Positions 1 to 64,000 of a DNA stretch of 64,000 nt are shown here, in pieces. This stretch comes from an uncultured Rhizobiaceae bacterium (GTDB taxonomy: Bacteria > Pseudomonadota > Alphaproteobacteria > Rhizobiales > Rhizobiaceae): NCBI GenBank assembly GCA_951813045.1, contig CATOTF010000002.1, forward strand, positions 2,976,001 to 3,040,000, read 5' to 3'. The translations under genes and the position numbers were made by a program. Position 1 is the stretch's first letter; every line of letters begins with the position of its first letter. Below the pieces are notes generated by a model that made no database searches, was not told the origin of the DNA, and saw only the letters and a program-made list of their open reading frames with translations.

Positions 1-1122
1 GTCAAATCCGCCAGCGCCCGGAGGGCCAAACAGAAAGTTGCGCACGTCACCAATAATCTGCGTATCGACTTCCTCAGCAGTGCCAAAGCCTGCACCTCGA
101 AGCACATCTTCAACGCCGCCTTCGCTTGCCAGCCTGTCAGGGCGGAAGAATGCGTTGAGCAGTTCCAGATTGCCGTGCACGCTTTCGCTTCCATCCTCGT
201 TCAACCGGTGGACTTTGGAGGAAAGCATCGTATGGCCGAGACGAAATGCAGCTGTTGAAAATACATTGGCAATTTCCGGAGAAACATCCGAGCGATAACC
301 GGAATAATCTTCAATAGCATCTTCGCCCAAGAGTTTTGGCAGGAATTCATTATAGGTGATCGCCTGCACTTCCGCTTCAACAATACGCTTGGCCTGTTGG
401 TAGAGCTCTTCGCCAGTCCAACCCGGGTTGGTGACCTTAAGTTCGTCCACCAGACGGTTATGTTCACGCACAAACACGGTGTGCATGGATGTCAGGGCCA
501 CATTTTCGTTGGCCCGTTCATCACCCGCCAGAAACAAACGTGCAGAAGTGGACGGCGCATTGGGAAGACCCGCCGTATTAAACGGCAGGAAATCACCGGC
601 ACTTGTTAACATTTTCCCATCATCTCCGCGGATGGCAGCCGCGCGAATGGTGTCGGAACCGTAGATATTCGACGCGTCGACATAAGGCGTGATCACATTA
701 ACCTGCTGGCGCGGGTTTCCCGCATCTGTCCCGGTGGTTGGATCAAATGTCGAGCGGGTAAAATCCATGGTACTGCTGCCGGTGCCAAACGGATCAAACA
801 TCGGGTCCAGCATGGGGATCGGCATAGGTGCTTTATCGACAGGGTTAGCGCCACCAGGTGTCAGGGTAATATCATGGTCCAGAAACTGGCCCCAGACCCA
901 CATAAAGTCACTGAATCCTTTTGAGTTTGGTGTGGAATCCACCTGCTCGAATATCTGATTGGAAACCTCACGGGCCATGAGCCTCGTTGACCCTGCCAGC
1001 GATGAGACACCGTCACCGTAGTCAACCGGGGTCTTGCGCAGTAATTGAGCGTGTGTCTGACCCAAATCGGGATCAAGCGGGTTATTATTGCTGCCATCAA
1101 TTGAACGAAATGCATTGGTCAT
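1..1122 (-). CDS. Animal-type heme peroxidase, C-terminus cut by window edge
   Basis: The frame is open from an ATG at 1122 to the window edge, so 374 residues of the N-terminal and central part are present. It belongs to the An_peroxidase superfamily (peroxidasin/myeloperoxidase fold), which uses H2O2 to oxidise halides or phenolics. Visible landmarks in order: REVSNQIF and WGQFLDHDI with the distal heme His (around residues 50-85), a DERANEN segment followed by HTVFVREHNRL, then ANVFSTAAFRLGH with the proximal His, and FLFGPPGAGGFD at the edge, which in the family sits just before the NIQRGRDHG motif. No signal peptide is obvious at this start. The gene is divergent from the hydrolase at 1317. 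Family is certain; substrate is unknown. Confidence 0.9.
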   Translation of the reverse strand, partial: MTNAFRSIDGSNNNPLDPDLGQTHAQLLRKTPVDYGDGVSSLAGSTRLMAREVSNQIFEQVDSTPNSKGFSDFMWVWGQFLDHDITLTPGGANPVDKAPMPIPMLDPMFDPFGTGSSTMDFTRSTFDPTTGTDAGNPRQQVNVITPYVDASNIYGSDTIRAAAIRGDDGKMLTSAGDFLPFNTAGLPNAPSTSARLFLAGDERANENVALTSMHTVFVREHNRLVDELKVTNPGWTGEELYQQAKRIVEAEVQAITYNEFLPKLLGEDAIEDYSGYRSDVSPEIANVFSTAAFRLGHTMLSSKVHRLNEDGSESVHGNLELLNAFFRPDRLASEGGVEDVLRGAGFGTAEEVDTQIIGDVRNFLFGPPGAGGFD

Positions 1123-1316
1123 CTGAAATCCGTCTTTCGCTGTGCCAATTTGAAACAACTGGCAAAATAAAAAATCCCCCTACCCTTGGAAAAGCAAGAC
1201 GTGTGCCAGAATTCAGTATTTGGGAACATTGTGATGGGATTTGACGAGAATTGAAGGGATTCCACCGTCCAACCTGCTATTCTCGCCGCGTCTTTGAAGG
1301 AACAGGCAGAATCACT

Positions 1317-2558
1317 ATGGATATTCAGCTCAATGCGACGACCGTTAAAACCAGCTTCCCCGGCCATTCCGGCGACACACTAGCCGCGCGGTTTGACATT
1401 CCCGCTGGCCCCATCAGGGCGACCGCGATATTCGCCCACTGCTTCACCTGTACAAAAGATATTCTCGCAGCAAAACGCATTTCCACAGAATTGGCCCGCG
1501 TTGGCATCGCCGTCTTGCGGTTTGATTTTACCGGTCTGGGTTCATCGAAAGGCGAATTTGCTCACACCAATTTTTCGTCCAATATGAAAGACCTTGTTAT
1601 TGCCGCTGATTATCTGCGACAAAACTATGCTGCCCCAAGCCTGCTCATCGGCCATTCCCTTGGCGGTGCCGCGGTACTAGCAGCGGCAGGCGAAGTTCCC
1701 CAAGTCAAAGGCGTCGTCACAATTGGTGCACCGTCTGATGCGGAACATGTCATCCATAATTTTGGCACCAGCCTTGAAGACATCGAACGAGACGGCAAAG
1801 CTGAGGTGAGCCTGGCCGGCCGACCGTTCACAATTGAGAAGCAATTTATCGACGATGTGCGCAGCAGCAAACTGACCGATCAGATTGCGGCCCTTAAACG
1901 CCCCCTGCTCGTTCTCCATTCACCCATCGACCAGACCGTCGGTATCGAAAATGCCGGCGAAATATTTATGGCTGCAAAACACCCAAAAAGTTTTGTGTCA
2001 CTCGATACAGCCGACCACCTTCTCACCCGCGGCGAAGATGCAGCCTATGCCGCCTCCATCATTGCCGGATGGGCAGACCGTTACCTGCCAGCCGAAGCAC
2101 CAAGAACCGACGAGCCGGTTGAAAGCGTCCGGGTTACAGAAACACGGGAAGGAAAATTTCAGCAAACCGTCTTGGCCGGCAAACACCGGATGTTTGCCGA
2201 TGAACCTGAATCCTATGGCGGCATGGATTCCGGCCCCTCACCATACGACTTTCTGGCGACCGCACTCGGCGCCTGCACAGGCATGACGCTGCGCATTTAT
2301 GCAGAACATAAAGGTATCGAACTGGGGCGCGTCAGTGTGGATGTGTCCCATGATAAAATTCATGCCCAGGACTGCATGGAATGCGATGATGCCCGTCGTG
2401 AATCCAAGACCCGTATTGATCGTTTTACCCGCAATATAACAATCGAAGGTGGCGCACCGGAAGGACTGGAGGCGAAGCTGCTCGAAATTGCTGACAAATG
2501 CCCGGTTCACAAAACCCTTGAAGCATCGTCAGTCGTGGCCACGCATATTGTTGACTGA
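1317..2558 (+). CDS. Bifunctional alpha/beta-hydrolase / OsmC-family fusion protein
   Basis: The protein has 413 residues from the ATG at 1317, where a GAAGGA lies about 15 nt upstream; an upstream in-frame start at 1251 exists but has no ribosome-binding site. Residues 1-260 form an alpha/beta hydrolase with the nucleophile elbow GHSLGG (Ser about 114) and a late His in TADHLL. Residues about 285-410 form an OsmC/Ohr-type domain with the two redox cysteines in LGACTGMT and DKCPVHKT. OsmC domains reduce organic hydroperoxides; the hydrolase half probably acts on an ester. This fusion is a known bacterial architecture. The stop abuts the convergent gene at 2559 with no spacer, so no room remains for a dedicated terminator. 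Confidence 0.9.
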   Translation: MDIQLNATTVKTSFPGHSGDTLAARFDIPAGPIRATAIFAHCFTCTKDILAAKRISTELARVGIAVLRFDFTGLGSSKGEFAHTNFSSNMKDLVIAADYLRQNYAAPSLLIGHSLGGAAVLAAAGEVPQVKGVVTIGAPSDAEHVIHNFGTSLEDIERDGKAEVSLAGRPFTIEKQFIDDVRSSKLTDQIAALKRPLLVLHSPIDQTVGIENAGEIFMAAKHPKSFVSLDTADHLLTRGEDAAYAASIIAGWADRYLPAEAPRTDEPVESVRVTETREGKFQQTVLAGKHRMFADEPESYGGMDSGPSPYDFLATALGACTGMTLRIYAEHKGIELGRVSVDVSHDKIHAQDCMECDDARRESKTRIDRFTRNITIEGGAPEGLEAKLLEIADKCPVHKTLEASSVVATHIVD

Positions 2559-2786
2559 TCAGTCGTGACCTTCCTGACCCGTCACCTTGTCCCAGATGAC
2601 CTGAGCGACGCCCAGTAGGACGCAGACAAACAGGAAATAAATCATCGGCGCAAATTCTGACGCGCTTGAGCGAAGGAAGCGTGAACCACGCAACAGGCGA
2701 AGGGCCATATCCATCCCATCCTCCCAAACCCAATATAAAGCGGCTGTCAGAACAATAAACAAAACAAGTCCAAACGCGTGACGCAT
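2559..2786 (-). CDS. Small membrane protein, last gene of the redox operon
   Basis: A 75-residue protein with two predicted membrane segments, about residues 5-20 and 47-63, separated by a basic loop (RLLRGSR). Its first base is the last base of the upstream gene's stop, so translation is probably coupled. I do not recognise a named family. Its position as the distal gene of a membrane redox operon suggests an assembly or anchoring role, which is inference only. It ends directly against the convergent hydrolase-OsmC gene. Confidence 0.7.
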   Translation of the reverse strand: MRHAFGLVLFIVLTAALYWVWEDGMDMALRLLRGSRFLRSSASEFAPMIYFLFVCVLLGVAQVIWDKVTGQEGHD

Positions 2787-3346
2787 TATTTCACCTTCAC
2801 CGTATCCACGTCGACCTTGAACACCATCAGGTCGCCACGCTTTTCGATCTCACCTTCAGCCTCCACAAGAATAGCGGTGAGATCATATAGCTTTTTATCC
2901 AGCGGCTTGCCGTCTTTATCGCCAATCAGAAAAAACGAGTTACCCTCAACATCACCTGCCGAGACGAATACCGGTGGAATTCCTCCAACGAGGCAAAGGT
3001 TGGCGCATGCCTTGTGGGAAAGCCCATTGCCGGGGCGCATTGCACCCGCATAACATTTACCGTCGCAAATCTCGCCATTAAGCCGCCATTTTTCAAGGGA
3101 TTTGGTGGCAACCGCAGGAACCGCCTGCCCTTCCTCTTCTTTAATACGCCTCCCGGGAACCTGTATCATATCAAGGTCTCCCCGTTTGAGCAGCGCACCG
3201 GTGAGTTTCACCAATTTACCGTCAAGTTTTAGAGCCGCATCAATCACCCCCCGTTTACCGGGGCCGGACAGCATGATGGAACGACCATCGGGGTATTTTT
3301 CGCTGGGCGACACATGCACAACAGGATATGGCTCCGCCTCCATCAC
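2786..3346 (-). CDS. Cys/His-rich periplasmic-type domain protein; 3' part of a gene frameshifted near 3393
   Basis: The ORF gives 186 residues from a GTG at 3346, but coding character continues upstream in this frame (DPGVGGFQGRLTVVGV) as far as about 3400. Joining it to the small ORF at 3358-3534 by adding one A to the AAA run at 3393-3395 gives one continuous protein: an N-terminal membrane anchor, then this soluble domain. The centre carries a Cys/His cluster, GEICDGKC, then GLSHKACANLC and GGIPP, which looks like a metal or cofactor site. The C-terminal half (residues 110-186) resembles a small beta-barrel. I do not know the function. Neighbours are Rieske and cytochrome-b-like proteins, so an electron-transfer or heme-associated role is plausible. 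The 2786 boundary is firm; the true start is probably 3534. Confidence 0.65.
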   Translation of the reverse strand: MMEAEPYPVVHVSPSEKYPDGRSIMLSGPGKRGVIDAALKLDGKLVKLTGALLKRGDLDMIQVPGRRIKEEEGQAVPAVATKSLEKWRLNGEICDGKCYAGAMRPGNGLSHKACANLCLVGGIPPVFVSAGDVEGNSFFLIGDKDGKPLDKKLYDLTAILVEAEGEIEKRGDLMVFKVDVDTVKVK

Positions 3347-3357
3347 ACCGACGACCG

Positions 3358-3534
3358 TTAGCCGTCCCTGAAATCCACCAACACCCGGATCCTTTGCAGA
3401 GTTACAAACGAATAGGCTGTACCAGCAAATGCTCCAACGAGGAACAGGTAGAAAACAATCAGAAAGCTGCGAAGTCCTTTCGGCAGTTTCTTTGACCAGC
3501 CGATAAAAAAGCCGTCATAGTTTTTACCACTCAT
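3358..3534 (-). CDS. N-terminal membrane anchor of the frameshifted Cys/His-rich protein
   Basis: This 58-residue ORF starts at the ATG overlapping the upstream stop (ATGA at 3531-3534), the usual spacing in this operon. It encodes a basic amphipathic N-terminus and one membrane helix (FLIVFYLFLVGAFAGTAY, about residues 24-41). After residue 48 the sequence turns into unlikely text (IRVLVDFRDG) and stops, while the other frame takes up a sensible domain sequence. It is therefore read as the first exon-like half of the gene ending at 2786, broken by loss of one A at 3393-3395. It could be an independent small membrane protein, but the abrupt loss of coding sense argues against that. Confidence 0.6.
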   Translation of the reverse strand: MSGKNYDGFFIGWSKKLPKGLRSFLIVFYLFLVGAFAGTAYSFVTLQRIRVLVDFRDG

Positions 3535-4034
3535 TGCTTTTCTCCTTCCGCCAGAACCAGTGGTTCAACATAGGTTCCCGCAGCATTTGCGACCGGATCG
3601 ATCATCAACACATCATTTTCAATCGCGATATTATAGGTCGGTACTTTTTCGGTAAACGGGGGCGGTGAGCGCCCGTCTGCCGGCCTGTACTGATATCCAT
3701 GCCAGGGGCAGGTGACACAGCCGTATAACATGCGCCCTTCACCAAGAGGTCCATTCTGGTGTGCGCACAGGTTGGAAAGCGCAGATATCTTGCCGCCATA
3801 GAGAAAAATAGCCGCCCGTTCGCCATCTGGCAGAACAAACACTTTACCGCGCTTGTCCTGCAAATCACCGACGGGACAAACTGGTACCCACGCACCACGC
3901 CCCGTAGCCGTGCTGTCCTGCCTGTTTTCCAACATTCCGGACCACAGGTGTAGGCCAACGACGGTCAGCGCCCCCCCAAAAAAGATGAATACGATAAAGC
4001 CACTGGTCGCATTTTGGAAATATCCGAGCGCCAC
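3531..4034 (-). CDS. Rieske [2Fe-2S] half of a cytochrome-b-like/Rieske protein split by an in-frame TAG
   Basis: The ORF from a GTG at 4034 gives 167 residues: a membrane helix at the start (FIVFIFFGGALTVVGLHLW), then a Rieske domain with ligands in CAHQNG and CPWHGYQY. It is in the same frame as the ORF ending at the TAG at 4053-4055, with only six sense codons (ASLVAH) between that stop and the GTG. Reading through the TAG gives a seamless transmembrane helix. The start at 4034 is therefore an artefact of the stop, and this is the C-terminal half of one protein of about 350 residues. The stop overlaps the next gene by ATGA. Its natural role is presumably passing electrons between a membrane heme b domain and a soluble partner. 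Confidence 0.75.
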   Translation of the reverse strand: MALGYFQNATSGFIVFIFFGGALTVVGLHLWSGMLENRQDSTATGRGAWVPVCPVGDLQDKRGKVFVLPDGERAAIFLYGGKISALSNLCAHQNGPLGEGRMLYGCVTCPWHGYQYRPADGRSPPPFTEKVPTYNIAIENDVLMIDPVANAAGTYVEPLVLAEGEKQ

Positions 4035-4052
4035 ATGGGCGACCAGGGACGC

Positions 4053-4586
4053 CTATGCAAAATAGATACCCATATGGAGCGTTTTCCAAACGCGAGGCGT
4101 TAGAAAACTCAACCAGAAATCATGGCTGGTAACCGCCAGAATAACCAAGATCAGAAGCGTGAACATTCCGAATACTTCAAACGGAAACCCCAGAGCCTGA
4201 CCAAAACTGACATTACTGGTCAAAAGCGCCACATCGGTATCAACAAGCGTGAACACGTAATACCAGTTTATCACATAATTCAGGTGAATCCCGGCAACGA
4301 TGCACGTCAACACCCCGAAGTGGCGCCGGTTATAAAGTAAAGGGGCAAACCGGCGATCAATACGGGCCAGCGGTCCAATGCATAATATGAAGGTCAGCAT
4401 TAAATAAGCGCATGAACCAAAGGCCCTCATGCGCAAGATCGAAACCTCAACAGTCCTCGTCACATCGTGAAATTGCGGCGAGAATTTCAAAAACATCAAA
4501 ATATAGATGACAACAACGCAAATAAGCACCGCATCGTAGATATATTTTACACGGTTCCACAGGACCGGACGATAGGCATCACTCAT
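4053..4586 (-). CDS. Ferric-reductase-like membrane domain, N-terminal half of the TAG-interrupted cytochrome-b/Rieske protein
   Basis: Start chosen at the ATG at 4586, whose first bases overlap the upstream stop (ATGA); a longer start at 4598 is less likely. The 177 residues contain about five membrane helices with candidate heme-ligand histidines in RRHFG, GIHLNY and TLHMG. This matches the ferric-reductase-like transmembrane domain. A further histidine (VAH) lies just past the TAG at 4053-4055, so truncation would remove part of the last helix as well as the Rieske domain. The codon in this position was probably a Tyr codon (TAC or TAT). If the stop is real the protein is likely non-functional; if it is a consensus error the gene is intact as 3531-4586. 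Confidence 0.75.
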   Translation of the reverse strand: MSDAYRPVLWNRVKYIYDAVLICVVVIYILMFLKFSPQFHDVTRTVEVSILRMRAFGSCAYLMLTFILCIGPLARIDRRFAPLLYNRRHFGVLTCIVAGIHLNYVINWYYVFTLVDTDVALLTSNVSFGQALGFPFEVFGMFTLLILVILAVTSHDFWLSFLTPRVWKTLHMGIYFA

Positions 4587-4750
4587 AACGCCACCCACGC
4601 CAGTTCGAAGGAATTATCGGAAAGTTTCATGGGGGGGTCCAATTGGGACGGGGATTGCCGGATATAAAATGCAAGCAAGATGGTAGCGACAATAAACACC
4701 GCCAAAACCTTCCAGATAAGTCCATGGGCTTTACGCAAACTACGTCTCAT
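4583..4750 (-). CDS. 55-residue single-pass membrane protein of the redox operon
   Basis: This short ORF (ATG at 4750, TGA at 4583-4585) overlaps both neighbours by ATGA, so it is almost certainly translated. It has a basic N-terminus (MRRSLRKAHG), one membrane helix (about residues 13-29), and a short tail with DPPMKLSDNSFEL. A cytoplasmic N-terminus and external tail are expected from the positive-inside rule. I do not recognise the family. Tight coupling to the cytochrome-b-like/Rieske gene suggests a small subunit of that complex. Confidence 0.65.
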   Translation of the reverse strand: MRRSLRKAHGLIWKVLAVFIVATILLAFYIRQSPSQLDPPMKLSDNSFELAWVAL

Positions 4751-5052
4751 GAACTTACATCCCCGGTATCCGAAGTATCCGAAGTGTCTTTGCGGGCCGG
4801 GCAGCCGTGCTTGTTAAACTGTTCCAGCGTCCACCAGCGCCAAAGCACCAGAGGCCAGATTACGACAATTCCAGGAATGAGCAGCGGACGGAATGCATAG
4901 GAGCCCTTGGCAGCAGGGTCTACCCGGTCGATACCGAACAGTAAAAACGCTACCGCAGAAACACCCCCGATCACCACCCAGGTCTGAACGATAAGAATGA
5001 TGATTTCTGCCAATGCAGTATCCGGAGCTAACAGTAGCGTGCCCGGGGTCAA
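4747..5052 (-). CDS. Small membrane protein with two to three helices, redox operon
   Basis: A 101-residue ORF. The upstream gene's TGA (5049-5051) overlaps a TTG at 5052 as TTGA; there is no ATG in the first 60 codons. A GGTGGAC lies just upstream of the TTG, so the rare start is credible; a second TTG about 14 codons in is an alternative. Predicted membrane segments are about residues 15-41 and 55-72, followed by an aromatic stretch (LWRWWTLEQF) and a C-terminal tail with repeated DTSDT residues, probably cytoplasmic. Family not recognised. It sits between the FMN enzyme and the cytochrome-b-like gene and may anchor the former to the membrane. Confidence 0.65.
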   Translation of the reverse strand: MTPGTLLLAPDTALAEIIILIVQTWVVIGGVSAVAFLLFGIDRVDPAAKGSYAFRPLLIPGIVVIWPLVLWRWWTLEQFNKHGCPARKDTSDTSDTGDVSS

Positions 5053-6659
5053 TTTAGTCCACCAAAGCGAACACCTGATAAATCAGCCATATCTCTCTTC
5101 CAAGTCGTAAGGTCGTCTTTATTAAATTTTGACACGTGGTCATGGCCACAGGCTCTTGCCATTACCTTCATGAGTTCACCAGATGCTTCAAAGAAATTCT
5201 TCAATTGCTCCGCCGATTTTTCAACCACCAGCCTGCTCACCAAATGTGGCTTTTGGCTGGCGATACCAACCGGGCAGTTATTCGTGTGGCAGGCCCGCAT
5301 CGCAATACATCCAATCGCCTGCATGGCAGAATTGGACAGGGCAATTGCATCTGCCCCCAAGGCCATGGCTTTGATAAAATCTGCAGGCTTTCGTAACCCA
5401 CCGGTAATCACCAGCGTAACCGACTTTTTATCCGATTGATCAAGATGCCGTCGCGCCCTTGCCAACGCGGGTATGGTTGGCACAGAGATATTATCGCGGA
5501 ACAGGATGGGCGCAGCCCCCGTGCCGCCACCACGGCCATCAAGAATGATATAATCAATACCGACTTCGAGCGCTGCGTCGATGTCTTTTTCGATATGTTG
5601 GGCGGAGAGCTTGTACCCGATGGGAATGCCGCCAGTGCGATCCCGAACCTCATCGGCGAAATCCCTGATCTGCGAAACTTCCGTCCAGTCAGGGAAACGG
5701 GCCGGTGATATCGCCGCCTGTCCGGGCTCCAGACCACGCACTTCAGCGATCTTTCCCTTGACTTTTGCACCGGGCAAATGACCACCCGTACCCGTCTTCG
5801 CCCCTTGACCGCCTTTAAAATGAAACGCCTGAACCTTATCCATCAAACCCCAGTCAAAGCCGAAACGGGCAGAGGCCAGTTCATAGAAATAGCGGGAATT
5901 CTCCGCCTGTTCCTCCGGCAACATGCCACCTTCCCCGGAACAAATACCCGTCCCAGCAAGTTCCGCACCCCGCGCCAATGCGATTTTTGCGGGCTCCGAT
6001 AGAGCCCCAAAACTCATATCGGCGACAAACAGAGGAATATCGAGCTTCAAGGGTTTTTGCGCATTGGGCCCGATCAGGACATCCGTGCCCACCGCATCAT
6101 CGTCCAACAGGGGTGGTTTATGCAGTTGAGCTGTCAGCAATTGAATATCATCCCAAAGCGGCAATTCATCGCGGGGAACGCCCATGGACTCCATTTTTCC
6201 GTGGTGCCCGGTCCTTTTCAGCCCGCTTTTGGCATATTGCTGAATAAGGCCATTGTGGGGCTCTTCCTCGGTCCCGTGGCCAGTATCCGCATATATTCCC
6301 AGATAGGCATCCCGGTTAAACGGCTGCGGGTTTTCCAGACCCCATTGGAGAATCTCATCCTCGTCCACAAGAACGTCACCACCCTCAACCCAGGAATTGA
6401 ACTTCGGTAGGACTTCATTGTTGGCATATTCCGAAACACCGGAATCGAGGCGATAATCCCAATAATGCACGCCGCAAATCAGATTTTTACCCCGAACAAA
6501 CCCATCTGACATGAGCGCACCGCGGTGCAGACAGCGCCCGTAAAACACGCAGACTTCATCGTCTATACGCACCAGCACAAGATCAACCTCGCCCACAAGC
6601 GCATGTTGCGGTTTTCGGTCCTTTAATTCGTCAAACTTCCTGATCGAAATTTTCTTCAT
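5049..6659 (-). CDS. Rieske-GltB-like FMN/iron-sulfur oxidoreductase
   Basis: A 536-residue protein, first gene of the operon. Residues 1-100 are a Rieske [2Fe-2S] domain with ligands in CLHRG and CGVHYW. Residues about 160-500 match the FMN-binding, synthase-like domain of glutamate synthase large subunit: LSFGALSEPAKIAL, ICSGEGGM, GGQGAKTG, DGRGGGTGAAP, and a cysteine set CIAMRACHTNNC that in glutamate synthase binds the 3Fe-4S cluster. The glutamine amidotransferase domain and the GXGXG C-terminal domain of GltB are absent, so it is not a normal glutamate synthase. Such stand-alone domains occur widely with unknown substrate. Here the Rieske domain offers an entry for electrons from the membrane partners downstream. 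Substrate and direction are unknown. Confidence 0.85.
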   Translation of the reverse strand: MKKISIRKFDELKDRKPQHALVGEVDLVLVRIDDEVCVFYGRCLHRGALMSDGFVRGKNLICGVHYWDYRLDSGVSEYANNEVLPKFNSWVEGGDVLVDEDEILQWGLENPQPFNRDAYLGIYADTGHGTEEEPHNGLIQQYAKSGLKRTGHHGKMESMGVPRDELPLWDDIQLLTAQLHKPPLLDDDAVGTDVLIGPNAQKPLKLDIPLFVADMSFGALSEPAKIALARGAELAGTGICSGEGGMLPEEQAENSRYFYELASARFGFDWGLMDKVQAFHFKGGQGAKTGTGGHLPGAKVKGKIAEVRGLEPGQAAISPARFPDWTEVSQIRDFADEVRDRTGGIPIGYKLSAQHIEKDIDAALEVGIDYIILDGRGGGTGAAPILFRDNISVPTIPALARARRHLDQSDKKSVTLVITGGLRKPADFIKAMALGADAIALSNSAMQAIGCIAMRACHTNNCPVGIASQKPHLVSRLVVEKSAEQLKNFFEASGELMKVMARACGHDHVSKFNKDDLTTWKRDMADLSGVRFGGLN

Positions 6660-6814
6660 ATAAAGACGAACTCATTGTTGCTTAGTCGAAGCAGGATGAT
6701 CATTGTTACAATGTAAAAGATGCCATAAGAATGTCGACACCTATCGGCATGCACTCACAATTGATTTACAATCCCGAAACCCGCTAAATCCTTCCACCTT
6801 ATTGGCAATTTGAC

Positions 6815-7518
6815 ATGAATGACATTTGGCAAGGGGTTATTCAGGCTTTTTGGCTGCTCGCCGGGTTCGACCGGGAATTGATTGACATTGTTCTTCGGTC
6901 CCTTCGGGTACGCTTACCGCCGTCGTCATCGCATCAATAATCGGCTTGCCATTGGGCGCTTGGCTTGCGCTGAATCGATTCCGGTTTCGGCGCGCAACCA
7001 TTGCCCTCCTCAACGCACTCATGGGTCTCCCACCCGTGGTTGTCGGGTTAATTGTTTACATCCTGTTTTCGCGGTCCGGGCCTTTTGGGGTGTTTGGCCT
7101 GCTGTTTTCGCCAACGGCGATGATCATCGCGCAGGTGATCATCATTGCACCGCTGATCGCCTCCATTGCCCATCAGGCGCTCCGTGACCTGTGGGCGGAA
7201 TATCACGACCTTCTCATTTCTTTGAACACGACAAAACGCCAGCGCATGAAGACCCTTTTGTGGGACGCAAGACGGTCGCTCATCACCGCCTCTTTGGCCG
7301 GTTTTGGGCGCGCCATTGGCGAAGTCGGCGCGATTATGATCGTTGGTGGTAACATCGACCACGTGACCCGCGTGCTGACAACTGCCATAGCCCTTGAAAC
7401 CGGCAAAGGGGATTTTGCAATGGCGCTTGGTCTGGGTTTCATCCTCATAGCGCTGGCGATCATTGTTAATCTGTCGATCCACACCCTCTCGCAAACGGAG
7501 AGGACCGGGAGATGGTAG
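6815..7518 (+). pseudogene. tupB: Tungstate ABC transporter permease TupB, one-base frameshift near 6906
   Basis: The ATG at 6815 opens a sensible N-terminus (MNDIWQGVIQAFWLL, then ELIDIVLRSLR), but that frame stops at 6941. From about 6909 the coding sense continues in another frame (TLTAVVIASIIGLPLGAW) to the stop at 7516-7518. Adding one G to the GGG at 6906-6908 restores one protein of about 234 residues with the expected helices and an inner-membrane-permease loop (EVGAIMIVGGN). A shorter ORF from 6946 would lack the first membrane helix. It overlaps tupC by 7 nt. The permease forms the channel for tungstate uptake. Either the transporter is inactive here or the base was lost in the consensus. 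Confidence 0.8.
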
Positions 7519-8240
7519 ACGAAATCCGACAATCCATCTTCCCGCTCATCCTCAAAGAAACAAGCGTTAGAAAACGCGGCAATCTAATTCTGGATCAGAT
7601 CAATCTGAACTTAGACGGCACAGGTGCGACCATCATTATTGGCCCCAACGGGTCGGGAAAGACCACACTGCTCCGCCTTGTAAACGGGTTGGAAAATCCA
7701 CGCGCAGGAGACATCGAATGGGCTTTGGACAAAACGCAGGCACAGAAACAACAGGCATTCGTTTTTCAAACTCCCGTACTAATGAGACGGTCCGTTATTG
7801 AAAATATCGCTTATCCGCTGATAGTTGCAGGGCACCAAAAAGCGGAAGCGATAAGTCGCGCAAATGTCTGGTGCGAAAAGATCAACCTACAGAACACGGC
7901 CAAAAGAGAAGCCCATTTCCTTTCCGGTGGCGAGCGCCAAAAACTGTCAATTGCCCGTGCCCTCATCACCTCACCGCAACTTCTATTGCTCGACGAGCCA
8001 ACCACAAATTTGGACGGGCGCTCCACCCGCGAGATCGAGACCATGTTACAGGAGGCCGGCCAGTCCGGAACCAAAATCCTCATGGCAACTCACGACATGG
8101 GCCAGGCAAAGCGGTTGGCGGATGACGTGATTTTTCTGCACAAGGGCAAAGTCGTCGAGCACACCAAAGCCAGTAATTTCTTTATCCGCCCCGAAAGCGC
8201 ACAAGCAGCTGCATATCTAAGGGGAGATATCGTTGAATGA
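7512..8240 (+). CDS. tupC: Tungstate ABC transporter ATP-binding protein TupC
   Basis: A 242-residue ABC ATPase. Walker A is GPNGSGKTT (residues 44-52), a Q-loop FQTP follows near 86, the signature is LSGGERQ (about 137-143), and Walker B is LLLLDEPTTNLDG. The start at 7512 overlaps the permease stop, and the stop overlaps the tupA start by ATGA, so the three genes are one translationally coupled operon. The assignment to tungstate rather than another oxyanion comes from the TupA binding protein next door. Sequence is intact. Confidence 0.88.
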   Translation: MVDEIRQSIFPLILKETSVRKRGNLILDQINLNLDGTGATIIIGPNGSGKTTLLRLVNGLENPRAGDIEWALDKTQAQKQQAFVFQTPVLMRRSVIENIAYPLIVAGHQKAEAISRANVWCEKINLQNTAKREAHFLSGGERQKLSIARALITSPQLLLLDEPTTNLDGRSTREIETMLQEAGQSGTKILMATHDMGQAKRLADDVIFLHKGKVVEHTKASNFFIRPESAQAAAYLRGDIVE

Positions 8241-9052
8241 CGTTTAGCCGGGTTCTCTTAGCACTCGTATTCCTGTTTCTAAGCGTCACCGCGGGAAACG
8301 CTGAGACCCTGCGCCTGGCCGTCACCACGTCGTTTCACAACTCCAGCCTTTCCGATGTTCTGTTGCCGCAGATCGAAGATGACATCAATCTGGATATACA
8401 ACTCATTGTGGTTGGCACCGGACAGGCTTTGAAACTCGGACGCGCGGGCGATGTTGATGCCATTCTGGTCCATTCAAAATCAGCGGAAGAAGAGTTCGTT
8501 GAACAGGGCTACGCCACCCATCGCCGCGAGATCATGTATAATGATTTCGTCTTCATTGGCCCGACAATTGACAAGGCTGATATCTCAAACGCCCGTTCTG
8601 CCATAGACGCCCTTAATCGGATTGCGTCTCGAAAAGCGACCTTCGTCAGCCGTGGTGATGACAGCGGCACTCACCGCCGTGAGCAAAACCTGTGGTCAAG
8701 CGCCGGGTCCAACATCGAGCTATTTGATGCGACGTGGTACCGTGAAGTCGGTGCCGGAATGGGCGCTGCACTCAATGCGGCGAGCGCAATGAACGCTTAC
8801 ATTATTTCCGACCGGGCAAGCTGGCTTAATTTTCAAAACAAGGGCGAATTAAAGCTGCTCTATTCAGGTGATCCCGCCCTGTACAACCAATATGCGTTCC
8901 TGCCCGTCAATCCGGCGAGGCACCCTCACGTCAAAGCGGAACTAGCGGTTCAACTTGAGGATTGGCTGGCCGGGGAAAATGGGCAAAAATTAATTGCGGA
9001 ATATTCGATTGAAGGTGAACACCTGTTCACCCCAAATGCAAAGCCGAAATAG
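8237..9052 (+). CDS. tupA: Tungstate-binding periplasmic protein TupA
   Basis: A 271-residue secreted binding protein. Residues 1-22 are a signal peptide ending GNA, after which the mature protein starts ETLRLAVTTS. TupA-type landmarks follow: VTTSFHNSSL near the N-terminus, VGTGQALKLGRAGD, ILVHSKSAEEEFV, and MYNDFVFIGP, which separate it from molybdate ModA and phosphate PstS. It captures tungstate for TupBC, supplying W- or Mo-type pterin enzymes. Gene order here is B-C-A rather than the more common A-B-C. The stop lies one base from the stop of the convergent efp gene. Confidence 0.9.
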   Translation: MTFSRVLLALVFLFLSVTAGNAETLRLAVTTSFHNSSLSDVLLPQIEDDINLDIQLIVVGTGQALKLGRAGDVDAILVHSKSAEEEFVEQGYATHRREIMYNDFVFIGPTIDKADISNARSAIDALNRIASRKATFVSRGDDSGTHRREQNLWSSAGSNIELFDATWYREVGAGMGAALNAASAMNAYIISDRASWLNFQNKGELKLLYSGDPALYNQYAFLPVNPARHPHVKAELAVQLEDWLAGENGQKLIAEYSIEGEHLFTPNAKPK

Positions 9053-9053
9053 A

Positions 9054-9620
9054 TTATTTGTCGGCCCGTTTAACGTAAGTATGTTCTTCCGTATCCACTA
9101 CAATTTCATCACCCACATTGATAAACTGAGGCACCATGGTGCGCAGGCCATTCGATAGAATAGCCGGTTTGAACGATGAACTGACTGTTTGTCCTTTCAA
9201 CGCGGGTTCGGTTTCTGAAATTTCGAGGGTAACTTGCGCCGGAAGGTTGATATTTAACGCATCTTCCTCATGGAAATCGATCCCGACCTCCATTCCATCT
9301 TCCAGGAACACCGCGTCATCGCCGACGATATCAAGCGATATTTCGGTTTGTTCAAAGGATACCGGGTCCATCATGACGACATTCATATCGTCAGAATAGA
9401 GATAGGTCATTTTCCGTTCTTCCACCCGCGCCCGGTCCAGCGTTTCAGATGCGCGGAAACGGGTGTTCTTTTTCGTCCCGGTTCGAATATTCTTCATCTC
9501 GACCTGATTATAAGCGCCGCTTTTGCCGGTCTTCGTCGCCTCGGATTTCATCACACGCCAAAGGCCGTCTTCGATTAAAAGAAGCGTGCCCTTACGAACC
9601 TGATTGCCGTTTATTTTCAC
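9054..9620 (-). CDS. efp: Elongation factor P
   Basis: Start set at the GTG at 9620: it gives MKINGN-type N-terminus and 188 residues, the normal EF-P length, and has TGGAG about 9 nt upstream. A longer in-frame ATG at 9659 adds a non-homologous leader and is rejected. The three beta-barrel domains are visible: the KOW-like domain 1 with the modification loop TGKSGAY (Lys about 33), then VEMKNIRTGTKKN, and the conserved C-terminal stretch ending in VDTEEHTYVKRADK. EF-P relieves ribosome stalling at polyproline. The loop has Thr where Pro is common before Gly-Lys, which is a small deviation. Convergent with tupA; no terminator space. Confidence 0.95.
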   Translation of the reverse strand: MKINGNQVRKGTLLLIEDGLWRVMKSEATKTGKSGAYNQVEMKNIRTGTKKNTRFRASETLDRARVEERKMTYLYSDDMNVVMMDPVSFEQTEISLDIVGDDAVFLEDGMEVGIDFHEEDALNINLPAQVTLEISETEPALKGQTVSSSFKPAILSNGLRTMVPQFINVGDEIVVDTEEHTYVKRADK

Positions 9621-9796
9621 AGTGTGACTCCATCGGTTTGCGCAGATGAAAAACGGCACCGGGCCGCAATCATCAAAATAATTATTCCGTGCCTACCCTG
9701 TTTCAATCATCGTGCCTATAGTCAAGCGTCAACGCACACTATAGAGCGTTTAGCGAAGGGCTTTGGCCTGCGGATTTTCAACAATGAGTGCCGTGT

Positions 9797-10708
9797 ATGG
9801 CGAAGAAATCATTATCGAGGCGTGGCAGTTCAAAAACGGCAATTGGCAAGCCCCATCGTGGCAAATCCCGTTCGCAATCGAGTAAGCAGCCGGGTAAAGA
9901 TCAGCACCCGGACATCCGAGCCAAGCAACCATCACAGCCAAGACAAAAACCTAATCTGCCACCAATCCCGCAAGGCGTTGAACTTCTCTACGGGAAACAT
10001 TCTGTCAAAGCGGTGCTGCTCAAACGACCGAATGATGTGCAACGCCTCTTGCTGGCGGGTAAAGAGAGTTACCACGAAGAGCTGGTCAACCTCGCCCGCA
10101 AAACGCGGACAGAGACGTTTTTGTTGGGTTGGCCTGAATTTAACGAATTCGGGCGGTCTCTGGATGATGACAATCACCAAGGCGTCATGGCCTACGTCAA
10201 ACCGCGCGACATATTCGACGAGAGTGATTTTGACCGGTTGGAAAAGGCCCGTTGCGTTTTGGTACTCGATCAAGTGTCGAACCCGCAAAATCTTGCGACC
10301 ATCATTCGAAGCGCCGCGTTTTTTCACGCGGACGCAATCTGCATCATGAAAAACCGTGCTGCGTCCGCCACACCAGAAGTGGTGCGCCTCGCCGTGGGCG
10401 GTGCAGAGATGATTGATCTTTACCAGATTACCAATGTATCGAGCGCCATCGAAGCACTCAAGGAACTGGGTTTCAATGTATTGGGCCTTGATGAGCGTGG
10501 GCGACGTACACTCGCAGAACACGATCTTAGCGGAAAAACGGCATTCGTCATCGGGGCTGAAGGCGAAGGTCTACGGCAAAAAACAAAATCCTATTGTTCC
10601 GACCTTGTGCGGATTCCTGGTGGCATGGCAGGCGTTGAATCTCTCAACGCAGCGGTTGCAACCACAGTCGCTTTATATGAGTTCGCCAGACTTATGGATT
10701 CCGATTAA
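9797..10708 (+). CDS. rlmB: 23S rRNA 2'-O-methyltransferase, TrmH/RlmB family
   Basis: Start at the ATG at 9797 (an upstream ATG at 9788 adds three residues). The 303-residue protein begins with a basic, low-complexity tail of about 50 residues, then a substrate-binding domain (LLYGKHSVKAVLLK) and the SPOUT methyltransferase domain. The three SpoU motifs are clear: DQVSNPQNLATIIRSA (motif 1), FVIGAEGEGL (motif 2) and IPGGMAGVESLNAAVA (motif 3), forming the trefoil-knot AdoMet site. RlmB methylates G2251 of E. coli 23S rRNA; other TrmH-family targets cannot be excluded. Divergent from efp, the spacer 9621-9796 must hold both promoters. Confidence 0.88.
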   Translation: MAKKSLSRRGSSKTAIGKPHRGKSRSQSSKQPGKDQHPDIRAKQPSQPRQKPNLPPIPQGVELLYGKHSVKAVLLKRPNDVQRLLLAGKESYHEELVNLARKTRTETFLLGWPEFNEFGRSLDDDNHQGVMAYVKPRDIFDESDFDRLEKARCVLVLDQVSNPQNLATIIRSAAFFHADAICIMKNRAASATPEVVRLAVGGAEMIDLYQITNVSSAIEALKELGFNVLGLDERGRRTLAEHDLSGKTAFVIGAEGEGLRQKTKSYCSDLVRIPGGMAGVESLNAAVATTVALYEFARLMDSD

Positions 10709-10732
10709 TAATAGACCCGGAAGATCAATTTT

Positions 10733-11593
10733 ATGAAACCAATTCCTCAACACGCCGGGCCAGCTGACGCGGAAGACCGAAAATCTGTTAAACCGGAGGT
10801 CTGCTACCCGATCACGACCCTTCCGGCATACGACCCCAAACCGATAGACGAAGCCAGGAGAGACCTTCAACTCATCAACACGACAATGATCGCCCCAAGA
10901 GACGCGCAGACATTTACAGTACCTGCTGGCCACTTCTTTCGGGTCATTTGTCCTGAAGGTCCTCAGGTTGGCGATCTGAATCTGTGGAACCTTAATGATC
11001 TGAACGAACGCTTTTTCAGCGGAAAAACGCGTGCCCTTCATGGCACTCATGTCAGCACCGGTGACCGCTTGTGGAGCAGCCTGCCCCATTTCCGGCCCAT
11101 GGCAACAGTGACAGACGACACATTGGATTGGTATGGATGGGATGAATATGGCGGCAGCGTCCATGATGTTATCGGCACACGGTGTGACCCTTACACCAAT
11201 GTTCTGTTGAGTGAATCAGAATACCACTATTGCTGTCATTCCAACCTGTCGCGGGCATTAGCACGGCATTCCGGATTGGACGTTAAAGAAGCCGAGTTGC
11301 TGGTACATGACGTTTTGAATGTCTTCATGTGCACCGGTTTCACGCAGGATACCCATCAATATTTCATGAAAGCCAGCCCGGTGCGAAAAGGCGACTATAT
11401 CGAGTTTTTTGCTGAGATTGATCTTCTTGGCGGTCTTTCGGCCTGCCCGGGTGGGGATTGCAGTGCGAGCCATTCAAGCGATATCGCACAATGTTACCCG
11501 CTACAGGTTGATGTACTCAAACCCGTCAATGGACCACCGATTGGCTGGGAACCAAGCCCGCCATCACCCTACTCCCGCAACCACGGAGTTTAG
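10733..11593 (+). CDS. DUF1989 / urea-carboxylase-associated family protein
   Basis: A 286-residue cytosolic protein of the DUF1989 family, whose members often sit next to urea carboxylase or aminomethyltransferase-like genes. Landmarks: PAGHFFRVICPEGPQVGDLNLWN (about 62-84), the segment GTHVSTGDRLWSSLPHF, then YHYCCHSNL, and a cysteine-rich patch CPGGDCSASHSSDIAQCYPL near residue 240, likely a metal site. No urea-carboxylase gene is nearby. It starts 24 nt after rlmB and may be co-transcribed. Function in this context is unknown. Confidence 0.8.
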   Translation: MKPIPQHAGPADAEDRKSVKPEVCYPITTLPAYDPKPIDEARRDLQLINTTMIAPRDAQTFTVPAGHFFRVICPEGPQVGDLNLWNLNDLNERFFSGKTRALHGTHVSTGDRLWSSLPHFRPMATVTDDTLDWYGWDEYGGSVHDVIGTRCDPYTNVLLSESEYHYCCHSNLSRALARHSGLDVKEAELLVHDVLNVFMCTGFTQDTHQYFMKASPVRKGDYIEFFAEIDLLGGLSACPGGDCSASHSSDIAQCYPLQVDVLKPVNGPPIGWEPSPPSPYSRNHGV

Positions 11594-11925
11594 GGGAGCT
11601 TCGCATTAACGAAGAATGCCTGTTTTTAAACCGAGGCGTTCCTGCGGTCGTTTGCTGATGGAATGGGTTGTGTAATAAACACGTATTGCCGTTTCTTGTG
11701 AGTTCCAATATCGCAGTTCTGAGTGTCAATTTTCTCACTGAACATCTCACGTGTCGCCAAAATAATATTCAAGCTCCAGTGTGATAGGAATGGCAGAATT
11801 TATCGACGGAGATTGAAGTTACGCCCGATTGTCAAATGCAGTCCGTCAACACCGATTTACAGGTGACATTACCCTGTGTTCCTGTCACGTTTTTCCAAAT
11901 TGACAGAATCACAAGGAACAAAACC
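11594..11925. other. Intergenic region of 332 bp, no gene seen
   Basis: No ORF here has coding character on either strand. A short inverted repeat (CTTCG/CGAAG around 11609-11624) followed by TTTTT near 11634 could weakly terminate the DUF1989 transcript. The part upstream of 11926 must hold the RidA promoter; an AAGGAA ribosome-binding site sits at 11913-11918. Confidence 0.5.
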
Positions 11926-12270
11926 ATGCCGATTGAGCGGTTCAATACCAATGACAGAATGAGCCAGATCGTAAAGCATAATGGCACCGTCTATCTTGCA
12001 GGCCAGGTTGGAACGCTGGATGAAAGCGTTGCTGACCAAACAGCTGAGTGCTTGCGCCAAGTTGATGAACTTCTGGCAACTGCGGGTTCATCAAAAGAGC
12101 AAATTCTTCAAGCCGTGATCTGGTTGTCAGATATGGCTTATTTCGCCGAGATGAATGGAGTTTGGGACGCGTGGGTTCCAAAAGGGCATGCCCCGGCCCG
12201 CGCCTGTGGCGAGGCAAAACTTGCCCGCCCTGGGTTTCATGTTGAGGTCATCGTGACCGCGGCTTGCTAA
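11926..12270 (+). CDS. RidA/YjgF family reactive-intermediate deaminase
   Basis: Start at the ATG at 11926, preceded by AAGGAA with 7 nt spacing; the longer frame from 11836 adds an unconserved leader. The protein has 114 residues, typical for the family, which forms trimers with active sites at the interfaces. Landmarks: YLAGQVG (about 24-30), the AGSSKEQILQ segment, and APARACGEAKLARPGFHVEVIVTA at the C-terminus, which holds the Arg and Glu of the active site. RidA proteins hydrolyse enamine/imine intermediates made by PLP enzymes. This looks closer to a general RidA/Rid subgroup than to E. coli RidA itself, so no gene symbol is given. Confidence 0.88.
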   Translation: MPIERFNTNDRMSQIVKHNGTVYLAGQVGTLDESVADQTAECLRQVDELLATAGSSKEQILQAVIWLSDMAYFAEMNGVWDAWVPKGHAPARACGEAKLARPGFHVEVIVTAAC

Positions 12271-12313
12271 GCGTGACTGAAATGAACTGCTCCAATTATT
12301 TCGCGGGCAATAC

Positions 12314-13018
12314 ATGATGTTCGACACCTCCACTCCATCTGGAAAAGTCATCGGGATATTCACGGGTAAGCCCAGGCCACGTTGGCCTGGCAAGCCTGAA
12401 TCCGCGATTGATAAACACTCGGCTATTGGACCATCGATCGTTACGCGGGATGGCTTTAGTGAAGATATCCAGGCTGACTTGACAGTTCACGGGGGGCCGG
12501 AAAAAGCCCTCCATCATTATGCGACCGATCATATGAAATATTGGCAGGAGACGTTTCCCAGCCATGCTAAATATTTCAAGCCCGGATGTTTTGGTGAAAA
12601 TATCGCAACCACGGGATTGGCGGAAGAAAACCTATGTCTCGGCGATATCCTGTCATTGGGCTCAGCAAAAGTGCAGGCCTGTCAGGGGAGGCAACCCTGC
12701 TGGAAACTCAACGCCCATATGGAAATTGAGGAATTGGCATTCCATTTCCAAAAAACCGCCCGGACTGGTTGGTATTATCGCATCATTGAAGACGGTAGCG
12801 TGACCGTTGGAGACACGATGGAGGTACTGGAACGTTTTCATCCCCATTGGTCATTACAACGCCTGATTCTGGCGCGATTTAACAAAAGCCTTGATGAAGA
12901 AACCGCAAAAGAACTCTCAAACATGGAAGTTTTGTCGGAGCATTGGCGCGCATCTTTTGCAAAGAAGTCAATCCAAGGCTTTACCGAAAATACCGATCGT
13001 CGTTTGAAAGGTGTCTAA
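12314..13018 (+). CDS. MOSC domain-containing protein (YiiM-like)
   Basis: A 234-residue protein of the MOSC (molybdenum cofactor sulfurase C-terminal) group with the YiiM-type arrangement. Visible: VHGGPEKALHHY (about 57-68), PGCFGENI (about 90-97), and CQGRQPCWKL (about 125-134), whose first Cys corresponds to the conserved MOSC cysteine. The C-terminal 60 residues form the alpha-helical 3-alpha domain of YiiM proteins. YiiM uses molybdenum cofactor to reduce N-hydroxylated bases such as hydroxylaminopurine; that role here is inferred from family. The second codon is also ATG, so the start may be 12317. It follows RidA by 43 nt on the same strand. Confidence 0.82.
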   Translation: MMFDTSTPSGKVIGIFTGKPRPRWPGKPESAIDKHSAIGPSIVTRDGFSEDIQADLTVHGGPEKALHHYATDHMKYWQETFPSHAKYFKPGCFGENIATTGLAEENLCLGDILSLGSAKVQACQGRQPCWKLNAHMEIEELAFHFQKTARTGWYYRIIEDGSVTVGDTMEVLERFHPHWSLQRLILARFNKSLDEETAKELSNMEVLSEHWRASFAKKSIQGFTENTDRRLKGV

Positions 13019-13057
13019 ATTATAAAGCACCGATTGCTTTCAGTGTGGTGGAGTTTA

Positions 13058-14194
13058 TCACCGCACACCAACAATTTTCGCAGGTAGGTAAATAATCGCA
13101 GATGCAAGGTCACTCACAGCGCCAATTCCATCCCCGATAGGTTTGAGAGGCTTAGCTTTCGTCCTTCCCAACAATGCATCGCGCCCCAACGTGCCACTTC
13201 TAGCCAGATCCATAACCGTTTTGGAAGTGGCGAAGGTTGTGTGGTTGATCCCATCGCCTCCGTCTTCAACATTTGTCAGGTCAACAACAGCAATCCCTTT
13301 TTCACGAAACTTCTCGATATTGGCCCCTTCTCCCAATCGGTTTTGGCCACCCCGAAGTTGTTGCGAGGCTTGCAATGCACGGTCTTTTTTGGAAACAAAA
13401 AGTATAAACGGTTGCGGCAATGGATCGATCGCCGCCAATTGTTGATCAAACACTCTCTCGTCAATATCCGGTGATGCGAGGATGAGCGTGTCAATTTTCT
13501 TCAACGTCTTACGGTTTTTGCGTAGTCCAATATCCCGAAGCGCTTCCATAGTAACCAACCCGCCCATGGAATGACCCAGCAGCATAATCCCATTGTCATT
13601 TGTTCTTGCAAGAATCTCCAGGGTTTGGCGCAGGCCTTCCCGCGCTAACTGAGCAGAATCCCTGTCATATAAATAAAGCGGCGTCCTGCCCGCTGACGCC
13701 CACGAAAAGCTGACAGCAATGCCTGAAACTCTGAAATCATGGGCCATTTGAGCCTGGCGAAATATACCGGACGCAAAATTTGTATTATATCCATGTACGA
13801 ACAGGAAAATAGTGCGGTCGCTTGGAGGTATTGCAGCCAATTGTTTGTTGAGCGAGGCAATAAACGCGGCTTCATCCATGCCGGTTTTATAGCCCACTGT
13901 TGCAAACTGCTTGCTCAACTCTGGTGTTTTTCTTGGGTACTCAATTGTTCCCGGCGCTCTGTTTTTTGGAATGGAAACCGAAATTTCGGCAAAGCCAAGC
14001 GTATCAGAACGATCACCAGAATAGACAGCCAAAGGGTCTGCGGACGGTTTACGTATGGTGGCGACATTTATCGTGCGCAAACTCGCAACACGAGAATCGC
14101 TTACGGCCAAAGGCAAAATAATTTCGTTATTTGCGCAGCCCGCAAAAATAAGATTGACGCAAACCCAAATAAAATTACGTAATGAACTGATCAT
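13058..14194 (-). CDS. Lipoprotein alpha/beta hydrolase (DUF900-type)
   Basis: A 378-residue predicted lipoprotein: residues 1-20 end in a lipobox-like IFAGC, so it is probably anchored by a lipidated Cys. The DUF900-type alpha/beta hydrolase fold follows: LFVHGYNTNF (oxyanion strand, about 130-139), the AVSFSWASAG segment, and the nucleophile elbow LLGHSMGGL with Ser near 205. A candidate Asp and a His in GGDGINHTTF complete a triad. Likely an esterase or lipase at the membrane; substrate unknown. It lies downstream of the TetR gene on the same strand, with a 106-nt gap. Confidence 0.85.
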   Translation of the reverse strand: MISSLRNFIWVCVNLIFAGCANNEIILPLAVSDSRVASLRTINVATIRKPSADPLAVYSGDRSDTLGFAEISVSIPKNRAPGTIEYPRKTPELSKQFATVGYKTGMDEAAFIASLNKQLAAIPPSDRTIFLFVHGYNTNFASGIFRQAQMAHDFRVSGIAVSFSWASAGRTPLYLYDRDSAQLAREGLRQTLEILARTNDNGIMLLGHSMGGLVTMEALRDIGLRKNRKTLKKIDTLILASPDIDERVFDQQLAAIDPLPQPFILFVSKKDRALQASQQLRGGQNRLGEGANIEKFREKGIAVVDLTNVEDGGDGINHTTFATSKTVMDLARSGTLGRDALLGRTKAKPLKPIGDGIGAVSDLASAIIYLPAKIVGVR

Positions 14195-14300
14195 AACGCG
14201 TCTCGTTTCACTTCCATTGTCAGTCAGGTTCGGTGAATTAACGCGACATTCGCATGTTAGTAGACCGTTGGCGAGTCAACTTCATCGGAATTTGGGAAGT

Positions 14301-14918
14301 TCAGTTTATATGCGCACTAGGGTCAGAACCCTCGGGTTTGGCAAAAATAAGTTTAACTGAGTCTACGCTTTGCTCCAGTAATTCAATGGGTACGCGCGAT
14401 CGCGCTAATATTCGAAGCCCGGTATATTGCGTGACCAAATGGTTCGCCAGTTGTTGTTGTACTTGCTTGTCAGCAGAACGGAACTTGACTGATTGCCCGA
14501 TTGAAACTTCAAATCCACGCTGCATATCGGATATTAACTCGTGCACCTTGTCTGCAATTTCCTGGTCGACGGACGCTGCACCCGCAGCTGTTGTGCATAA
14601 AAGACAGCCACGATAGTCGCCGTTTCTTACCGTTTCCAAAACACTATCGAACAATTGTTCAATGCGCTTTGTGCCATAAGGGATAGCCGGGTCTGTGAGC
14701 AATTCAACAACGGGCGCAACCATCGCTTTTTCATACTTTTCCATCACCATCAAAAAGAGATTCTTTTTGTCTGCAAAAGCTTTATAAAGACTGCCTCGTG
14801 TTAGCTGCATGCCTTCAAGGAGGGCGGGTAAAGACGAGTTTTCAAACCCATGCGTCCAGAACACATCCATTGCGCCATCTAATGCGTCATTCTCATCGAA
14901 TTCTCTCGGCCTGGCCAA
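14301..14918 (-). CDS. TetR-family transcriptional regulator
   Basis: Start set at the TTG at 14918, because GGGAG lies 6 nt upstream and the product begins MARPREFD, the normal opening of this TetR subgroup. The longer frame from a GTG at 14969 would place its first codons inside the inverted repeat at 14956-15001. The product has 205 residues. The helix-turn-helix spans about residues 25-50 (SLPALLEGMQLTRGSLYKAFADKK). The C-terminal ligand domain contains a CLLCTTAAG segment. It probably represses itself and the divergent DM13 gene through the inverted repeat. Confidence 0.85.
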   Translation of the reverse strand: MARPREFDENDALDGAMDVFWTHGFENSSLPALLEGMQLTRGSLYKAFADKKNLFLMVMEKYEKAMVAPVVELLTDPAIPYGTKRIEQLFDSVLETVRNGDYRGCLLCTTAAGAASVDQEIADKVHELISDMQRGFEVSIGQSVKFRSADKQVQQQLANHLVTQYTGLRILARSRVPIELLEQSVDSVKLIFAKPEGSDPSAHIN

Positions 14919-14955
14919 TTTCTGCTCCCAATCACTGGGTGTTAGATTATTCGGA

Positions 14956-15001
14956 ACTGATTGATACACAATTCAACAAAATGTGATTTGTACCAATCAG
15001 T
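14956..15001. promoter_or_regulatory. Inverted repeat, candidate TetR operator
   Basis: ACTGATTGATACA (14956-14968) and TGTACCAATCAGT (14989-15001) are inverted copies with 12 of 13 positions matching, centred between the TetR start at 14918 and the divergent DM13 gene at 15079. The arms and their location are what an autoregulatory TetR dimer pair would need. Binding is inferred, not shown. Confidence 0.65.
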
Positions 15002-15078
15002 TTCTAATTCTATTGTCCCTTATCGCAACTCACCGATGAGTTGTAAAACTGGAAAACGACACCCAAGGAATTTACGAT

Positions 15079-15477
15079 ATGAACAAATTTATTATTGAAA
15101 CCGTGGCTGCAATTGGAATGGCACTCACAGTAGCTGCACCGGGCGTCGCAGGCGCAAATGAGTTCAAGGCCAGTGGCACATTTAAAGGCGCAAGCGATCA
15201 CATCACCACGGGCAATACAACAATTGTGAAAACCTCAAACGGTGGAGCAGTGCTTATTCTCGACAGTAATTTCTCTCTCGACGGAGCCCCCGACCCACGC
15301 GTTGGCCTTGGCAAGGATGGTAAATACGATGCCTCTACAGATCTTGGCGTATTAGCCAACAACACTGGACTGCAGGTTTACGTTATACCAGCAAGCGTCA
15401 ACATCGATGATCTCAACGAAGTCTATATCTGGTGCAAGAAGTTCGCTGTACCGCTCGGTGTGGCTTCCATCAAATAA
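15079..15477 (+). CDS. Secreted DM13-domain protein
   Basis: A 132-residue exported protein: signal peptide about residues 1-26 (cleavage near GVAGANE), then a single DM13 domain. Domain landmarks are GTFKGASDHITTGNTTIV, a DFSL-like LDSNFSLDGAPDPRVGLG, LANNTGLQVYVIP, and the terminal VYIWCKKFAVPLGVA with the single conserved Cys. DM13 domains are proposed to act in extracellular redox reactions. The gene is divergent from the TetR regulator across the inverted repeat and ends at a strong terminator, so it is probably a monocistronic TetR-controlled unit. Confidence 0.85.
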   Translation: MNKFIIETVAAIGMALTVAAPGVAGANEFKASGTFKGASDHITTGNTTIVKTSNGGAVLILDSNFSLDGAPDPRVGLGKDGKYDASTDLGVLANNTGLQVYVIPASVNIDDLNEVYIWCKKFAVPLGVASIK

Positions 15478-15538
15478 ATTCGGCCTAGGGGCGTTTAGGC
15501 TGGTACTTGAGCCATCGCGAATGGCGGCACAAGGTGAA

Positions 15539-15573
15539 GGACGCAATGTTGGGGCAAACATTGCGTCCTTTTT
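15539..15573 (+). terminator. Rho-independent terminator after the DM13 gene
   Basis: GGACGCAATGTT (15539-15550) pairs perfectly with AACATTGCGTCC (15557-15568) over a 6-nt loop and is followed by TTTTT. It ends the plus-strand DM13 transcript; it lies just before the minus-strand stop of ugpC-type gene at 15578 but lacks a T tract on that side. Confidence 0.9.
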
Positions 15574-15577
15574 AATT

Positions 15578-16585
15578 TTAAGCCACCTGTACCCTGTTTC
15601 CATCACCGTCAAATTTGAAAACACTATCTGCTGCCATCGTAGCAAACGCTTTTGCATCAATCGCATAATCATGGTCGCCAAACAGGCGAACACTGAGCAG
15701 TCCAATATCCCCACAATTCAGATAAACATTTGTGTCCCCACCCAGTTTTTCGATGTGAGAAACGATCCCTTCAATCTCGCCTTTTTTCAGATCGAGTGAA
15801 ATATGTTCCGGGCGAATGCCGATGGTTTTGCAATCTGTCTTACCGAGGTTAGCCGCATCGATGAAATTCATCTGAGGTGAGCCGATGAATCCAGCAACAA
15901 ACCTGTTGGTCGGGTTGTGGTAAAGTTCCATCGGGCTACCTACCTGCTCAACCTTACCGTCATTCAAAATGACAATTTTATCTGCAAGGGTCATCGCTTC
16001 AGTCTGGTCATGGGTAACGTAAACCATCGTCGCCCCAAGCTCCCTATGCAGGCGGGCAATTTCCAAACGGGTGTTTACACGCAGCGCAGCATCAAGATTG
16101 GACAGGGGTTCGTCGAACAGGAAGAGCTCGGGCTTGCGCACAATTGCACGGCCAATCGCGACCCTCTGGCGTTGCCCTCCAGAAAGTTCCGCAGGTCGTC
16201 GTTCGAGCAACGGATCCAGCGACAACATCTTGGAGGCAACATCTACCCGCTTCGCGATTTCGGTTTTAGCGTGTTTCGCCTGTTTTAGCCCAAGCCCCAT
16301 ATTATCCTTGACTGTGAGATGCGGATAAAGCGCGTAGGTCTGAAACACCATGGCAATGCCACGATCAGACGGCGGCGTCTGGTTGACCACTTCCCCATCA
16401 ATATTCACCGTACCGTTTGTAGCATCCTCAAGGCCAGCAATGACCCGCAGCAAAGTTGATTTTCCGCAGCCGGAAGGGCCGACAAAAATGACAAACTCCC
16501 CGTCACTAACCTCAAGGTCAATCCCTTTTAACACGTCCACCGCGCCGAAGGATTTGTGAACATCACTGAGTACCAAAGATCCCAT
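15578..16585 (-). CDS. Sugar ABC transporter ATP-binding protein (UgpC/MsmX type)
   Basis: Start at the ATG at 16585, with AGGGAA about 8 nt upstream; the frame from 16651 adds an unrelated leader inside the upstream gene. The 335-residue protein has Walker [10 protein letters not shown], signature [14 protein letters not shown], Walker [14 protein letters not shown], and a C-terminal TOBE/MalK-like regulatory domain of about 100 residues. It powers the MalF/MalG-type permeases encoded at 17661-19442. It is the last gene of the minus-strand amino-sugar operon. Confidence 0.9.
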
Positions 16586-16599
16586 GGGAGCTTCCCTAA

Positions 16600-17664
16600 C
16601 TAAAGAGTAATCGGCTGACCAGTTCGGACACTTTCGTCCGCCGCCAGGCAAATATGTAGAGACCGGACCGCATCATTCATGTGCCGATCCAGGTCAAGAT
16701 TTTCGCAAATTGCTTTCAGGACAAACGCCTGTTCCCTGTCGCACAGGCCCTGATGGTCCGGCTCATCGGCCATCGATAGGTCCGTATCACCCCGGTTAAA
16801 CTGACCGTCTTCACCAGTCTCGGCATGGTGGATACGGATAGTCGACGTGCGCGTATGGGCGTCAATATCATCTGAACGGGTGCCGTCTGATACGACAATG
16901 GAGACGCTGCCGTTTGGGGAGATAACGTCTTTTACAAAAAACGCCTGTTCCGACATCATCGGACCCCATCCCGCTTCATACCAGCCTACAGAACCGTCCT
17001 CAAACAGCACCTGAAAATGACCATAATTATACATGTCATCGGCAATTTCTTTTGATAGTCGCAGGCCCATTCCCCGCACACTCACCGGCTTTGAATCGGT
17101 GATCTGGCACATGACGTCCACATAATGGACACCACAATCAACAATCGGCGATGTGGTTTTCATCAGGCTTTTATGGGTCTCCCAAGTTGGACCAGAGGAT
17201 TGCTGGTTGAGGTTTAACCGAAAAACGTAGGGGCCGCCGAGGTCGCGGGCCTGTTGAATAAGCGTCTGCCACGAAGGGTGATGACGCAGGATATAACCGA
17301 CCACCAGTTTGCGGCCCGTTTCACGGGCTTTGGCGACAACCCGCTTCGCATCTTCGACGGTTGTTGCAAGCGGTTTTTCGACAAATACATGGGCGCCAGC
17401 ATCCATGGCGGCGACGGCATAATCAGCATGGCTCTCCGAATAAGTATTGATAGAAACGAGGTCGGGGCTCAACTCGGCGAGTGCCGATTGATAGTCCTGG
17501 GATTGAGGATAGCCTGACAATTCACAGGGCAGATCAACGAGAGATCGGTTAACCAGCCCCACAATCTCAAAACCTGGATTATGGTGATATGCGAGCGCGT
17601 GGCTGCGGCCCATGTTGCCGAGTCCTGCGACCAGGGCGCGTACTTTGTTGGTCACAGCAGTCAT
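16600..17664 (-). CDS. Gfo/Idh/MocA-family oxidoreductase
   Basis: A 354-residue NAD(P)-dependent dehydrogenase. The Rossmann motif is [16 protein letters not shown] (about 12-27), and the catalytic-fold signature VEKPLATT sits near 93-100; the C-terminal alpha/beta domain carries [10 protein letters not shown] with a candidate catalytic His/Asp. Such enzymes oxidise sugars or inositols. It overlaps the permease stop (17661-17664, ATGA), so it is in the same operon and presumably modifies the imported sugar or a derivative, for example an anhydro- or 3-keto sugar. Exact substrate not known. Confidence 0.85.
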
Positions 17665-18500
17665 TTTACGGCACCCGCTGTGATGCCGCGTATCAACTGA
17701 CGCGAGAAGATGAGATAGAGAATGAGCGCAGGCAGGATAGCCAGCGATAGCGAAGCCAATACCGCATTCCAGTTCGTAACGAACTGCCCAATAAATACCT
17801 GACTACCAAGGGTCAGTGTTTTCGTCTCTTCTGCGGGCGCAAGAATAAGCGGAAACCACAGGTCATTCCAAATCGGGATCAGCGTAAAAACCGCGACCGT
17901 CGCCATGGCAGGGCGTACCAGTGGCAAGACAAGACGGAAGAAAATTCGGTATTCACTCAAACCATCAATACGACCGGCGTTCTTGAGATCATCTGACACT
18001 TGCCGCATGAATTCTGATAGAATGAAAACCGCAAGCGGCAGACCCTGTGCAGTGTAGACAAGGACCAAGGCCGTGCGGGTATTGACCAGGCCCGAGGCCA
18101 CCATCAATTGCAAAATTGCGACAGTACCCAGGCGGATGGGAATCATAATCCCGAGCGCCAGATAAAGCCCCATTAGTGTGTTACCCTTAAATCGGTATTC
18201 CGCGAGAGCAAATGCCGCCATTGCCCCGAACAGCAACACGCAAAACAGCGAAGCCAAGGTCACAATCAGGCTGTTTTGAAAATAAAGAAAAAAGTCGCCC
18301 TGGGTCAGGACCGTCTGGTAACCTTCAAGGCTGAAACTTTCAGAATGGGGCAAAGACAATGGTTCTCGGAAAATCGCCTTCCGCGTCTTGAACGAATTCA
18401 TGATGATCACGATCACCGGAAACAGGGCGATAATCGTATAGGTGATCAGGATGGCGTGGGCAGCTATCGAACGGCCAACAGATGAGCGAGCGCTTTGCAT
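17661..18500 (-). CDS. Sugar ABC transporter permease, MalG type
   Basis: A 279-residue inner-membrane protein with six predicted helices. The first (ILITYTIIALFPVIVIIMNSF) is followed by the usual periplasmic loop; the EAA loop near residue 190 is AGRIDGLSEYRIFFRLVLPLVRPA, the coupling site for the ATPase. The C-terminus ends [10 protein letters not shown], typical of MalG-like proteins. It lies 12 nt downstream of the MalF-type permease at 18513 and overlaps the dehydrogenase start, so the order binding protein-F-G-dehydrogenase-ATPase is one operon. Confidence 0.9.
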   Translation of the reverse strand: MQSARSSVGRSIAAHAILITYTIIALFPVIVIIMNSFKTRKAIFREPLSLPHSESFSLEGYQTVLTQGDFFLYFQNSLIVTLASLFCVLLFGAMAAFALAEYRFKGNTLMGLYLALGIMIPIRLGTVAILQLMVASGLVNTRTALVLVYTAQGLPLAVFILSEFMRQVSDDLKNAGRIDGLSEYRIFFRLVLPLVRPAMATVAVFTLIPIWNDLWFPLILAPAEETKTLTLGSQVFIGQFVTNWNAVLASLSLAILPALILYLIFSRQLIRGITAGAVK

Positions 18501-18512
18501 AATCGACCTTCC

Positions 18513-19442
18513 TTAAAACTGATAACGGCGCAGGCGCGTTTGAATGAGGAAGAGGTAGACCGAAACACCGGCTAGAATGATGAAGAACATGGCGGACGCA
18601 ATCGTCGACCCCATATTCGGATCACCCAGTTGAAGCTGAAAACCGAAGAATGTCCGGTAAAGGAAGGTGCCCAAAATATCGGTGGAATAATTCGGCCCGG
18701 CCAACGCGCCTTGCGCGGAGTAGATCAAATCAAACGCATTGAAATTAGCAACAAACGTCAGGATCGAAATGATGCCAATGGACGGCAGGATGAGCGGCAG
18801 TTTGATTTTCCAGAACTGGCTCATGCCGGTGATACCGTCGCATTCCGCAGCTTCCAGAACCTCGTCAGGTATCGACAAAAGTGCCGCGTAGATCAACATC
18901 ATCGGAATGCCGACATATTGCCAAACCGAAATCAGGCTAAGCGTGGTCAAGGCATAGGCCTCTTTACCGAGCCACGGGGCAAACAGACTTTTGAGGCCGA
19001 CAGCATCCAGCATGCTTGGAGCGATTCCCCAAATCGGGCTGAGAATCAATTTCCATCCAAACCCGACAATGACGAATGAGAGAATAGTCGGGATGAATAT
19101 TGTAGTGCGGTAAAAGGCACTCATGCGCAAACGCGGATGGCTCAACAAAGCGGCGAGCAAAATCCCGATCGGGTTTTGAACCACCATATGGATGAAGAAA
19201 AACCAGGCATTATTACCAAGGGCGTTCCAAAAACTATCTGACCAGCGGGGGTCGCCAAACAGGGTCCGAAAGTTATCCAGTCCGACGAAGTGCTGGGTGT
19301 TATCGATGGTCGTATAAAGGGAAAACTGCAGCGTACCAAACAGCGGGATGATCATGACCGCCGTGTAAACGAGAACAGCAGGGGCGAGGAAAACAATGAT
19401 ATGCCAACGAAATTTTGGTCGGTTTTCTGCCGTCGTCGCCAT
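18513..19442 (-). CDS. Sugar ABC transporter permease, MalF type
   Basis: A 309-residue inner-membrane protein, six helices, with a cytoplasmic N-terminus of about 14 residues. The EAA loop is EAAECDGITGMSQFWKIKLPLI near residue 198. The periplasmic loop FVGLDNFRTLFGDPRW is typical of carbohydrate uptake (CUT1) family permeases. It pairs with the MalG-type protein at 17661 and with the binding protein at 19524. Start ATG at 19442 with AGGAG about 8 nt upstream. Confidence 0.9.
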   Translation of the reverse strand: MATTAENRPKFRWHIIVFLAPAVLVYTAVMIIPLFGTLQFSLYTTIDNTQHFVGLDNFRTLFGDPRWSDSFWNALGNNAWFFFIHMVVQNPIGILLAALLSHPRLRMSAFYRTTIFIPTILSFVIVGFGWKLILSPIWGIAPSMLDAVGLKSLFAPWLGKEAYALTTLSLISVWQYVGIPMMLIYAALLSIPDEVLEAAECDGITGMSQFWKIKLPLILPSIGIISILTFVANFNAFDLIYSAQGALAGPNYSTDILGTFLYRTFFGFQLQLGDPNMGSTIASAMFFIILAGVSVYLFLIQTRLRRYQF

Positions 19443-19523
19443 GATCTGCTCCTCTCCTTTTAGAAACTCCTTATCAGTTAAGTCCCGGGCCGCAGGAGGA
19501 AAACGGCCCGGGATAACAACAAC

Positions 19524-20783
19524 TTACTGTTGCGGCTTATACCAGCTAGCCAAACCATCCTGTAGGCGCTTACCAGCGTCTTCCGGAGATTCAGTACCCT
19601 TGATCGCGTTCACAGAAGCGTTCCAGGTCTCGTTCTCAAGGTTTGGTGTGCCCCGCGACAGGATCTGGTAGGTCGAGCGAATGCTGGACTTACACTTACC
19701 GCGCCACGAAACGAAATCCTGAGCCAGCGCATCTTCCATCTTCACGTCGTGGTTAGACAGGGAGAAAAAGCCCGGTAGTGAATTTGCGTAGATCGATGCA
19801 AAGTCGGATGAGCCAACCCAGTTAAGGAAGGTTTTAGCGGCCTCAGCGTTTTTGGTCTTTGCATTCATGCCAAGTGCGATATCCGTGTGGTCAGAAATAT
19901 AGCATTCATCACCAGCTTTTTGGACAGGTGGATAGAATGCACCCATTTTGAAATCAGCTTGTTTGTTGAACCCTGAGATTTCCCACGAACCGGCTGGGTA
20001 AATCGCAGCACGACCCAGGGTGAACAGGTTTTGGCTGTCCGGATAGGTCTGCGCTTCAAAACCGTCACCGAGATAGTCTTTCCATTTCGCCAATTGACGA
20101 TAAGGAGCAACCCAGGCTTCATCAGTCAGTTTTTGATCGCCTTTGATCAACGCCAACCGGCCTTCTTCACCTTTCCAGTAGTTCGGGCCGATGTTGTTGT
20201 AACCCATCGTTGCGGCTTCCCACTGATCGTTCGTTCCCATCGCCATTGGGATATAGTTTCCGTCAGCCTTGATCTTATCGAGCGCTGCAAAGAACTCAGC
20301 TTCGGTTGTTGGTACTTCAACACCGACTTCTTTGAACGCATCCTTATTGTAGATAAAACCATGGATCACAGACGCCATCGGCATGCAGAATGTTGCAGAT
20401 GCATCATCTGTGCTCCAACCAGACCGTGCAACAGGGCTGAAATTTTTCATGCCGTCCAGGTCTTTAAGGTCAGCAAGATGGCCTTTGTCGTACAAGCTAA
20501 GTGACGCATCGAACGGGCGGCAGGTGATCAAATCACCAGCGGAACCCGCATCGAGTTTGGAGTTAAGCACGGCGTTATATTCAGCCGGTGCGGAAGGCGT
20601 GAATTTCACCTTGATGCCAGGATTATCTGCTTCAAACGCGGGAATGATTTTTTCCTGCCATATCGACAGATCATCATTACGCCAGCTTTCAATCGTCAGC
20701 GTCACGTCTTCTGCAAATGCTGAACCTGCACTCACAAGAATTGTGGATGCCAAAAGCATGCCTTTGAGGATTTGGTTTTTCAT
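19524..20783 (-). CDS. Extracellular sugar-binding protein (family 1)
   Basis: Start at the ATG at 20783, where MKNQILKGMLLASTILVSAG opens a signal peptide ending SAFA; GGAG (in the sequence complementary to CTCC) lies just upstream. The frame from 20870 adds a leader with no signal and overlaps murQ. The 419-residue protein is a family-1 ABC substrate-binding protein for oligosaccharides, beginning EDVTLTIESWRND. Its ligand is not deducible from motif alone, but the neighbours point to an amino sugar, muropeptide-derived sugar or chitin product. Four Cys residues in the mature protein may form disulfides. Confidence 0.88.
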   Translation of the reverse strand: MKNQILKGMLLASTILVSAGSAFAEDVTLTIESWRNDDLSIWQEKIIPAFEADNPGIKVKFTPSAPAEYNAVLNSKLDAGSAGDLITCRPFDASLSLYDKGHLADLKDLDGMKNFSPVARSGWSTDDASATFCMPMASVIHGFIYNKDAFKEVGVEVPTTEAEFFAALDKIKADGNYIPMAMGTNDQWEAATMGYNNIGPNYWKGEEGRLALIKGDQKLTDEAWVAPYRQLAKWKDYLGDGFEAQTYPDSQNLFTLGRAAIYPAGSWEISGFNKQADFKMGAFYPPVQKAGDECYISDHTDIALGMNAKTKNAEAAKTFLNWVGSSDFASIYANSLPGFFSLSNHDVKMEDALAQDFVSWRGKCKSSIRSTYQILSRGTPNLENETWNASVNAIKGTESPEDAGKRLQDGLASWYKPQQ

Positions 20784-20847
20784 TTCAGTCTCCCAGTTAT
20801 GTCGCCGGAGTGGCGCTCTCAAGTTTTGAAGCAGAACCACCATGGCT

Positions 20848-21750
20848 TCAACTTCGATTAATCTCATCAAGAACGGGACGAAGGTGACCTTCGGACCCGA
20901 TGAGGAACTCTTTTGCCTTGCTCAGCGTCGTCACACCCGCCGCGAGCAAAACTGCACATTTTACGGAACCGTCCGCTTCCGTCAGTGCTCGGTCTGCCGA
21001 TTGTGCGTTACAATCGCTGATCACCATTACAATACGACGTGCCCGTTGCTTCAACTTCGCATTATCAACACGCACATTCACCATCATGCCATCATGGATA
21101 TGCCCAAGCTTCAATCCCGCCTGCGTAGAAATTAGGTTTAATGCAGCTTTTTGTGCTGTCGCAGCCCCCATTCTGGTCGAACCGGCAACGATTTCGGAGG
21201 GTGTCGCAAGAAAAACAGCAATATCACTTGCCAAAAGCAGTGGCGCATTTTCATTGTTCGCGATCGCGATACAGGTAGCTCCGGCAGTTTTTGCTACGGA
21301 AACAATTCCCATTGCGTAAGGTGTTGACCCGCTTGCGGATATTGCGATCACGCAATCATCTGATTTAAGCGCCAGCGCCTGACAGTCAGCTTCCCCCTGC
21401 TCATGGTTATCTTCGGTCGCCGCATCAAAGTCACCGACTGATCGCAGCCCTTCCGACAGAAGAATGTGTATATCCGATTTGGGGACACCGAATGTACCGG
21501 GAAGTTCAAGCCCATCGGCCATCGCCATTAATCCGGAACTTCCAGAGCCTGCGTAAACAAGCTTACCACCAGTTTTCAACGTGCGGGCAACTTGTGTAGC
21601 TGCGGCGTCAATCGCAGGAAGTGTGTCAGCAACACTCGCGATACTTTTTCGCTGAACATCCATCATTAACGACAGCGCATCAAGCGACGCAAGCTCGTCA
21701 ATTCCGGCTGACCCGGTGCTGACTGTTTCTGTCGTAACGTTTAATGACAC
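20848..21750 (-). CDS. murQ: N-acetylmuramic acid 6-phosphate etherase-like protein MurQ
   Basis: A 300-residue SIS-domain protein of MurQ length. The nucleotide-sugar-phosphate-binding loop is YAGSGSSGLMAMADGLELPGTFG (about 66-88), with the Glu in the GLELPGTFG stretch matching the catalytic Glu in MurQ; AISASGSTPYAMG (about 135-147) is the second conserved loop; a TRMGAATAQK segment follows. MurQ cleaves MurNAc-6-P to GlcNAc-6-P and D-lactate in cell-wall recycling. GSGSSG replaces the usual GAGTSG, so a sister etherase or isomerase activity is possible. It is the first gene of the minus-strand operon, opposite the kinase. Confidence 0.82.
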   Translation of the reverse strand: MSLNVTTETVSTGSAGIDELASLDALSLMMDVQRKSIASVADTLPAIDAAATQVARTLKTGGKLVYAGSGSSGLMAMADGLELPGTFGVPKSDIHILLSEGLRSVGDFDAATEDNHEQGEADCQALALKSDDCVIAISASGSTPYAMGIVSVAKTAGATCIAIANNENAPLLLASDIAVFLATPSEIVAGSTRMGAATAQKAALNLISTQAGLKLGHIHDGMMVNVRVDNAKLKQRARRIVMVISDCNAQSADRALTEADGSVKCAVLLAAGVTTLSKAKEFLIGSEGHLRPVLDEINRS

Positions 21751-21773
21751 TTCAAATTCCTCCTCCCATATTT

Positions 21774-21791
21774 AATACCAAAACAATACCA
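21774..21791. promoter_or_regulatory. Tandem AATACCA repeat, candidate operator for murQ promoter
   Basis: Two copies of AATACCA at 21774-21780 and 21785-21791, offset by exactly 11 bp, one helical turn, upstream of murQ (start 21750). The mirror copy at 21906-21923 stands at the kinase promoter. The likely binder is the GntR-family regulator at 22826; this is inference. Confidence 0.6.
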
Positions 21792-21905
21792 ATTGTCCAC
21801 CCCTGTTGATAAATTCAATTTTCCCCACACGCGTAATCAATTCAAAATATTGTTATCATTATATTTTTCACCACAAAAAAATTTTTAATGACATTCAATC
21901 CATAA

Positions 21906-21923
21906 TGGTATTATATTGGTATT
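21906..21923. promoter_or_regulatory. Tandem TGGTATT repeat, candidate operator for the kinase operon
   Basis: Two TGGTATT copies at 21906-21912 and 21917-21923, the reverse complement of the AATACCA pair at 21774-21791 and with the same 11-bp offset. It lies 17 bp upstream of the ATG at 21940, next to the AGGAGG ribosome-binding site at 21931-21936, so binding would block initiation. The AT-rich stretch 21835-21900 between the two pairs probably contains both promoters. Confidence 0.6.
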
Positions 21924-21939
21924 AGCATATAGGAGGCAC

Positions 21940-22833
21940 ATGAACTATTTAATTGGAATCGACGGTGGCGGCACGTCCTGCAGAGCAATCCTTGCAAGGC
22001 AGGATGGCACGCGCCTCGGTGAAGGTCGTACCGGTTCCGCAAATATTGTGACAGATATGGCCAGTGCGCTGGAAAACATTATCGATGCGTCTCTAATGGC
22101 AGTGCAGGAAGCGGGCCTCTCCCGCGATATTATTCCCCAGAGCAGCGCGGTTTTAGGTCTGGCCGGGGCCAATATCTCAAACAGGAATGACCTGTTAAAG
22201 CCATTATTGCCTTTTCACGCCTGTACAATTGAAACGGACGCCAGGATAGCGCTTCAAGGTGCATTGGGCGATAATGATGGTGCGGTGGCGATAGTGGGCA
22301 CCGGCTCCAATTTCATCGCCCGTCAAAATGGTATCATTCGTTCTATTGGAGGTTGGGGTTTTGCTGTCGGTGATTTTTGCAGCGGGGCAAGACTGGGCCG
22401 AAAGCTCCTGCAGCAAGTACTTTTGGCTTACGACAGAGTGCAGGAAGGTTCGGAACTGACAACCGCGGTCATGCGCAGTTTCGGCGACAGTCCGCACACG
22501 CTGGTGGAATACGCACAAACAGCCAAACCCGGAGATTTTGGCACATTTGCCCCACTGCTGTTTTCATTCGCCGATGATAATGACCCTACAGCCTGTGCGA
22601 TAGTTGATGATGCTGTTCACGACCTTGAGGAGAATCTCACAACCCTTATTGGCACCGGTGACCTGCCCTATTGTCTTTTGGGAGGGCTGGCCCAAAGCTA
22701 TTCCAAACGTCTGACCGGTCCATTTGCGGCAAGGCAACTAACACCCAGAAAGAATGCCCTTGAAGGGGCAATGGCAATGGCGGTCGCTCGATACGGCACT
22801 GCGCCCATTGCGGGGGAGCCTGTTCATGTCTGA
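21940..22833 (+). CDS. BadF/BadG/BcrA-type N-acetylglucosamine kinase
   Basis: Start at the ATG at 21940, with AGGAGG ending 3 nt upstream of it; an earlier start at 21916 would cover the operator. The 297-residue protein has the ASKHA ATPase fold: phosphate-1 loop LIGIDGGGTSCRAIL (about 4-18), adenosine loop IVGTGSNFIAR (about 118-128), and the GGWGFAVGDFCSGARLG segment typical of GlcNAc kinases of the BadF family. It phosphorylates GlcNAc (and possibly MurNAc) to the 6-phosphate. It overlaps the GntR start by 8 nt. Confidence 0.88.
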   Translation: MNYLIGIDGGGTSCRAILARQDGTRLGEGRTGSANIVTDMASALENIIDASLMAVQEAGLSRDIIPQSSAVLGLAGANISNRNDLLKPLLPFHACTIETDARIALQGALGDNDGAVAIVGTGSNFIARQNGIIRSIGGWGFAVGDFCSGARLGRKLLQQVLLAYDRVQEGSELTTAVMRSFGDSPHTLVEYAQTAKPGDFGTFAPLLFSFADDNDPTACAIVDDAVHDLEENLTTLIGTGDLPYCLLGGLAQSYSKRLTGPFAARQLTPRKNALEGAMAMAVARYGTAPIAGEPVHV

Positions 22834-23593
22834 TGCTTCATTCCAATCAACTTCGAGAGAATGGTCTCTTTCTGGTAGTGGTCCGCTTTATATCCAGTTA
22901 CGCCAATTACTGGAGAATAAAATCGAGTGCGGGGATTTCCGCCCCGGCGACCCGTTTCCCGCTGAGCGTGAAATCGCAGACCTTTGCAGCGTTTCTCGCG
23001 TGACTGTCCGAAAAGCGGTGCAAGCTCTCGTTGCGGATGGTTATGTGGTTCAACGTCACGGATCAGGCAATGTTGTTGCCGAATCAGTCGAGCGGGTGGA
23101 ACAATCCCTTTCCCGCTTGACCTCGTTTTCAGAAGACATGCAGCGACGCGGGCGAACGGTACGTACGTCCTGGCTGGAACAGGGAATATACCCGGCATCT
23201 CCCGAGGAGATGATCGCCCTTGGCATTCGTTCAGATACTATGGTTTCACGCATTGCACGCCTGAGGATCGCAGATGATACACCGCTGGCAATTGAGCGAG
23301 CCTCATTATCAACGAACCACCTTCCAAACCCTGAAAAAGTAAAAAACTCACTCTATGCATTGCTAGAAGAATACGGGTGCAAGCCGGTTCGGGCGGTGCA
23401 ACGGATTTCGGCAATTAATCTAAATGCCGAAGACGCGCGGTTGCTGGAAGTTCCACTCGCCAGCGCCGGACTTCGTATCGAACGCATATCCTATTCCAGC
23501 CACGGACAGGTGATAGAGCTAACCCGGTCAGTCTACCGTGGCGATGCTTATGACTTTGTAGCAGAACTTCAGATCGGAGATGCAGCCAAATGA
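22826..23593 (+). CDS. GntR-family regulator, UTRA-type (NagR/HutC group)
   Basis: Start at the ATG at 22826 preceded by GGGGGAG. The 255-residue protein has an N-terminal winged helix (LYIQLRQLLENKIECGDF, then REIADLCSVSRVTVRKAVQAL with VQRHGSGNVV, about residues 20-90) and a C-terminal UTRA effector domain (about 100-250) that in this group binds sugar phosphates such as GlcN-6-P or GlcNAc-6-P. It sits in the operon it likely controls, between the kinase and the SIS protein, and is the best candidate binder of the tandem AATACCA sites. Confidence 0.88.
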   Translation: MSDASFQSTSREWSLSGSGPLYIQLRQLLENKIECGDFRPGDPFPAEREIADLCSVSRVTVRKAVQALVADGYVVQRHGSGNVVAESVERVEQSLSRLTSFSEDMQRRGRTVRTSWLEQGIYPASPEEMIALGIRSDTMVSRIARLRIADDTPLAIERASLSTNHLPNPEKVKNSLYALLEEYGCKPVRAVQRISAINLNAEDARLLEVPLASAGLRIERISYSSHGQVIELTRSVYRGDAYDFVAELQIGDAAK

Positions 23594-24627
23594 CCAATCT
23601 CACCCATATGGCACGTGAGACCCGCTCAATTCCTGAACTCACAGCCCGTTTGATTGATCAACAAGCTGACTTAGCGATCCAAATCGGGAAGTCTCTACGT
23701 GAGCTCAACCCTCAAGTCGTGACCACGATCGCCAGGGGTTCCTCCGATCATGCAGCAGCTTATCTGAAATATGCGATAGAATTGATGTGCAGCATCCCGG
23801 TTTCTTCAACTGGGCCGTCAATAGGTTCCGTCTATGACACGGATATGCATCTGGAAAATGCGGCTACACTGGCCATAAGCCAATCTGGGAAAAGCCCGGA
23901 TATCGTGGCAATGGCCAAAAAGGCAAAAAGCGGCGGATCCCTGCTCGTATCCCTCACTAATAATTCATCTTCACCACTTGCAGAAATCAGCGCGAGAAAC
24001 TTTGATATTTCGGCGGGTCCGGAATTGAGTGTCGCGGCGACAAAAACATTTGTCCTGTCCATCATCTCAGGCCTGATGATACTGGCGGAATGGCGATGTG
24101 ATGACAGGCTAAAAACCGCAATCCAGAATTTACCACAAGCATTTCAGTACGCGCTGGAATGTGAATGGACGCCCTTGGAACAACACATCGTGCGACAATC
24201 TGGAAACCGTAGTTCATTTCTCATTCTAGGGCGCGGCCCCGCATTTGCGATTGCCAAGGAATGTGCGCTGAAATTCAAGGAAACCTGCCAGATACATGCG
24301 GAATCCTACAGTACCGCTGAAGTTATGCATGGGCCCATTGCCATCATTCGCGAGCAATCGCCAGTTCTCATCTTGTCTTCGCCCGATGCAACTCGCGAGG
24401 GAGTAACCGCAGTGGCCGACCAGCTGCGCGAACGCCAGATTGAAGTGTTTATTACGGACAAAGACAACCAATCAACGTCCCTGCCATACTGCGATGTTGG
24501 CCACCCGCTTCTGGACCCGCTAACGCGCGTTGTTTCTTTCTATGCCTTCATTGAGCGTCTTTCCCGTCGGTTGGGATTGGACCCAGATCAACCGCCCCAT
24601 CTTAACAAGGTTACGGAAACGGTATGA
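23590..24627 (+). CDS. SIS-domain sugar isomerase/deaminase (GlmS/NagB-II-like)
   Basis: A 345-residue protein made of two SIS (sugar isomerase) domains, like the C-terminal half of GlmS but with no N-terminal amidotransferase domain. Conserved pieces: TTIARGSSDHAAAYLKY (about 45-61), AISQSGKSPDIV (about 96-107), SVAATKTFVLS, and in the second domain LGRGPAFAIAKECALKFKETCQIHAESYSTAEVMHGP. Stand-alone proteins of this type deaminate GlcN-6-P to fructose-6-P (NagB-II) or are aldose-ketose isomerases. Start overlaps the GntR stop by ATGA, and its stop overlaps nagA the same way. Gene set kinase-deaminase-deacetylase makes NagB-II the best call. Confidence 0.85.
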   Translation: MTNLTHMARETRSIPELTARLIDQQADLAIQIGKSLRELNPQVVTTIARGSSDHAAAYLKYAIELMCSIPVSSTGPSIGSVYDTDMHLENAATLAISQSGKSPDIVAMAKKAKSGGSLLVSLTNNSSSPLAEISARNFDISAGPELSVAATKTFVLSIISGLMILAEWRCDDRLKTAIQNLPQAFQYALECEWTPLEQHIVRQSGNRSSFLILGRGPAFAIAKECALKFKETCQIHAESYSTAEVMHGPIAIIREQSPVLILSSPDATREGVTAVADQLRERQIEVFITDKDNQSTSLPYCDVGHPLLDPLTRVVSFYAFIERLSRRLGLDPDQPPHLNKVTETV

Positions 24628-25775
24628 CCGATAAAAAGGCCTATCTGGGTTGTGACATATTTGATGGCCATACAATGCATCACGACGCTGCGTTGTTGAT
24701 TGAAGAAAACGCTATTGCACAAATAACACCAGAGAAATCAATCACCTCAGACTACGAGCTCTTCGTCATGGATGGGGGTTTGATTGCGCCAGGTTTGATT
24801 GATCTGCAGGTCAATGGGGGTGGCGGAATTCTGCTGAACGATGAACCTACATTATCTGGCATCAAAAAAATCTGCGACGCCCATCTAAAGCTTGGCACCA
24901 CATCTATTCTTCCCACGTTAATTACCGATACGCCGGAAATAACAAAAAGAGCAATTGAGGCAGGCACGGAAGCAACGGAAAAGTCAATCGATGGTTTTCT
25001 CGGATTACATCTTGAGGGACCCCATCTGGCTGGGGCAAAAAAAGGCGCACATAGCGAAAATCACATTCGTCCCATGACCGATTTGGACGTGCAGATGCTT
25101 TGTGAAGCTCGAATCAATTTACCAAGCCTGATGGTAACTCTGGCCCCCGAGACGGTAAGCGATGCGTATATCAAGGCGCTGGATAACGCAGGTGTCATTG
25201 TTAGCCTTGGTCACACACAGACCAGTGCCGTCCGGGCAAAAGAGGCATTCGCAGCCGGAGCAAAATGCGCGACACATCTGTTCAATGCCATGAGTGGGTT
25301 AACCCATCGCGAGCCCGGGCTCGTTGGTGCCGTATTAACGACACCCGACATTTATGCGGGTTTGATAGCGGACGGGCTTCATGTGGAAGCCGACGTAATA
25401 AATATCGCGCTGCGCGCTAAGCCGGAAACAACAAACCTGTTTTTGGTGTCGGATGCCATGTCACCGGCGGGGACAGACATAACAGAATTCCAACTCAATC
25501 AGCGCAGGGTGTTGCGCCAATCCAACAAACTCACATTGGAAGACGGCACTCTGGCTGGGGCCGATCTGGATCTGGTTTCCGCGATCCGGTTTATCGTCGA
25601 AAACACAGACCTGACGCTGGAGAGTGCAATAAAAATGGCCACAGCCTACCCTGCACAATGCCTTGGCCTTGAACAGGAACTTGGTTTGTTGCGCCCCGGA
25701 GTTTCAGCAAATTTTATTCACCTGGATACGGGTAATCAATTAACCGGCGTCTGGAGATCTGGCACCAAATTATAA
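24624..25775 (+). CDS. nagA: N-acetylglucosamine-6-phosphate deacetylase
   Basis: A 383-residue amidohydrolase. Visible: the metal strand GLIDLQVNGGGG (about 57-68), HLEGPHLAGAKKGAH (about 132-146), SLGHTQTSA (about 194-202), ATHLFNAMSGLTHREPG (about 214-230) and LVSDAMSPAG with the catalytic Asp (about 276-285). This set identifies NagA, which removes acetate from GlcNAc-6-P so that the SIS protein can take over. It overlaps the preceding gene by 4 nt. Normal length, no disruption. Confidence 0.92.
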   Translation: MTDKKAYLGCDIFDGHTMHHDAALLIEENAIAQITPEKSITSDYELFVMDGGLIAPGLIDLQVNGGGGILLNDEPTLSGIKKICDAHLKLGTTSILPTLITDTPEITKRAIEAGTEATEKSIDGFLGLHLEGPHLAGAKKGAHSENHIRPMTDLDVQMLCEARINLPSLMVTLAPETVSDAYIKALDNAGVIVSLGHTQTSAVRAKEAFAAGAKCATHLFNAMSGLTHREPGLVGAVLTTPDIYAGLIADGLHVEADVINIALRAKPETTNLFLVSDAMSPAGTDITEFQLNQRRVLRQSNKLTLEDGTLAGADLDLVSAIRFIVENTDLTLESAIKMATAYPAQCLGLEQELGLLRPGVSANFIHLDTGNQLTGVWRSGTKL

Positions 25776-25806
25776 CGAAGATGCAATGAGAGGAAAGGAG
25801 GATAAA

Positions 25807-26697
25807 ATGAAGGCGACAAACATACCAAAACGAGAGATTGGGCGTGCGTTGCGGGACATTTTAGCTTCTCCAAATTTTGTTAATTCACCAAAACTGTCTT
25901 CATTACTTCGATATCTTGTTGAACAACCACAGTCAGCAGATCCCAATAAATTTAAGGCCTACACTATCGCTGTTGAAGCATTGGGTAAAAGCGAAGACTT
26001 CGACCCACAGCTGGATCCTGTTGTTCGCGTACTCGTGGGCCGGTTGCGAAAGGCATTGGATTCTTATTATTTAAAATTTGGCGCCCACGCGTCCGTCACC
26101 ATTTACATCCCGGTGGGCAGCTACAAACCACTGATGACGAAACGGACGATTGACAAGCCTCCAAGCCTAAAAACCATTTATGGCACAACATTATTCTTCA
26201 GCTCAATTTTACGAAAAGCAAAATCCTGGATAACGCTTGTTGTGCCTGGCGCAAGCAGGAATACCCATGATGGATCGAATGGTGATAACAACGGTCACAA
26301 TCAGACTGAACCTGCGACATCTATAAATACGCGGCTTCTTGTCCGCCCAATAAGAGCGCCAAACCAGCCACCCAAAAGAGCCAGAATTGCCACTAATCTC
26401 GACAACGTGTTGCTTGCAAAGTTATCTTACCATCCAACGATCAAAACAATTGTGATTCCGCAGAGTATGAGAGAATTTCAAAAACTTGCGATTGTTGACT
26501 GCCCGAAATCGTCGCCAACTCATGTGTTTTTCGGAGAGGTGTCTGAAGACAAAAACGGGCCAATTCTGAACACTCGTTTGGTAGAATTCCCAAGCATGAT
26601 TCTGTTGTCCAATAACCAGGAAGCACTCCAGAGTACCACAGACGATATGGAGCTTGTTGAAAAAATCATTCATCATTTGGACGCCCATCTCGCCTGA
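25807..26697 (+). CDS. Protein with a cyclase/TolB-associated N-terminal domain, unknown C-terminus
   Basis: Start at the ATG at 25807, with AAAGGAGG immediately upstream; an ORF start at 25786 is upstream of the Shine-Dalgarno and unlikely. The product is 296 residues. Residues about 7-105 form a domain often found at the N-terminus of adenylate-cyclase-like or TolB-like regulatory proteins: ILASPNFVNSPKLSSLLRYLVE, then FKAYTIAVEALG, FDPQLDPVVRVLVGRLRKALDSYY and the strand IYIPVGSYKP. A linker follows, then about 120 residues resembling a TolB-like alpha/beta fold (LLVRPI... DNVLLAKL... THVFFGEV). No cyclase or TPR region is present. It follows nagA by 31 nt and may be part of that operon's regulation. 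Confidence 0.7.
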   Translation: MKATNIPKREIGRALRDILASPNFVNSPKLSSLLRYLVEQPQSADPNKFKAYTIAVEALGKSEDFDPQLDPVVRVLVGRLRKALDSYYLKFGAHASVTIYIPVGSYKPLMTKRTIDKPPSLKTIYGTTLFFSSILRKAKSWITLVVPGASRNTHDGSNGDNNGHNQTEPATSINTRLLVRPIRAPNQPPKRARIATNLDNVLLAKLSYHPTIKTIVIPQSMREFQKLAIVDCPKSSPTHVFFGEVSEDKNGPILNTRLVEFPSMILLSNNQEALQSTTDDMELVEKIIHHLDAHLA

Positions 26698-27107
26698 CCG
26701 GCTGTGCCCGTAATGGCAGGTAAGATAACCGCGGAGAATATTGTCTTATTGAGAAGCGCCACGCTCCTGAACGGAACCAGAACCACCACTGGAAAGCTGA
26801 GGTCATCAAAAAGCGGTATATGTTAGTTCAACTTGACGGTTCATGCCCTATCATGGCTGGCTGGATGCCGATGGGTAAGTTTTGTGGACTATCTACAATT
26901 GGGCGCAAAATTGGTCCGACCTGCTCGCTTAAGAGGCTCTCAAATCCGCATTGGTTCTTTCTTTATTCTCATAATAAGACCGTAACTCAACGGCATGTGA
27001 CCGCGCTAACTTAATGGCGCTCTCCGGCGTTATTGCCATGAACCGTATTGGGTTACGTGGGCGTTTTTGAACAAACGCATCGATATCTATCGATATCAGG
27101 GTTGCAA
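26698..27107. other. Gene-poor stretch left of the IS21 element
   Basis: Coding sense is low across most of 26698-26930. On the minus strand, 27107 to 26929 keeps an open frame with a protein-like composition (SIDIDAFVQKRP, then MAITPESAIKLARSHAVELRSYYE) that ends with a TAA at 26929 and runs into the insertion element at its 5' end. It may be the C-terminus of a gene cut by the insertion. I cannot name it. Confidence 0.35.
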
Positions 27108-27216
27108 TGTGAATCCCGGAGACAAAATGACCACAGAAATGGTTGGGTAATCTGACCGTCGCGGAGTAAAATTCCGCACTCTGACACCTTGTGCTTGTGA
27201 GTATTAGGTGGGGAAG

Positions 27217-28716
27217 ATGTATTCTGTGGATTTGTATAGTCGGGTGCGTCGAGCGTGCCATGTGGATGGGAAGAACAATAGCGAGGTGGCCCGTTTGTTC
27301 GGGATTGATCGCAAAACCGTGGCGAAGATCCTGAAGCACTCGGTTCCGCCCGGTTATCAAAGAACGACCGCGCCTGTTCGCCCGAAGTTGGATCCGTTTG
27401 TTGGGATAATTGATCAGATCCTGAAAGACGACAAAAAGGTCATCAAAAAGCAACGGCACACAGCCAAGCGTATTCATGCGCGGTTACGGGATGAGCACGG
27501 GTTCACTGGCGGGATCACCATTGTCACTGATTATGTGCGTGAGAAGCAAAGACGAACCCAGGAGGTGTTTGTTCCTCTGGTTCACGCGCCCGGCCATGCT
27601 CAGGTCGATTTTGGTGAGACGTTCGGCGTGATCGACGGTGTCGAACGCAAGCTGCATTACATCGCTATATCGTTGCCGCATTCGGATGCGTTCTTCATGA
27701 AGGCGTATCCGGCGGAAACAACAGAAGCCTTCTGTGACGGTCACAATGCTGCGTTTGCTTTCTTCGGCGGTGTGCCGTTGTCGATGCTCTACGACAACAC
27801 CGTGATTGCAGTTGCAAAGATCCTGGGCGGTGGCAAACGGATACGCACGAGAACTTTCTCAGAGCTACAATCGCACTATCTGTTTGAGGATAAGTTTGGT
27901 CGCCCTGGCAAAGGCAATGATAAAGGGAATGTCGAAGGCGTCATTGGTTACGGTCGCAGGAACTTTCTCATCCCAGCCCCACGGTTCGACAGCTTTGATG
28001 CCTTGAACGCCTGGTTGGAAGAATGCTGCCTGAAGCGTCAGGATGATGTTGTTCGCGGACATGGTGAGAGTATTGGTGAACGATTGCTGAGAGACCTGGA
28101 CGCGCTGATGGCATTGCCCCCAACGCCATACGACGCGTGTGAAAAGTTTAGCACGCGGGCAACGTCAATCTCGATGATCCGCTACCGCAATAATGATTAC
28201 TCCGTTCCTGTCGCCTTTGCCCATCATGAGGTTCAGGTTCGCGGTTACATCCATGAGGTTGTGATTGGCAGTGGAACCGAGATTATTGCCCGCCATCGTC
28301 GGTCTTATGAGAAGGCAGACATGATCTTCGACCCGCTTCACTATCTGCCCTTGCTGGAACAAAAGGTAGGTGCTCTCGATCAGGCGGCACCATTGCAAGG
28401 CTGGGGTTTACCCGATGCATTTGCGATCCTTCATCGTTTATTAGAAGCCCGCATGGGTAAGGCGGGAAAACGCGAGTATGTTCAGATCCTGCGTCTGCTG
28501 GAAACTTTTGAGCTGGAGCACGTTCACGCCGCAATCCAACAAGCTTTGGATCTGGGTGCCATTGGCTATGATGCGATCAAGCACCTTATTCTGTGCCGGA
28601 TCGAGCGGCGACCGCCCAGGCTTGATCTCGACATCTACCCCTATTTGCCCAAAGCGGTGGTCGAGACGACAAAACCTGCCAGCTATGCCGTGCTGTTGTC
28701 GGAGGCGGCAGCATGA
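27217..28716 (+). CDS. istA: IS21-family transposase IstA
   Basis: Start at the ATG at 27217, with AGGTGGGG upstream; a GTG at 27208 is also in frame. The 499-residue protein has an N-terminal helix-turn-helix (NNSEVARLFGIDRKTVAKIL, about residues 19-38), then the retroviral-integrase-type catalytic core beginning at HAQVDFGETFG, where the Asp is the first of the DDE triad, followed by MLYDNT (second Asp) and a Glu in GNDKGNVEGVIGYGRRN. The Mu-transposase C-terminal region holds YRNNDYSVP. It catalyses strand transfer with IstB as target selector. It overlaps istB by ATGA. Confidence 0.95.
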   Translation: MYSVDLYSRVRRACHVDGKNNSEVARLFGIDRKTVAKILKHSVPPGYQRTTAPVRPKLDPFVGIIDQILKDDKKVIKKQRHTAKRIHARLRDEHGFTGGITIVTDYVREKQRRTQEVFVPLVHAPGHAQVDFGETFGVIDGVERKLHYIAISLPHSDAFFMKAYPAETTEAFCDGHNAAFAFFGGVPLSMLYDNTVIAVAKILGGGKRIRTRTFSELQSHYLFEDKFGRPGKGNDKGNVEGVIGYGRRNFLIPAPRFDSFDALNAWLEECCLKRQDDVVRGHGESIGERLLRDLDALMALPPTPYDACEKFSTRATSISMIRYRNNDYSVPVAFAHHEVQVRGYIHEVVIGSGTEIIARHRRSYEKADMIFDPLHYLPLLEQKVGALDQAAPLQGWGLPDAFAILHRLLEARMGKAGKREYVQILRLLETFELEHVHAAIQQALDLGAIGYDAIKHLILCRIERRPPRLDLDIYPYLPKAVVETTKPASYAVLLSEAAA

Positions 28717-29489
28717 ACGACACTGTTACCGATACACCGCAAGTTCTACTCAAACATCATCTGACCAAACTTCGGCTGCCAACCTTCCAGAGTGAATATA
28801 CCAAACAGGCCCAACAATGTGCCGCTGAGAATAAGGATCATGTCCAATATCTCCTGCGGTTATGTGAGTTGGAGCTGATTGAACGTGAGCGCCGAATGGT
28901 GGAGCGACGCATCAAAGCTGCGAAGTTCCCGGCAACCAAGAGCCTCGACAGCTTTGACTTCAAAACGATCCCGTCAGTGAACAAGGTGCTCGTGATGGAA
29001 CTGGCCCGTTGCGAGTACGCTGCGAAACGCCAAAACATCATCGCGTTAGGACCAAGTGGAACCGGCAAAACCCATGTTGCCCTCGGCCTTGGACTGGCTG
29101 CCTGCCAAAAGGGGATGAAAGTCCGCTTCACCACGGCTGCTGCACTGGTTCATGAGATGATCGAGGCCGTTGATGAACGTCGCTTGCAACGGCATCAAAA
29201 ACAACTGGCAGCTCAAGACCTGCTGATCATTGACGAACTGGGCTTCGTCCCTCTCTCCAAAACCGGGGCGGAGTTGCTGTTCGAAGTAATCAGCCAACGG
29301 TATGAACGCGGTTCCATCATCATCACATCCAATCTACCATTCGACGAATGGACAGAGGTCTTCGGATCAGAACGCCTAACGGGCGCAATACTCGACCGGC
29401 TGACACACCACGTCCACATCCTGGAGATGAATGGTGAAAGCTACAGGTTGCACCAGAGCCGAAAACAAAAATCTGTTCAAATCAACTGA
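28713..29489 (+). CDS. istB: IS21-family ATP-binding protein IstB
   Basis: A 258-residue DnaC-like AAA+ ATPase. Walker A is GPSGTGKTHVALGLG (about 111-125), Walker B is LLIIDELGFVPL (about 170-181), and a sensor-like motif SNLPFDEW follows near 206. The N-terminal IstB-like domain contains YTKQAQQCAAENKDHVQYL. It selects and remodels target DNA for IstA. Start overlaps the istA stop by 4 nt, and the stop lies about 86 nt from the right end of the element. Confidence 0.95.
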   Translation: MNDTVTDTPQVLLKHHLTKLRLPTFQSEYTKQAQQCAAENKDHVQYLLRLCELELIERERRMVERRIKAAKFPATKSLDSFDFKTIPSVNKVLVMELARCEYAAKRQNIIALGPSGTGKTHVALGLGLAACQKGMKVRFTTAAALVHEMIEAVDERRLQRHQKQLAAQDLLIIDELGFVPLSKTGAELLFEVISQRYERGSIIITSNLPFDEWTEVFGSERLTGAILDRLTHHVHILEMNGESYRLHQSRKQKSVQIN

Positions 29490-29579
29490 CACTAAACCAG
29501 ATCAAAAACACAAACGTCCCAAAATCTGGCCAATTTTACTCCGGGATCAAGACCCATTTTAGGCTGGGATTGACACACG

Positions 29580-29928
29580 CAACACCTCATCGGCGTCCGC
29601 ATGTTTTCCCGACGGGAAACTGCCCTGTTACAAGGCACGCCCGTTGAACGGAATTTGGGCAACGGCACCTTACCTTCACAACGGGTCGGTCAGGACCATG
29701 CGGGATTTATTGCTTCCTGCAACAATGCGTAAAAAAGTATTCAAAGTTGGTTCCAGGGAATTTGATGAAAAAGACATAGGTTTTAAAGACGAAGGAGCTT
29801 TTGAATTCGATACGTCCAAGCCGGGTAATTCAAACTCAGGCCATGATGGCCCACGGTACGGATCTGAAGTACTAGCCAATGATCCAACAAAAATGGACGC
29901 TCTGCTCGAGTATCTCAAATCCCTTTAA
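29580..29928 (+). pseudogene. C-terminal fragment of a c-type cytochrome (di-heme peroxidase/RoxA-like group)
   Basis: In-frame sequence runs from the right edge of the IS21 element to a stop at 29926-29928: ACFPDGKLPCYKARPLNGIWATAPYLHNG, then REFDEKDIGF and a tail ending DALLEYLKSL. This is the conserved C-terminal signature of cytochrome c proteins in the di-heme peroxidase/rubber-oxygenase group. About 116 residues remain and no heme-binding CXXCH is visible in them; the upstream part, which would hold the hemes, is not found on the other side of the element. An IS-linked deletion is the simplest reading. The annotated start at 29644 is internal. Confidence 0.8.
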
Positions 29929-29967
29929 GCATTAATCTATTTTAAAACTGACCGGAGGGTGAAGGAA

Positions 29968-30885
29968 ATGAACACACCACTGATTATTGGAATTCATGGT
30001 TTAGCGAACAAGCCGCCGAAGGATCAACTATCCAAATGGTGGCAGACGTCCATTGAAGAGGGGTTGGAGAAGAACGAGAGCGTCTCAAACTCAAAATTTG
30101 ATTTCGAAATGATCTATTGGGCTGACCAGCTTTACAAAAACCCGCTGCATCAGGATGACAATTTTCACTTTGATGCACTGTATAACACAGAACCCTATGT
30201 CGAGGCCGAAACCGGAGCTCTGAAGTCGAAAAAAGATGGATTCCTAGACGCATTGGCTGCCAAGTCAATTGATCTCGCCGGGGAAACATTAGATTCGCTA
30301 AAAGAAAGATTCGGGTTCAATTCATTTGCAGATGCATTCCTGGGAAAACTGCTGCGTGATCTGGACCTCTACTATCAAAATGCAGACACGCGATCTTCCC
30401 TGCGCAACACCCTCACCCAATCCTTGAAGGCCAATGAGGGGCGAAAAATTATGCTGATCGCCCATTCGATGGGAAGTATCATCGCATATGACGCAATAAC
30501 CCTGCTTGGGAAAGAGAAGCCTGATTTCAGGGTTGACCATTTTGTTACGATTGGATCGCCGCTCGGTCTTCCCCATGTTAAAGGCAAAATTATCGAGGAG
30601 TTTGTTCACCGGGGGTCGGAAAACGAACGTGTGAGAACGCCCACAGTGGTTCGTAGCAATTGGACGAATTTTGCTGACCGTAAAGACCCTGTCGCCTTAG
30701 ATGTTCATCTCTCAGACGACTACGGTGTCAACAAGGGTGGCATCATTTGCGACGATGATCTAGTCCACAATGATTATCGAATAAAAAAGTCAGGTGGGAA
30801 CGAAGCTGATAAAAACCCACATAAATCATACGGCTATCTCAGGACCCCGGAGTTCTCGAAATTGATGAAAAGGTTTCTGGAATAG
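29968..30885 (+). CDS. Alpha/beta hydrolase, lipase-like
   Basis: Start at the ATG at 29968, with GAAGG just upstream. A 305-residue cytosolic protein with no signal peptide. It opens IIGIHGLANKPP (oxyanion strand with HG) and has a nucleophile elbow IAHSMGSIIAYD (Ser near 167), followed by THVTIGSPL-like VTIGSPLGLP. The Asp/His partners are likely in DRKDPVALDVHL and HNDYR or HKSYGYL. PGAP1-like/lipase members act on acyl esters. It stands next to the truncated cytochrome, in the accessory zone; no clear operon partner. Confidence 0.8.
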   Translation: MNTPLIIGIHGLANKPPKDQLSKWWQTSIEEGLEKNESVSNSKFDFEMIYWADQLYKNPLHQDDNFHFDALYNTEPYVEAETGALKSKKDGFLDALAAKSIDLAGETLDSLKERFGFNSFADAFLGKLLRDLDLYYQNADTRSSLRNTLTQSLKANEGRKIMLIAHSMGSIIAYDAITLLGKEKPDFRVDHFVTIGSPLGLPHVKGKIIEEFVHRGSENERVRTPTVVRSNWTNFADRKDPVALDVHLSDDYGVNKGGIICDDDLVHNDYRIKKSGGNEADKNPHKSYGYLRTPEFSKLMKRFLE

Positions 30886-30910
30886 TTTTCAGATAGCTCC
30901 TTGTTGAGCA

Positions 30911-31519
30911 TTATTGAGGGCCTTTGATAACCCACAGCCGCAAATCGGACGCCAGCTTTGCAGTTATCAGAACGACAAGAACGCAAAGCAATACTTTCGT
31001 CACTGTTTCCATTGTGCCCTCAATCAGCAACGCATGGACTACGCTACCCACAACAGTGACAACCGCAAACGTCATGTGGATCAGTCGCCAGCTACGCAGT
31101 CGCAGGCGCAATTTGCGCCTCGAAAATGCGATAAGTGCCGCTGCGAAAACTGCCCACATTGCAACTACACCCCAGGCCGAAAATGCTGTCGGTGATCTGA
31201 ATAATAACGTATCTATTACATCAGGAGGGCTGGTAAACCAAAGACCAACAACATGCACGACAACCGCGACTAACAAAACACTCCCAACGATCCGATGTAT
31301 CTGACGCCTGCGATATCCAGACATGCCTGGAAGATATCCACCCGCCAGCATGGGTTGGACGAGCAAGAACACCATTGACAATATCCCTGCAAAACCTGCC
31401 AGAATATAGGCTGGTCGTCGCCAGGCTAATTGCGGACTCATTGCCGCTGCCACGACGGGAATAGCAATGACACATGCAAACACACCCCAGGTAAGGAATT
31501 TGTGGGTTCGGTTTGTCAT
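30911..31519 (-). CDS. Ferric-reductase-like heme-b membrane protein
   Basis: A 202-residue protein with about five to six membrane helices. Histidines in RRQIHRIVGSVLLVAVVVHVVG (near residues 75 and 88) and in WRLIHMTFAVVTVVGSVVHALL match the paired heme-b ligands of the ferric-reductase-like transmembrane fold, like YedZ/MsrQ. No FAD or NAD-binding domain is attached, so it needs a separate redox partner. The gene lies 16 nt downstream of the exported dioxygenase-like protein at 31536 and both are on the minus strand, suggesting a two-gene unit that links a periplasmic enzyme to the membrane. Confidence 0.8.
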   Translation of the reverse strand: MTNRTHKFLTWGVFACVIAIPVVAAAMSPQLAWRRPAYILAGFAGILSMVFLLVQPMLAGGYLPGMSGYRRRQIHRIVGSVLLVAVVVHVVGLWFTSPPDVIDTLLFRSPTAFSAWGVVAMWAVFAAALIAFSRRKLRLRLRSWRLIHMTFAVVTVVGSVVHALLIEGTMETVTKVLLCVLVVLITAKLASDLRLWVIKGPQ

Positions 31520-31535
31520 TTTATCGTAATGGCAA

Positions 31536-32024
31536 TCAGGCAGGTTTGAGAACGAAATCGACGTGAAGCGTTGTGTCTTTCGAACTCGACATTACTGGTC
31601 GCAAGAAAACACTCTCAAAATCTCCGCTGTCGTAAGCCAAATGCCCATGTGCCTGGCCGAAGGCCGGCACAATTTGTGGCATATCCAGCTGGAACTTTCC
31701 GTTTGCATCGCTCAGTGTGGCACCATGGCTTTCAGGATCACTCTCATATCCTTCAGTTGTGTGGGCCCAAATCTGAATACGTTGGCCTGCAAGTGGTGCC
31801 CCGTCGCCTGCACGACGTACCGTTCCAGTCATGAGGAAACCACCATCCCCTATCCTCTTCACGATTGGCGCGCCGCGTAAATAATTATTGGCTCCACCTC
31901 GCATGGTGGGGGTTGGCGCAAGTCCATTTGCAGCGGCAGGTAATATAAGGCTGGAAGCAAGTGTAGCCCCCATCGTGCTGCTGGCCACAAGAACGTCGCG
32001 ACGCGTATACTTTAATCTGGTCAT
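31536..32024 (-). CDS. Tat-exported intradiol-dioxygenase-like protein
   Basis: Start at the ATG at 32024; the frame from 32045 adds seven residues. The 162-residue product begins with a Tat-type signal (TRRDVLVASSTMGATLASSL) and a processed N-terminus after ALA-like PAAA. The mature part has the immunoglobulin-like fold of the intradiol ring-cleavage family: LMTGTVRRAGDGAPLAGQRIQIWAH, then SDANGKFQLDM. The family needs two Tyr and two His to bind iron; here I can see Tyr/His candidates in NNYL, GYESD, HGHLAY but cannot assign all four. It is shorter than protocatechuate dioxygenase, so catalysis is uncertain. Pairs with the membrane heme protein downstream. Confidence 0.7.
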   Translation of the reverse strand: MTRLKYTRRDVLVASSTMGATLASSLILPAAANGLAPTPTMRGGANNYLRGAPIVKRIGDGGFLMTGTVRRAGDGAPLAGQRIQIWAHTTEGYESDPESHGATLSDANGKFQLDMPQIVPAFGQAHGHLAYDSGDFESVFLRPVMSSSKDTTLHVDFVLKPA

Positions 32025-32247
32025 TTTATCAGCTCCTGTCATCAATCCTGATTATCAATTCCACCCAACAGCATCAGCTGGGCCATTTCATGGAAGATAC
32101 AGTATTGCGGCCCATTCCTAACCGGTAATCCTTACCACACACCGTAAACCCTACGCAAAACTGCGTGATGGAACCCGTGATACGCCAGTTCTGGAATGAT
32201 CGACGGTGTTCACTGACATATGGACAAGGTTCATATCGTTGATTGCG

Positions 32248-32847
32248 TCAACGATCCAACCGACCCAGAATTTCGATCCAGGGGTCATCCGTTCCGGCTA
32301 ACCCGACACTCTTACCAGAAGTTTCTTCAATCACTCGAAAACCTGCAGCCTGGAGGTATTTATGCGCCTCCGCGGGTGTGTAGAATGTATAACGCCGTCC
32401 GAGATTGTCCCGTTTTTCTCCTGCGCCGGTTTTCAACCCAAGGTGAAATACACCCCCAGGCTTCAACGCTGTGGCTATTCGTGAAAGGATTTCGGGAAAA
32501 CTGCCGCGAAGAGCGTGAAGGAGGCTGAAATTAGCCCAAATTCCATCGTACATTCCCCGCTCATTCAAGTCATTAAATTCCGCTTGACGCACTTCGATAC
32601 CCTCATGACGCCGGGCTTCCTTCACCATAGCGCTCGATGCATCTGTCGCTGTAACGTTTAATCCATATTTATGCATGGCAGCAGCATGGGTACCTGGGCC
32701 ACAACCCAGGTCCAAAACCGAAGCACCTTTTGTAACTAGATTGATGAATCTCAAAAGTGCCGGGTCATTTGCTGCAGCTGAAAACGCGTTGGTGTATTCT
32801 CCTACCTTCGCATCGTAGACGGCGATTGTTTGTTCATCAGTGGTCAT
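32248..32847 (-). CDS. Class I SAM-dependent methyltransferase
   Basis: A 199-residue soluble protein. The AdoMet site is VLDLGCGPGTHA (motif I, about 44-55), TATDASSAMV (motif II, about 66-75), and the post-motif segment DGIWANFSLLHAL; the C-terminus has the long helix YTPAEAHKYLQAAGFRVIEE. This matches small-molecule methyltransferases of the Methyltransf_25 group. Substrate unknown. It has no close operon partner: the dioxygenase-like gene start is about 200 nt away on the same strand. Confidence 0.85.
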   Translation of the reverse strand: MTTDEQTIAVYDAKVGEYTNAFSAAANDPALLRFINLVTKGASVLDLGCGPGTHAAAMHKYGLNVTATDASSAMVKEARRHEGIEVRQAEFNDLNERGMYDGIWANFSLLHALRGSFPEILSRIATALKPGGVFHLGLKTGAGEKRDNLGRRYTFYTPAEAHKYLQAAGFRVIEETSGKSVGLAGTDDPWIEILGRLDR

Positions 32848-33117
32848 TTTATTTACCAGGGCGAATTCAAACAGATTGTTTCCGCAAAAACGCTAACGAA
32901 CCTGCATGCCAAAGTACAGGAAGAACATCAACGCTCCCGGTCGCATATTCCAATGGAACATACTAAAGACAACGCCGCGATGATTGTCCGATCTATCGGT
33001 CAATAACAAAGTGAAGACCCAACTTACATGAGGCAGTTTCATGAGTTAGAGTACATTCTCCCTCATAACGGTTGGAAACAAATATCTGGGGCACTACAAA
33101 TCCGGCTCTCTAAGACT

Positions 33118-33246
33118 GGCGTCGAACCAACTCCAATCTATCCCCGGTCATTGAGGAATAATGGATATAGTGAACGCTTCAACGGGATGACACGCAATGA
33201 AGTCTTGAGCACTCTATGGTTCCACCTCAACAAACTAACTCAATGA
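33118..33246 (+). pseudogene. IS3-type transposase (OrfB) C-terminal remnant
   Basis: In this 129-nt piece the translation GVEPTPIYPRS, RNNGYSERFNGM and NEVLSTL follows the C-terminal part of the rve integrase core of IS3-group OrfB, which carries the last acidic residue (the Glu in ERFN). The rest of the element is missing and the upstream sequence is unrelated. The remaining spacer (32848-33117 and 33247-33403) shows no coding sense; the promoter of the dehydrogenase at 33404 must lie in it. Confidence 0.75.
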
Positions 33247-33403
33247 ATGGTGCAGAATTTGGGGCTGGACACTATCCGGTTGACTGGATACGCATTGGAC
33301 ACCTCCAAGCGAACTTGGGGCAGGACTGACTGCATCGGCGAAACTTACAAGTTTCCATCGTGGCCGACAAACGGCACAACAACGATCAACAGATTGAAGA
33401 AGA

Positions 33404-34348
33404 ATGACAAAGCCAACAATTTTGACTTTCGAATCCTACGATGACTGGGACGTTGAACCGCTGGAAGCGGCATATAAGGTTTATAATTTGCCATATGAAG
33501 GAAAGGTCAGCGATCTACCCGCAGATGCAATAACAGAAGTCGAAGCATTTGCATTTCGTGGCCACGGTGTACTGGGCGCTGATATCATTAATGCCTTTCC
33601 CAAGCTCGGCATGATCGCCAATTATGGTGTCGGCTACGATACGATTGATGTGGACCATGCCTCTTCCAGGGGCGTTAGAGTAACCAACACACCGGATGTT
33701 CTGACTGATGATGTGGCAGACCTTGTTATCGGGATGATCATCGCTCAGTCACGTGGAATAGTTGGCGCGTCAAACTGGGTTCACTCCGGCAACTGGGCCC
33801 GGAACGGTGCTTTTCCTTTGCAATCCAAAGTCTCTGGCAAACGCTTCGGTATTGTCGGGCTTGGGCGCATTGGCCGCGCGGTTGCTGAACGTCTTCAACC
33901 GTTCGGAGGTGACGTCTATTATTATTCCCGTACAAAAAAAGACGCTCCGCAATGGACCCATTGTACTGATATCGTTTCAATGGCTGAGAAGGTTGATGTT
34001 CTGGTTATTACTGTGTCAGGTGGCCCGGAAACTGCTGGCCTGATTGGCGCTGAGACATTAACTGCACTTGGACCTCAGGGGCTTTTGGTCAACGCGTCGC
34101 GTGGCACCACAGTTGATGAAGCGGCACTTCTGGATGCACTGGAAACGGGTACTATCCGGTCCGCAGCGCTGGACGTGTATGACAATGAACCTCATATCGA
34201 CCCGCGTTTTCTGACGTTGGACAATGTCCTGCTGCAACCCCACCAGTCTTCCGGTACGGTCGAGACAAGAAAAATCATGGGTCAGTTGCAACGCGATAAT
34301 CTGGCAGCCTATTTTGCGGGCAAACCCTTATTGACACCAGTCAACTAA
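33404..34348 (+). CDS. D-isomer-specific 2-hydroxyacid dehydrogenase
   Basis: A 314-residue NAD(P)-dependent enzyme. The Rossmann motif is FGIVGLGRIGRAVAERL (about 148-164). Active-site pieces follow: VNASRGTTVDEAAL (Arg), ALDVYDNEP (Glu) and LLQPHQSSGT (His), the usual Arg-Glu-His set. It reduces a 2-oxoacid or oxidises a D-2-hydroxyacid, as in glyoxylate/hydroxypyruvate reductases. It precedes the lactonase, the LacI regulator and sugar transporters, which suggests a sugar-acid pathway. Confidence 0.88.
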   Translation: MTKPTILTFESYDDWDVEPLEAAYKVYNLPYEGKVSDLPADAITEVEAFAFRGHGVLGADIINAFPKLGMIANYGVGYDTIDVDHASSRGVRVTNTPDVLTDDVADLVIGMIIAQSRGIVGASNWVHSGNWARNGAFPLQSKVSGKRFGIVGLGRIGRAVAERLQPFGGDVYYYSRTKKDAPQWTHCTDIVSMAEKVDVLVITVSGGPETAGLIGAETLTALGPQGLLVNASRGTTVDEAALLDALETGTIRSAALDVYDNEPHIDPRFLTLDNVLLQPHQSSGTVETRKIMGQLQRDNLAAYFAGKPLLTPVN

Positions 34349-34450
34349 AGCGAGCTCCTGGGTCAATCCGCGCTGTAGACAATCGATGTTAAATAATAAA
34401 AATCTGGATTATCCGGCAAGAAACCATAGCAGCATATAAAGGCGACCTTC

Positions 34451-35341
34451 ATGTCATTTTTTGAAAGTAACAGTTCAGAATTCTCAACCTATGTGCTTGG
34501 TAATGCCCCGGTAAAACAATTGGCATCCGGATTCGATTGGGTGGAAGGCCCCGTCTGGTTTGGTGACGCGAATTGTCTGTTGTTTTCCGATATTCCCAAC
34601 AATCGGATCATGCGATGGACTCCGGGTGAAGGCATATCCACCTATCGTGAACCGTCAAACTATTCCAACGGTCACACCCGTGACCGCCAGGGCCGGTTGA
34701 TTTCCTGCGAACACGGCACACGTCGTGTAACGCGCACGGAATATGACGGTTCCATCACGGTTATTGCAGATCAATTTGATGGGAAACCACTTAATTCCCC
34801 CAATGATGTTGTCGTGAAATCGGATAATTCAATCTGGTTCACCGACCCCCATTACGGCATCATGAGCAATTATGAGGGTTTCAAGTCCGAACAGGAGTTA
34901 CCCTGTAATGTCTATCGGGTTGATCCTGAAAGCGGTTCACTCTCGGCAGTCGTGACCGATATGGAGTGTCCCAACGGTCTCGCGTTCTCACCTCCGGAAA
35001 GCTTGCTCTATGTGGCTGATACAGGCGCTATGTTTGACCCGGATGCCAAACGCCATATTCGCGTTTACGATGTATCGGGTGATGTGGTTTCCAATGGTCG
35101 GCATTTTCACACAATCGATCCAGGTATATCTGATGGTTTTCGCCTTGATACGGATGGCAATATCTGGTCGTCAGCCGGGGATGGCGTTCATTGCATTAGT
35201 CCGGCAGGCGATCTACTTGGCAAAATATTGGTACCGGAACTTGTTTCCAATGTGTGTTTCGGAGGCCGTGCAAAACATCAATTATTTATCACCGCAACAA
35301 CCGGTATTTATTCTGTACGTTTGAACCGTGAGGGTGTTTAG
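34451..35341 (+). CDS. SMP-30/gluconolactonase family lactonase
   Basis: A 296-residue six-bladed beta-propeller protein. Metal-site residues appear in WVEGPVWF (Glu), SPNDVVV (Asn/Asp) and CPNGLAFS and DGFRLDTDGNIWSS (Asp/Asn), the calcium or zinc set of SMP-30-type gluconolactonases. No signal peptide. It hydrolyses sugar lactones (for example gluconolactone or a xylono/galactonolactone). It is 102 nt downstream of the dehydrogenase on the same strand, consistent with oxidised-sugar catabolism. Confidence 0.88.
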   Translation: MSFFESNSSEFSTYVLGNAPVKQLASGFDWVEGPVWFGDANCLLFSDIPNNRIMRWTPGEGISTYREPSNYSNGHTRDRQGRLISCEHGTRRVTRTEYDGSITVIADQFDGKPLNSPNDVVVKSDNSIWFTDPHYGIMSNYEGFKSEQELPCNVYRVDPESGSLSAVVTDMECPNGLAFSPPESLLYVADTGAMFDPDAKRHIRVYDVSGDVVSNGRHFHTIDPGISDGFRLDTDGNIWSSAGDGVHCISPAGDLLGKILVPELVSNVCFGGRAKHQLFITATTGIYSVRLNREGV

Positions 35342-35364
35342 AAACAAGGTCGCAAGACCCAGCA

Positions 35365-36384
35365 TTAGATTGTATTTCCGGGGACCAAACGTGTTGTTGC
35401 AACTGTAACATCTTGAACCGGTTCATTGCGAACGCGGGCAACCAAAGCCTCCGCTGCAGCCTTACCCAACGCCCGTGTTGTGACGATTGTGGTCGTCAAC
35501 CGTTCCGGCAGGACTGAAGCAATCTCCATGCCGCCCCAACCTGCAATCCCGATATCGTCGGCGACATTCAGGCCTTTCGACTTGCAATAAAACAATCCAC
35601 CAACTGCCATCGTGTCATCCTGATAATAAATTGCGTCCACGTCGTTGGTGCGGTTCAAAACATTCTCGGTTCCGTAATATCCGGCATAAAAACTCGGCCG
35701 ATCAGTCAATATTTCTTTAGTTAGAAATTCGCGCTTGGCATTCTGCAATGCTTTTTCAAAGCCCTGCCGACGGACTTTGCCCATGCCTTCAGCATTTGTT
35801 TCCGCTCCGACATAGGCAATGTTCTCATAGCCCTTGCTCAACACGAAACTTCCCATTTCGTGCCCGCAATCATAATGATTAAATCCGACTGACACGTCCA
35901 ATGGACTTGTGTTCAGATTCCACACTTCAACAACGGGGATTGATTGGGCGCGCAGAATTTCGATGGTACCGCGTGTATGGGTTCGGCCACTTAAAATAAC
36001 CCCGGCAGGCCGCCACGCTAGAATAGCTCTCAACCAGGTTTCTTCCACTTCCGGTGACTGCTCATGGGTACCAATCATGGTTTGATAGCCAAACTTGGAA
36101 AGCGTGTGGTCTATGGAATCAAGGACAGATCCAAATAGGTCACTCGTTAGTCGAGGGACACAAACACCGACTAATGTGGATGTTTGATCCGAACCAAAGG
36201 CGGCTGCGATCCGATTGGGAACATAGCCCAAACGTTGAACTTCCAGCATTACTTTATCGCGGGTTTGGTTCGAAAACCCGGGCGCGTTTCGCAATACACG
36301 TGACGCCGTCATCTTTGAAACACCGGCAGCAGCAGCGACTTCAGCCAATGTGGCGCCGCCACGTTTGCTTTTTTCAATGGCCAT
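35365..36384 (-). CDS. LacI-family transcriptional regulator
   Basis: A 339-residue LacI protein: N-terminal helix-turn-helix TLAEVAAAAGVSKMTASRVLRN (about 12-33) with the hinge YVPNRIAAAF, then a periplasmic-binding-protein-like effector domain (VGVCVPRLTSDLF to the end). It is divergent from the sugar transporter operon starting at 36573, and the two GTTACCGGTAAC palindromes between them are the obvious target. Effector probably a sugar or sugar phosphate taken up by one of the ABC systems. Intact. Confidence 0.92.
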   Translation of the reverse strand: MAIEKSKRGGATLAEVAAAAGVSKMTASRVLRNAPGFSNQTRDKVMLEVQRLGYVPNRIAAAFGSDQTSTLVGVCVPRLTSDLFGSVLDSIDHTLSKFGYQTMIGTHEQSPEVEETWLRAILAWRPAGVILSGRTHTRGTIEILRAQSIPVVEVWNLNTSPLDVSVGFNHYDCGHEMGSFVLSKGYENIAYVGAETNAEGMGKVRRQGFEKALQNAKREFLTKEILTDRPSFYAGYYGTENVLNRTNDVDAIYYQDDTMAVGGLFYCKSKGLNVADDIGIAGWGGMEIASVLPERLTTTIVTTRALGKAAAEALVARVRNEPVQDVTVATTRLVPGNTI

Positions 36385-36470
36385 CTGTTTCCATTCGATT
36401 ACCTCAAGCGCGTTTTGTACGGATCTGATTCACGCCTTCATAAGGACGAATAAGCGCGACACGTATTTGC

Positions 36471-36482
36471 GTTACCGGTAAC
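36471..36482. promoter_or_regulatory. LacI-type operator 1, perfect 12-bp palindrome
   Basis: GTTACCGGTAAC, a perfect palindrome, 89 bp upstream of the LacI start codon (36384) and opposite operator 2 across the transporter promoter. Confidence 0.75.
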
Positions 36483-36529
36483 ATTTATCCTTGACTCAAT
36501 AAGTAAATGCAACCCAATGTATCAATTAG

Positions 36530-36541
36530 GTTACCGGTAAC
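36530..36541. promoter_or_regulatory. LacI-type operator 2, perfect 12-bp palindrome
   Basis: A second GTTACCGGTAAC, 59 bp (centre to centre) from operator 1 and 32 bp before the ATG at 36573. Two identical sites at about five and a half helical turns from each other would support cooperative binding or looping by a LacI tetramer or paired dimers. A TTGACT at 36491-36496 may be a -35 element between them. Confidence 0.75.
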
Positions 36542-36572
36542 GTAACTTTCGCGTGATTTTGGAGAGCTTGTA

Positions 36573-38123
36573 ATGCCAATTGTGGCGCAAAACGGATTAT
36601 TCTTTGACGAAGTGTCAAAGTCGTTTGGCGGTACCCAGGCATTGAATAGTGTTTCGCTCCATGTGGATCGTGGGGAAATCGTTGCTCTGTTGGGAGAGAA
36701 TGGCGCAGGCAAATCCACATTAATAAAAGTGCTGGGAGGAATTCATCACCCCGAACAGGGTCGGGTACTGGTCGATGGTTCTCCCTATCACCATGCACCA
36801 TCGCGTGTGAGTGAACGTCAGGCGGTCGCGTTTATCCATCAGGACCTTGGACTTGTTGATTGGATGACTATTGCCGAGAATATGGCACTGGCTCAGGGTT
36901 TTGTCCGCAAACGTGGTCTTATCGATTGGAAAAACGCGGAGCAAGCAGCGGTTAAAGCGCTCTCTCGTGTCGATTGCGACTTCGACCCAACGACTCGAAT
37001 CTCCAACCTGACAAGAACGGAAAAATCTCTTGTTGCTATAGCTCGCGCGCTTGCGGTCGAGTGCGACTTCCTGGTGTTGGATGAACCAACTGCCAGTCTC
37101 CCTGCGGACGAAGTGGAGCGCCTTTTCGCTGCACTTCGTCCGTTAAGAGACAAAGGCGTCGGCATGATATATGTGTCGCACCGTCTGGATGAAGTCTTCA
37201 GGATTGCTGACCGGGTGGCCGTTTTGCGCGATGGTGTAATGGTTGGTCTGCGCGATACCAATCACACCAGTCCGGAAGAGCTCGTAAACTTAATTGTCGG
37301 CCGCCGAACCAGAGAAATTGACCAACCAGAAGTCACGCTGGGCACTCCCATCTTAAATGTATCAAATCTGGAAACTGCAACGGTTGATCGAGTATCATTT
37401 GACGTCAATCAGGGTGAACTGGTTGGGTTCGTGGGCCTGCGTGGTGCGGGTCAAGAGGAGGTGGGCCGCAGCCTGTACGGCAGTTGTGATCATTCAGGCG
37501 ATGTTTTGCTGGATGGAAAACCGCCAGACTTGTCGTCGCCTCGCGCGGCTATGCGATCCGGTATTGGTCTTGTTGCACGCGACCGTGTTGTTGAATCCAT
37601 TGCGCCGGCGTTGTCCATCCGTGAGAATACTTACATCAACCCGGAAGCAACGGGGCGTTCGCTATTTTCTTTTATGGGTGCGCAAAAAGAAGCCGACCTA
37701 TCGGCAAAACTGGGGACGGCTTTGGGGTTGAGTCCAAATGATCCCGGCCTCGCAATTGAAGCTTTATCCGGCGGCAATCAACAAAAAGTCGTTGTTGGAC
37801 GTTGGCTGGAAACTAATCGACGATTGCTGATTGCAGAGGACCCAACCGCTGGCGTCGATGTTGGCGCAAAAGCGGAAATCTATGCGTTGCTATTCGAAGC
37901 GCTCTCGACTGGAATGGGCGTTGTCGTCGTATCCACCGACTTTGAAGAGGTGGCTGCAATTTGCCACCGCGCAATCGTATTTAGCCGTGGTCAGGTTGTA
38001 AAAGAACTTACCGGCGTTGCCCTCTCGACGGAATCGCTAATCCAGGCAGCATCGGCTCACGACATCATCGATACATCAAAGCATGAACCTATACACGGGG
38101 ACTATTCCAGTGCAGTCAATTGA
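36573..38123 (+). CDS. Ribose-type sugar ABC transporter ATPase, two-domain (RbsA-like)
   Basis: A 516-residue duplicated ABC ATPase (CUT2 family). The first domain has Walker A GENGAGKSTL (about 38-47) and Walker B FLVLDEPTASL; the second has a degenerate Walker A (FVGLRGAGQEE), as is normal in this family, but retains the signature LSGGNQQKVVVGRWL and Walker B IAEDPTAGVDVG. It energises the permease encoded next. First gene after operator 2. Overlap with the permease start is discussed there. Confidence 0.92.
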   Translation: MPIVAQNGLFFDEVSKSFGGTQALNSVSLHVDRGEIVALLGENGAGKSTLIKVLGGIHHPEQGRVLVDGSPYHHAPSRVSERQAVAFIHQDLGLVDWMTIAENMALAQGFVRKRGLIDWKNAEQAAVKALSRVDCDFDPTTRISNLTRTEKSLVAIARALAVECDFLVLDEPTASLPADEVERLFAALRPLRDKGVGMIYVSHRLDEVFRIADRVAVLRDGVMVGLRDTNHTSPEELVNLIVGRRTREIDQPEVTLGTPILNVSNLETATVDRVSFDVNQGELVGFVGLRGAGQEEVGRSLYGSCDHSGDVLLDGKPPDLSSPRAAMRSGIGLVARDRVVESIAPALSIRENTYINPEATGRSLFSFMGAQKEADLSAKLGTALGLSPNDPGLAIEALSGGNQQKVVVGRWLETNRRLLIAEDPTAGVDVGAKAEIYALLFEALSTGMGVVVVSTDFEEVAAICHRAIVFSRGQVVKELTGVALSTESLIQAASAHDIIDTSKHEPIHGDYSSAVN

Positions 38124-39132
38124 ATCAGATGCACTGGAGCCCACCAGAGCGGAACTGAAAGGGTTGTCCACCCTCGAAAAAACGCTGCGTCTTGCGCCGG
38201 TTTATGGGCTTCTCCTGCTGACTATCGGTCTGATTATCATGTTCAGCATTCTGCTTCCAGATACATTTCCGACCATGCTGAATCTGCGTGCGATTGTTTC
38301 AGACAAGGCCATTATCGCCATACTCAGTCTGGCCGCCATGATCCCCATGGCAGCAGGCCGTATTGATCTGACCGTCGGGTATGGCATCGTCTTGTGGCAT
38401 ATTCTCGCGATCTCCCTGCAAACCCTGTACGGTATTCCGTGGCCGGTCGCAGTTCTCATTGTTCTGGCCCTGGGCGCTTTTGTCGGGTTTCTCAATGGTG
38501 TTCTGGTTGAAGTTGCGAAGATTGACGCTTTTATCGCCACGCTTGGTACTGGCACCGTACTCTATGCTCTGGCGCTTTGGCATACCGGCGGGCGTCAGAT
38601 CGTTGGCCTTTTGCCTGACGGATTTTATGCGATCAACGGCACATTCATCGGGGGGCTCCCGATCACCGGTTTTTACGTGCTCGCCATCACTATCGCCATG
38701 TGGTTGGTTCTCGAATACACACCCGTTGGTCGTTATCTTTATGCCATTGGTGCTAATCCCAAAGCTGCGGAACTGAACGGAATTCCAAACCGGAAATTCG
38801 TTGTTGGTGCATTTGTGTCTTCGGGCATATTAACCGCGCTTGCGGGTGTCATTCTCGCCTCGAAGCTGCGCATTGGACAGGCCAGCGTTGGCCTTGAATA
38901 TCTGCTTCCCGCGCTGGTGGGGGCGTTCCTTGGATCGACCACAATCAAGCCCGGTCGTGTGAATGTGTGGGGAACTATCATAGGTGTCGCCATTCTCGCG
39001 GTTGGCATTTCCGGAATACAGCAATTCGGCGGCTCGTTTTGGGTCGAACCGATGTTCAACGGCGTAACGCTGCTTATTGCCATAGGCATTGCAGGGTACG
39101 CCCAGCGCCGCAAAGGCGTTTCGAAAAAATAG
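38083..39132 (+). CDS. Ribose-type ABC transporter permease (first system)
   Basis: A membrane protein of up to 349 residues, about 8-10 helices, CUT2/RbsC type. Landmarks: IAILSLAAMIPMAAGRIDLTVG (about 64-85), IATLGTGTVLYALALWHTGG, and AIGANPKAAELNGIP (coupling loop). The ATG at 38083 overlaps the ATPase by 41 nt and has no Shine-Dalgarno; a GTG at 38110 (GGGG about 8 nt upstream) is an alternative start giving 340 residues. Followed 28 nt later by the binding protein. Confidence 0.88.
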   Translation: MNLYTGTIPVQSIESDALEPTRAELKGLSTLEKTLRLAPVYGLLLLTIGLIIMFSILLPDTFPTMLNLRAIVSDKAIIAILSLAAMIPMAAGRIDLTVGYGIVLWHILAISLQTLYGIPWPVAVLIVLALGAFVGFLNGVLVEVAKIDAFIATLGTGTVLYALALWHTGGRQIVGLLPDGFYAINGTFIGGLPITGFYVLAITIAMWLVLEYTPVGRYLYAIGANPKAAELNGIPNRKFVVGAFVSSGILTALAGVILASKLRIGQASVGLEYLLPALVGAFLGSTTIKPGRVNVWGTIIGVAILAVGISGIQQFGGSFWVEPMFNGVTLLIAIGIAGYAQRRKGVSKK

Positions 39133-39160
39133 GCAAATCAGCAACTAGGGAGGATTACCA

Positions 39161-40213
39161 ATGCTGAGACGAACATTTACGAATACCCTGCTCGCAGGTT
39201 CAATCATGATGGGCATGGGCCTTTCGATTTCTCATGCAGAAACCGCCTGGGACGGCCCGACAACCGGCCCCAAGGCTGCAGCCGGAAAGACGATTGTTGT
39301 GCTTGCCGCAGATTTAAAGAATGGCGGTATTCTGGGGGTGACAAATGGTGTTGAAGAAGCCGCTGCAAAAATCGGATGGACCGTGCGTGTCCTTGACGGT
39401 GCCGGTTCCATTCAGGGGCGCACCGCTGCATTTGGACAAGCAATGGCCCTCAAGCCGCACGGTATTATCATCAATGGATTTGATGCGGTAGAACAACAGG
39501 CTGCTCTGGACGGGGTTGCTGCTGCAAAAATACCGATGGTTTCCTGGCATTCCGGCCCGAAAATCGGTTGTGACGCGCCGGGCGGTATCTTTGCCAACGT
39601 CTCCACAGACGCGATGACGGTATCTGAAACGGCCGCAATATGGGCCATCGAAGATGCCGGAGGTAAGCCCGGTGCGGTTATTTTCACAGATTCGACTTAC
39701 CAGATTGCCATCGACAAAGCCGATCGCATTAAGGAAACCATCGAAAAAATGGGCGGTACGGTTCTCGAGTACGTCGACACACCAATTGCCGATACTTCTA
39801 CACGGATGGGCCCGCTAACTACATCGCTTCTTCAAAAATACGGTGCGAAATGGACCCATGCTCTGGCGATCAATGACCTTTATTTTGACTTCATGGGTCC
39901 GGCTCTCGCTGCAGCAGGCATCAAAGGAGATGGCGCGCCCAAAGCGGGTTCTGCTGGGGACGGTTCGGAAGCTGCTTTCCAGCGCATCCGCACGGGGCAG
40001 TATCAGGCCATCACTGTTGCCGAACCTCTCAACCTTCAGGGTTGGCAACTTGTCGACGAGTTAAACCGCGCTGTCTCCGGTGAGGCGTGTTCGGGCTATA
40101 TAACGTCTCCGGCACTTGTGACCACAGAAGGATTGAAAGCACTGGGAGATAGCAACCAGTTCGATCCAGACACACCATACCGTGACGCCTATGCCAAAAT
40201 CTGGGGTAAGTAG
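39161..40213 (+). CDS. Sugar-binding periplasmic protein (first system)
   Basis: A 350-residue secreted protein with signal peptide about residues 1-26 (cleavage after SHA) and GGGAGG ahead of the ATG. The mature chain is of the ribose/galactose-binding fold: IVVLAADLKNGGILGVTNGVEEAAAKIGW (about 45-73), then a hinge region ending GIIINGFDAVEQQAALDG. Ligand unknown; the transporter and the dehydrogenase/lactonase pair suggest a sugar or polyol. A hairpin follows it at 40228. Confidence 0.88.
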   Translation: MLRRTFTNTLLAGSIMMGMGLSISHAETAWDGPTTGPKAAAGKTIVVLAADLKNGGILGVTNGVEEAAAKIGWTVRVLDGAGSIQGRTAAFGQAMALKPHGIIINGFDAVEQQAALDGVAAAKIPMVSWHSGPKIGCDAPGGIFANVSTDAMTVSETAAIWAIEDAGGKPGAVIFTDSTYQIAIDKADRIKETIEKMGGTVLEYVDTPIADTSTRMGPLTTSLLQKYGAKWTHALAINDLYFDFMGPALAAAGIKGDGAPKAGSAGDGSEAAFQRIRTGQYQAITVAEPLNLQGWQLVDELNRAVSGEACSGYITSPALVTTEGLKALGDSNQFDPDTPYRDAYAKIWGK

Positions 40214-40227
40214 GCTCTGGCTTTAAG

Positions 40228-40250
40228 AGGAGAGCCCAGTGGGCTCTCCT
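40228..40250 (+). terminator. Intercistronic hairpin after the binding-protein gene
   Basis: AGGAGAGCCC and GGGCTCTCCT pair over a 3-nt loop. No long T tract follows, so it may only attenuate or stabilise the upstream transcript, as is common after binding-protein genes. Confidence 0.6.
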
Positions 40251-40314
40251 TATCCCTGGAACAACGCAGTCGAAATAGGTCCCCAACAAGGGTCATCACT
40301 GAAAGGAAAAAGTC

Positions 40315-41079
40315 GTGAATCCAGAGCGCCCAATCATAACAATGCGAAACATCACCAAACGATTTGGGGGTGTAACCGCACTGGATGATGTCGATCTCGA
40401 CGCTCGTTCCGGTGAGGTCCTTGCCATTGTCGGCGACAATGGTGCAGGTAAATCGACATTGATTAAAATCCTAACCGGCGTGTACCAGCCGACTTCAGGC
40501 GCGATACATCTGGATGGCGAAGCGCTGATTATGAACAGCCATGCTGACGCCATCACGATGGGTATCGATGCCGTTTATCAAACTCTCGCATTGGCAGACC
40601 ATCTTGATCCGGCAGCCAATTTATTTCTTGGATCTGAGCTGACCCGGAAGATTTTTGGCATTACGCTTCTCGACAACAAAAAAATGCGCTCTGAAGCTCA
40701 ACGGGTTCTTGCAGAACGCTTGGGTGTAGAGCTGCGAAGCATGGACGTGGAAACATCCAGCCTGTCGGGCGGCCAGCGACAGGCCATCGCGATCGCCCGC
40801 GCAGTGTACAACTCCAATCTACGGTTACTCGTCATGGACGAACCGACAGCCGCTCTGGGACCACAAGAAACCGCCAGAACATTAAAGCTCATAGAGACCC
40901 TTCGCGACCAGGGGCTGGCCGTCATTCTCATATCCCATTCTCTCGATGACGTCTTTGCGGTGTCCGACCGGATACAGGTCATGCGGCGCGGAAAGCGGGC
41001 GGGTGTCGTCGAAACCGCGAAATCCAACAACGAAGAAGTGCTCGGCATGATTGTCGGCGCTTCCCGAGAAGCCGCTTAA
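40315..41079 (+). CDS. Ribose-type ABC transporter ATPase, single domain (second system)
   Basis: A 254-residue single-domain ABC ATPase from a GTG at 40315 (AAAGGA upstream). Walker A GDNGAGKSTLIKIL (about 40-53), signature LSGGQRQAIAIARAV, Walker B LLVMDEPTAALG. It has one nucleotide-binding domain, unlike the duplicated ATPase at 36573, and resembles the FrcA group of CUT2 transporters. It precedes its permease by a 19-nt gap. Confidence 0.9.
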   Translation: MNPERPIITMRNITKRFGGVTALDDVDLDARSGEVLAIVGDNGAGKSTLIKILTGVYQPTSGAIHLDGEALIMNSHADAITMGIDAVYQTLALADHLDPAANLFLGSELTRKIFGITLLDNKKMRSEAQRVLAERLGVELRSMDVETSSLSGGQRQAIAIARAVYNSNLRLLVMDEPTAALGPQETARTLKLIETLRDQGLAVILISHSLDDVFAVSDRIQVMRRGKRAGVVETAKSNNEEVLGMIVGASREAA

Positions 41080-41098
41080 GGAGGTTGCTAGTTCTATC

Positions 41099-42226
41099 AT
41101 GACGTCAAACAAACCTGCCCTTACAACGCCTTCATTTAACGAGCGTATCGAACCTTATCTGGGGTTCATTGGCCCGCTGGCGATGATCGCCGCGTTGTTG
41201 CTGTTCATGGGTGTGATGGAACCGGCACGATATTTCCGGGCGAGTAATCTGGAAATTATCCTCCTTGATGCGGCACTTTACATGCCGATGGCGATGGCCA
41301 TGACCTTTGTCATCACCCAGCGGGGCATTGATCTTTCGATTGGTTCCATCGCAGCCCTTTCAGCAATCATCGTGGCGTTCATGATCAAGGTTTATGGCTT
41401 CCCGGCTTGGGTCGGCGTATTACTGGGCATCGCATTTGGGGCAACACTTGGGCTCATCAACGGATTGGTCATCACCCGCATGCGAGTGCCGGACCTCATT
41501 GGAACGCTTGCGATGGACCTTGTCTATCGGGGTTTTGCGCTGGTGTTGGCAAAAGGGCTGGTGCTTTCGCGGTTTCCCGACCTTATCACCGAGATTGGTC
41601 GGGGCCGGATTCCGGGTTTCCTGCCCATCCCGGTTCTGTTGGGAATAGCCACGATGGTGGGCGGATATTATGTCCTGCGAAACACCCATTTTGGCCGCTA
41701 CACAATTTCCATCGGCTCGAGCCCGGAAGCCGCAGAAATGACGGGCATTTCTGTCGATCGCCACCGGGTCTATGCCTATATCCTCATGGGTGCCGCCGCC
41801 GGCCTTGCAGGGGTCATGCTCATGGGCAAACTCAATGCGATTCAAGCAACATCTGCACCCTATTTCAACCTGCACGTGATTGCAGCCGTTGTCGTTGGCG
41901 GAACATCGTTATTTGGCGGGCGCGGCTCCATGCTGGGTTCGTTTGCAGGCGTCCTGTTACTGGCGATGATGATTAACGCGCTGGTGACATTACGCATCGA
42001 GTTCTTCTGGCAGTCGGTTGCGTCTGGAGTAGTCATCGTTTCATCTGTGGCACTCTACACATGGTTACAGAAAAAAGACCGCGACAGCACAACCGGCCTT
42101 CTGGCCAGTCTGACATCACCCGACAACCTGCGCTCGCTCAAATTGGTCGCCACCATTTTGAGCGTATTGGCTGTGTTGATGGGGCTAGGATTCCTGCTTG
42201 CAGGAGAAACTGCACCAAGTGGCTAG
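41099..42226 (+). CDS. Ribose-type ABC transporter permease (second system)
   Basis: Start at the ATG at 41099, with AAGGAGG about 12 nt upstream; the ORF from 41051 begins inside the ATPase gene. The 375-residue protein has about 10 helices. Landmarks: MAMAMTFVITQRGIDLSIGS, LIGTLAMDLVYRGFALVLAKG, and SIGSSPEAAEMTGISVDRHR (coupling loop). The last segment (LVATILSVLAVLMGLGFLL) is an extra helix relative to the first permease. Confidence 0.88.
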   Translation: MTSNKPALTTPSFNERIEPYLGFIGPLAMIAALLLFMGVMEPARYFRASNLEIILLDAALYMPMAMAMTFVITQRGIDLSIGSIAALSAIIVAFMIKVYGFPAWVGVLLGIAFGATLGLINGLVITRMRVPDLIGTLAMDLVYRGFALVLAKGLVLSRFPDLITEIGRGRIPGFLPIPVLLGIATMVGGYYVLRNTHFGRYTISIGSSPEAAEMTGISVDRHRVYAYILMGAAAGLAGVMLMGKLNAIQATSAPYFNLHVIAAVVVGGTSLFGGRGSMLGSFAGVLLLAMMINALVTLRIEFFWQSVASGVVIVSSVALYTWLQKKDRDSTTGLLASLTSPDNLRSLKLVATILSVLAVLMGLGFLLAGETAPSG

Positions 42227-42271
42227 GTAGCTGCTTGTGTGAAACGGGTACTTTCAACAAGGGAGGAAACC

Positions 42272-43414
42272 ATGAAAAGTACAACATTGAAGATCATCCT
42301 GACGACAGCAAGCCTTGCTCTGGCGAGCAGCGCGATGGCACAGTCTTTGCCACTGAAGACACTGCCCGACGATGCAGACCGCGATCATTGGCTGCCGCAA
42401 CAGGTGAATGCGGATGGTAAACTTGAGAAACTTCAGGAAATTACCGGTGCGCCAGCAGTCAAATTCAGTGGAACCCAGGAAAAGCCAATTGAGATAGCGC
42501 TTATTTACCCATCTGCCGATGTGTCCGATTTTTGGGCCCGTAACTATCTGGCTTTGACCAAGCGTCTCGATCAGTTGGGTATCAAATACAACACACGCGA
42601 ATTCGCATCACGCCAGGTTGAGCATTCACTTCAATCGACCTATGCAAGTCAGGTTGACCAGGACGGAGACCTTTATGACTATGTGATATTCGGGCCATCC
42701 GAACTTGCTACCCAAGCTGACAATATCGACAAGTTGGCGCAAAACGACAATCTCGTTACTTATGTGTGGGCCTTCCACACGCCGCTCAAATACCTCAAAA
42801 AACAACCGGCGGCCTGGTTCGATTTCTCCTCGGCGTATGGTGCGATCAAGATTTGTGACTACATGGTGGAGCGCCTCGGCAAGGACCGAACCTATGCCAT
42901 GAATCGCGGTATTCCCGGTATCACTGACAATCAACGTTCTGGGGATTTCAAAAATTGCGTCGCAGAAAAAGGTAACTGGAAAGTCGCCTACGAACATTAT
43001 GGCGAATATCAAAGGGAAGGCGGTTTTGCAGGCACCAACCTGATCCTGCAGGCCTATCCGGAAGCCGACATAATCCACAATGCCAATACCGCCATGTCCA
43101 TGGGGTCAGTCGAAGCGCAGGTCGCGGCTGAGAAGCACAAGGATATCTTCTCCACCGGATGGGGCGGTACGGGCCTGGAACTCGACGCCATCCGCCGCGG
43201 CGAACTAGACGCAACGCCCATGCGCATGGGTGATGATGTTGGTGCTGCCACAGCGGAAGCCATCAGGGCTGATTTGGAAGGACGACAAAAAGACCTGCCA
43301 CTGGTCTTTCTCGGTCGTATCACTGTTGCCCATGACAAAATGAGCAAGGAAGAGATCGATAATCTCGAAAAAGAAGCCTTCCGTTTCTCCGGTGTTGGCG
43401 CGTTAAAGCGCTAG
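42272..43414 (+). CDS. LuxP/TorT-type sugar-binding periplasmic protein (second system)
   Basis: Start at the ATG at 42272, GGGAGG upstream; the frame from 42239 adds an unlikely leader. The 380-residue secreted protein (signal peptide ending SAMA) is larger than typical ribose-binding proteins and resembles the LuxP/TorT branch: an N-terminal extension (DADRDHWLPQQVN), then IEIALIYPSADVSDFWARNYLALTKRL, and GFAGTNLILQAYPEADIIHNAN. LuxP-like proteins bind furanosyl-type ligands. Ends at a terminator. Confidence 0.85.
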   Translation: MKSTTLKIILTTASLALASSAMAQSLPLKTLPDDADRDHWLPQQVNADGKLEKLQEITGAPAVKFSGTQEKPIEIALIYPSADVSDFWARNYLALTKRLDQLGIKYNTREFASRQVEHSLQSTYASQVDQDGDLYDYVIFGPSELATQADNIDKLAQNDNLVTYVWAFHTPLKYLKKQPAAWFDFSSAYGAIKICDYMVERLGKDRTYAMNRGIPGITDNQRSGDFKNCVAEKGNWKVAYEHYGEYQREGGFAGTNLILQAYPEADIIHNANTAMSMGSVEAQVAAEKHKDIFSTGWGGTGLELDAIRRGELDATPMRMGDDVGAATAEAIRADLEGRQKDLPLVFLGRITVAHDKMSKEEIDNLEKEAFRFSGVGALKR

Positions 43415-43432
43415 AACCCATATCCCAAACCG

Positions 43433-43471
43433 CAGCCCGTTGAAAACGCAAATTCAACGGGCTGTGTTTTA
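43433..43471 (+). terminator. Rho-independent terminator after the double ABC operon
   Basis: CAGCCCGTTGAA (43433-43444) pairs with TTCAACGGGCTG (43453-43464) over an 8-nt loop, followed by TGTTTTA. It marks the end of the operon starting at 36573. Confidence 0.85.
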
Positions 43472-43586
43472 TTGAGGTTTTGGCCTGACTTTAATATTGA
43501 ATTGAAGTGCCAGTATCAAAATACTTTCCCAAGACTTATATTAACAAAAACCCGCGCCGGAAATTTTAGATCGAATGGTACTTTAA

Positions 43587-44411
43587 ATGCCTGATCAGAG
43601 ACAACCAATCAAGATTGCAGTAGGCGGCTTCGGCGCAATCGGCAAAGCTGTGGCCAAGGCGCTTGATGATGGCATAGATGGCCTCGAACTGGCTGCGGTC
43701 TCAGCAAATAACATCGCAAAAGCGCAAGGGTATATCTCAGACAAATTTAATTCGAATTACAATGTTTTACCTCTTGGGGAGCTCGCCAATGTCGCAGACG
43801 TCGTGGTTGAATGTTGCCCGGCAAAATACCTCGCCGACATTGCCACCCCGGCGCTTATACAGGGTAAATCCGTGGTGGTGATCAGCGTTGGTGCCCTCCT
43901 TTCCAACCCTCAGTTAGAAACCCTTGCCCGCGAACATGGCGGCCGTATTCTAGTTCCATCCGGCGCCCTGTTAGGTCTTGATGCCGTGCAATCCGCCAAT
44001 CAGGGTACGATTTATGAAATCAACATGATCACACAAAAACCGCCATTGGGATTGAAAGGTGCGCCCGCTTTGGAGAAAGCGGGAATCGACATGGATAGAG
44101 TGAAAGTGCCGACAAAAGTTTATGACGGGACAGCGAATGACGCGATTGAAGGATTTCCGGCAAATCTGAATGTTGCCGTCGCTCTCGGCATGGCCGGCAC
44201 TGGGCCGGACAAGACACACCTAGAAATCTGGGCGGACCCAACGGTCGTGCGCAATACGCACACGATTAAGGTGAGGTCAGACAGCGCCGACCTGACGCTC
44301 AAGATTGAGAATATACCGACCGAAGAAAACCCGAAAACAGGAAAAATTACCCCACTCAGCGTAATCTCAACGCTCCGTCGCTTGACCGCGCCCATTGTGA
44401 TTGGAGCGTGA
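43587..44411 (+). CDS. nadX: L-aspartate dehydrogenase
   Basis: A 274-residue protein matching the aspartate dehydrogenase family (DUF108 C-terminus). N-terminal Rossmann motif AVGGFGAIGKAVAKAL (about 11-26), a second block VVVECCPAKYL (about 72-82), and the C-terminal aspartate-binding domain with PSGALLGLDAV and NLNVAVALGMAG. It interconverts aspartate and iminoaspartate/oxaloacetate with NAD(P)H. In NAD synthesis this replaces NadB, but no nadA or nadC is adjacent, so a catabolic role linked to the C4-dicarboxylate operon to the right is equally possible. Confidence 0.85.
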   Translation: MPDQRQPIKIAVGGFGAIGKAVAKALDDGIDGLELAAVSANNIAKAQGYISDKFNSNYNVLPLGELANVADVVVECCPAKYLADIATPALIQGKSVVVISVGALLSNPQLETLAREHGGRILVPSGALLGLDAVQSANQGTIYEINMITQKPPLGLKGAPALEKAGIDMDRVKVPTKVYDGTANDAIEGFPANLNVAVALGMAGTGPDKTHLEIWADPTVVRNTHTIKVRSDSADLTLKIENIPTEENPKTGKITPLSVISTLRRLTAPIVIGA

Positions 44412-44514
44412 TTCAGAACGGTTTCAATATTTGCGCACCGGTGAGACGAAGTAATTGATTGTTGATATACCCGCTGAACATTCATCATATTTTACGTTAT
44501 CGTCTGACGATCTT

Positions 44515-44640
44515 AGAAGTCGATCTCAATAGTCAGACTATCGCGATTGAATTCCTCCAGGAAGCTGAGCGTCTTATACGTGGACCATCAGTGAGTTGAG
44601 CGGTCTTGCAGTTCATCGATTAAACATGATTTGACCTACC
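44515..44640 (-). pseudogene. IS3-type OrfB remnant, left of the sdh/fum operon
   Basis: On the minus strand a frame reads KTLSFLEEFNRDSLTIEIDF preceded by a DELQDR-like block with an internal stop. This is the central OrfB core of IS3-group transposases around the first catalytic Asp region (RTLNVIDEFNREAL-type). Only about 40 codons survive. The rest of 44412-44807 has no coding sense; no promoter for the operon (which runs the other way) is expected here. Confidence 0.65.
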
Positions 44641-44807
44641 CCAAACCGTTGGGCATCGCGCTACTCATGTATCGACGTTTGCTAGGATTAGTACGCACTT
44701 TGAGTTCAAACGCGCGGCAGGTGCGATATTTAAAACATTAAAAGGCTTCATCATCGACCATTGAACTGAACAATAGAACTCGCAAATCGTCTAGCGAATT
44801 CAAGGGA

Positions 44808-45476
44808 TCAAATGACTTCATCCGTACGATCGTCAGTTTCGCCATATCGCTTTAGAGTCGCAGGCTTGGTGCCCTCATAGACGCGATCAATATTTTCAGC
44901 GATTTTGGCGTTTTCGCGTTCGAAAAGGCAATTCCCATTTAGATCTGAGGCGACAATGAACGGTCCCATTTTGTTGCACTTGATAACCCACATGGCTTGG
45001 GCAATGCCAAGTTCTTCATTCCAGTGGACTGCTTCCACTTTCTCAACGCCGCGGCCCAATAGCGCACCCGTGCCATAACCAACAGTGGACAGGTAAATTG
45101 CGCCATTTGGCACAAAATATTCTTTATAATCCTTCGATGTCATACCACCTTTGCCGACAATTAGCTTAGCACCGGTTTTTGCCATCCATTCGGGTAACCA
45201 TTTGGCAAAACGGAAGGACGCGGTTGCGGTCACCGCCCCCATGTCAAACGTACCATCATCATTGATCCGCGCGGCGGGAGAGCAATGGAAATTGGCTGCT
45301 GACTGAGACGGTAATTCCATTGGAATATTAGCTTGGCCTTCAAGCGCACGCATGTAAACGCCCTCGCGTGCCGTGTACATAAGACCATCAAGATAGACCA
45401 CGTCGCCGATACGGAGTTCGGCAATCGCTTCCGGTGTTGGGGTGGTGGAGAGACGTATTTCGCGCGGTTTGCTCAT
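44808..45476 (-). CDS. Class I fumarate hydratase / L(+)-tartrate dehydratase, beta subunit
   Basis: Start at the ATG at 45476, which overlaps the alpha stop (ATGA at 45473-45476); the longer frame from 45671 is inside the alpha gene. The 222-residue protein matches the C-terminal domain of class I fumarase: LRIGDVVYLDGLMYTAREGVYMRAL (about 22-46), VGKGGM (about 121-126) and MWVIKCNKMGPFIVASD. Together with the alpha subunit it forms an oxygen-sensitive 4Fe-4S hydratase for fumarate/malate or mesaconate or tartrate. Confidence 0.88.
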   Translation of the reverse strand: MSKPREIRLSTTPTPEAIAELRIGDVVYLDGLMYTAREGVYMRALEGQANIPMELPSQSAANFHCSPAARINDDGTFDMGAVTATASFRFAKWLPEWMAKTGAKLIVGKGGMTSKDYKEYFVPNGAIYLSTVGYGTGALLGRGVEKVEAVHWNEELGIAQAMWVIKCNKMGPFIVASDLNGNCLFERENAKIAENIDRVYEGTKPATLKRYGETDDRTDEVI

Positions 45477-46444
45477 TCCGCCGCCTCCAGCATGGGTTCC
45501 CAATCCACTGTTTCGCGACGCTGATAGGGAGTAAACCAATCGGGGTCGGTACGGTGTTCCACGCGACCGTCCGGATAGATACGGGCAACGGCACGGCGGG
45601 ATGATAGGCAAAATGCATGGACAGACATGGGCATGCCGCCAGTGTGACAATAGCCCACTTCGATATTGCAATCGATCACCATGTTCTTTCCTACAAACCC
45701 CATTGCTCCCATGCCGATGGAATTGCCAAGCTCTTTAAAATCATCTTCCATTTTAGCAATTTTGTGGTCGGAATTTCGGCTACCCACAATACGCAAAGTT
45801 GAAGCCCGCTTGCCAAGCGACATGCATACATCTTTGGAACCGCCCAATCCAATACCAATGATAGCAGGCTGGCAGGCAAGGCCGCGTTTTCCGAAAGCAA
45901 TCAAACTATCCAGATAGAAGCGTTTGACACCCTGAACGCCGTCAGAAGGAAACAACATGCGATAGTCCGTTCCAAACAGACCTCCCTTATGCACCGTGAT
46001 CAGATCAATCCAGTTGGCTTTCTCACCCTGAGCGGCTGGTTCAAATCCATATTCGATTTCCGGAGCACCAATCCCGACATTGTTGTCATGGTCCGTGCGC
46101 CAAAGGGGGTGCACGCGATTAGGGCGTAGAGGAACGCCGTTAGTAGCATTGGCTGTAGCGCGACGAAGTGCGGTTTCTAGCGCGATCATCCCGCCCTCAA
46201 CTAAGGCGTCATTACCCATTTTTACAAACCAGCGCGGTACCCCCGTATCACCACACATGGCACGACGATCGTCTTTCGCGGCTTCATAGTTTTCCAGCAT
46301 GGCCTGCAATACAAAAGACGACAGATCGCCATCTTCAGTCTTCGCCGCTTCTTGCAATCCATCAAGATAATCCTGCGGAATTTCAATTGCCGCTTTGTCC
46401 ATCAGAGTTTCTGCAGTTTGTTGGATGAGGTTAATCGGGATCAT
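45473..46444 (-). CDS. Class I fumarate hydratase / L(+)-tartrate dehydratase, alpha subunit
   Basis: A 323-residue protein with the three cluster cysteines expected in class I fumarases: AMCGDTGVPRWFVK (about 63-76), IIGIGLGGSKDVC (about 190-202), and GYCHTGGMPMSVHAFCLSSRR (about 270-290). It starts 4 nt inside the flavoprotein gene (ATGA), so all six genes are coupled. The fumarase/mesaconase/tartrate choice cannot be made from sequence; the succinate-dehydrogenase-like neighbours favour fumarate/malate. Confidence 0.88.
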   Translation of the reverse strand: MIPINLIQQTAETLMDKAAIEIPQDYLDGLQEAAKTEDGDLSSFVLQAMLENYEAAKDDRRAMCGDTGVPRWFVKMGNDALVEGGMIALETALRRATANATNGVPLRPNRVHPLWRTDHDNNVGIGAPEIEYGFEPAAQGEKANWIDLITVHKGGLFGTDYRMLFPSDGVQGVKRFYLDSLIAFGKRGLACQPAIIGIGLGGSKDVCMSLGKRASTLRIVGSRNSDHKIAKMEDDFKELGNSIGMGAMGFVGKNMVIDCNIEVGYCHTGGMPMSVHAFCLSSRRAVARIYPDGRVEHRTDPDWFTPYQRRETVDWEPMLEAAE

Positions 46445-48201
46445 TGTGCTGCCACCAGTGTTTCGGGTTCACCTTCAGGGAGAATTGTCTCTCCCGGGCG
46501 AACGATTGTAAACTGAACCGGCTCTCGGATAACTTCCATTTTTCCGTTATTTGATCGAACGACGGTAAAATCGCTATCTTCCATGGCACCAGTGTCGGGG
46601 AAGTCTTCTCTATAGTGCGCACCGCGTGAATTTTCGCGAGCAATGCCCGCTACTGCAATCACCTCGGATATATCACAAAGCGAACGCAGATTGAGCCAAT
46701 CGTGCCATGTTAGATTAAACGCCAGATTGTCGCTCGCAACACCGGTATCCATCAGTGCATCCGACACATCAGCGATGCCTTGTAGACCGCGCCTCATGCC
46801 CGTAGCTGTCCGCATCACTCCGACATCTTCCCACATCAATTCTTGCAATCTTTTGCGCAAGGGCAAGACCAAATCGGGCTTTTTCGTCAATGGATAAATA
46901 GCGCGTTCCAGTTCCGCCGAAAGGGCTTCATCATCCGGTTCACGCAATTCGGGCATGGAGCGGATATCCGCCCCCATCGTATCGCCAGCTATGCCTCCAT
47001 AAACTGTGGAATTGGCAACACCATTGCCGCCCAGCCGGTTGGATCCATGGGCGCCGCCTGCATCTTCGCCTGCAACATAGAGGCCTTCCATCGCTGTTCG
47101 TGTATCCACATCCACCACAACACCACCCATGAAGTAGTGGGCCGTTGGCACGACTTCCACTTTGCCTGCCGCCAAATCAAATCCACTATCTTCGCAACGT
47201 TTGACCATACCTTTGAATTTCTCGCGCACGTTATCTGGACCCAAATGGGCCATGGAAATGAAAACGCCTTCTTGCTCCGAGTTATTGTTTTTACGCATTT
47301 CCGCATAAATGCCCCGGCTCACAACATCGCGAGTGGCGCGTTCACCCTTGTCATCATAGTCAAACATAAAGCGTTGGCCGGAGTGGCTGACTAGTTGCCC
47401 GCCCGCGCCACGCAAGCCTTCCTCTAATACGGTACCTGTCATGCGCGTGTGATCACCAGCCAACAGGCCGGTTGGATGAAACTGCACCATCTCCATATCG
47501 CGCAGACTCAGACCCGCACGCAACGCCATGGCGAGGCCATCCATGGTCTTATCGCCCGAAGGGGTGTGATACTTGTACATAGTTGGCCCGCCACCAGTGC
47601 CCATTAAAACTGTTTTGGCCCGTACCAGTTTGAATTTACCGGTGCGCATATCGATCATCAGAACACCTGCGAGAGCGGAACCGTCTTTGGAAGGGATCAG
47701 CCCGGCAGCACGATGTTCCTGCAATTTCTCAACACCGCTCGCCAGCACCTTTTCCATCAACCGGTTGATGATTTCGATGCCGGTCAAGTCACCCTTATGT
47801 ACGGTACGGTCGGCGGTTTGTCCTGCAAATGCTTTTTGGTGCAGCGACCCGTCGACGTTACGGTCAAAAAAACAGCCAACTTCATTTTCCAGTTCACGAA
47901 TTCGCACCACAGCCTGTTCACAAAGGCGCCAAGCCATGTCCTGATTGGGCAACCATTTACCGCCCTGGATCGTATCCATAAAGTGGCGCTCAACTGTATC
48001 GCCACCACCAAGAGCAACATTGTAACCACCTTGCACCATTCGGGTGCATCCGCATTTACCAATCAGGCCCTTAACCGCAATTGTGATTTTTGTACCTTCA
48101 GGAGCCGATTGTTGGGCATGAAGTGCTGCAAACATGCCGGCGCCGCCGGTGCCCAAAATCAGGATATCCGTATCGTATCTTTCAATATCCGAAATACGCA
48201 T
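46441..48201 (-). CDS. Succinate dehydrogenase/fumarate reductase-type flavoprotein subunit
   Basis: A 586-residue FAD protein. N-terminal FAD motif LILGTGGAGMFAALHA (about 14-29); substrate-site segments MVQFHPTGLL, PTAHYFMGGV, GAHGSNRLGGN, and the C-terminal RGAHYREDFP with the catalytic Arg/His region. The usual RSHTVAAQGG, whose His carries covalent FAD in Sdh/Frd, reads KCGCTRMVQGG, so covalent FAD at that place seems absent, as in L-aspartate oxidase. The C-terminal segment continues to 586 residues, typical length. It lies directly after the two membrane subunits. Confidence 0.9.
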   Translation of the reverse strand: MRISDIERYDTDILILGTGGAGMFAALHAQQSAPEGTKITIAVKGLIGKCGCTRMVQGGYNVALGGGDTVERHFMDTIQGGKWLPNQDMAWRLCEQAVVRIRELENEVGCFFDRNVDGSLHQKAFAGQTADRTVHKGDLTGIEIINRLMEKVLASGVEKLQEHRAAGLIPSKDGSALAGVLMIDMRTGKFKLVRAKTVLMGTGGGPTMYKYHTPSGDKTMDGLAMALRAGLSLRDMEMVQFHPTGLLAGDHTRMTGTVLEEGLRGAGGQLVSHSGQRFMFDYDDKGERATRDVVSRGIYAEMRKNNNSEQEGVFISMAHLGPDNVREKFKGMVKRCEDSGFDLAAGKVEVVPTAHYFMGGVVVDVDTRTAMEGLYVAGEDAGGAHGSNRLGGNGVANSTVYGGIAGDTMGADIRSMPELREPDDEALSAELERAIYPLTKKPDLVLPLRKRLQELMWEDVGVMRTATGMRRGLQGIADVSDALMDTGVASDNLAFNLTWHDWLNLRSLCDISEVIAVAGIARENSRGAHYREDFPDTGAMEDSDFTVVRSNNGKMEVIREPVQFTIVRPGETILPEGEPETLVAAQ

Positions 48202-48202
48202 G

Positions 48203-48556
48203 TCAAATGGCCTTCATCAAAAAGAGAGCGGCGATGAAGAATGATATTGCGGTTGCCAATGCTGCCCATGTCTTTTGCCGCCCGGACCAGGGCAACCATT
48301 CCATCGCCATTAGCCGCAAGCCTCCAAACATATGAACCGCAAGTCCAAAAACCAGTCCAAACTCAGCAAGCTTGAATTGAGTTCCCTGCGTCATGGATAG
48401 AAACCCATCAAGACTGGCTGGCTCTGTTATTGCCAGAGACAGCACCCAAAAATGAACCGGAAGAAACAACGCGAGAAAAAGCCCCGACAGGCGATGTATA
48501 ATATAGGCGAGCCACAAGGGGTGAGCTCGTGATTTGATGTCTCTTAGATTGCTCAC
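48203..48556 (-). CDS. SdhC/FrdD-like membrane subunit
   Basis: Start at the GTG at 48556, where GTGA overlaps the upstream stop; earlier starts lie in the upstream gene. The 117-residue protein has three membrane helices and heme-type histidines in YIIHRLSGLFLALFLPVHFW and LAVHMFGGLRLM, like SdhC-type anchors that bind quinone and heme b. It pairs with the 116-residue protein upstream to anchor the flavoprotein and iron-sulfur subunits. Confidence 0.8.
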   Translation of the reverse strand: MSNLRDIKSRAHPLWLAYIIHRLSGLFLALFLPVHFWVLSLAITEPASLDGFLSMTQGTQFKLAEFGLVFGLAVHMFGGLRLMAMEWLPWSGRQKTWAALATAISFFIAALFLMKAI

Positions 48557-48903
48557 GCGCCTATCCCCTGCGCATAAGTCACCGTCCAAACCGCGCGCGC
48601 GCCCAAGGCAAACAGACCAAGACCGGCAATCCACATGAAAGCTTCGAGCACAATTCCTTTTAGACCTCCCCATTCAAAGGCAATGGAACGCAGACCAATC
48701 GCTCCATGAATCGAAACGGCCACAACAAATGTGCCGTAGAACAAGAACCACAACAGTGAACCTTGCGTCCTGCCGAGAATTTCGGCGGTATCAAGCCCGC
48801 CCTGAATGGCATAAATCATCACCGCCAGATGCCCCAAAACGAACGGTGCCATCAAAAGAGCCGTTATCCTTTGAAACATATAGAGGCGCAGGCTCAACAT
48901 CAC
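48553..48903 (-). CDS. Second small membrane subunit of the Sdh/Frd-like complex
   Basis: A 116-residue protein with three membrane helices and histidines at VLGHLAVMIYA and SIHGAIGLRSI. The second ATG at 48900 (MLSLRLYMFQ) is an alternative start; the ATGA overlap with the frdB stop supports 48903. Length and helix pattern fit the FrdC/SdhD anchors of succinate:quinone oxidoreductases. Confidence 0.78.
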   Translation of the reverse strand: MMLSLRLYMFQRITALLMAPFVLGHLAVMIYAIQGGLDTAEILGRTQGSLLWFLFYGTFVVAVSIHGAIGLRSIAFEWGGLKGIVLEAFMWIAGLGLFALGARAVWTVTYAQGIGA

Positions 48904-49709
48904 CGCCCCCTTTTGAAGAAGGATTTAGCTGTTTCGCGTTTAAGCCCGGCGATGGCTGACATGGGGTCGAGTTCATTGGGGCAATATGCAGTACAGGACC
49001 CCATCGAGTGGCAATTATGGCAACCACCGGATCCGGAGACAATTTCCAAAATTGCAGCGTATCCTTCATCTTTGCTATCGTTCAGCAAGGTCCAGGCCCG
49101 TTGCAAAGCGGCGGGTCCCAAATAATTCGAATTACCAGCCACCGTATCGCACGCCGCATAACAAACAGAACAATTGATGCATTCAATACCGGCATTAGCT
49201 TCTTCTCTTTCAGAGCTTGTTTCATCAATCGCAGCAATTGGATCATCGCGGGTCAAACCGCCATGATGCACGCCTTCGGCCGCGACCCATTTGTCAAAGA
49301 ACGGGTCCATATCAACGGCGAGGTCTTTGATTATGGGCAAATTGCGCAATGGACCGATTGTGACTTTGTTACCATCCAGCACTTTTGAAATATGAGTACG
49401 ACATGTCCACCGCGGTACCCCGTTCACCATCATCGCGCAGGAGCCACACATCCCAACCCGGCAGGCGAATCTGTAGCTGAGCGTTGGGTCAGCGTTTTGC
49501 TGGACCCATGAAACAACGTCGAGAACGGTTTGATTGTCATAAGCAGGTACGTCGAAGACCTGCATCCTATGATCGACCGGGCCCCGTTCAATTGTTACCG
49601 CTAATGAACTTTTCGTCATGTCCCGTAGGTCTGCCGCTAAATTAAGTTTCTCGTCACGATATAACCGATTACTGGACTCTACAAACGCGATAAGTCCTTT
49701 ATTTTTCAT
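48900..49709 (-). CDS. Succinate dehydrogenase/fumarate reductase-type iron-sulfur subunit
   Basis: A 269-residue protein with the three cluster sets of SdhB/FrdB: CRVGMCGSCAMMVNGVPRWTC (2Fe-2S, about 83-103), CINCSVCYAACD (4Fe-4S) and CHNCHSMGSCTAYCPNELDP (3Fe-4S/4Fe-4S). The ATG at 49709 gives a 30-residue leader before SLAVTIERG; an ATG at 49619 (MTKSSLAV) is the more usual start for this family. It is the first gene of the operon. Its promoter must lie in 49710-49806. Confidence 0.88.
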   Translation of the reverse strand: MKNKGLIAFVESSNRLYRDEKLNLAADLRDMTKSSLAVTIERGPVDHRMQVFDVPAYDNQTVLDVVSWVQQNADPTLSYRFACRVGMCGSCAMMVNGVPRWTCRTHISKVLDGNKVTIGPLRNLPIIKDLAVDMDPFFDKWVAAEGVHHGGLTRDDPIAAIDETSSEREEANAGIECINCSVCYAACDTVAGNSNYLGPAALQRAWTLLNDSKDEGYAAILEIVSGSGGCHNCHSMGSCTAYCPNELDPMSAIAGLKRETAKSFFKRGR

Positions 49710-49806
49710 TTAAAAAGAACAACGCGACATAGTACACACTAGGACAGCCATTTTCGCTCCCACAATTATCAAAAGCAGACGCGTCAGTTGACGTTTAAAA
49801 TTTCAA

Positions 49807-49935
49807 TGAGCCGCAAAGGTAACTGCTGGGAATGAGCGATTTGAGCCATCAATTCGAGAAATGCATAGCGCATGCGGTTGTCGAAAGGTTCTTCAAAACA
49901 CTGAAAGTCGAACTCATCTGGCGGCACAAATGGCA
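49807..49935 (+). pseudogene. IS3-type OrfB C-terminal remnant, right of the sdh/fum operon
   Basis: MSRKGNCW (49807-49830) and VVERFFKTLKVELIWRH (from about 49876) are consecutive parts of the OrfB C-terminus of an IS3-group transposase (normally MSRKGNCWDNAxxESFFKTLK). Between them an insertion of about 45 nt breaks the frame. Little else is recognisable in 49936-50142. Its outward orientation mirrors the remnant at 44515-44640. Confidence 0.75.
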
Positions 49936-50142
49936 AACGCGTCAACAGTAGTGTCAATCCCTAGCTCAGCACTCCACTGGCTTCTAGAGCACACGTTGGA
50001 GACACCCAGCAATAGAAAGAAAGGCTGTTAACAACCCCGAACAAATAGGTGATTTAAATAGGACTGGGATTAAACTTAGACAAGTCCAGGTCCACTCGCA
50101 AAAATGTTGGCCAGCCAGGTCATTGAGTTACCGAATTCTTGT

Positions 50143-51300
50143 TTATTTTAGCGTTCTCACAAAAGCACGGACGTCCTGTATGAGCAGTTCTGGTTCTTCC
50201 ATGGCGGCGAAATGGCCGCCGCGGGGCATTTCTGTCCAGTGGGTTATGTTGTAGACGCGTTCCACATAGCTACGCGGTGGCCAGCGCAGCATTTCTTTTG
50301 GGAACAATGCGCAGCTCGTCGGTACTTCGACACGTCGGCCCTCTGGCGACAGGGTTCGCCCGCCCTCTTCACGCCGACCGTAATAAATCCAGCTTGCGGA
50401 ATTGAAACTCCCTGTCACCAGGTAAATCATGATGTTGGTCAGCAGCTCATCTTTTGTGTGCGCACTTTCGACATGGTCACCCTCGATATCTGACCAGTCG
50501 TGAAATTTCTCGAGGATCCAAGCCGCGACCCCAACGGGGTTGTCGTTCATGGCGTAACTTAAAGTTTGCGGGCGGGTCGCCTGGATTGTGCGATAGCCAT
50601 CCAGCATGATCTGATCTTCATCAAATTGCGCAGCCCAGGCTTCTTCGGCGGCGCCCATAGGACCGTCGGGATGGCGCACTGACATGACGTTGAGGTGGAT
50701 TGCCTTGCAGGCGGGTGCATGATCATGACCGAGCGAGCTTGTAATGGTTCCCCCCCAATCTCCTCCCTGTGCGATATAGCTGTCGTACCCGAGAACATCC
50801 GTCATTAATGTGGCAAAGACACCGGCCATTGCTCGTGGACCCATGGGTCGTGATGGCCGAGAAGAGAAACCAAAACCCGGAAGTGACGGAGCTATAACAT
50901 CGAAGGCGTCAGCTATATCGCCCCCAAACCGTTCAGGGTGGGCCAGCGGTTCAATGATGTGCTGGAATTCCGCAATCGAGCCGGGCCAACCGTGGCTGAT
51001 CAGAAGCGGCGTTGGTGACGGTCCGCTTCCTTTCTCGCGAATAAAATGTACATCAATTTCCCCGGCCTGCGCTTTGTAATGGGAGAAGCGGTTGAGTTTT
51101 TTCTCCTGTGCTCGCCAATCAAAACCATCAAGCCAATAGGCACATAATTCCTTTAGATAAGACATATTAGTGCCGTAAGCCCAGCCACCATCGTCAGGCA
51201 TATAGTGCCAGGGATAATCCACGATCTGGTTTTTTATCCGCAGAAGTTGTTCGTCGGGAACGTTGATACTAAATGGGACAATATTGGCGTCATCACCCAT
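50143..51300 (-). CDS. Epoxide hydrolase, EHN-type
   Basis: Start at the ATG at 51300, whose ATG overlaps the upstream stop by 8 nt; the longer ORF from 51447 begins inside that gene. The 385-residue protein has the epoxide hydrolase N-terminal region (FSINVPDEQLLRIKNQIVDYPW), oxyanion loop SHGWPGSIAEF, nucleophile GGDWGG (Asp near 181), and a C-terminal MPRGGHFAAMEEPELL containing the catalytic His. Substrate unknown; its place behind a DMGDH-like gene is unusual. Confidence 0.88.
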   Translation of the reverse strand: MGDDANIVPFSINVPDEQLLRIKNQIVDYPWHYMPDDGGWAYGTNMSYLKELCAYWLDGFDWRAQEKKLNRFSHYKAQAGEIDVHFIREKGSGPSPTPLLISHGWPGSIAEFQHIIEPLAHPERFGGDIADAFDVIAPSLPGFGFSSRPSRPMGPRAMAGVFATLMTDVLGYDSYIAQGGDWGGTITSSLGHDHAPACKAIHLNVMSVRHPDGPMGAAEEAWAAQFDEDQIMLDGYRTIQATRPQTLSYAMNDNPVGVAAWILEKFHDWSDIEGDHVESAHTKDELLTNIMIYLVTGSFNSASWIYYGRREEGGRTLSPEGRRVEVPTSCALFPKEMLRWPPRSYVERVYNITHWTEMPRGGHFAAMEEPELLIQDVRAFVRTLK

Positions 51301-53752
51301 CGCCCAACTCTCCCGCATGGGCATCATTGGTCCTTTTCTCACCCAAAACCTTAAGGTTTTGGAGGTCATAGGCAGGCCCGGATAGTACTTTCGCTGAGCA
51401 CCGTTGACCCAATATCTCGACCACCAATTCCGTTCCCGCTTTGGCAAATTCTGCTTCGATATAAGCGAATGCCAGGCTTTGTTTTACGGTGTGCCCATAA
51501 GCGCCACTCGTCGTCAGGCCAATGGCGCGACCGGCTGCAAATACCTGTTCGACACCAAAACAATCCGCGTCGTTAGCGTCAACGCTCAGATAGACAAGAC
51601 GTTTCTCCGGGCCGCTTTTCGTCTGGTTCAAAAGAGCATCTTTGCCGATGAAATGACTGTCCGTGTTGGTCAAGTGCTCGAGCCCGGCTTCAACCGGTGT
51701 CTGCGGCGCGATATAGTCATGACCCACCATTTTATGGGCTTTTTCAATACGCAGGGAATCAGCGGCATAAAGGCCAAAATCGGCGATCTGATAGGTCGAA
51801 CCAGCGGCAGTCAGTGCATCATAAAGCTCTGCAAGCCTGCCCATTTTCAGGTGGAACTCCCAACCCAATTCACCCAGCCCGGAAGTTCTAAGAGCCAGAA
51901 CGGGGATACTGGCAATGGTAATCTCCCGCGCACTGGCCACGGGGAAGGTCTCGTTGCAAAGACCCTCCTTCGTTAGTCTGGCCAAAACATCACGTGCGCA
52001 CGGGCCTGCCAACGCCAACGCACCATTTTCATCCGTCATGTCTTTCACAACGGCATCGTCGAACTCTACAACACATCTATTCATCCAATCGAGGCTTCGC
52101 AGTTGGGATGTTGCGGGAGCGGTAAGATAATACCGGTTTTCGCTCAAGCAGGTGATGGTGAACTCGCACTCAATTCCACCCAATTCATTCACGGCTTGAG
52201 CGGTGGTTATTGCCCCGTATTTTTGCGGCAAACGATTGATCAGCATCCGTTCAAGGAAGCGGGACGCTTCTTTGCCGGAAACTTCAAACTTCACCAAAGA
52301 CGTTCTGTCGGTGATGCCGACACGCTCGCGTACGGCCCGACATTCTTCGGCAACGGTGTCAAACCAATTGGTGCGACGGTAGCTGTATTTCTCTTCAGTA
52401 CCATCTAGCGAGAACCAGGTCGGGACCTCCCAACCATGCCTGTCGACGAATACGGCGCCACGCGCTTTCAGTTTTTCATGCAAGGGGGCAGCCCTTGCCG
52501 GTCGACCGGCCGCGCATTGTTTGCTGGGGAGATGCACCTGGAACATATCGTGATAGCCTTCCAACGATTGTTCGACACTGTAAGACCCAACAGCCCAATC
52601 GCCGTAACGTCTGGCATCCATATCGCTGACATCAATTTCGGCCTGCCCATGAACCATCCATTGTGCCAGATATTTCCCAGCGCCTGGGCCCTGGGTTACT
52701 CCAACACTCGACCCGCAACACAGCCAGAAATTTCGGAACCCGGTTGCTGGCCCAATCAGAATTCCCAAGTCAGGAACATGGGTAATGGGGCCACAAACCG
52801 TGCGTTTAATCCCGGCGTTTGCAAATGAAGGAAGGCGTTTTGAAGCGGCTTCAAGGCAGGGAATAAGGATATCCAGGTTGGGTGGCAATAATTCGGTATC
52901 GAATGACCAGTCGATGCCATCAAGCCCCCATACTTCCGCACCTTCCATCTCGTAAGGGCCGATGATCAGGCCGTTTTGTTCCTGACGGTAATAGCACGAG
53001 GCCCACGGGTCCCGCACCGTTGGAGGTTCCTTTTCAAGGGCAATAACCTCGTCGAGGTTCTCGGTGACCAGATAGTGATGGGGAATGCTGACAACAGGCA
53101 CTTTTGCGCCAACCATGGCGCCAATCTGGGGAGCAAAACTGCCCGCAGCATTGACGACATGCTCCGTATTAATGTTGCCTTTTTCAGTGACCACATCCCA
53201 GGTGTTATCGGCGCACTGATTGATTTCGAGCACGCGGTTGCGAAGCGAAATCTCGGCACCTCTCGCCCGTGCCCCAATGGCGAGCGCATTAGTGCTGCCC
53301 GCCGGGTCCGTGTGACCATCACCCGGCGTATAAATCCCGAATTTTACACCTTCCAAATCCATCAACGGGTGAAGTTTGCTGATCTCATCCGGGCCGATGA
53401 TATGGCATTCGGTACCTTGCGAACGCAGCATGGCTTGAACGCGAAGATACCAGTCATGCTCGTCCTGGGTTGAGCCAAGCCGGATTGTTCCACAGTCGTG
53501 AAATCCCGTTGCCTGCCCGGTTTCGGCCTCTAACTCCTTATACATTTTTGTGGCGTAGCGGTGAATCCTGGCCATGCCGGGGTTGCCGATAAAATGTGGG
53601 ATAAAGGCGGCGGCGTGCCATGTCGAGCCGGATGTAAGCTCGCCCTTCTCGACGAGCATAACATCTGACCAACCTTCTTTTGCAAGGTGATAGAGAAGGC
53701 CTGCGCCCATTATGCCTCCGCCGATAACAACAGCGCGTGCGTGAGATCTCAT
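51293..53752 (-). CDS. FAD-dependent dimethylglycine/sarcosine dehydrogenase with GcvT-like domain
   Basis: An 819-residue two-domain protein. Residues about 1-420 are a DAO-type FAD domain: AVVIGGGIMGAGLLYHLA (about 7-24) and STWHAAAF, whose His is the usual site of covalent FAD in this family. Residues about 430-810 are the folate-binding, glycine-cleavage-T-like half (PTWFSLDGTEEKYSYRRTNWFDTV to the end). It demethylates dimethylglycine or sarcosine, passing formaldehyde to tetrahydrofolate. Co-oriented with the aldehyde dehydrogenase and the betaine-type ABC transporter. Confidence 0.88.
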   Translation of the reverse strand: MRSHARAVVIGGGIMGAGLLYHLAKEGWSDVMLVEKGELTSGSTWHAAAFIPHFIGNPGMARIHRYATKMYKELEAETGQATGFHDCGTIRLGSTQDEHDWYLRVQAMLRSQGTECHIIGPDEISKLHPLMDLEGVKFGIYTPGDGHTDPAGSTNALAIGARARGAEISLRNRVLEINQCADNTWDVVTEKGNINTEHVVNAAGSFAPQIGAMVGAKVPVVSIPHHYLVTENLDEVIALEKEPPTVRDPWASCYYRQEQNGLIIGPYEMEGAEVWGLDGIDWSFDTELLPPNLDILIPCLEAASKRLPSFANAGIKRTVCGPITHVPDLGILIGPATGFRNFWLCCGSSVGVTQGPGAGKYLAQWMVHGQAEIDVSDMDARRYGDWAVGSYSVEQSLEGYHDMFQVHLPSKQCAAGRPARAAPLHEKLKARGAVFVDRHGWEVPTWFSLDGTEEKYSYRRTNWFDTVAEECRAVRERVGITDRTSLVKFEVSGKEASRFLERMLINRLPQKYGAITTAQAVNELGGIECEFTITCLSENRYYLTAPATSQLRSLDWMNRCVVEFDDAVVKDMTDENGALALAGPCARDVLARLTKEGLCNETFPVASAREITIASIPVLALRTSGLGELGWEFHLKMGRLAELYDALTAAGSTYQIADFGLYAADSLRIEKAHKMVGHDYIAPQTPVEAGLEHLTNTDSHFIGKDALLNQTKSGPEKRLVYLSVDANDADCFGVEQVFAAGRAIGLTTSGAYGHTVKQSLAFAYIEAEFAKAGTELVVEILGQRCSAKVLSGPAYDLQNLKVLGEKRTNDAHAGELGDG

Positions 53753-53840
53753 GATAAATCCATTCCTGTAGGTTCGTTATTAACTTGTCTGGTTTTGGCT
53801 CTGAACAATTGCAAATCGGGGCTTGTCTGCGCCTGCAACG

Positions 53841-55343
53841 TCAGGCGCTCAGATCCAGCCAAATGGTTTTGGTTTCGGTGTATTGGTCGTGTGCCTGCAA
53901 AGAATTGTCGCGTCCACCAAAACCGGAAAGCTTATAACCGCCAAAGGGTGTGGTTATATCGCCCTCGCTGTAACAGTTGACGGAAACAGTCCCGGCCTGA
54001 ATTTCACGCGCAAACTGGTGTGCTGATTTGACATTTGAGGTGTAAAGTGAGGCGTGCAACCCGTAAGGCGTGTCATTAGCCATAGCGATGGCCTCTTCGT
54101 CGCTATTGGCGGTCAGGACGCTGAGAACAGGCCCGAATATTTCTTCGGAAGCGATGTTCATTTTCACTTCGACATCATCGAAAATTGTTGGCGCGATATA
54201 AATACCGCCCCCTTCCTCGATCTGGTTGCCGCCGCACAGGACGCTTGCGCCATCGGCCTTACCGCTTTGGATAAAACCCATGACCCGCTCAAAATGCTCT
54301 GGCGAAATCATCGCTCCAAGGGCGTTTTCCGGATCAAGTGGGTTGCCCGTGCTCCACGAACCGACCTGTTCCTGTATCTTAGACATCAGAGCTTCCTTGA
54401 CGTCCCGATGGACAATCAACCGGCAGTTTGCGGTGCAGTTCTGCCCCATGCTCCAAAATGCTGATCCGACCACATGTTCAGCAATGGAATCCAGATCTGT
54501 TACGTCTGAAAGGACGATGCTTGGGGCTTTGCCACCGCATTCAAGCACCACACGTTTAAGGTTTGACTGGGCGGAATATTCAAGAAACATCCGCCCGACT
54601 TCGGTGGAGCCGGTAAAGGAAACCGCGTCGATATCCGGGTGTCTTCCGATCGCCTCACCTGCAGTTTCTCCAAACCCAGGAATGACGTTGATTACACCGT
54701 CGGGGACACCAGCCAGTTTCGCCAGTTCGGCAACCCGCAGGGTTGTCATACTGGTTTGTTCTGCGGGCTTGACCAGCATGCTGTTTCCCGCAGCCAATGC
54801 TGGGCCAAGCTTGAAGGCCAACATCATTAGCGGGAAATTCCACGGTAATACGCAGGAAACAACACCCAGGGGCTCCCGTACAATTAGGCCGAGAGCTTCA
54901 CTTCCCGACGGTGAAACCTGATCGTAAATCTTGTCGATTGCTTCGGCATGCCAACGGATGCAATTTGCCGTTTCGGGCAGGTCGATGGTTACGCAATCAC
55001 TAATCGGCTTACCGCTCTCGATGCTTTCAAGAACCGCGAGTTCAAGCTGATTTTTCTCGATTAGATCGGCAAGCTTTATCAGTATTTTCTTGCGGTCAGC
55101 CGGGTGCTTTTTTGACCACACACCGCTTTCAAACGCCTTGCGCGCAAAGTCGGTGGCTGTATCCACATCCGCCTGATCGCAGGAAGCAATTTTTGTGATC
55201 ACTTTTCCCGTTGCGGGGTTTAAGGTCTCAAGGGTCGCGCCGGATTGCGCTGTCGTGAACGCCCCATTGATAAATGCGTTAGTGGGAAGCGACAGCTTGG
55301 CAGCGATGTTTTCATATTCGGCGGTAGTCAGCATGTCAGACAT
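53841..55343 (-). CDS. NAD(P)-dependent aldehyde dehydrogenase
   Basis: A 500-residue ALDH from the ATG at 55343 (a GTG at 55355 adds four residues). NAD-binding and active-site pieces: VSCVLPWNFPLMML (about 161-174, Asn catalytic), FTGSTEVGRMF, LECGGKAPSIVL (Glu) and MGQNCTANCRLIV (Cys). Similar to betaine-aldehyde or gamma-aminobutyraldehyde dehydrogenases. Context (betaine-type transporter, DMGDH-like enzyme) favours an aldehyde of methylated amine breakdown, but the substrate is open. Confidence 0.88.
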   Translation of the reverse strand: MSDMLTTAEYENIAAKLSLPTNAFINGAFTTAQSGATLETLNPATGKVITKIASCDQADVDTATDFARKAFESGVWSKKHPADRKKILIKLADLIEKNQLELAVLESIESGKPISDCVTIDLPETANCIRWHAEAIDKIYDQVSPSGSEALGLIVREPLGVVSCVLPWNFPLMMLAFKLGPALAAGNSMLVKPAEQTSMTTLRVAELAKLAGVPDGVINVIPGFGETAGEAIGRHPDIDAVSFTGSTEVGRMFLEYSAQSNLKRVVLECGGKAPSIVLSDVTDLDSIAEHVVGSAFWSMGQNCTANCRLIVHRDVKEALMSKIQEQVGSWSTGNPLDPENALGAMISPEHFERVMGFIQSGKADGASVLCGGNQIEEGGGIYIAPTIFDDVEVKMNIASEEIFGPVLSVLTANSDEEAIAMANDTPYGLHASLYTSNVKSAHQFAREIQAGTVSVNCYSEGDITTPFGGYKLSGFGGRDNSLQAHDQYTETKTIWLDLSA

Positions 55344-55558
55344 GGGTTTGGTCACTTTCGAATGTTTGTCGGCGTTACAGTTGAATCAGCGGGAGCTCTA
55401 AGACCCATAATTCAACTAATTTGCTGCCATTCGTTATTGTCGCCCGGTCGGTGAATTTTGAGACAGAAAATCGGTTGCCGCGATACGCGGAGTTTTCCAC
55501 GGCGGCTGAATTCAGATCGGGTAATTGCAATTGTATGTGCGTTAAAAATTGGCCCATC

Positions 55559-55585
55559 CGCCAGGGGCATTGTGTTCCCCTGGCG
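55559..55585 (-). terminator. Hairpin between ProX-type gene and the aldehyde dehydrogenase
   Basis: CGCCAGGGG and CCCCTGGCG pair perfectly over 9 nt, just downstream of the binding-protein stop at 55609 on the minus strand. A TTTTT occurs only about 13 nt further, so it may attenuate rather than fully terminate. Confidence 0.65.
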
Positions 55586-55608
55586 AAGGAACGGTAGGGG
55601 CTAAATCG

Positions 55609-56568
55609 TCATTTGATCCATTTGTCGACGGTTTCCTTATTATTGGCCACCCACTCTTCTGCGACGTCCCTTGGGTCCATTTTGTCCCGTCCGATTTTCA
55701 AGATCCAGCCATTGACCACAGCGGGGTCGAGCGAAATCTGGCTCAGGAATTTTGCCGCAGCCGGGTTACGCTTTTCCAGAGACTTGGAATAGGTGACGTA
55801 GATCTGCGCTTCCTTACTGACACAGGCGAAGGACGACACTTCGAGCCAGTCCTCTTCGTCATAGGCCACTTTCTCGCAACCGTCTGTCCGCGCTGGCTCT
55901 TTAACCGGCGTGATATCATAGGCGGCATGCACCCATTCGGGGGTCCAATAGTAGAACAGGATTGGCTTTTCGCGCGCAATCGCTGTTTTCAATTGCCCTT
56001 TAAACGCCGCATCGGGGAGCACTTCCGCTTCCCAAAGATCATCCAGACCGTAGGACTTGAACTTGACCTGCCACATGCGGGTCGACTTCCAGCCGGCATC
56101 ACCGGGCCAATATTCACCCTTGCCGTTACCATCCTTGTCAAACATCGCCGCAACCTCTGGGTTTTTGAGGTCTTCGATCGATGATACCCGGTCTTTCATA
56201 TAGGTGGGCACATAGATATTCTGTGTTCCCGGATAAGGGATATTGTGCCCCACGGTGTTGGCGCCATCTACATATTTGTCCCAGATGGATTTCCGGTTTG
56301 GCATCCACAGGTCCGCAAATACATCGGCTGACCCGTCGCCCTTGTCCATTCCCGCGGAAATGATGGAGCCGTCGGATAGGCCCTCAACAACGACAGCCTC
56401 CGACCCAAGAGGCCCGTCGATAACGGCTTCAATGATGTGGCTGATCGCCTTACCGCCCGTCCAGGTCAGATCCGAGATCGCAACCGTTGCGTCGTCCGCC
56501 GCTGACGCTGGTATCGCGAAGCCAAGTGACATTACGGAGCTTAATGCTAATATCTTGAAGTTATTCAT
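55609..56568 (-). CDS. Glycine-betaine/proline-type ABC substrate-binding protein (OpuAC/ProX)
   Basis: Start at the ATG at 56568 (five residues inside the ORF from 56583); GGGAGAAA is upstream. The 319-residue protein has a signal peptide ending ASA, then ISDLTWTGGKAISHIIEAVI, GDGSADVFADLWMP, and a large lobe ending VNGWILKIGRDKMDPRDVAEEWV, the OpuAC fold. Trp and Tyr residues that form the aromatic box for quaternary amines are present (for example YWTPEWVHAAYD). It works with the permease and ATPase at 56615-59223. Confidence 0.88.
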   Translation of the reverse strand: MNNFKILALSSVMSLGFAIPASAADDATVAISDLTWTGGKAISHIIEAVIDGPLGSEAVVVEGLSDGSIISAGMDKGDGSADVFADLWMPNRKSIWDKYVDGANTVGHNIPYPGTQNIYVPTYMKDRVSSIEDLKNPEVAAMFDKDGNGKGEYWPGDAGWKSTRMWQVKFKSYGLDDLWEAEVLPDAAFKGQLKTAIAREKPILFYYWTPEWVHAAYDITPVKEPARTDGCEKVAYDEEDWLEVSSFACVSKEAQIYVTYSKSLEKRNPAAAKFLSQISLDPAVVNGWILKIGRDKMDPRDVAEEWVANNKETVDKWIK

Positions 56569-56614
56569 CTTTCTCCCTTTCATTTTGAAGCAATTGCTTC
56601 GGTTTCGTAGTAAC

Positions 56615-58158
56615 TTATCGGCGAACTACGTTCGCCCGTTGCACCACCCTGTCGATCATCATCGCCAACAGGGCAATTCCTATTCCGGCGAGCAAACCCC
56701 GTCCGGTTTCCGTATTTTCAAGAGCTTCTGTCACGATGTAGCCCATGCCCCCTGCCCCGATCAGTGCCGCGACAACGACCATGGAGAGGCTCATCATAAT
56801 AACCTGGTTGATCCCTGCCATTATCGACGGGAGAGCCAGCGGCAGCTCGACTTTTGTCAAAAGTTGCTTCGGATTAGCTCCAAAGGCCAAAGCGGCTTCC
56901 TTGGTATTTTTCGGCACCTGCCGAATACCCAAGGCGGTCAAACGAACCATCGGCGGCATCGCAAATATCACCGTTGCGAGGATTCCCGGCGGCTTGCCAA
57001 TTGAGAAAAACGCAATGGCCGGCAGGAGATAAACAAAGGAAGGAATGGTTTGCATCACATCCAGAACGGGTGTGATGATCGCCTGACCCCGTTTTGATTT
57101 TCCAACCCAAATACCAAGGGGGAGGCCGAAGACAACGCAGATCAATGAGGCAGCAACCACAAGTGACATGGTATCCATGGCCGACTGCCAAAACCCGAAC
57201 AGGGCGAGATAGACGAGCGAGGCGCCGACAAATAGTGCCGTTCGGCGTCCGGCCATTTTATGGGCAACAAACAGCAGTACACCAATCGTGATCGGCCATG
57301 GCGTGCCCACGAAGACCGACGCGATAGCGGAAAGCATGCCGCGCAATATTCCGGTAATGCCATCAAACAGGAACCCGTAAAATACGGTGACGTAACCGAT
57401 TGAATCGTCAATGCGTTGCGACACATATATATTGAGGTTGACCGGCGGCGCATTCGCCCGCGGTGGCGTGCGTTTCACAATACGGTTGCCCAGATCATCA
57501 CGCGGATAGGTGATTTCATCCGGTCTGCTAATCCAGAAAAGCGTTGGAAACTCGCCGATAATAAAACAGTCAAACCGTTCCTTGAATGTTACAACTTCCC
57601 CTTTAGCTATTGCGCGTGTTTGTTTGATGCAGGTGCGATTGTCCGGGGCAAATTGTGTTGTACGATAAATCAGCAACGGGACAATCAGCGCAAAAATAAG
57701 ACCAGCGATGAGGAGTCGTGACAGGACAACACCACTGCGGACGGTATGATCCACCCGCCATTTGTTATATTGCGCGACATAGAACCTGTCGGCCATCCAG
57801 CCAAACAGGATGCGGCCGATCACAAATACCAATACGGCTACAATCGTATGGCTATCTGTCCAGTTTTCATACCGTTCGACAAGAAATGCCTTTTCGGCAT
57901 TATCAATGGCCGCGTTGGAATATTTATAGACGAGGGCAACGTTAACAGCCGCGATCAGGTCCACCACAAAGGCGAAGGTGAACAACAGCCAGTTTCCGCG
58001 CAACGCAGCCCAGATGAAACTGCCCACCATCGCGGTGAAGTTGAAATGGAAGCGCGCTAACTTGGCTTTTTGTATCTTGAGAAACACATCGGCATAATAA
58101 TCGCCGTTGCGGTCTGCGAACTCGATAAAGGGGAGCGGACGTTTTGGATATCAGACAC
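56615..58158 (-). CDS. Betaine-type ABC permease (ProW-like), frameshift near 58142
   Basis: The frame is intact from 56615 up to about 58140, giving a protein whose C-terminal half is the ProW-like permease (VAHKMAGRRTALFVG to the end; coupling loop EAALAFGANPKQLLTKVELPLALP). N-terminal text YPKRPLPFIEFADRNGDYYADVF in that frame is protein-like, but it runs into a TGA before any start. A GTG at 58158 with GGAGGG upstream starts MSDIQ in another frame; adding one base to the AAAA run at 58142-58145 joins the two. The ORF beginning at 58087 (GTG) is therefore truncated. About 515 residues are expected. The 490-residue remainder has an unusually long N-terminal region with extra helices. Confidence 0.8.
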
Positions 58159-58161
58159 CGA

Positions 58162-59223
58162 TCAGGACCCTCCCTGGACACCGAGCAACAGCGCGTCCTT
58201 GGTGACCACACCGACGGGATTGTCGTCACTCATGATTATCGTGGGATTATTCTGATCTATTGCGAGCCCGATCAGCGTATCGAGGTCATCATCGGGATGC
58301 GCCACAGCACAGTCTTTTATGGGGGGTAATTTACCCTTCCCCGCTTTATACTTTTCGATGGGCTCCATCACCGTATGCGCATAGACAAGTTTCAGTTTTG
58401 AAATCCCGGCAACAAAATCCGATACGTAATCATCAGCCGGTTGCGTTACGATTTCTTCCGGTGTTCCGGTTTGCACAATCGCCCCGTCTTTCATGATGGC
58501 AATTCGGGTTCCCATTCGAATTGCTTCATCGAGATCGTGGGTGATGAATAAAGTGGTTTTCTTCATCGTCTTTGAGAGTTCGAGAAACTCGTCCTGCAAA
58601 CCGCGACGAATAAGCGGATCAAGTGCCGAAAACGGCTCGTCCATCAACAATATATCGGGGTCCGCAGCCATGGCCCGGGCCAGCCCGACCCGTTGCTGCA
58701 TGCCGCCTGAGAGTTCGGAAGGATAACGGTCGCCATATCCCTGCAGGCTGACCAAAGATGTGACCCGGTCGGCGACTTCCGCCCGCGTAAACGCATCGAC
58801 ATTGCGGAGTTCAAGAGCAAAGGCGATATTGTCCCGCACGGTGCGGTGTGGCAGCAGCGCCATATTCTGAAAGACCATGCCGATCTTGTCAGCGCGCAAG
58901 ATGCGCAGCTCTTCTGCATTGAGATCGCCGACATTAATGCCATTGATAAAAATCTCTCCGCCGGTCGGTTCGATCAGCCGGTTGATATGGCGTACCAGAG
59001 TGGATTTTCCGGAGCCTGACAGGCCCATGATGCAGAAAATTTCGCCTTCACCCACGGAGATCGATACATCACGAACACCAACGACAGCCTGATATTGTTC
59101 CAGCACTTCGGCCTTGGAGAGTTGGTCGCGTTCTATCGCCTGCAAGGCTTCTTCAGACCGGCTCCCAAAGATTTTCCAGACGTTGTGCGTCTCAATTGTA
59201 TGGATTTTGGCGCTATCGCTCAC
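58162..59223 (-). CDS. Betaine-type ABC transporter ATP-binding protein (ProV-like)
   Basis: A 353-residue ABC ATPase from the GTG at 59223. Walker A GLSGSGKST (about 68-76), signature LSGGMQQRVGLARA, Walker B ILLMDEPFSALD. The C-terminus (residues about 280-350) is a single CBS-like region (FLVGLAIDQNNPTIIMSDDNPVGVVTKDALLLG), as in ProV/OpuAA, where it senses ionic strength. Its stop is 3 nt before the permease GTG at 58158. Confidence 0.9.
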   Translation of the reverse strand: MSDSAKIHTIETHNVWKIFGSRSEEALQAIERDQLSKAEVLEQYQAVVGVRDVSISVGEGEIFCIMGLSGSGKSTLVRHINRLIEPTGGEIFINGINVGDLNAEELRILRADKIGMVFQNMALLPHRTVRDNIAFALELRNVDAFTRAEVADRVTSLVSLQGYGDRYPSELSGGMQQRVGLARAMAADPDILLMDEPFSALDPLIRRGLQDEFLELSKTMKKTTLFITHDLDEAIRMGTRIAIMKDGAIVQTGTPEEIVTQPADDYVSDFVAGISKLKLVYAHTVMEPIEKYKAGKGKLPPIKDCAVAHPDDDLDTLIGLAIDQNNPTIIMSDDNPVGVVTKDALLLGVQGGS

Positions 59224-59384
59224 AAGTCCAAATGCTCCCCGCGCGCGCTAATTGTGGGAGAATAAATGACCCCATTCGAGATTTGAGTAGCTTGATACCG
59301 AGACGATAATTTCTTCATGCCTACACCCCGAAATGGCCAGAATTTGATCTGACCTTAAAAAACTGAGAGCCCTGTTATTCAAAT

Positions 59385-59398
59385 TGTAACCGGTTACA
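59385..59398. promoter_or_regulatory. LacI-type operator, perfect 14-bp palindrome
   Basis: TGTAACCGGTTACA, a perfect palindrome 64 bp before the LacI start at 59462 and 162 bp before the divergent ATPase gene. It is the clear candidate operator for the LacI protein. Confidence 0.75.
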
Positions 59399-59461
59399 TT
59401 TATGAACTTGATTATTGCCAACGTCAAGGGGTAAAAAGATTCTCACACGATGGAGGACCAT

Positions 59462-60466
59462 GTGAGCGGGAAAGTAGGAAGCATTCGGGACGTCGCAAAA
59501 GAGACGGGCCTGTCCATCGCCACCGTGTCCCGCGTCGTCAATGGCGCGAAAAATGTCACACCCAAGACGCGGGACCGCGTCATGGATGCATGCAAAAAAC
59601 TGGACTATTTACCGAACCCGGCGGCAAAGGCTCTTTCAACACGAAAAACCAAGACTGTTGCTGCGATTATCCCCACTATTGAACATTCGGTATTCGCCAA
59701 ATTCATCTCCGCGCTGGAGCAATCCCTTGAGGATGGTGGTTACTCGCTGGTCCTGGCAATTTCCCATGCGGATGAAGAAGACGAGTTGAAAGCCGCGCGA
59801 AAGCTCCTGGGCATGGGCGCGGAAGCTTTCATCCTGAGTGGTGACGCGCACAGCCCGGAATTGCTTGACCTGTTTAAACGGCGCAATGTCCCATTTATTG
59901 TTACGTCAGTTTGGAATCCAACACGGGACTACCCGTCAATTGGATACAATAATTTTATGCTGGCGGCTAATGCAGTTAAGTTTATTGCCAGTAAAGGTCA
60001 CCGGGATATCGCAGTTCTTCATGGGCCGCTGCTGATGAACGACAGAACAAGAATGCGCCGGGAGGGTGCATTGTCCCTCCAGTCAGATCGTCTGGAACTG
60101 ACATTTGTCGAATCAAGCCTCGATGTCGCCGGCGGCAAAAAAGCGATACGAGAAGTACTCGAACACAACGGCAAAATCACAGCGGCATTATGCTTTTCAG
60201 ATGTTCTGGCTCTGGGCGTCTATATGGGGCTGAAAGGAACGGGGCGAAAAATTCCAAAGGACCTTTCCGTGATGGGTTTCGACAATATCGATTGGGCAGA
60301 GGCCGTTGAACCACCCTTGACCACCATTGAATTGCCGGATCGAAAAATCGCAGCCGAAGTCGCCAGCCAGATAATTGCATTACTCGAATACGGCAGACCG
60401 ATCGGATCAGTGGAGCTATTTGGCAAAATCATTGAGAGAAATTCAGTGTCGGACGTCACTGTCTGA
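59462..60466 (+). CDS. LacI-family regulator of the betaine-type locus
   Basis: Start at the GTG at 59462, preceded by GGAGG with 5 nt spacing; an ATG at 59450 would put the Shine-Dalgarno inside the gene. The 334-residue protein has HTH SIRDVAKETGLSIATVSRVVNG (about 7-28), a hinge YLPNPAAKALS, then the periplasmic-binding-like effector domain (VAAIIPTIEHSVF... DNIDWAEAVEPPLTTIELP). It is divergent from the ProV-like gene, so it probably represses the 50143-59223 operon and itself. Effector unknown. Confidence 0.9.
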   Translation: MSGKVGSIRDVAKETGLSIATVSRVVNGAKNVTPKTRDRVMDACKKLDYLPNPAAKALSTRKTKTVAAIIPTIEHSVFAKFISALEQSLEDGGYSLVLAISHADEEDELKAARKLLGMGAEAFILSGDAHSPELLDLFKRRNVPFIVTSVWNPTRDYPSIGYNNFMLAANAVKFIASKGHRDIAVLHGPLLMNDRTRMRREGALSLQSDRLELTFVESSLDVAGGKKAIREVLEHNGKITAALCFSDVLALGVYMGLKGTGRKIPKDLSVMGFDNIDWAEAVEPPLTTIELPDRKIAAEVASQIIALLEYGRPIGSVELFGKIIERNSVSDVTV

Positions 60467-60593
60467 CCTCAGTGATATTTCCTTTGGCCTTATCACTCTT
60501 TATTTCCGCACCCGTATGCCGTTCGGGCGTATGTCTCATTTCTACTCCTGGAAAGTGAAGATGAGCCCAAAAACTCTCTCTTAAGCAATCAGA

Positions 60594-60779
60594 CTATATC
60601 TGTTCAATCAAAGCTGACGGGAAAAAAGATGCACTTTTGCCCGCCCCTAGAAAGTTTTCATGGGCGCCTGCGCCATGGTCGAACACCAGCATTTCGTCAC
60701 CAAATTCGACAAGGTATCCTGAGCTTGCTCTGTTCAACATCGGTACCGGTGATCCGGTGCCCCGGAGAGTAACTTTCAT
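60594..60779 (-). pseudogene. N-terminal remnant of a metallo-beta-lactamase-fold hydrolase
   Basis: The first 50 codons are a good MBL-fold start (MKVTLRGTGSPVPMLNRASSGYLVEFGDE, HGAGAHENFLGAGKS), as in ribonuclease-Z-like hydrolases. The sequence then turns to unrelated residues and stops at 60594, before the HXHXDH metal motif. The remaining C-terminal part is not present between here and 60467. It is a beheaded gene, in reverse: N-terminus kept, catalytic part lost. Confidence 0.75.
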
Positions 60780-60844
60780 GGATGGAGTACTTTAATTTAC
60801 CGCAAAAAAGATTAGAAACTAGCGGGTCAAAGGCGATGGCTGGA

Positions 60845-62011
60845 TCATGAGTCGTCTTTTTCCAGCCAATCGATAATTTCTGCAGTGTGCTCACCCAATC
60901 CAGGTGCTGGAGAACCGGGCACATAAGCTGAAGCACCGCCCAGTCGGAATGGCAATGTCGGTACGCCTGTGCCGTCATTTAACGTTTGGACGAAGCCCCG
61001 CTCTTTTACCTGATCCGAATTCAACGCCTCTGGAAGGCTGCGCAACCGGGCGCAGGGCACACCGGCAGACTGTAAAATGGCCTCCCAGCCCTGCGCGGAT
61101 TTTTTCTTCAACTCAGTTTCAAGTTCAGCTACGAGGTCTTGCGCATGGATCTTTCGTTCAACCCGTTCTACGAAACGGGGATCGTTGAGCCAGTCCTCGC
61201 GTCCCAGTGCGACAGCCAGACTATGAAAATGAGATTCTTCGTTCACTCCCAAAGACATGACGCCGTCTTTACATTCAAAACTTCCCGCACCCGGTGACCT
61301 GCTGTTCGCCAGATTGCCCCTGCGTTGTGGCGCAATGCCGGTTTTCAGATAGTCGGTGACGGACGAACTCATCAGGCTCAACCCGGTTTCCAGCATGGAC
61401 ACATCGATGAAGTTACCACGGCCGGTATTACCCTTTGAAAAGAGCGCTGCTGAAACGGCGAAACTCGCCGCCATTGCAGTTGCATAATCCAGCACCGGTG
61501 CGCCCGTTCGCATCGGCCCGCTTTCCCGTGTGCCTGTCGCCTCCATCAGGCCGCATGCCGCCTGAATATTGACATCATATGCGGCGGTATTTTCCTGCGG
61601 TCCGCCGCGACCGTACCCTGTCATGGCGCAATGAATTAAGTGTGGGTGACGCCTGGCTATACTGGTCTCATCAAGACCCAGCTCAAGCATCGTTTTGGGC
61701 ACATGATTTTCAACCAGAACGTCCGCACGCTCCAATAGTTGATGGAAGGTTTCAAGGCCTTCCGGTGAGTCCAGATCAAGCGCGATGGATTGTTTGCCCG
61801 CCCCTTGTGTCAAATATGAAGTGCTCATGCCAGCTTTTGCGGCATCTGCATCGGTGCCGCCACGGTGGCGAATAGCGTCACCCTTAGTCACCGACTCCAC
61901 TTTGATCACATCAGCCCCCAACAGACCAAGATAATAAGAACACGCCGGGCCTGCCAAAACATGTGTAAAATCAATGACCAGAAGATCCTCAAACGGGTGT
62001 GTATTTGACAT
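60845..62011 (-). CDS. CaiB/BaiF-family CoA transferase (class III)
   Basis: Start at the ATG at 62011, with AGGAG 4 nt upstream; a GTG-free upstream extension to 62062 is not needed. The 388-residue protein has the class III CoA-transferase landmarks: VIDFTHVLAGPACSYYLGLLGADVIKVE (about 12-39), the catalytic-Asp region TAAYDVNIQAACGL (Asp near 162), and the large C-terminal domain ending in EHTAEIIDWL. It transfers CoA between carboxylic acids. It is divergent from the tricarboxylate transporter at 62155, whose substrate it may activate. Confidence 0.88.
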   Translation of the reverse strand: MSNTHPFEDLLVIDFTHVLAGPACSYYLGLLGADVIKVESVTKGDAIRHRGGTDADAAKAGMSTSYLTQGAGKQSIALDLDSPEGLETFHQLLERADVLVENHVPKTMLELGLDETSIARRHPHLIHCAMTGYGRGGPQENTAAYDVNIQAACGLMEATGTRESGPMRTGAPVLDYATAMAASFAVSAALFSKGNTGRGNFIDVSMLETGLSLMSSSVTDYLKTGIAPQRRGNLANSRSPGAGSFECKDGVMSLGVNEESHFHSLAVALGREDWLNDPRFVERVERKIHAQDLVAELETELKKKSAQGWEAILQSAGVPCARLRSLPEALNSDQVKERGFVQTLNDGTGVPTLPFRLGGASAYVPGSPAPGLGEHTAEIIDWLEKDDS

Positions 62012-62154
62012 CAGTTCTCCTTCTACCATGCGTCGCCGAGTGAAGATGATTTGGTTTTGCAAAGCAAGCGCGGAGTTCTGTGGTTTCTAAAAACTACGCT
62101 TGTTTCCGTCGACATATTGTTGTTAGCTGTATCATTCAATTCTGGGAGGAAACT

Positions 62155-63129
62155 ATGAAATTGACCAAAAAAGCAGCTGCATGCTTTGCAGCAACCGCGA
62201 TGATGTCCGGAGCGGCAATCGCTGCAGATTATCCAAGTAAGCCCGTAAAAATTGTTGTTGGCTTCTCCGCCGGTGGCGGAACCGATACGACAGCGCGCGG
62301 ATTTGCATCCTATATGCATGAAGCGCCAAGCATGGGCGGCCAGCCGGCCTATATCGTTAATCTACCGGGCGCGTCCGGCCAAAAGGCCGCTAAAATGGTT
62401 CTGGGCGAAGATACAGACGGTCACACGCTTTACATGATCAACATCGGTACATTTATCGCCGGTGAACTGGCTAAGGGTGCCGACCGCCCTTACCATATTC
62501 CAGACGCGTTTGTGAATCTTGGCTGTGCGTCACAATTGGTGACATCGCTTCAGGTGCATACTTCTAACTCAGCAAAAACGATGAAAGAGTTTATCGACAA
62601 CTCAAAAGCGTCAGGCAAAGAAGTTATTTGGGGCACTTCCGGTGCGGCAACCATGCACGCAACAATCGGCCACCTGTTTTTTGATTCCCATGGTATCAAG
62701 CACAAAAAAGTGCCGTTTAAAGGCGGCTCCAAGGCACGCGCCGCTCTTGTTTCTCAGTCTGTTGAAGCTGTATTTGGCGGCGTGAATACAGTTGTTGGCT
62801 TCGAGAAGGATATCCTTGCACTTGCGTCTGCTGGCGCAGCACGCGACCCAATGGCGCCGGACTTGGCCACATTTGGTGAGCAAGGTGCAGATGGTATCGG
62901 ATTTACGGGTCTGATGTGCCTGTTTGGCCCCAAGGGTGTTTCTGACGAAGTCAAGACGGATGTAGGCGCAGCAATCGAGCACATAGCAGGCTTGAAAGGC
63001 TACAAGCGCTACATGGGTAAGAACGATCTCGCTTCGTTCTATACTGATAGCGCGACAGCGACCGCAGCGCAGGACACCATGTTCAAAGTCATGGGCCCTG
63101 TTGTGGAGAAAATCCTCGCAAGCCAGTAA
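62155..63129 (+). CDS. Tripartite tricarboxylate transporter binding protein (TctC family)
   Basis: Start at the ATG at 62155 (GGGAGGAAA upstream); the frame from 62080 is non-coding. The 324-residue protein has a signal peptide ending AIA, then YPSKPVKIVVGFSAGGGTD (a TctC hallmark), IVNLPGASGQKAA, and the C-terminal DVGAAIEHIAGLKGYKRYM. TctC binds a carboxylate (citrate, aromatic or other) for TctAB. Followed by a hairpin and the membrane subunits. Confidence 0.88.
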   Translation: MKLTKKAAACFAATAMMSGAAIAADYPSKPVKIVVGFSAGGGTDTTARGFASYMHEAPSMGGQPAYIVNLPGASGQKAAKMVLGEDTDGHTLYMINIGTFIAGELAKGADRPYHIPDAFVNLGCASQLVTSLQVHTSNSAKTMKEFIDNSKASGKEVIWGTSGAATMHATIGHLFFDSHGIKHKKVPFKGGSKARAALVSQSVEAVFGGVNTVVGFEKDILALASAGAARDPMAPDLATFGEQGADGIGFTGLMCLFGPKGVSDEVKTDVGAAIEHIAGLKGYKRYMGKNDLASFYTDSATATAAQDTMFKVMGPVVEKILASQ

Positions 63130-63145
63130 GTTTGTGAACTGATCA

Positions 63146-63177
63146 GGGGCAAGTCGGTTTGGGCTTGCCCCTTTTTT
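63146..63177 (+). terminator. Hairpin/terminator between TctC and TctB genes
   Basis: GGGGCAAG (63146-63153) pairs with CTTGCCCC (63164-63171), followed by TTTTTT (63172-63177). Placed inside the operon, it should reduce read-through so that the binding protein is made in excess over the membrane subunits. Confidence 0.85.
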
Positions 63178-63213
63178 GCGTCCGGATACCGACGCATTAT
63201 CCCGGAGGGGTGT

Positions 63214-63720
63214 ATGGGCAGCCAGGACTATAAAATTAAAGTGGAATATGGTGTTAGCGCCTTTGTTCTTCTTGTCGGCGTATTCTTTATTTTTCTCGCG
63301 TTCACGATTGACACTTCCAGAGAAGCGGTTGGCCCGCGCACTATGCCGATGTTTCTGGCGGTCTCTTTGGTCATAGGCGGTATATGGCTCGCCCTACGGG
63401 CCTATTTCGGCAAAGCGGGTGATCTGAAAGAGGGTTACGGATTTCTCGAAAGCGATGTGCAGCGTATCTTTATGATCGTGGGTTGTGGTGTTCTTTTTGT
63501 CTTTATATTCTGGGCTTTCGGTTATTTCGTAGCGATCGTCTGCACTTATATCGCCATGCTTTATTCGTTCGGCGTCAGAAGCTGGACGTGGATGGCCGGC
63601 GGTGCAATTGTGTTGGCTCTGATCTTTCAATGGCTCTTTATGGGGGTAATGGTCCTGAATGACCCAGCAGGCGCGGTCGTTGATCTGCGGCCTTATACTG
63701 ACTGGATCAAGGGTGCGTAA
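63214..63720 (+). CDS. Tripartite tricarboxylate transporter small membrane subunit (TctB family)
   Basis: A 168-residue protein with four membrane helices (AFVLLVGVFFIFLAF, MFLAVSLVIGGIWLAL, IFMIVGCGVLFVFIFWAFGYFVAIV, and a fourth at WMAGGAIVLALIFQWLFM), the TctB layout. GGAGG lies 8 nt upstream of the ATG. It ends 7 nt before the TctA gene. Confidence 0.85.
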   Translation: MGSQDYKIKVEYGVSAFVLLVGVFFIFLAFTIDTSREAVGPRTMPMFLAVSLVIGGIWLALRAYFGKAGDLKEGYGFLESDVQRIFMIVGCGVLFVFIFWAFGYFVAIVCTYIAMLYSFGVRSWTWMAGGAIVLALIFQWLFMGVMVLNDPAGAVVDLRPYTDWIKGA

Positions 63721-63726
63721 TTTATC

Positions 63727-64000
63727 ATGATTTTTGATGATATCATCGGTGGTTTTGCCACTCTTTTTAGCGACCAATATGCACTATGGTTTGTATTTTT
63801 AGCCGCATTTGTGGGCATTATTTTTGGCGCGCTCCCTGGCCTGACTGCGGCTGCAGCAATTGCGATGATGCTGCCAATTCTGATTGCTTATAATGATGAA
63901 ATCGGCGGGCTCGCGGGGCTCGCCTTTCTCTATGTGATTGGCAAATCCGGGAGGTATGGCGGGTCCATTGCTGCCATCCTGTTCAACACGCCTGGCACCG
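63727..64000 (+). CDS. Tripartite tricarboxylate transporter large membrane subunit (TctA), cut by window edge
   Basis: The frame from the ATG at 63727 runs open to the window edge: 91 residues. VFLAAFVGIIFGALPGLTAAAAIAMMLPI is the conserved first TctA repeat, and YVIGKSGRYGGSIAAILFNTPGT matches the family's YGGSI..IL.N.PG motif. The remaining ten or so helices lie outside the window. Confidence 0.85.
   Translation, partial: MIFDDIIGGFATLFSDQYALWFVFLAAFVGIIFGALPGLTAAAAIAMMLPILIAYNDEIGGLAGLAFLYVIGKSGRYGGSIAAILFNTPGT

Follow-up and report, generated by a model that had tools for sequence, protein, structure and literature searches.

The minus-strand genes at positions 2559–6659 of the window, the whole 64,000-nucleotide stretch of DNA analyzed here, may encode a two-part electron-transfer unit in which a soluble flavoenzyme, GltR, is paired with a membrane part formed by FRD-Rieske and P7; we give this reading a probability of roughly 40%. 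In the proposed unit, GltR would be an amidotransferase-less flavoenzyme of the glutamate synthase (GltS) family whose built-in Rieske cluster acts as an electron plug, FRD-Rieske would be a cytochrome b of the MsrQ/YedZ kind that offers the matching socket in its own, cytosol-facing Rieske domain, and P7, a putative periplasmic OB-domain protein with a Cys/His motif, would be the outer partner. Electrons would be drawn from a cytosolic substrate, with glutamate or a related 2-amino acid as our guess, and would pass from FMN through the 3Fe-4S cluster and the two Rieske clusters to haem b, and from there to ubiquinone and/or P7. A Rieske-fused, pyruvate-oxidase-like ThDP enzyme (ThDP-Rieske) may be a second soluble donor that uses the same kind of plug. 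No paper on this operon was found in the literature searched, which covered few subscription papers.

The region comprises eight tightly packed open frames in the ORF listing of the window, with 4-base overlaps at 5049/5052, 4747/4750, 4583/4586 and 3531/3534 and a 1-base overlap at 2786 between the frames of the P7 soluble piece and P8. The features, with the evidence for each, are as follows.

5049..6659, minus strand: GltR, 536 aa, intact (Pfam, PDB sequence matches, relatives in genome contigs, motif check)
4747..5052, minus strand: P2, hydrophobic membrane protein of ~100 aa with a TTG start (matches in related loci)
4583..4750, minus strand: P3, 55 aa, a single hydrophobic stretch, poorly conserved (ORF listing, Pfam)
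4053..4586, minus strand: FRD-Rieske N-terminal piece, MsrQ/YedZ-like haem-b membrane domain (PF01794, weak MsrQ match)
3531..4052, minus strand: FRD-Rieske C-terminal piece, comprising the last part of TM5, then TM6 and the Rieske domain (PF00355, read-through translation, alignment A2)
3358..3534, minus strand: P7 N-terminal piece, a short tail and membrane anchor (single ORF in 24 related loci)
2786..3357, minus strand: P7 soluble piece, made up of two OB-like units, with the Cys/His motif in the second (alignment A1, AlphaFold model)
2559..2786, minus strand: P8, hydrophobic protein of 75 aa (matches in nearest relatives)

The coupled minus-strand run of the preliminary description is borne out by the packing and the overlaps, but on sequence grounds some of its frames are fragments of fewer genes. 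An in-frame TAG at 4053–4055, inside TM5, parts the open frames 4053–4598 and 3531–4034 of FRD-Rieske, and the read-through translation shows that the downstream piece stays in the same reading frame. Of the 59 ORFs in the window with at least 110 aa, 11 end in TAG, so that it is an ordinary stop here, and recoding is unlikely. FRD-Rieske is free of internal stops in 10 of 11 genomes of a first batch of close relatives (the remaining one has a TGA) and unbroken in all 27 of a second; in a sample of the window's class, the window's own genome has the internal stop and 14 of 14 other matching genomes have none, a few genomes recurring among these 11-, 14- and 27-genome sets. The P7 frames 3358–3534, which shares an ATGA overlap with FRD-Rieske, and 2786–3361 correspond to one gene of ~250 aa in 24 related loci and are split here by a frameshift; one further locus, L046, has a fragment or remnant of P7 only. 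Since FRD-Rieske and P7 are single ORFs in relatives, intact relatives have fewer, larger genes. The preliminary description missed both lesions. Its cytochrome-b/Rieske fusion is correct in domain content and as an unbroken ORF in relatives, but it is not one frame here; its anchored Cys/His domain is P7, whose anchor and soluble part the frameshift separates. pN is smaller than pS for all gene pairs in a comparison that covered GltR, P2, P8, the soluble piece of P7 and the two pieces of FRD-Rieske, most weakly for P8, which indicates that these frames are not chance ORFs. In this genome, the membrane part probably either does not function or contains sequencing errors, and GltR may therefore act alone here.

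GltR consists of a Rieske [2Fe-2S] domain at residues 6–77 (PF00355, E = 1.5e-11) and a glutamate-synthase-like FMN/[3Fe-4S] domain at residues 199–505 (PF01645, E = 4e-88). The Rieske ligands C-x-H ... C-x2-H are kept as CLH...CGVH, and the [3Fe-4S] cysteine motif C-x5-C-x4-C is kept as CIAMRACHTNNC. Its Pfam matches include no amidotransferase family, the N terminus being occupied by the Rieske domain, so that the preliminary reading of the first protein as a Rieske domain joined to the FMN and 3Fe-4S part of GltS is confirmed. GltR matches glutamate synthases in the PDB by sequence and scores 129.8 against NCBIfam GltB, for which the cut-off is 1047. Like GltB and Fd-GltS, it has the FMN region, the 3Fe-4S cysteines and most of the compared active-site residues, namely the Glu of SGEGG, the Lys of GAK and the Arg of IAEVR; unlike them, it has the N-terminal Rieske domain in place of an amidotransferase match, and the Gln of GGQLPG is replaced by His. 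These Glu, Lys, Gln and Arg positions are what we take to be the 2-oxoglutarate site. The catalytic non-haem iron domain of Rieske oxygenases has no Pfam match in GltR or in the Rieske piece of FRD-Rieske. By eye, neither Rieske domain has the extra disulfide cysteines of cytochrome bc1/b6f at the corresponding places, on the assumption that the bc1 disulfide motif used for the comparison is the right one; FRD-Rieske also differs from bc1/b6f in having a Ferric_reduct membrane domain rather than a bc-type cytochrome b.

In some GltR sisters, found in a single Vibrio and in four genomes within the window's class, tandem CDGSH motifs replace the Rieske domain. PF09360 was confirmed in both such sisters tested (L105 and L183), and the four examples from the window's class are 67–71% identical to GltR over residues ~125–535. 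This exchange suggests that the N terminus is an exchangeable 2Fe-2S carrier. Type 5 CISD proteins, described in PMC3174974 as a tandem CDGSH joined to a glutamate synthase FMN domain, likewise have the PF01645 FMN/3Fe-4S part behind an N-terminal [2Fe-2S] domain, but carry two CDGSH (3Cys-1His) motifs where GltR has a Rieske (2Cys-2His) domain, and GltR, unlike them, is linked to FRD-Rieske in many genomes. The electron-transfer unit would supply a physiological setting for both the Rieske and the CDGSH glutamate-synthase-like proteins.

The membrane domain of FRD-Rieske matches Ferric_reduct (PF01794, E = 9.5e-10) and is followed by the second Rieske domain of the locus (PF00355, E = 1.9e-13), in which CAH...CPWH fits the C-x-H ... 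C-x2-H ligands of a Rieske-type [2Fe-2S] domain. The match to NCBIfam MsrQ is weak (34.3 bits) and does not pass the cut-off of 130. In alignment A2, which comprises FRD-Rieske and 20 unbroken relatives, R91, H105, H175 and H188 are invariant; placed on the canonical FRD positions by eye from their spacing, they correspond to an Arg at the first haem His and three kept His, the signature given for YedZ/STEAP in PMC3591440. Six helices are predicted ahead of the Rieske domain, with Lys and Arg mostly in the loop between helices 2 and 3, a distribution that in the topology model would place the Rieske domain in the cytosol. The structure model has low confidence (pLDDT 63). MsrQ/YedZ, an FRD superfamily member and the haem subunit of MsrPQ, shares the Ferric_reduct domain, the Arg, the three His and the six predicted helices; FRD-Rieske differs from it in the C-terminal Rieske domain and in having P7 in the position of the periplasmic partner, and no MsrP-like molybdoenzyme gene was detected by Pfam or NCBIfam among the eight frames. 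PMC3591440 presents, as model 'M4', bacterial FRD proteins extended by a Rieske domain; as in FRD-Rieske, the FRD is joined there to a Rieske electron carrier. The model lists Rieske and FMN, and the sections available describe no operon, P7 or GltR partner.

The second OB-like unit of P7 contains the invariant motif GEICDGKC..GAM.PG....H.ACA..C (alignment A1). P7 is above the cut-off in no Pfam or NCBIfam family, and with the motif so strictly conserved its metal and its role would be new. The AlphaFold model of an intact relative has a pLDDT of 81; by structure, it gave only weak OB-fold matches in the PDB (best E = 0.008, TM 0.20), and a marginal profile match to a sporulation protein (E = 5e-4) was set aside. 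P2 (101 aa) is matched at more than 20 bits in 26 of the 80 related loci, which are the best 80 of 481 GltR relatives found in genome contigs; it belongs to no Pfam family above the cut-off and is a conserved member of the membrane module. P8 is matched in only 3 of the 80, all close relatives. Over 24 loci, the distances for FRD-Rieske and for P7 correlate at 0.79, and those for FRD-Rieske and P7 correlate less with the distances for GltR (0.46 and 0.33, respectively), which fits a membrane pair that serves a looser soluble partner.

By their distribution, GltR and FRD-Rieske are a recurring but optional pairing of two modules. Among 289 genomes drawn evenly from the window's class, FRD-Rieske is present in 15, Rieske-GltR in 9 and both in 8; ThDP-Rieske is present in 14, and in 8 of the 9 Rieske-GltR genomes. 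These 9 are spread over 7 families and include one (G129) whose GltR is truncated by the end of its contig. Hypergeometric probabilities, uncorrected for kinship, are 5e-11 for GltR with FRD-Rieske and 2e-11 for GltR with ThDP-Rieske. The cut-offs were 1e-30 for FRD-Rieske and 1e-180 for GltR and ThDP-Rieske, so that distant forms would be missed. Among 79 close relatives with GltR (the 80 loci minus L088, in two batches of 32 and 48), FRD-Rieske is present in 38 and absent in 41; the rate is 11/31 in the first batch and 27/48 in the second, the first being lower because a membrane gene is nearby in only 8 of its 32 loci. Conversely, 7 of the 15 FRD-Rieske genomes have neither GltR nor ThDP-Rieske at these thresholds. 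Neither half, therefore, needs the other, and an obligate seven-gene system is rejected; in the close relatives, the outcome that the preliminary description named as refuting it, an FMN enzyme lacking the membrane genes in most genomes, holds by a narrow margin. In 50 hand-picked, non-random GltR genomes, FRD-Rieske and ThDP-Rieske tend to accompany each other: both were found in 16, only one of them in 7 and 6, and neither in 21.

Where the two genes are neighbors, their arrangement is regular. In 20 of 25 related loci, the FRD-Rieske frame follows GltR on the same strand and starts no more than ~0.4 kb behind it; in 4 it lies 2.2–2.5 kb behind GltR with a ThDP gene between, and in 1 it is on the opposite strand. 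This spacing, and the co-occurrence in 8 of 9 Rieske-GltR genomes as against 15 of 289 overall, support the electron path proposed earlier. The conserved neighborhood is nevertheless partial, since of 60 loci in which the sequence behind GltR extends for 4.5 kb or more, 25 have neither an FRD-Rieske nor a ThDP gene. By clustering, ThDP-Rieske is near GltR in 32 of 80 loci (a 150-bit threshold gives 39, which may include generic ThDP enzymes); this genome encodes it away from GltR. It has all three TPP-enzyme domains, as in pyruvate oxidase and the quinone-linked PoxB family, and adds an N-terminal Rieske domain; its best NCBIfam matches, pyruvate oxidase/dehydrogenase, are below the cut-off (378.3 versus 742). 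In 31 of 74 loci, GltR has a cation/proton antiporter (PF00999) no more than 400 nt upstream. Both neighbors, overlooked in the preliminary description, are at least as common beside GltR as the membrane genes.

These neighbors bear on a somewhat unlikely alternative, in which two independent modules share neighborhoods and travel together because they are useful in the same niches: GltR in a stress/osmolyte cassette, often with the antiporter and ThDP-Rieske and sometimes, it may be, with an ECF sigma/anti-sigma pair, and P2, FRD-Rieske and P7 in a membrane redox or metal-handling module. Each half occurring without the other, the antiporter upstream of GltR and the closer tracking of FRD-Rieske with P7 all favor it, as do three haloarchaeal GltR neighborhoods, of which two have an annotated ThDP gene, one an antiporter and K+ channel, and none an annotated FRD-Rieske in their incomplete gene tables. 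The recurrent same-strand spacing, the overlapping frames in the window and the co-occurrence across 7 families argue against it. An extension of the electron-transfer unit, which we regard as improbable, is a general system in which several unrelated soluble enzymes (GltS-like, pyruvate-oxidase-like and FMN-reductase-like), each having gained a Rieske tag, pass electrons to the cytosolic Rieske socket of a single transmembrane cytochrome, which hands them on to P7 as a new family of periplasmic double-OB Cys/His proteins. If true, this would amount to a modular equivalent of NADPH oxidases and MsrPQ whose dehydrogenases can be exchanged, and mating Rieske domains would be a standard [2Fe-2S] connector by which various cytosolic enzymes share one membrane electron outlet. 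In favor of the electron-transfer unit itself, a protein combining Rieske and NADPH-FMN-reductase-like parts is encoded after the membrane gene in one genome (locus L176). Among the 7 GltR-less FRD-Rieske genomes, the full-length Rieske-FMN-reductase is found only in its own source genome; a rule by which FRD-Rieske always comes with some Rieske-tagged flavoenzyme in the genome is not supported, as the other 6 have neither this reductase nor ThDP-Rieske at the thresholds used.

FMN domains of the GltS type normally take up electrons, and this acceptor role, the occurrence of each half without the other, the broken membrane genes and the low-confidence membrane-protein model count against the electron-transfer unit. 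In an alternative, electrons would flow in the opposite direction, from quinol or a periplasmic donor through haem b and the Rieske pair to the FMN enzyme. The enzyme would then convert 2-oxoglutarate and ammonia to glutamate, which might be a K+ counter-ion in salt stress. We consider this quite improbable: the kept GltS-type residues and 3Fe-4S cysteines, the neighboring antiporters and the K+ channel annotated in one haloarchaeal record fit it, but for this reaction ubiquinol is only weakly reducing, GltR has His in place of one active-site Gln of true GltS, the amidotransferase match is missing and the partner ThDP enzyme is oxidase-like, on NCBIfam matches below the cut-off. Least probable, and indeed very unlikely, is that the Rieske/CDGSH domain, instead of carrying electrons in a chain, senses redox state, iron or pH and turns the GltS-like enzyme on or off, with antiporter and sigma neighbors marking a stress response. 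In 12 of the 80 loci, sigma/anti-sigma-like genes, named by eye, do lie near GltR, and 10 of these loci also have the antiporter; CDGSH clusters can pass electrons or whole clusters, according to PMC5859297. Rieske domains on three unrelated flavin/ThDP enzymes as well as on the membrane cytochrome, however, fit a common carrier better than a sensor.

Homarine degradation, an early lead for the pathway, was dropped; a literature search on homarine turned up no Rieske/GltS system. The divergent ABC transporter at 6.8–9.05 kb, presumably of the tungstate type, is not supported as a part of the system: in the four nearest relatives (L024–L027) an EF-P-like gene precedes GltR.

The locus is real and conserved, and in this genome it is partly broken. 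Eight open frames lie on the minus strand at positions 2559–6659 of the window, most of them joined by 4-base or 1-base overlaps. The preliminary description of a seven-frame redox operon holds for the overlapping minus-strand frames but not for their number, and some of the eight are pieces of split genes. Features referred to below are as follows.

5049–6659, minus strand: GltR, 536 residues, a Rieske domain joined to the glutamate synthase FMN region
3358–3534, minus strand: membrane anchor piece of P7
2786–3361, minus strand: soluble piece of P7, with the Cys/His motif
1251–2558, plus strand: α/β hydrolase with a fused OsmC-like domain, convergent to the operon

GltR is followed by two small membrane proteins, a ferric reductase-like (FRD) membrane domain, a Rieske domain, the two P7 pieces (anchor first), and one more small membrane protein. 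GltR retains the 3Fe-4S cysteine motif, along with three of the four compared active-site residues of glutamate synthase structures.

A TAG at 4053–4055 divides the membrane cytochrome from its Rieske domain. The two parts of the proposed cytochrome b/Rieske fusion (FRD-Rieske) share one reading frame, but the fusion is interrupted in this genome. The stop falls in TM5, between His175 and His188 (numbering of the FRD-Rieske alignment A2), both taken as heme ligands, so that a truncated product should lack one heme ligand and the Rieske domain. We sampled 289 genomes evenly from the window's class, taken to be Alphaproteobacteria on the names of relatives (the class sample). Of the 15 that have FRD-Rieske, the window's own genome alone has a stop within the gene; in two other match sets an internal stop (TGA) was found in 1 of 11 and 0 of 27. 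The two P7 pieces are mutually out of frame, whereas P7 is a single gene of about 250 residues in 24 related loci. Nearby, a frameshift near 6.9 kb splits the permease gene (6791–7518, plus strand) of a divergent, presumably tungstate-type ABC transporter, making three lesions within 4 kb. Most of the 59 ORFs listed across the 64 kb were judged by eye to be full length. Because pN is lower than pS in every compared piece of the operon, the lesions are either recent or sequence errors. In Ruegeria arenilitoris (L046:9644–10640), all that remains of the membrane module is the start of P2, a membrane protein of ~100 residues, and a P7 fragment; these remnants have GltR on one side and a truncated Rieske-ThDP-like frame on the other, and the module seems to have decayed there as well.

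GltR and the membrane module form a recurring partnership, not a fixed system. Among the best 80 of 481 GltR matches in genome_contigs (79–89% identical), 25 loci have the membrane gene (FRD-Rieske), 24 a full P7, 26 P2, and 32 a Rieske-fused pyruvate oxidase-like enzyme (ThDP-Rieske). Where 4.5 kb or more of sequence lies downstream of GltR (60 loci), the membrane gene is found in 21, the ThDP gene in 27, both in 13, and neither in 25. An antiporter gene lies within 400 nucleotides upstream of GltR in 31 of 74 loci. The suggestion that GltR and the membrane genes form a unit is upheld in part: whole-genome searches located FRD-Rieske in 38 of 79 GltR genomes, but it is absent from the remainder. 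The class sample has FRD-Rieske in 15 genomes, Rieske-GltR in nine, and both in eight; one of the nine (G129) has a GltR cut at a contig end and no membrane gene. ThDP-Rieske occurs in 14 genomes of this sample, including eight of the nine with Rieske-GltR, and the window's own genome carries it at a separate locus (78% identical to the query). Three haloarchaeal plasmids encode full-length GltR relatives (58–61% identity), two with an annotated ThDP gene nearby and one with an antiporter and a K+ channel.

Four additional GltR-like genes in the class sample have tandem CDGSH motifs replacing the Rieske domain. Sister proteins with CDGSH domains correspond to type 5 CISDs as outlined in PMC3174974, and the two that were tested both contain PF09360. 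Rieske and CDGSH are different His-ligated [2Fe-2S] domains in an equivalent position, and their alternation points to an electron carrier role for the N-terminal domain of GltR. The Pseudoalteromonas plasmid pNC201 (L106:6887–9028) encodes a GltR-type domain joined in one protein with an FGE-sulfatase-like domain (PF03781); the domain search gave neither a Rieske nor a CDGSH match in this protein. The membrane domain of FRD-Rieske carries the YedZ/MsrQ signature as presented in PMC3591440. In one genome (L176:6257–7384), a fusion of Rieske and NADPH-dependent FMN reductase-like domains is encoded behind FRD-Rieske.

For mechanism, we favor outward electron flow, in which GltR and FRD-Rieske would come into contact. 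Enzymes in the cytosol that carry a Rieske tag would hand electrons to the Rieske domain of the membrane protein, from where the electrons would reach heme b and then quinone or P7. This direction is preferred because the ThDP partner is similar to pyruvate oxidases, because FRD proteins generally move electrons outward, because the membrane gene is paired with a Rieske-FMN-reductase in one genome, and because positive charges in the 2–3 loop of a low-confidence model would place the Rieske domain of FRD-Rieske in the cytosol. Ubiquinol would be a poor reductant for glutamate synthesis. Against the outward route, GltR and the membrane half often occur apart, and six of the seven class-sample genomes with FRD-Rieske but without GltR have no known Rieske-tagged partner.

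The locus combines known domains with one unnamed family, P7; none of 22 P7 members matched a Pfam or NCBIfam family above the cut-off. The structure model of P7 shows a single anchor helix plus a pair of similar OB-like units, the second of which carries the invariant motif. Distant P7 matches lie one gene from Sco1-like genes (named by eye) at three loci (L021–L023), of which L023 alone shows the Cys/His motif itself; the short stretch of the fourth, L020, contains no Sco1-like gene. These Sco1-like neighbors hint at a link to copper.
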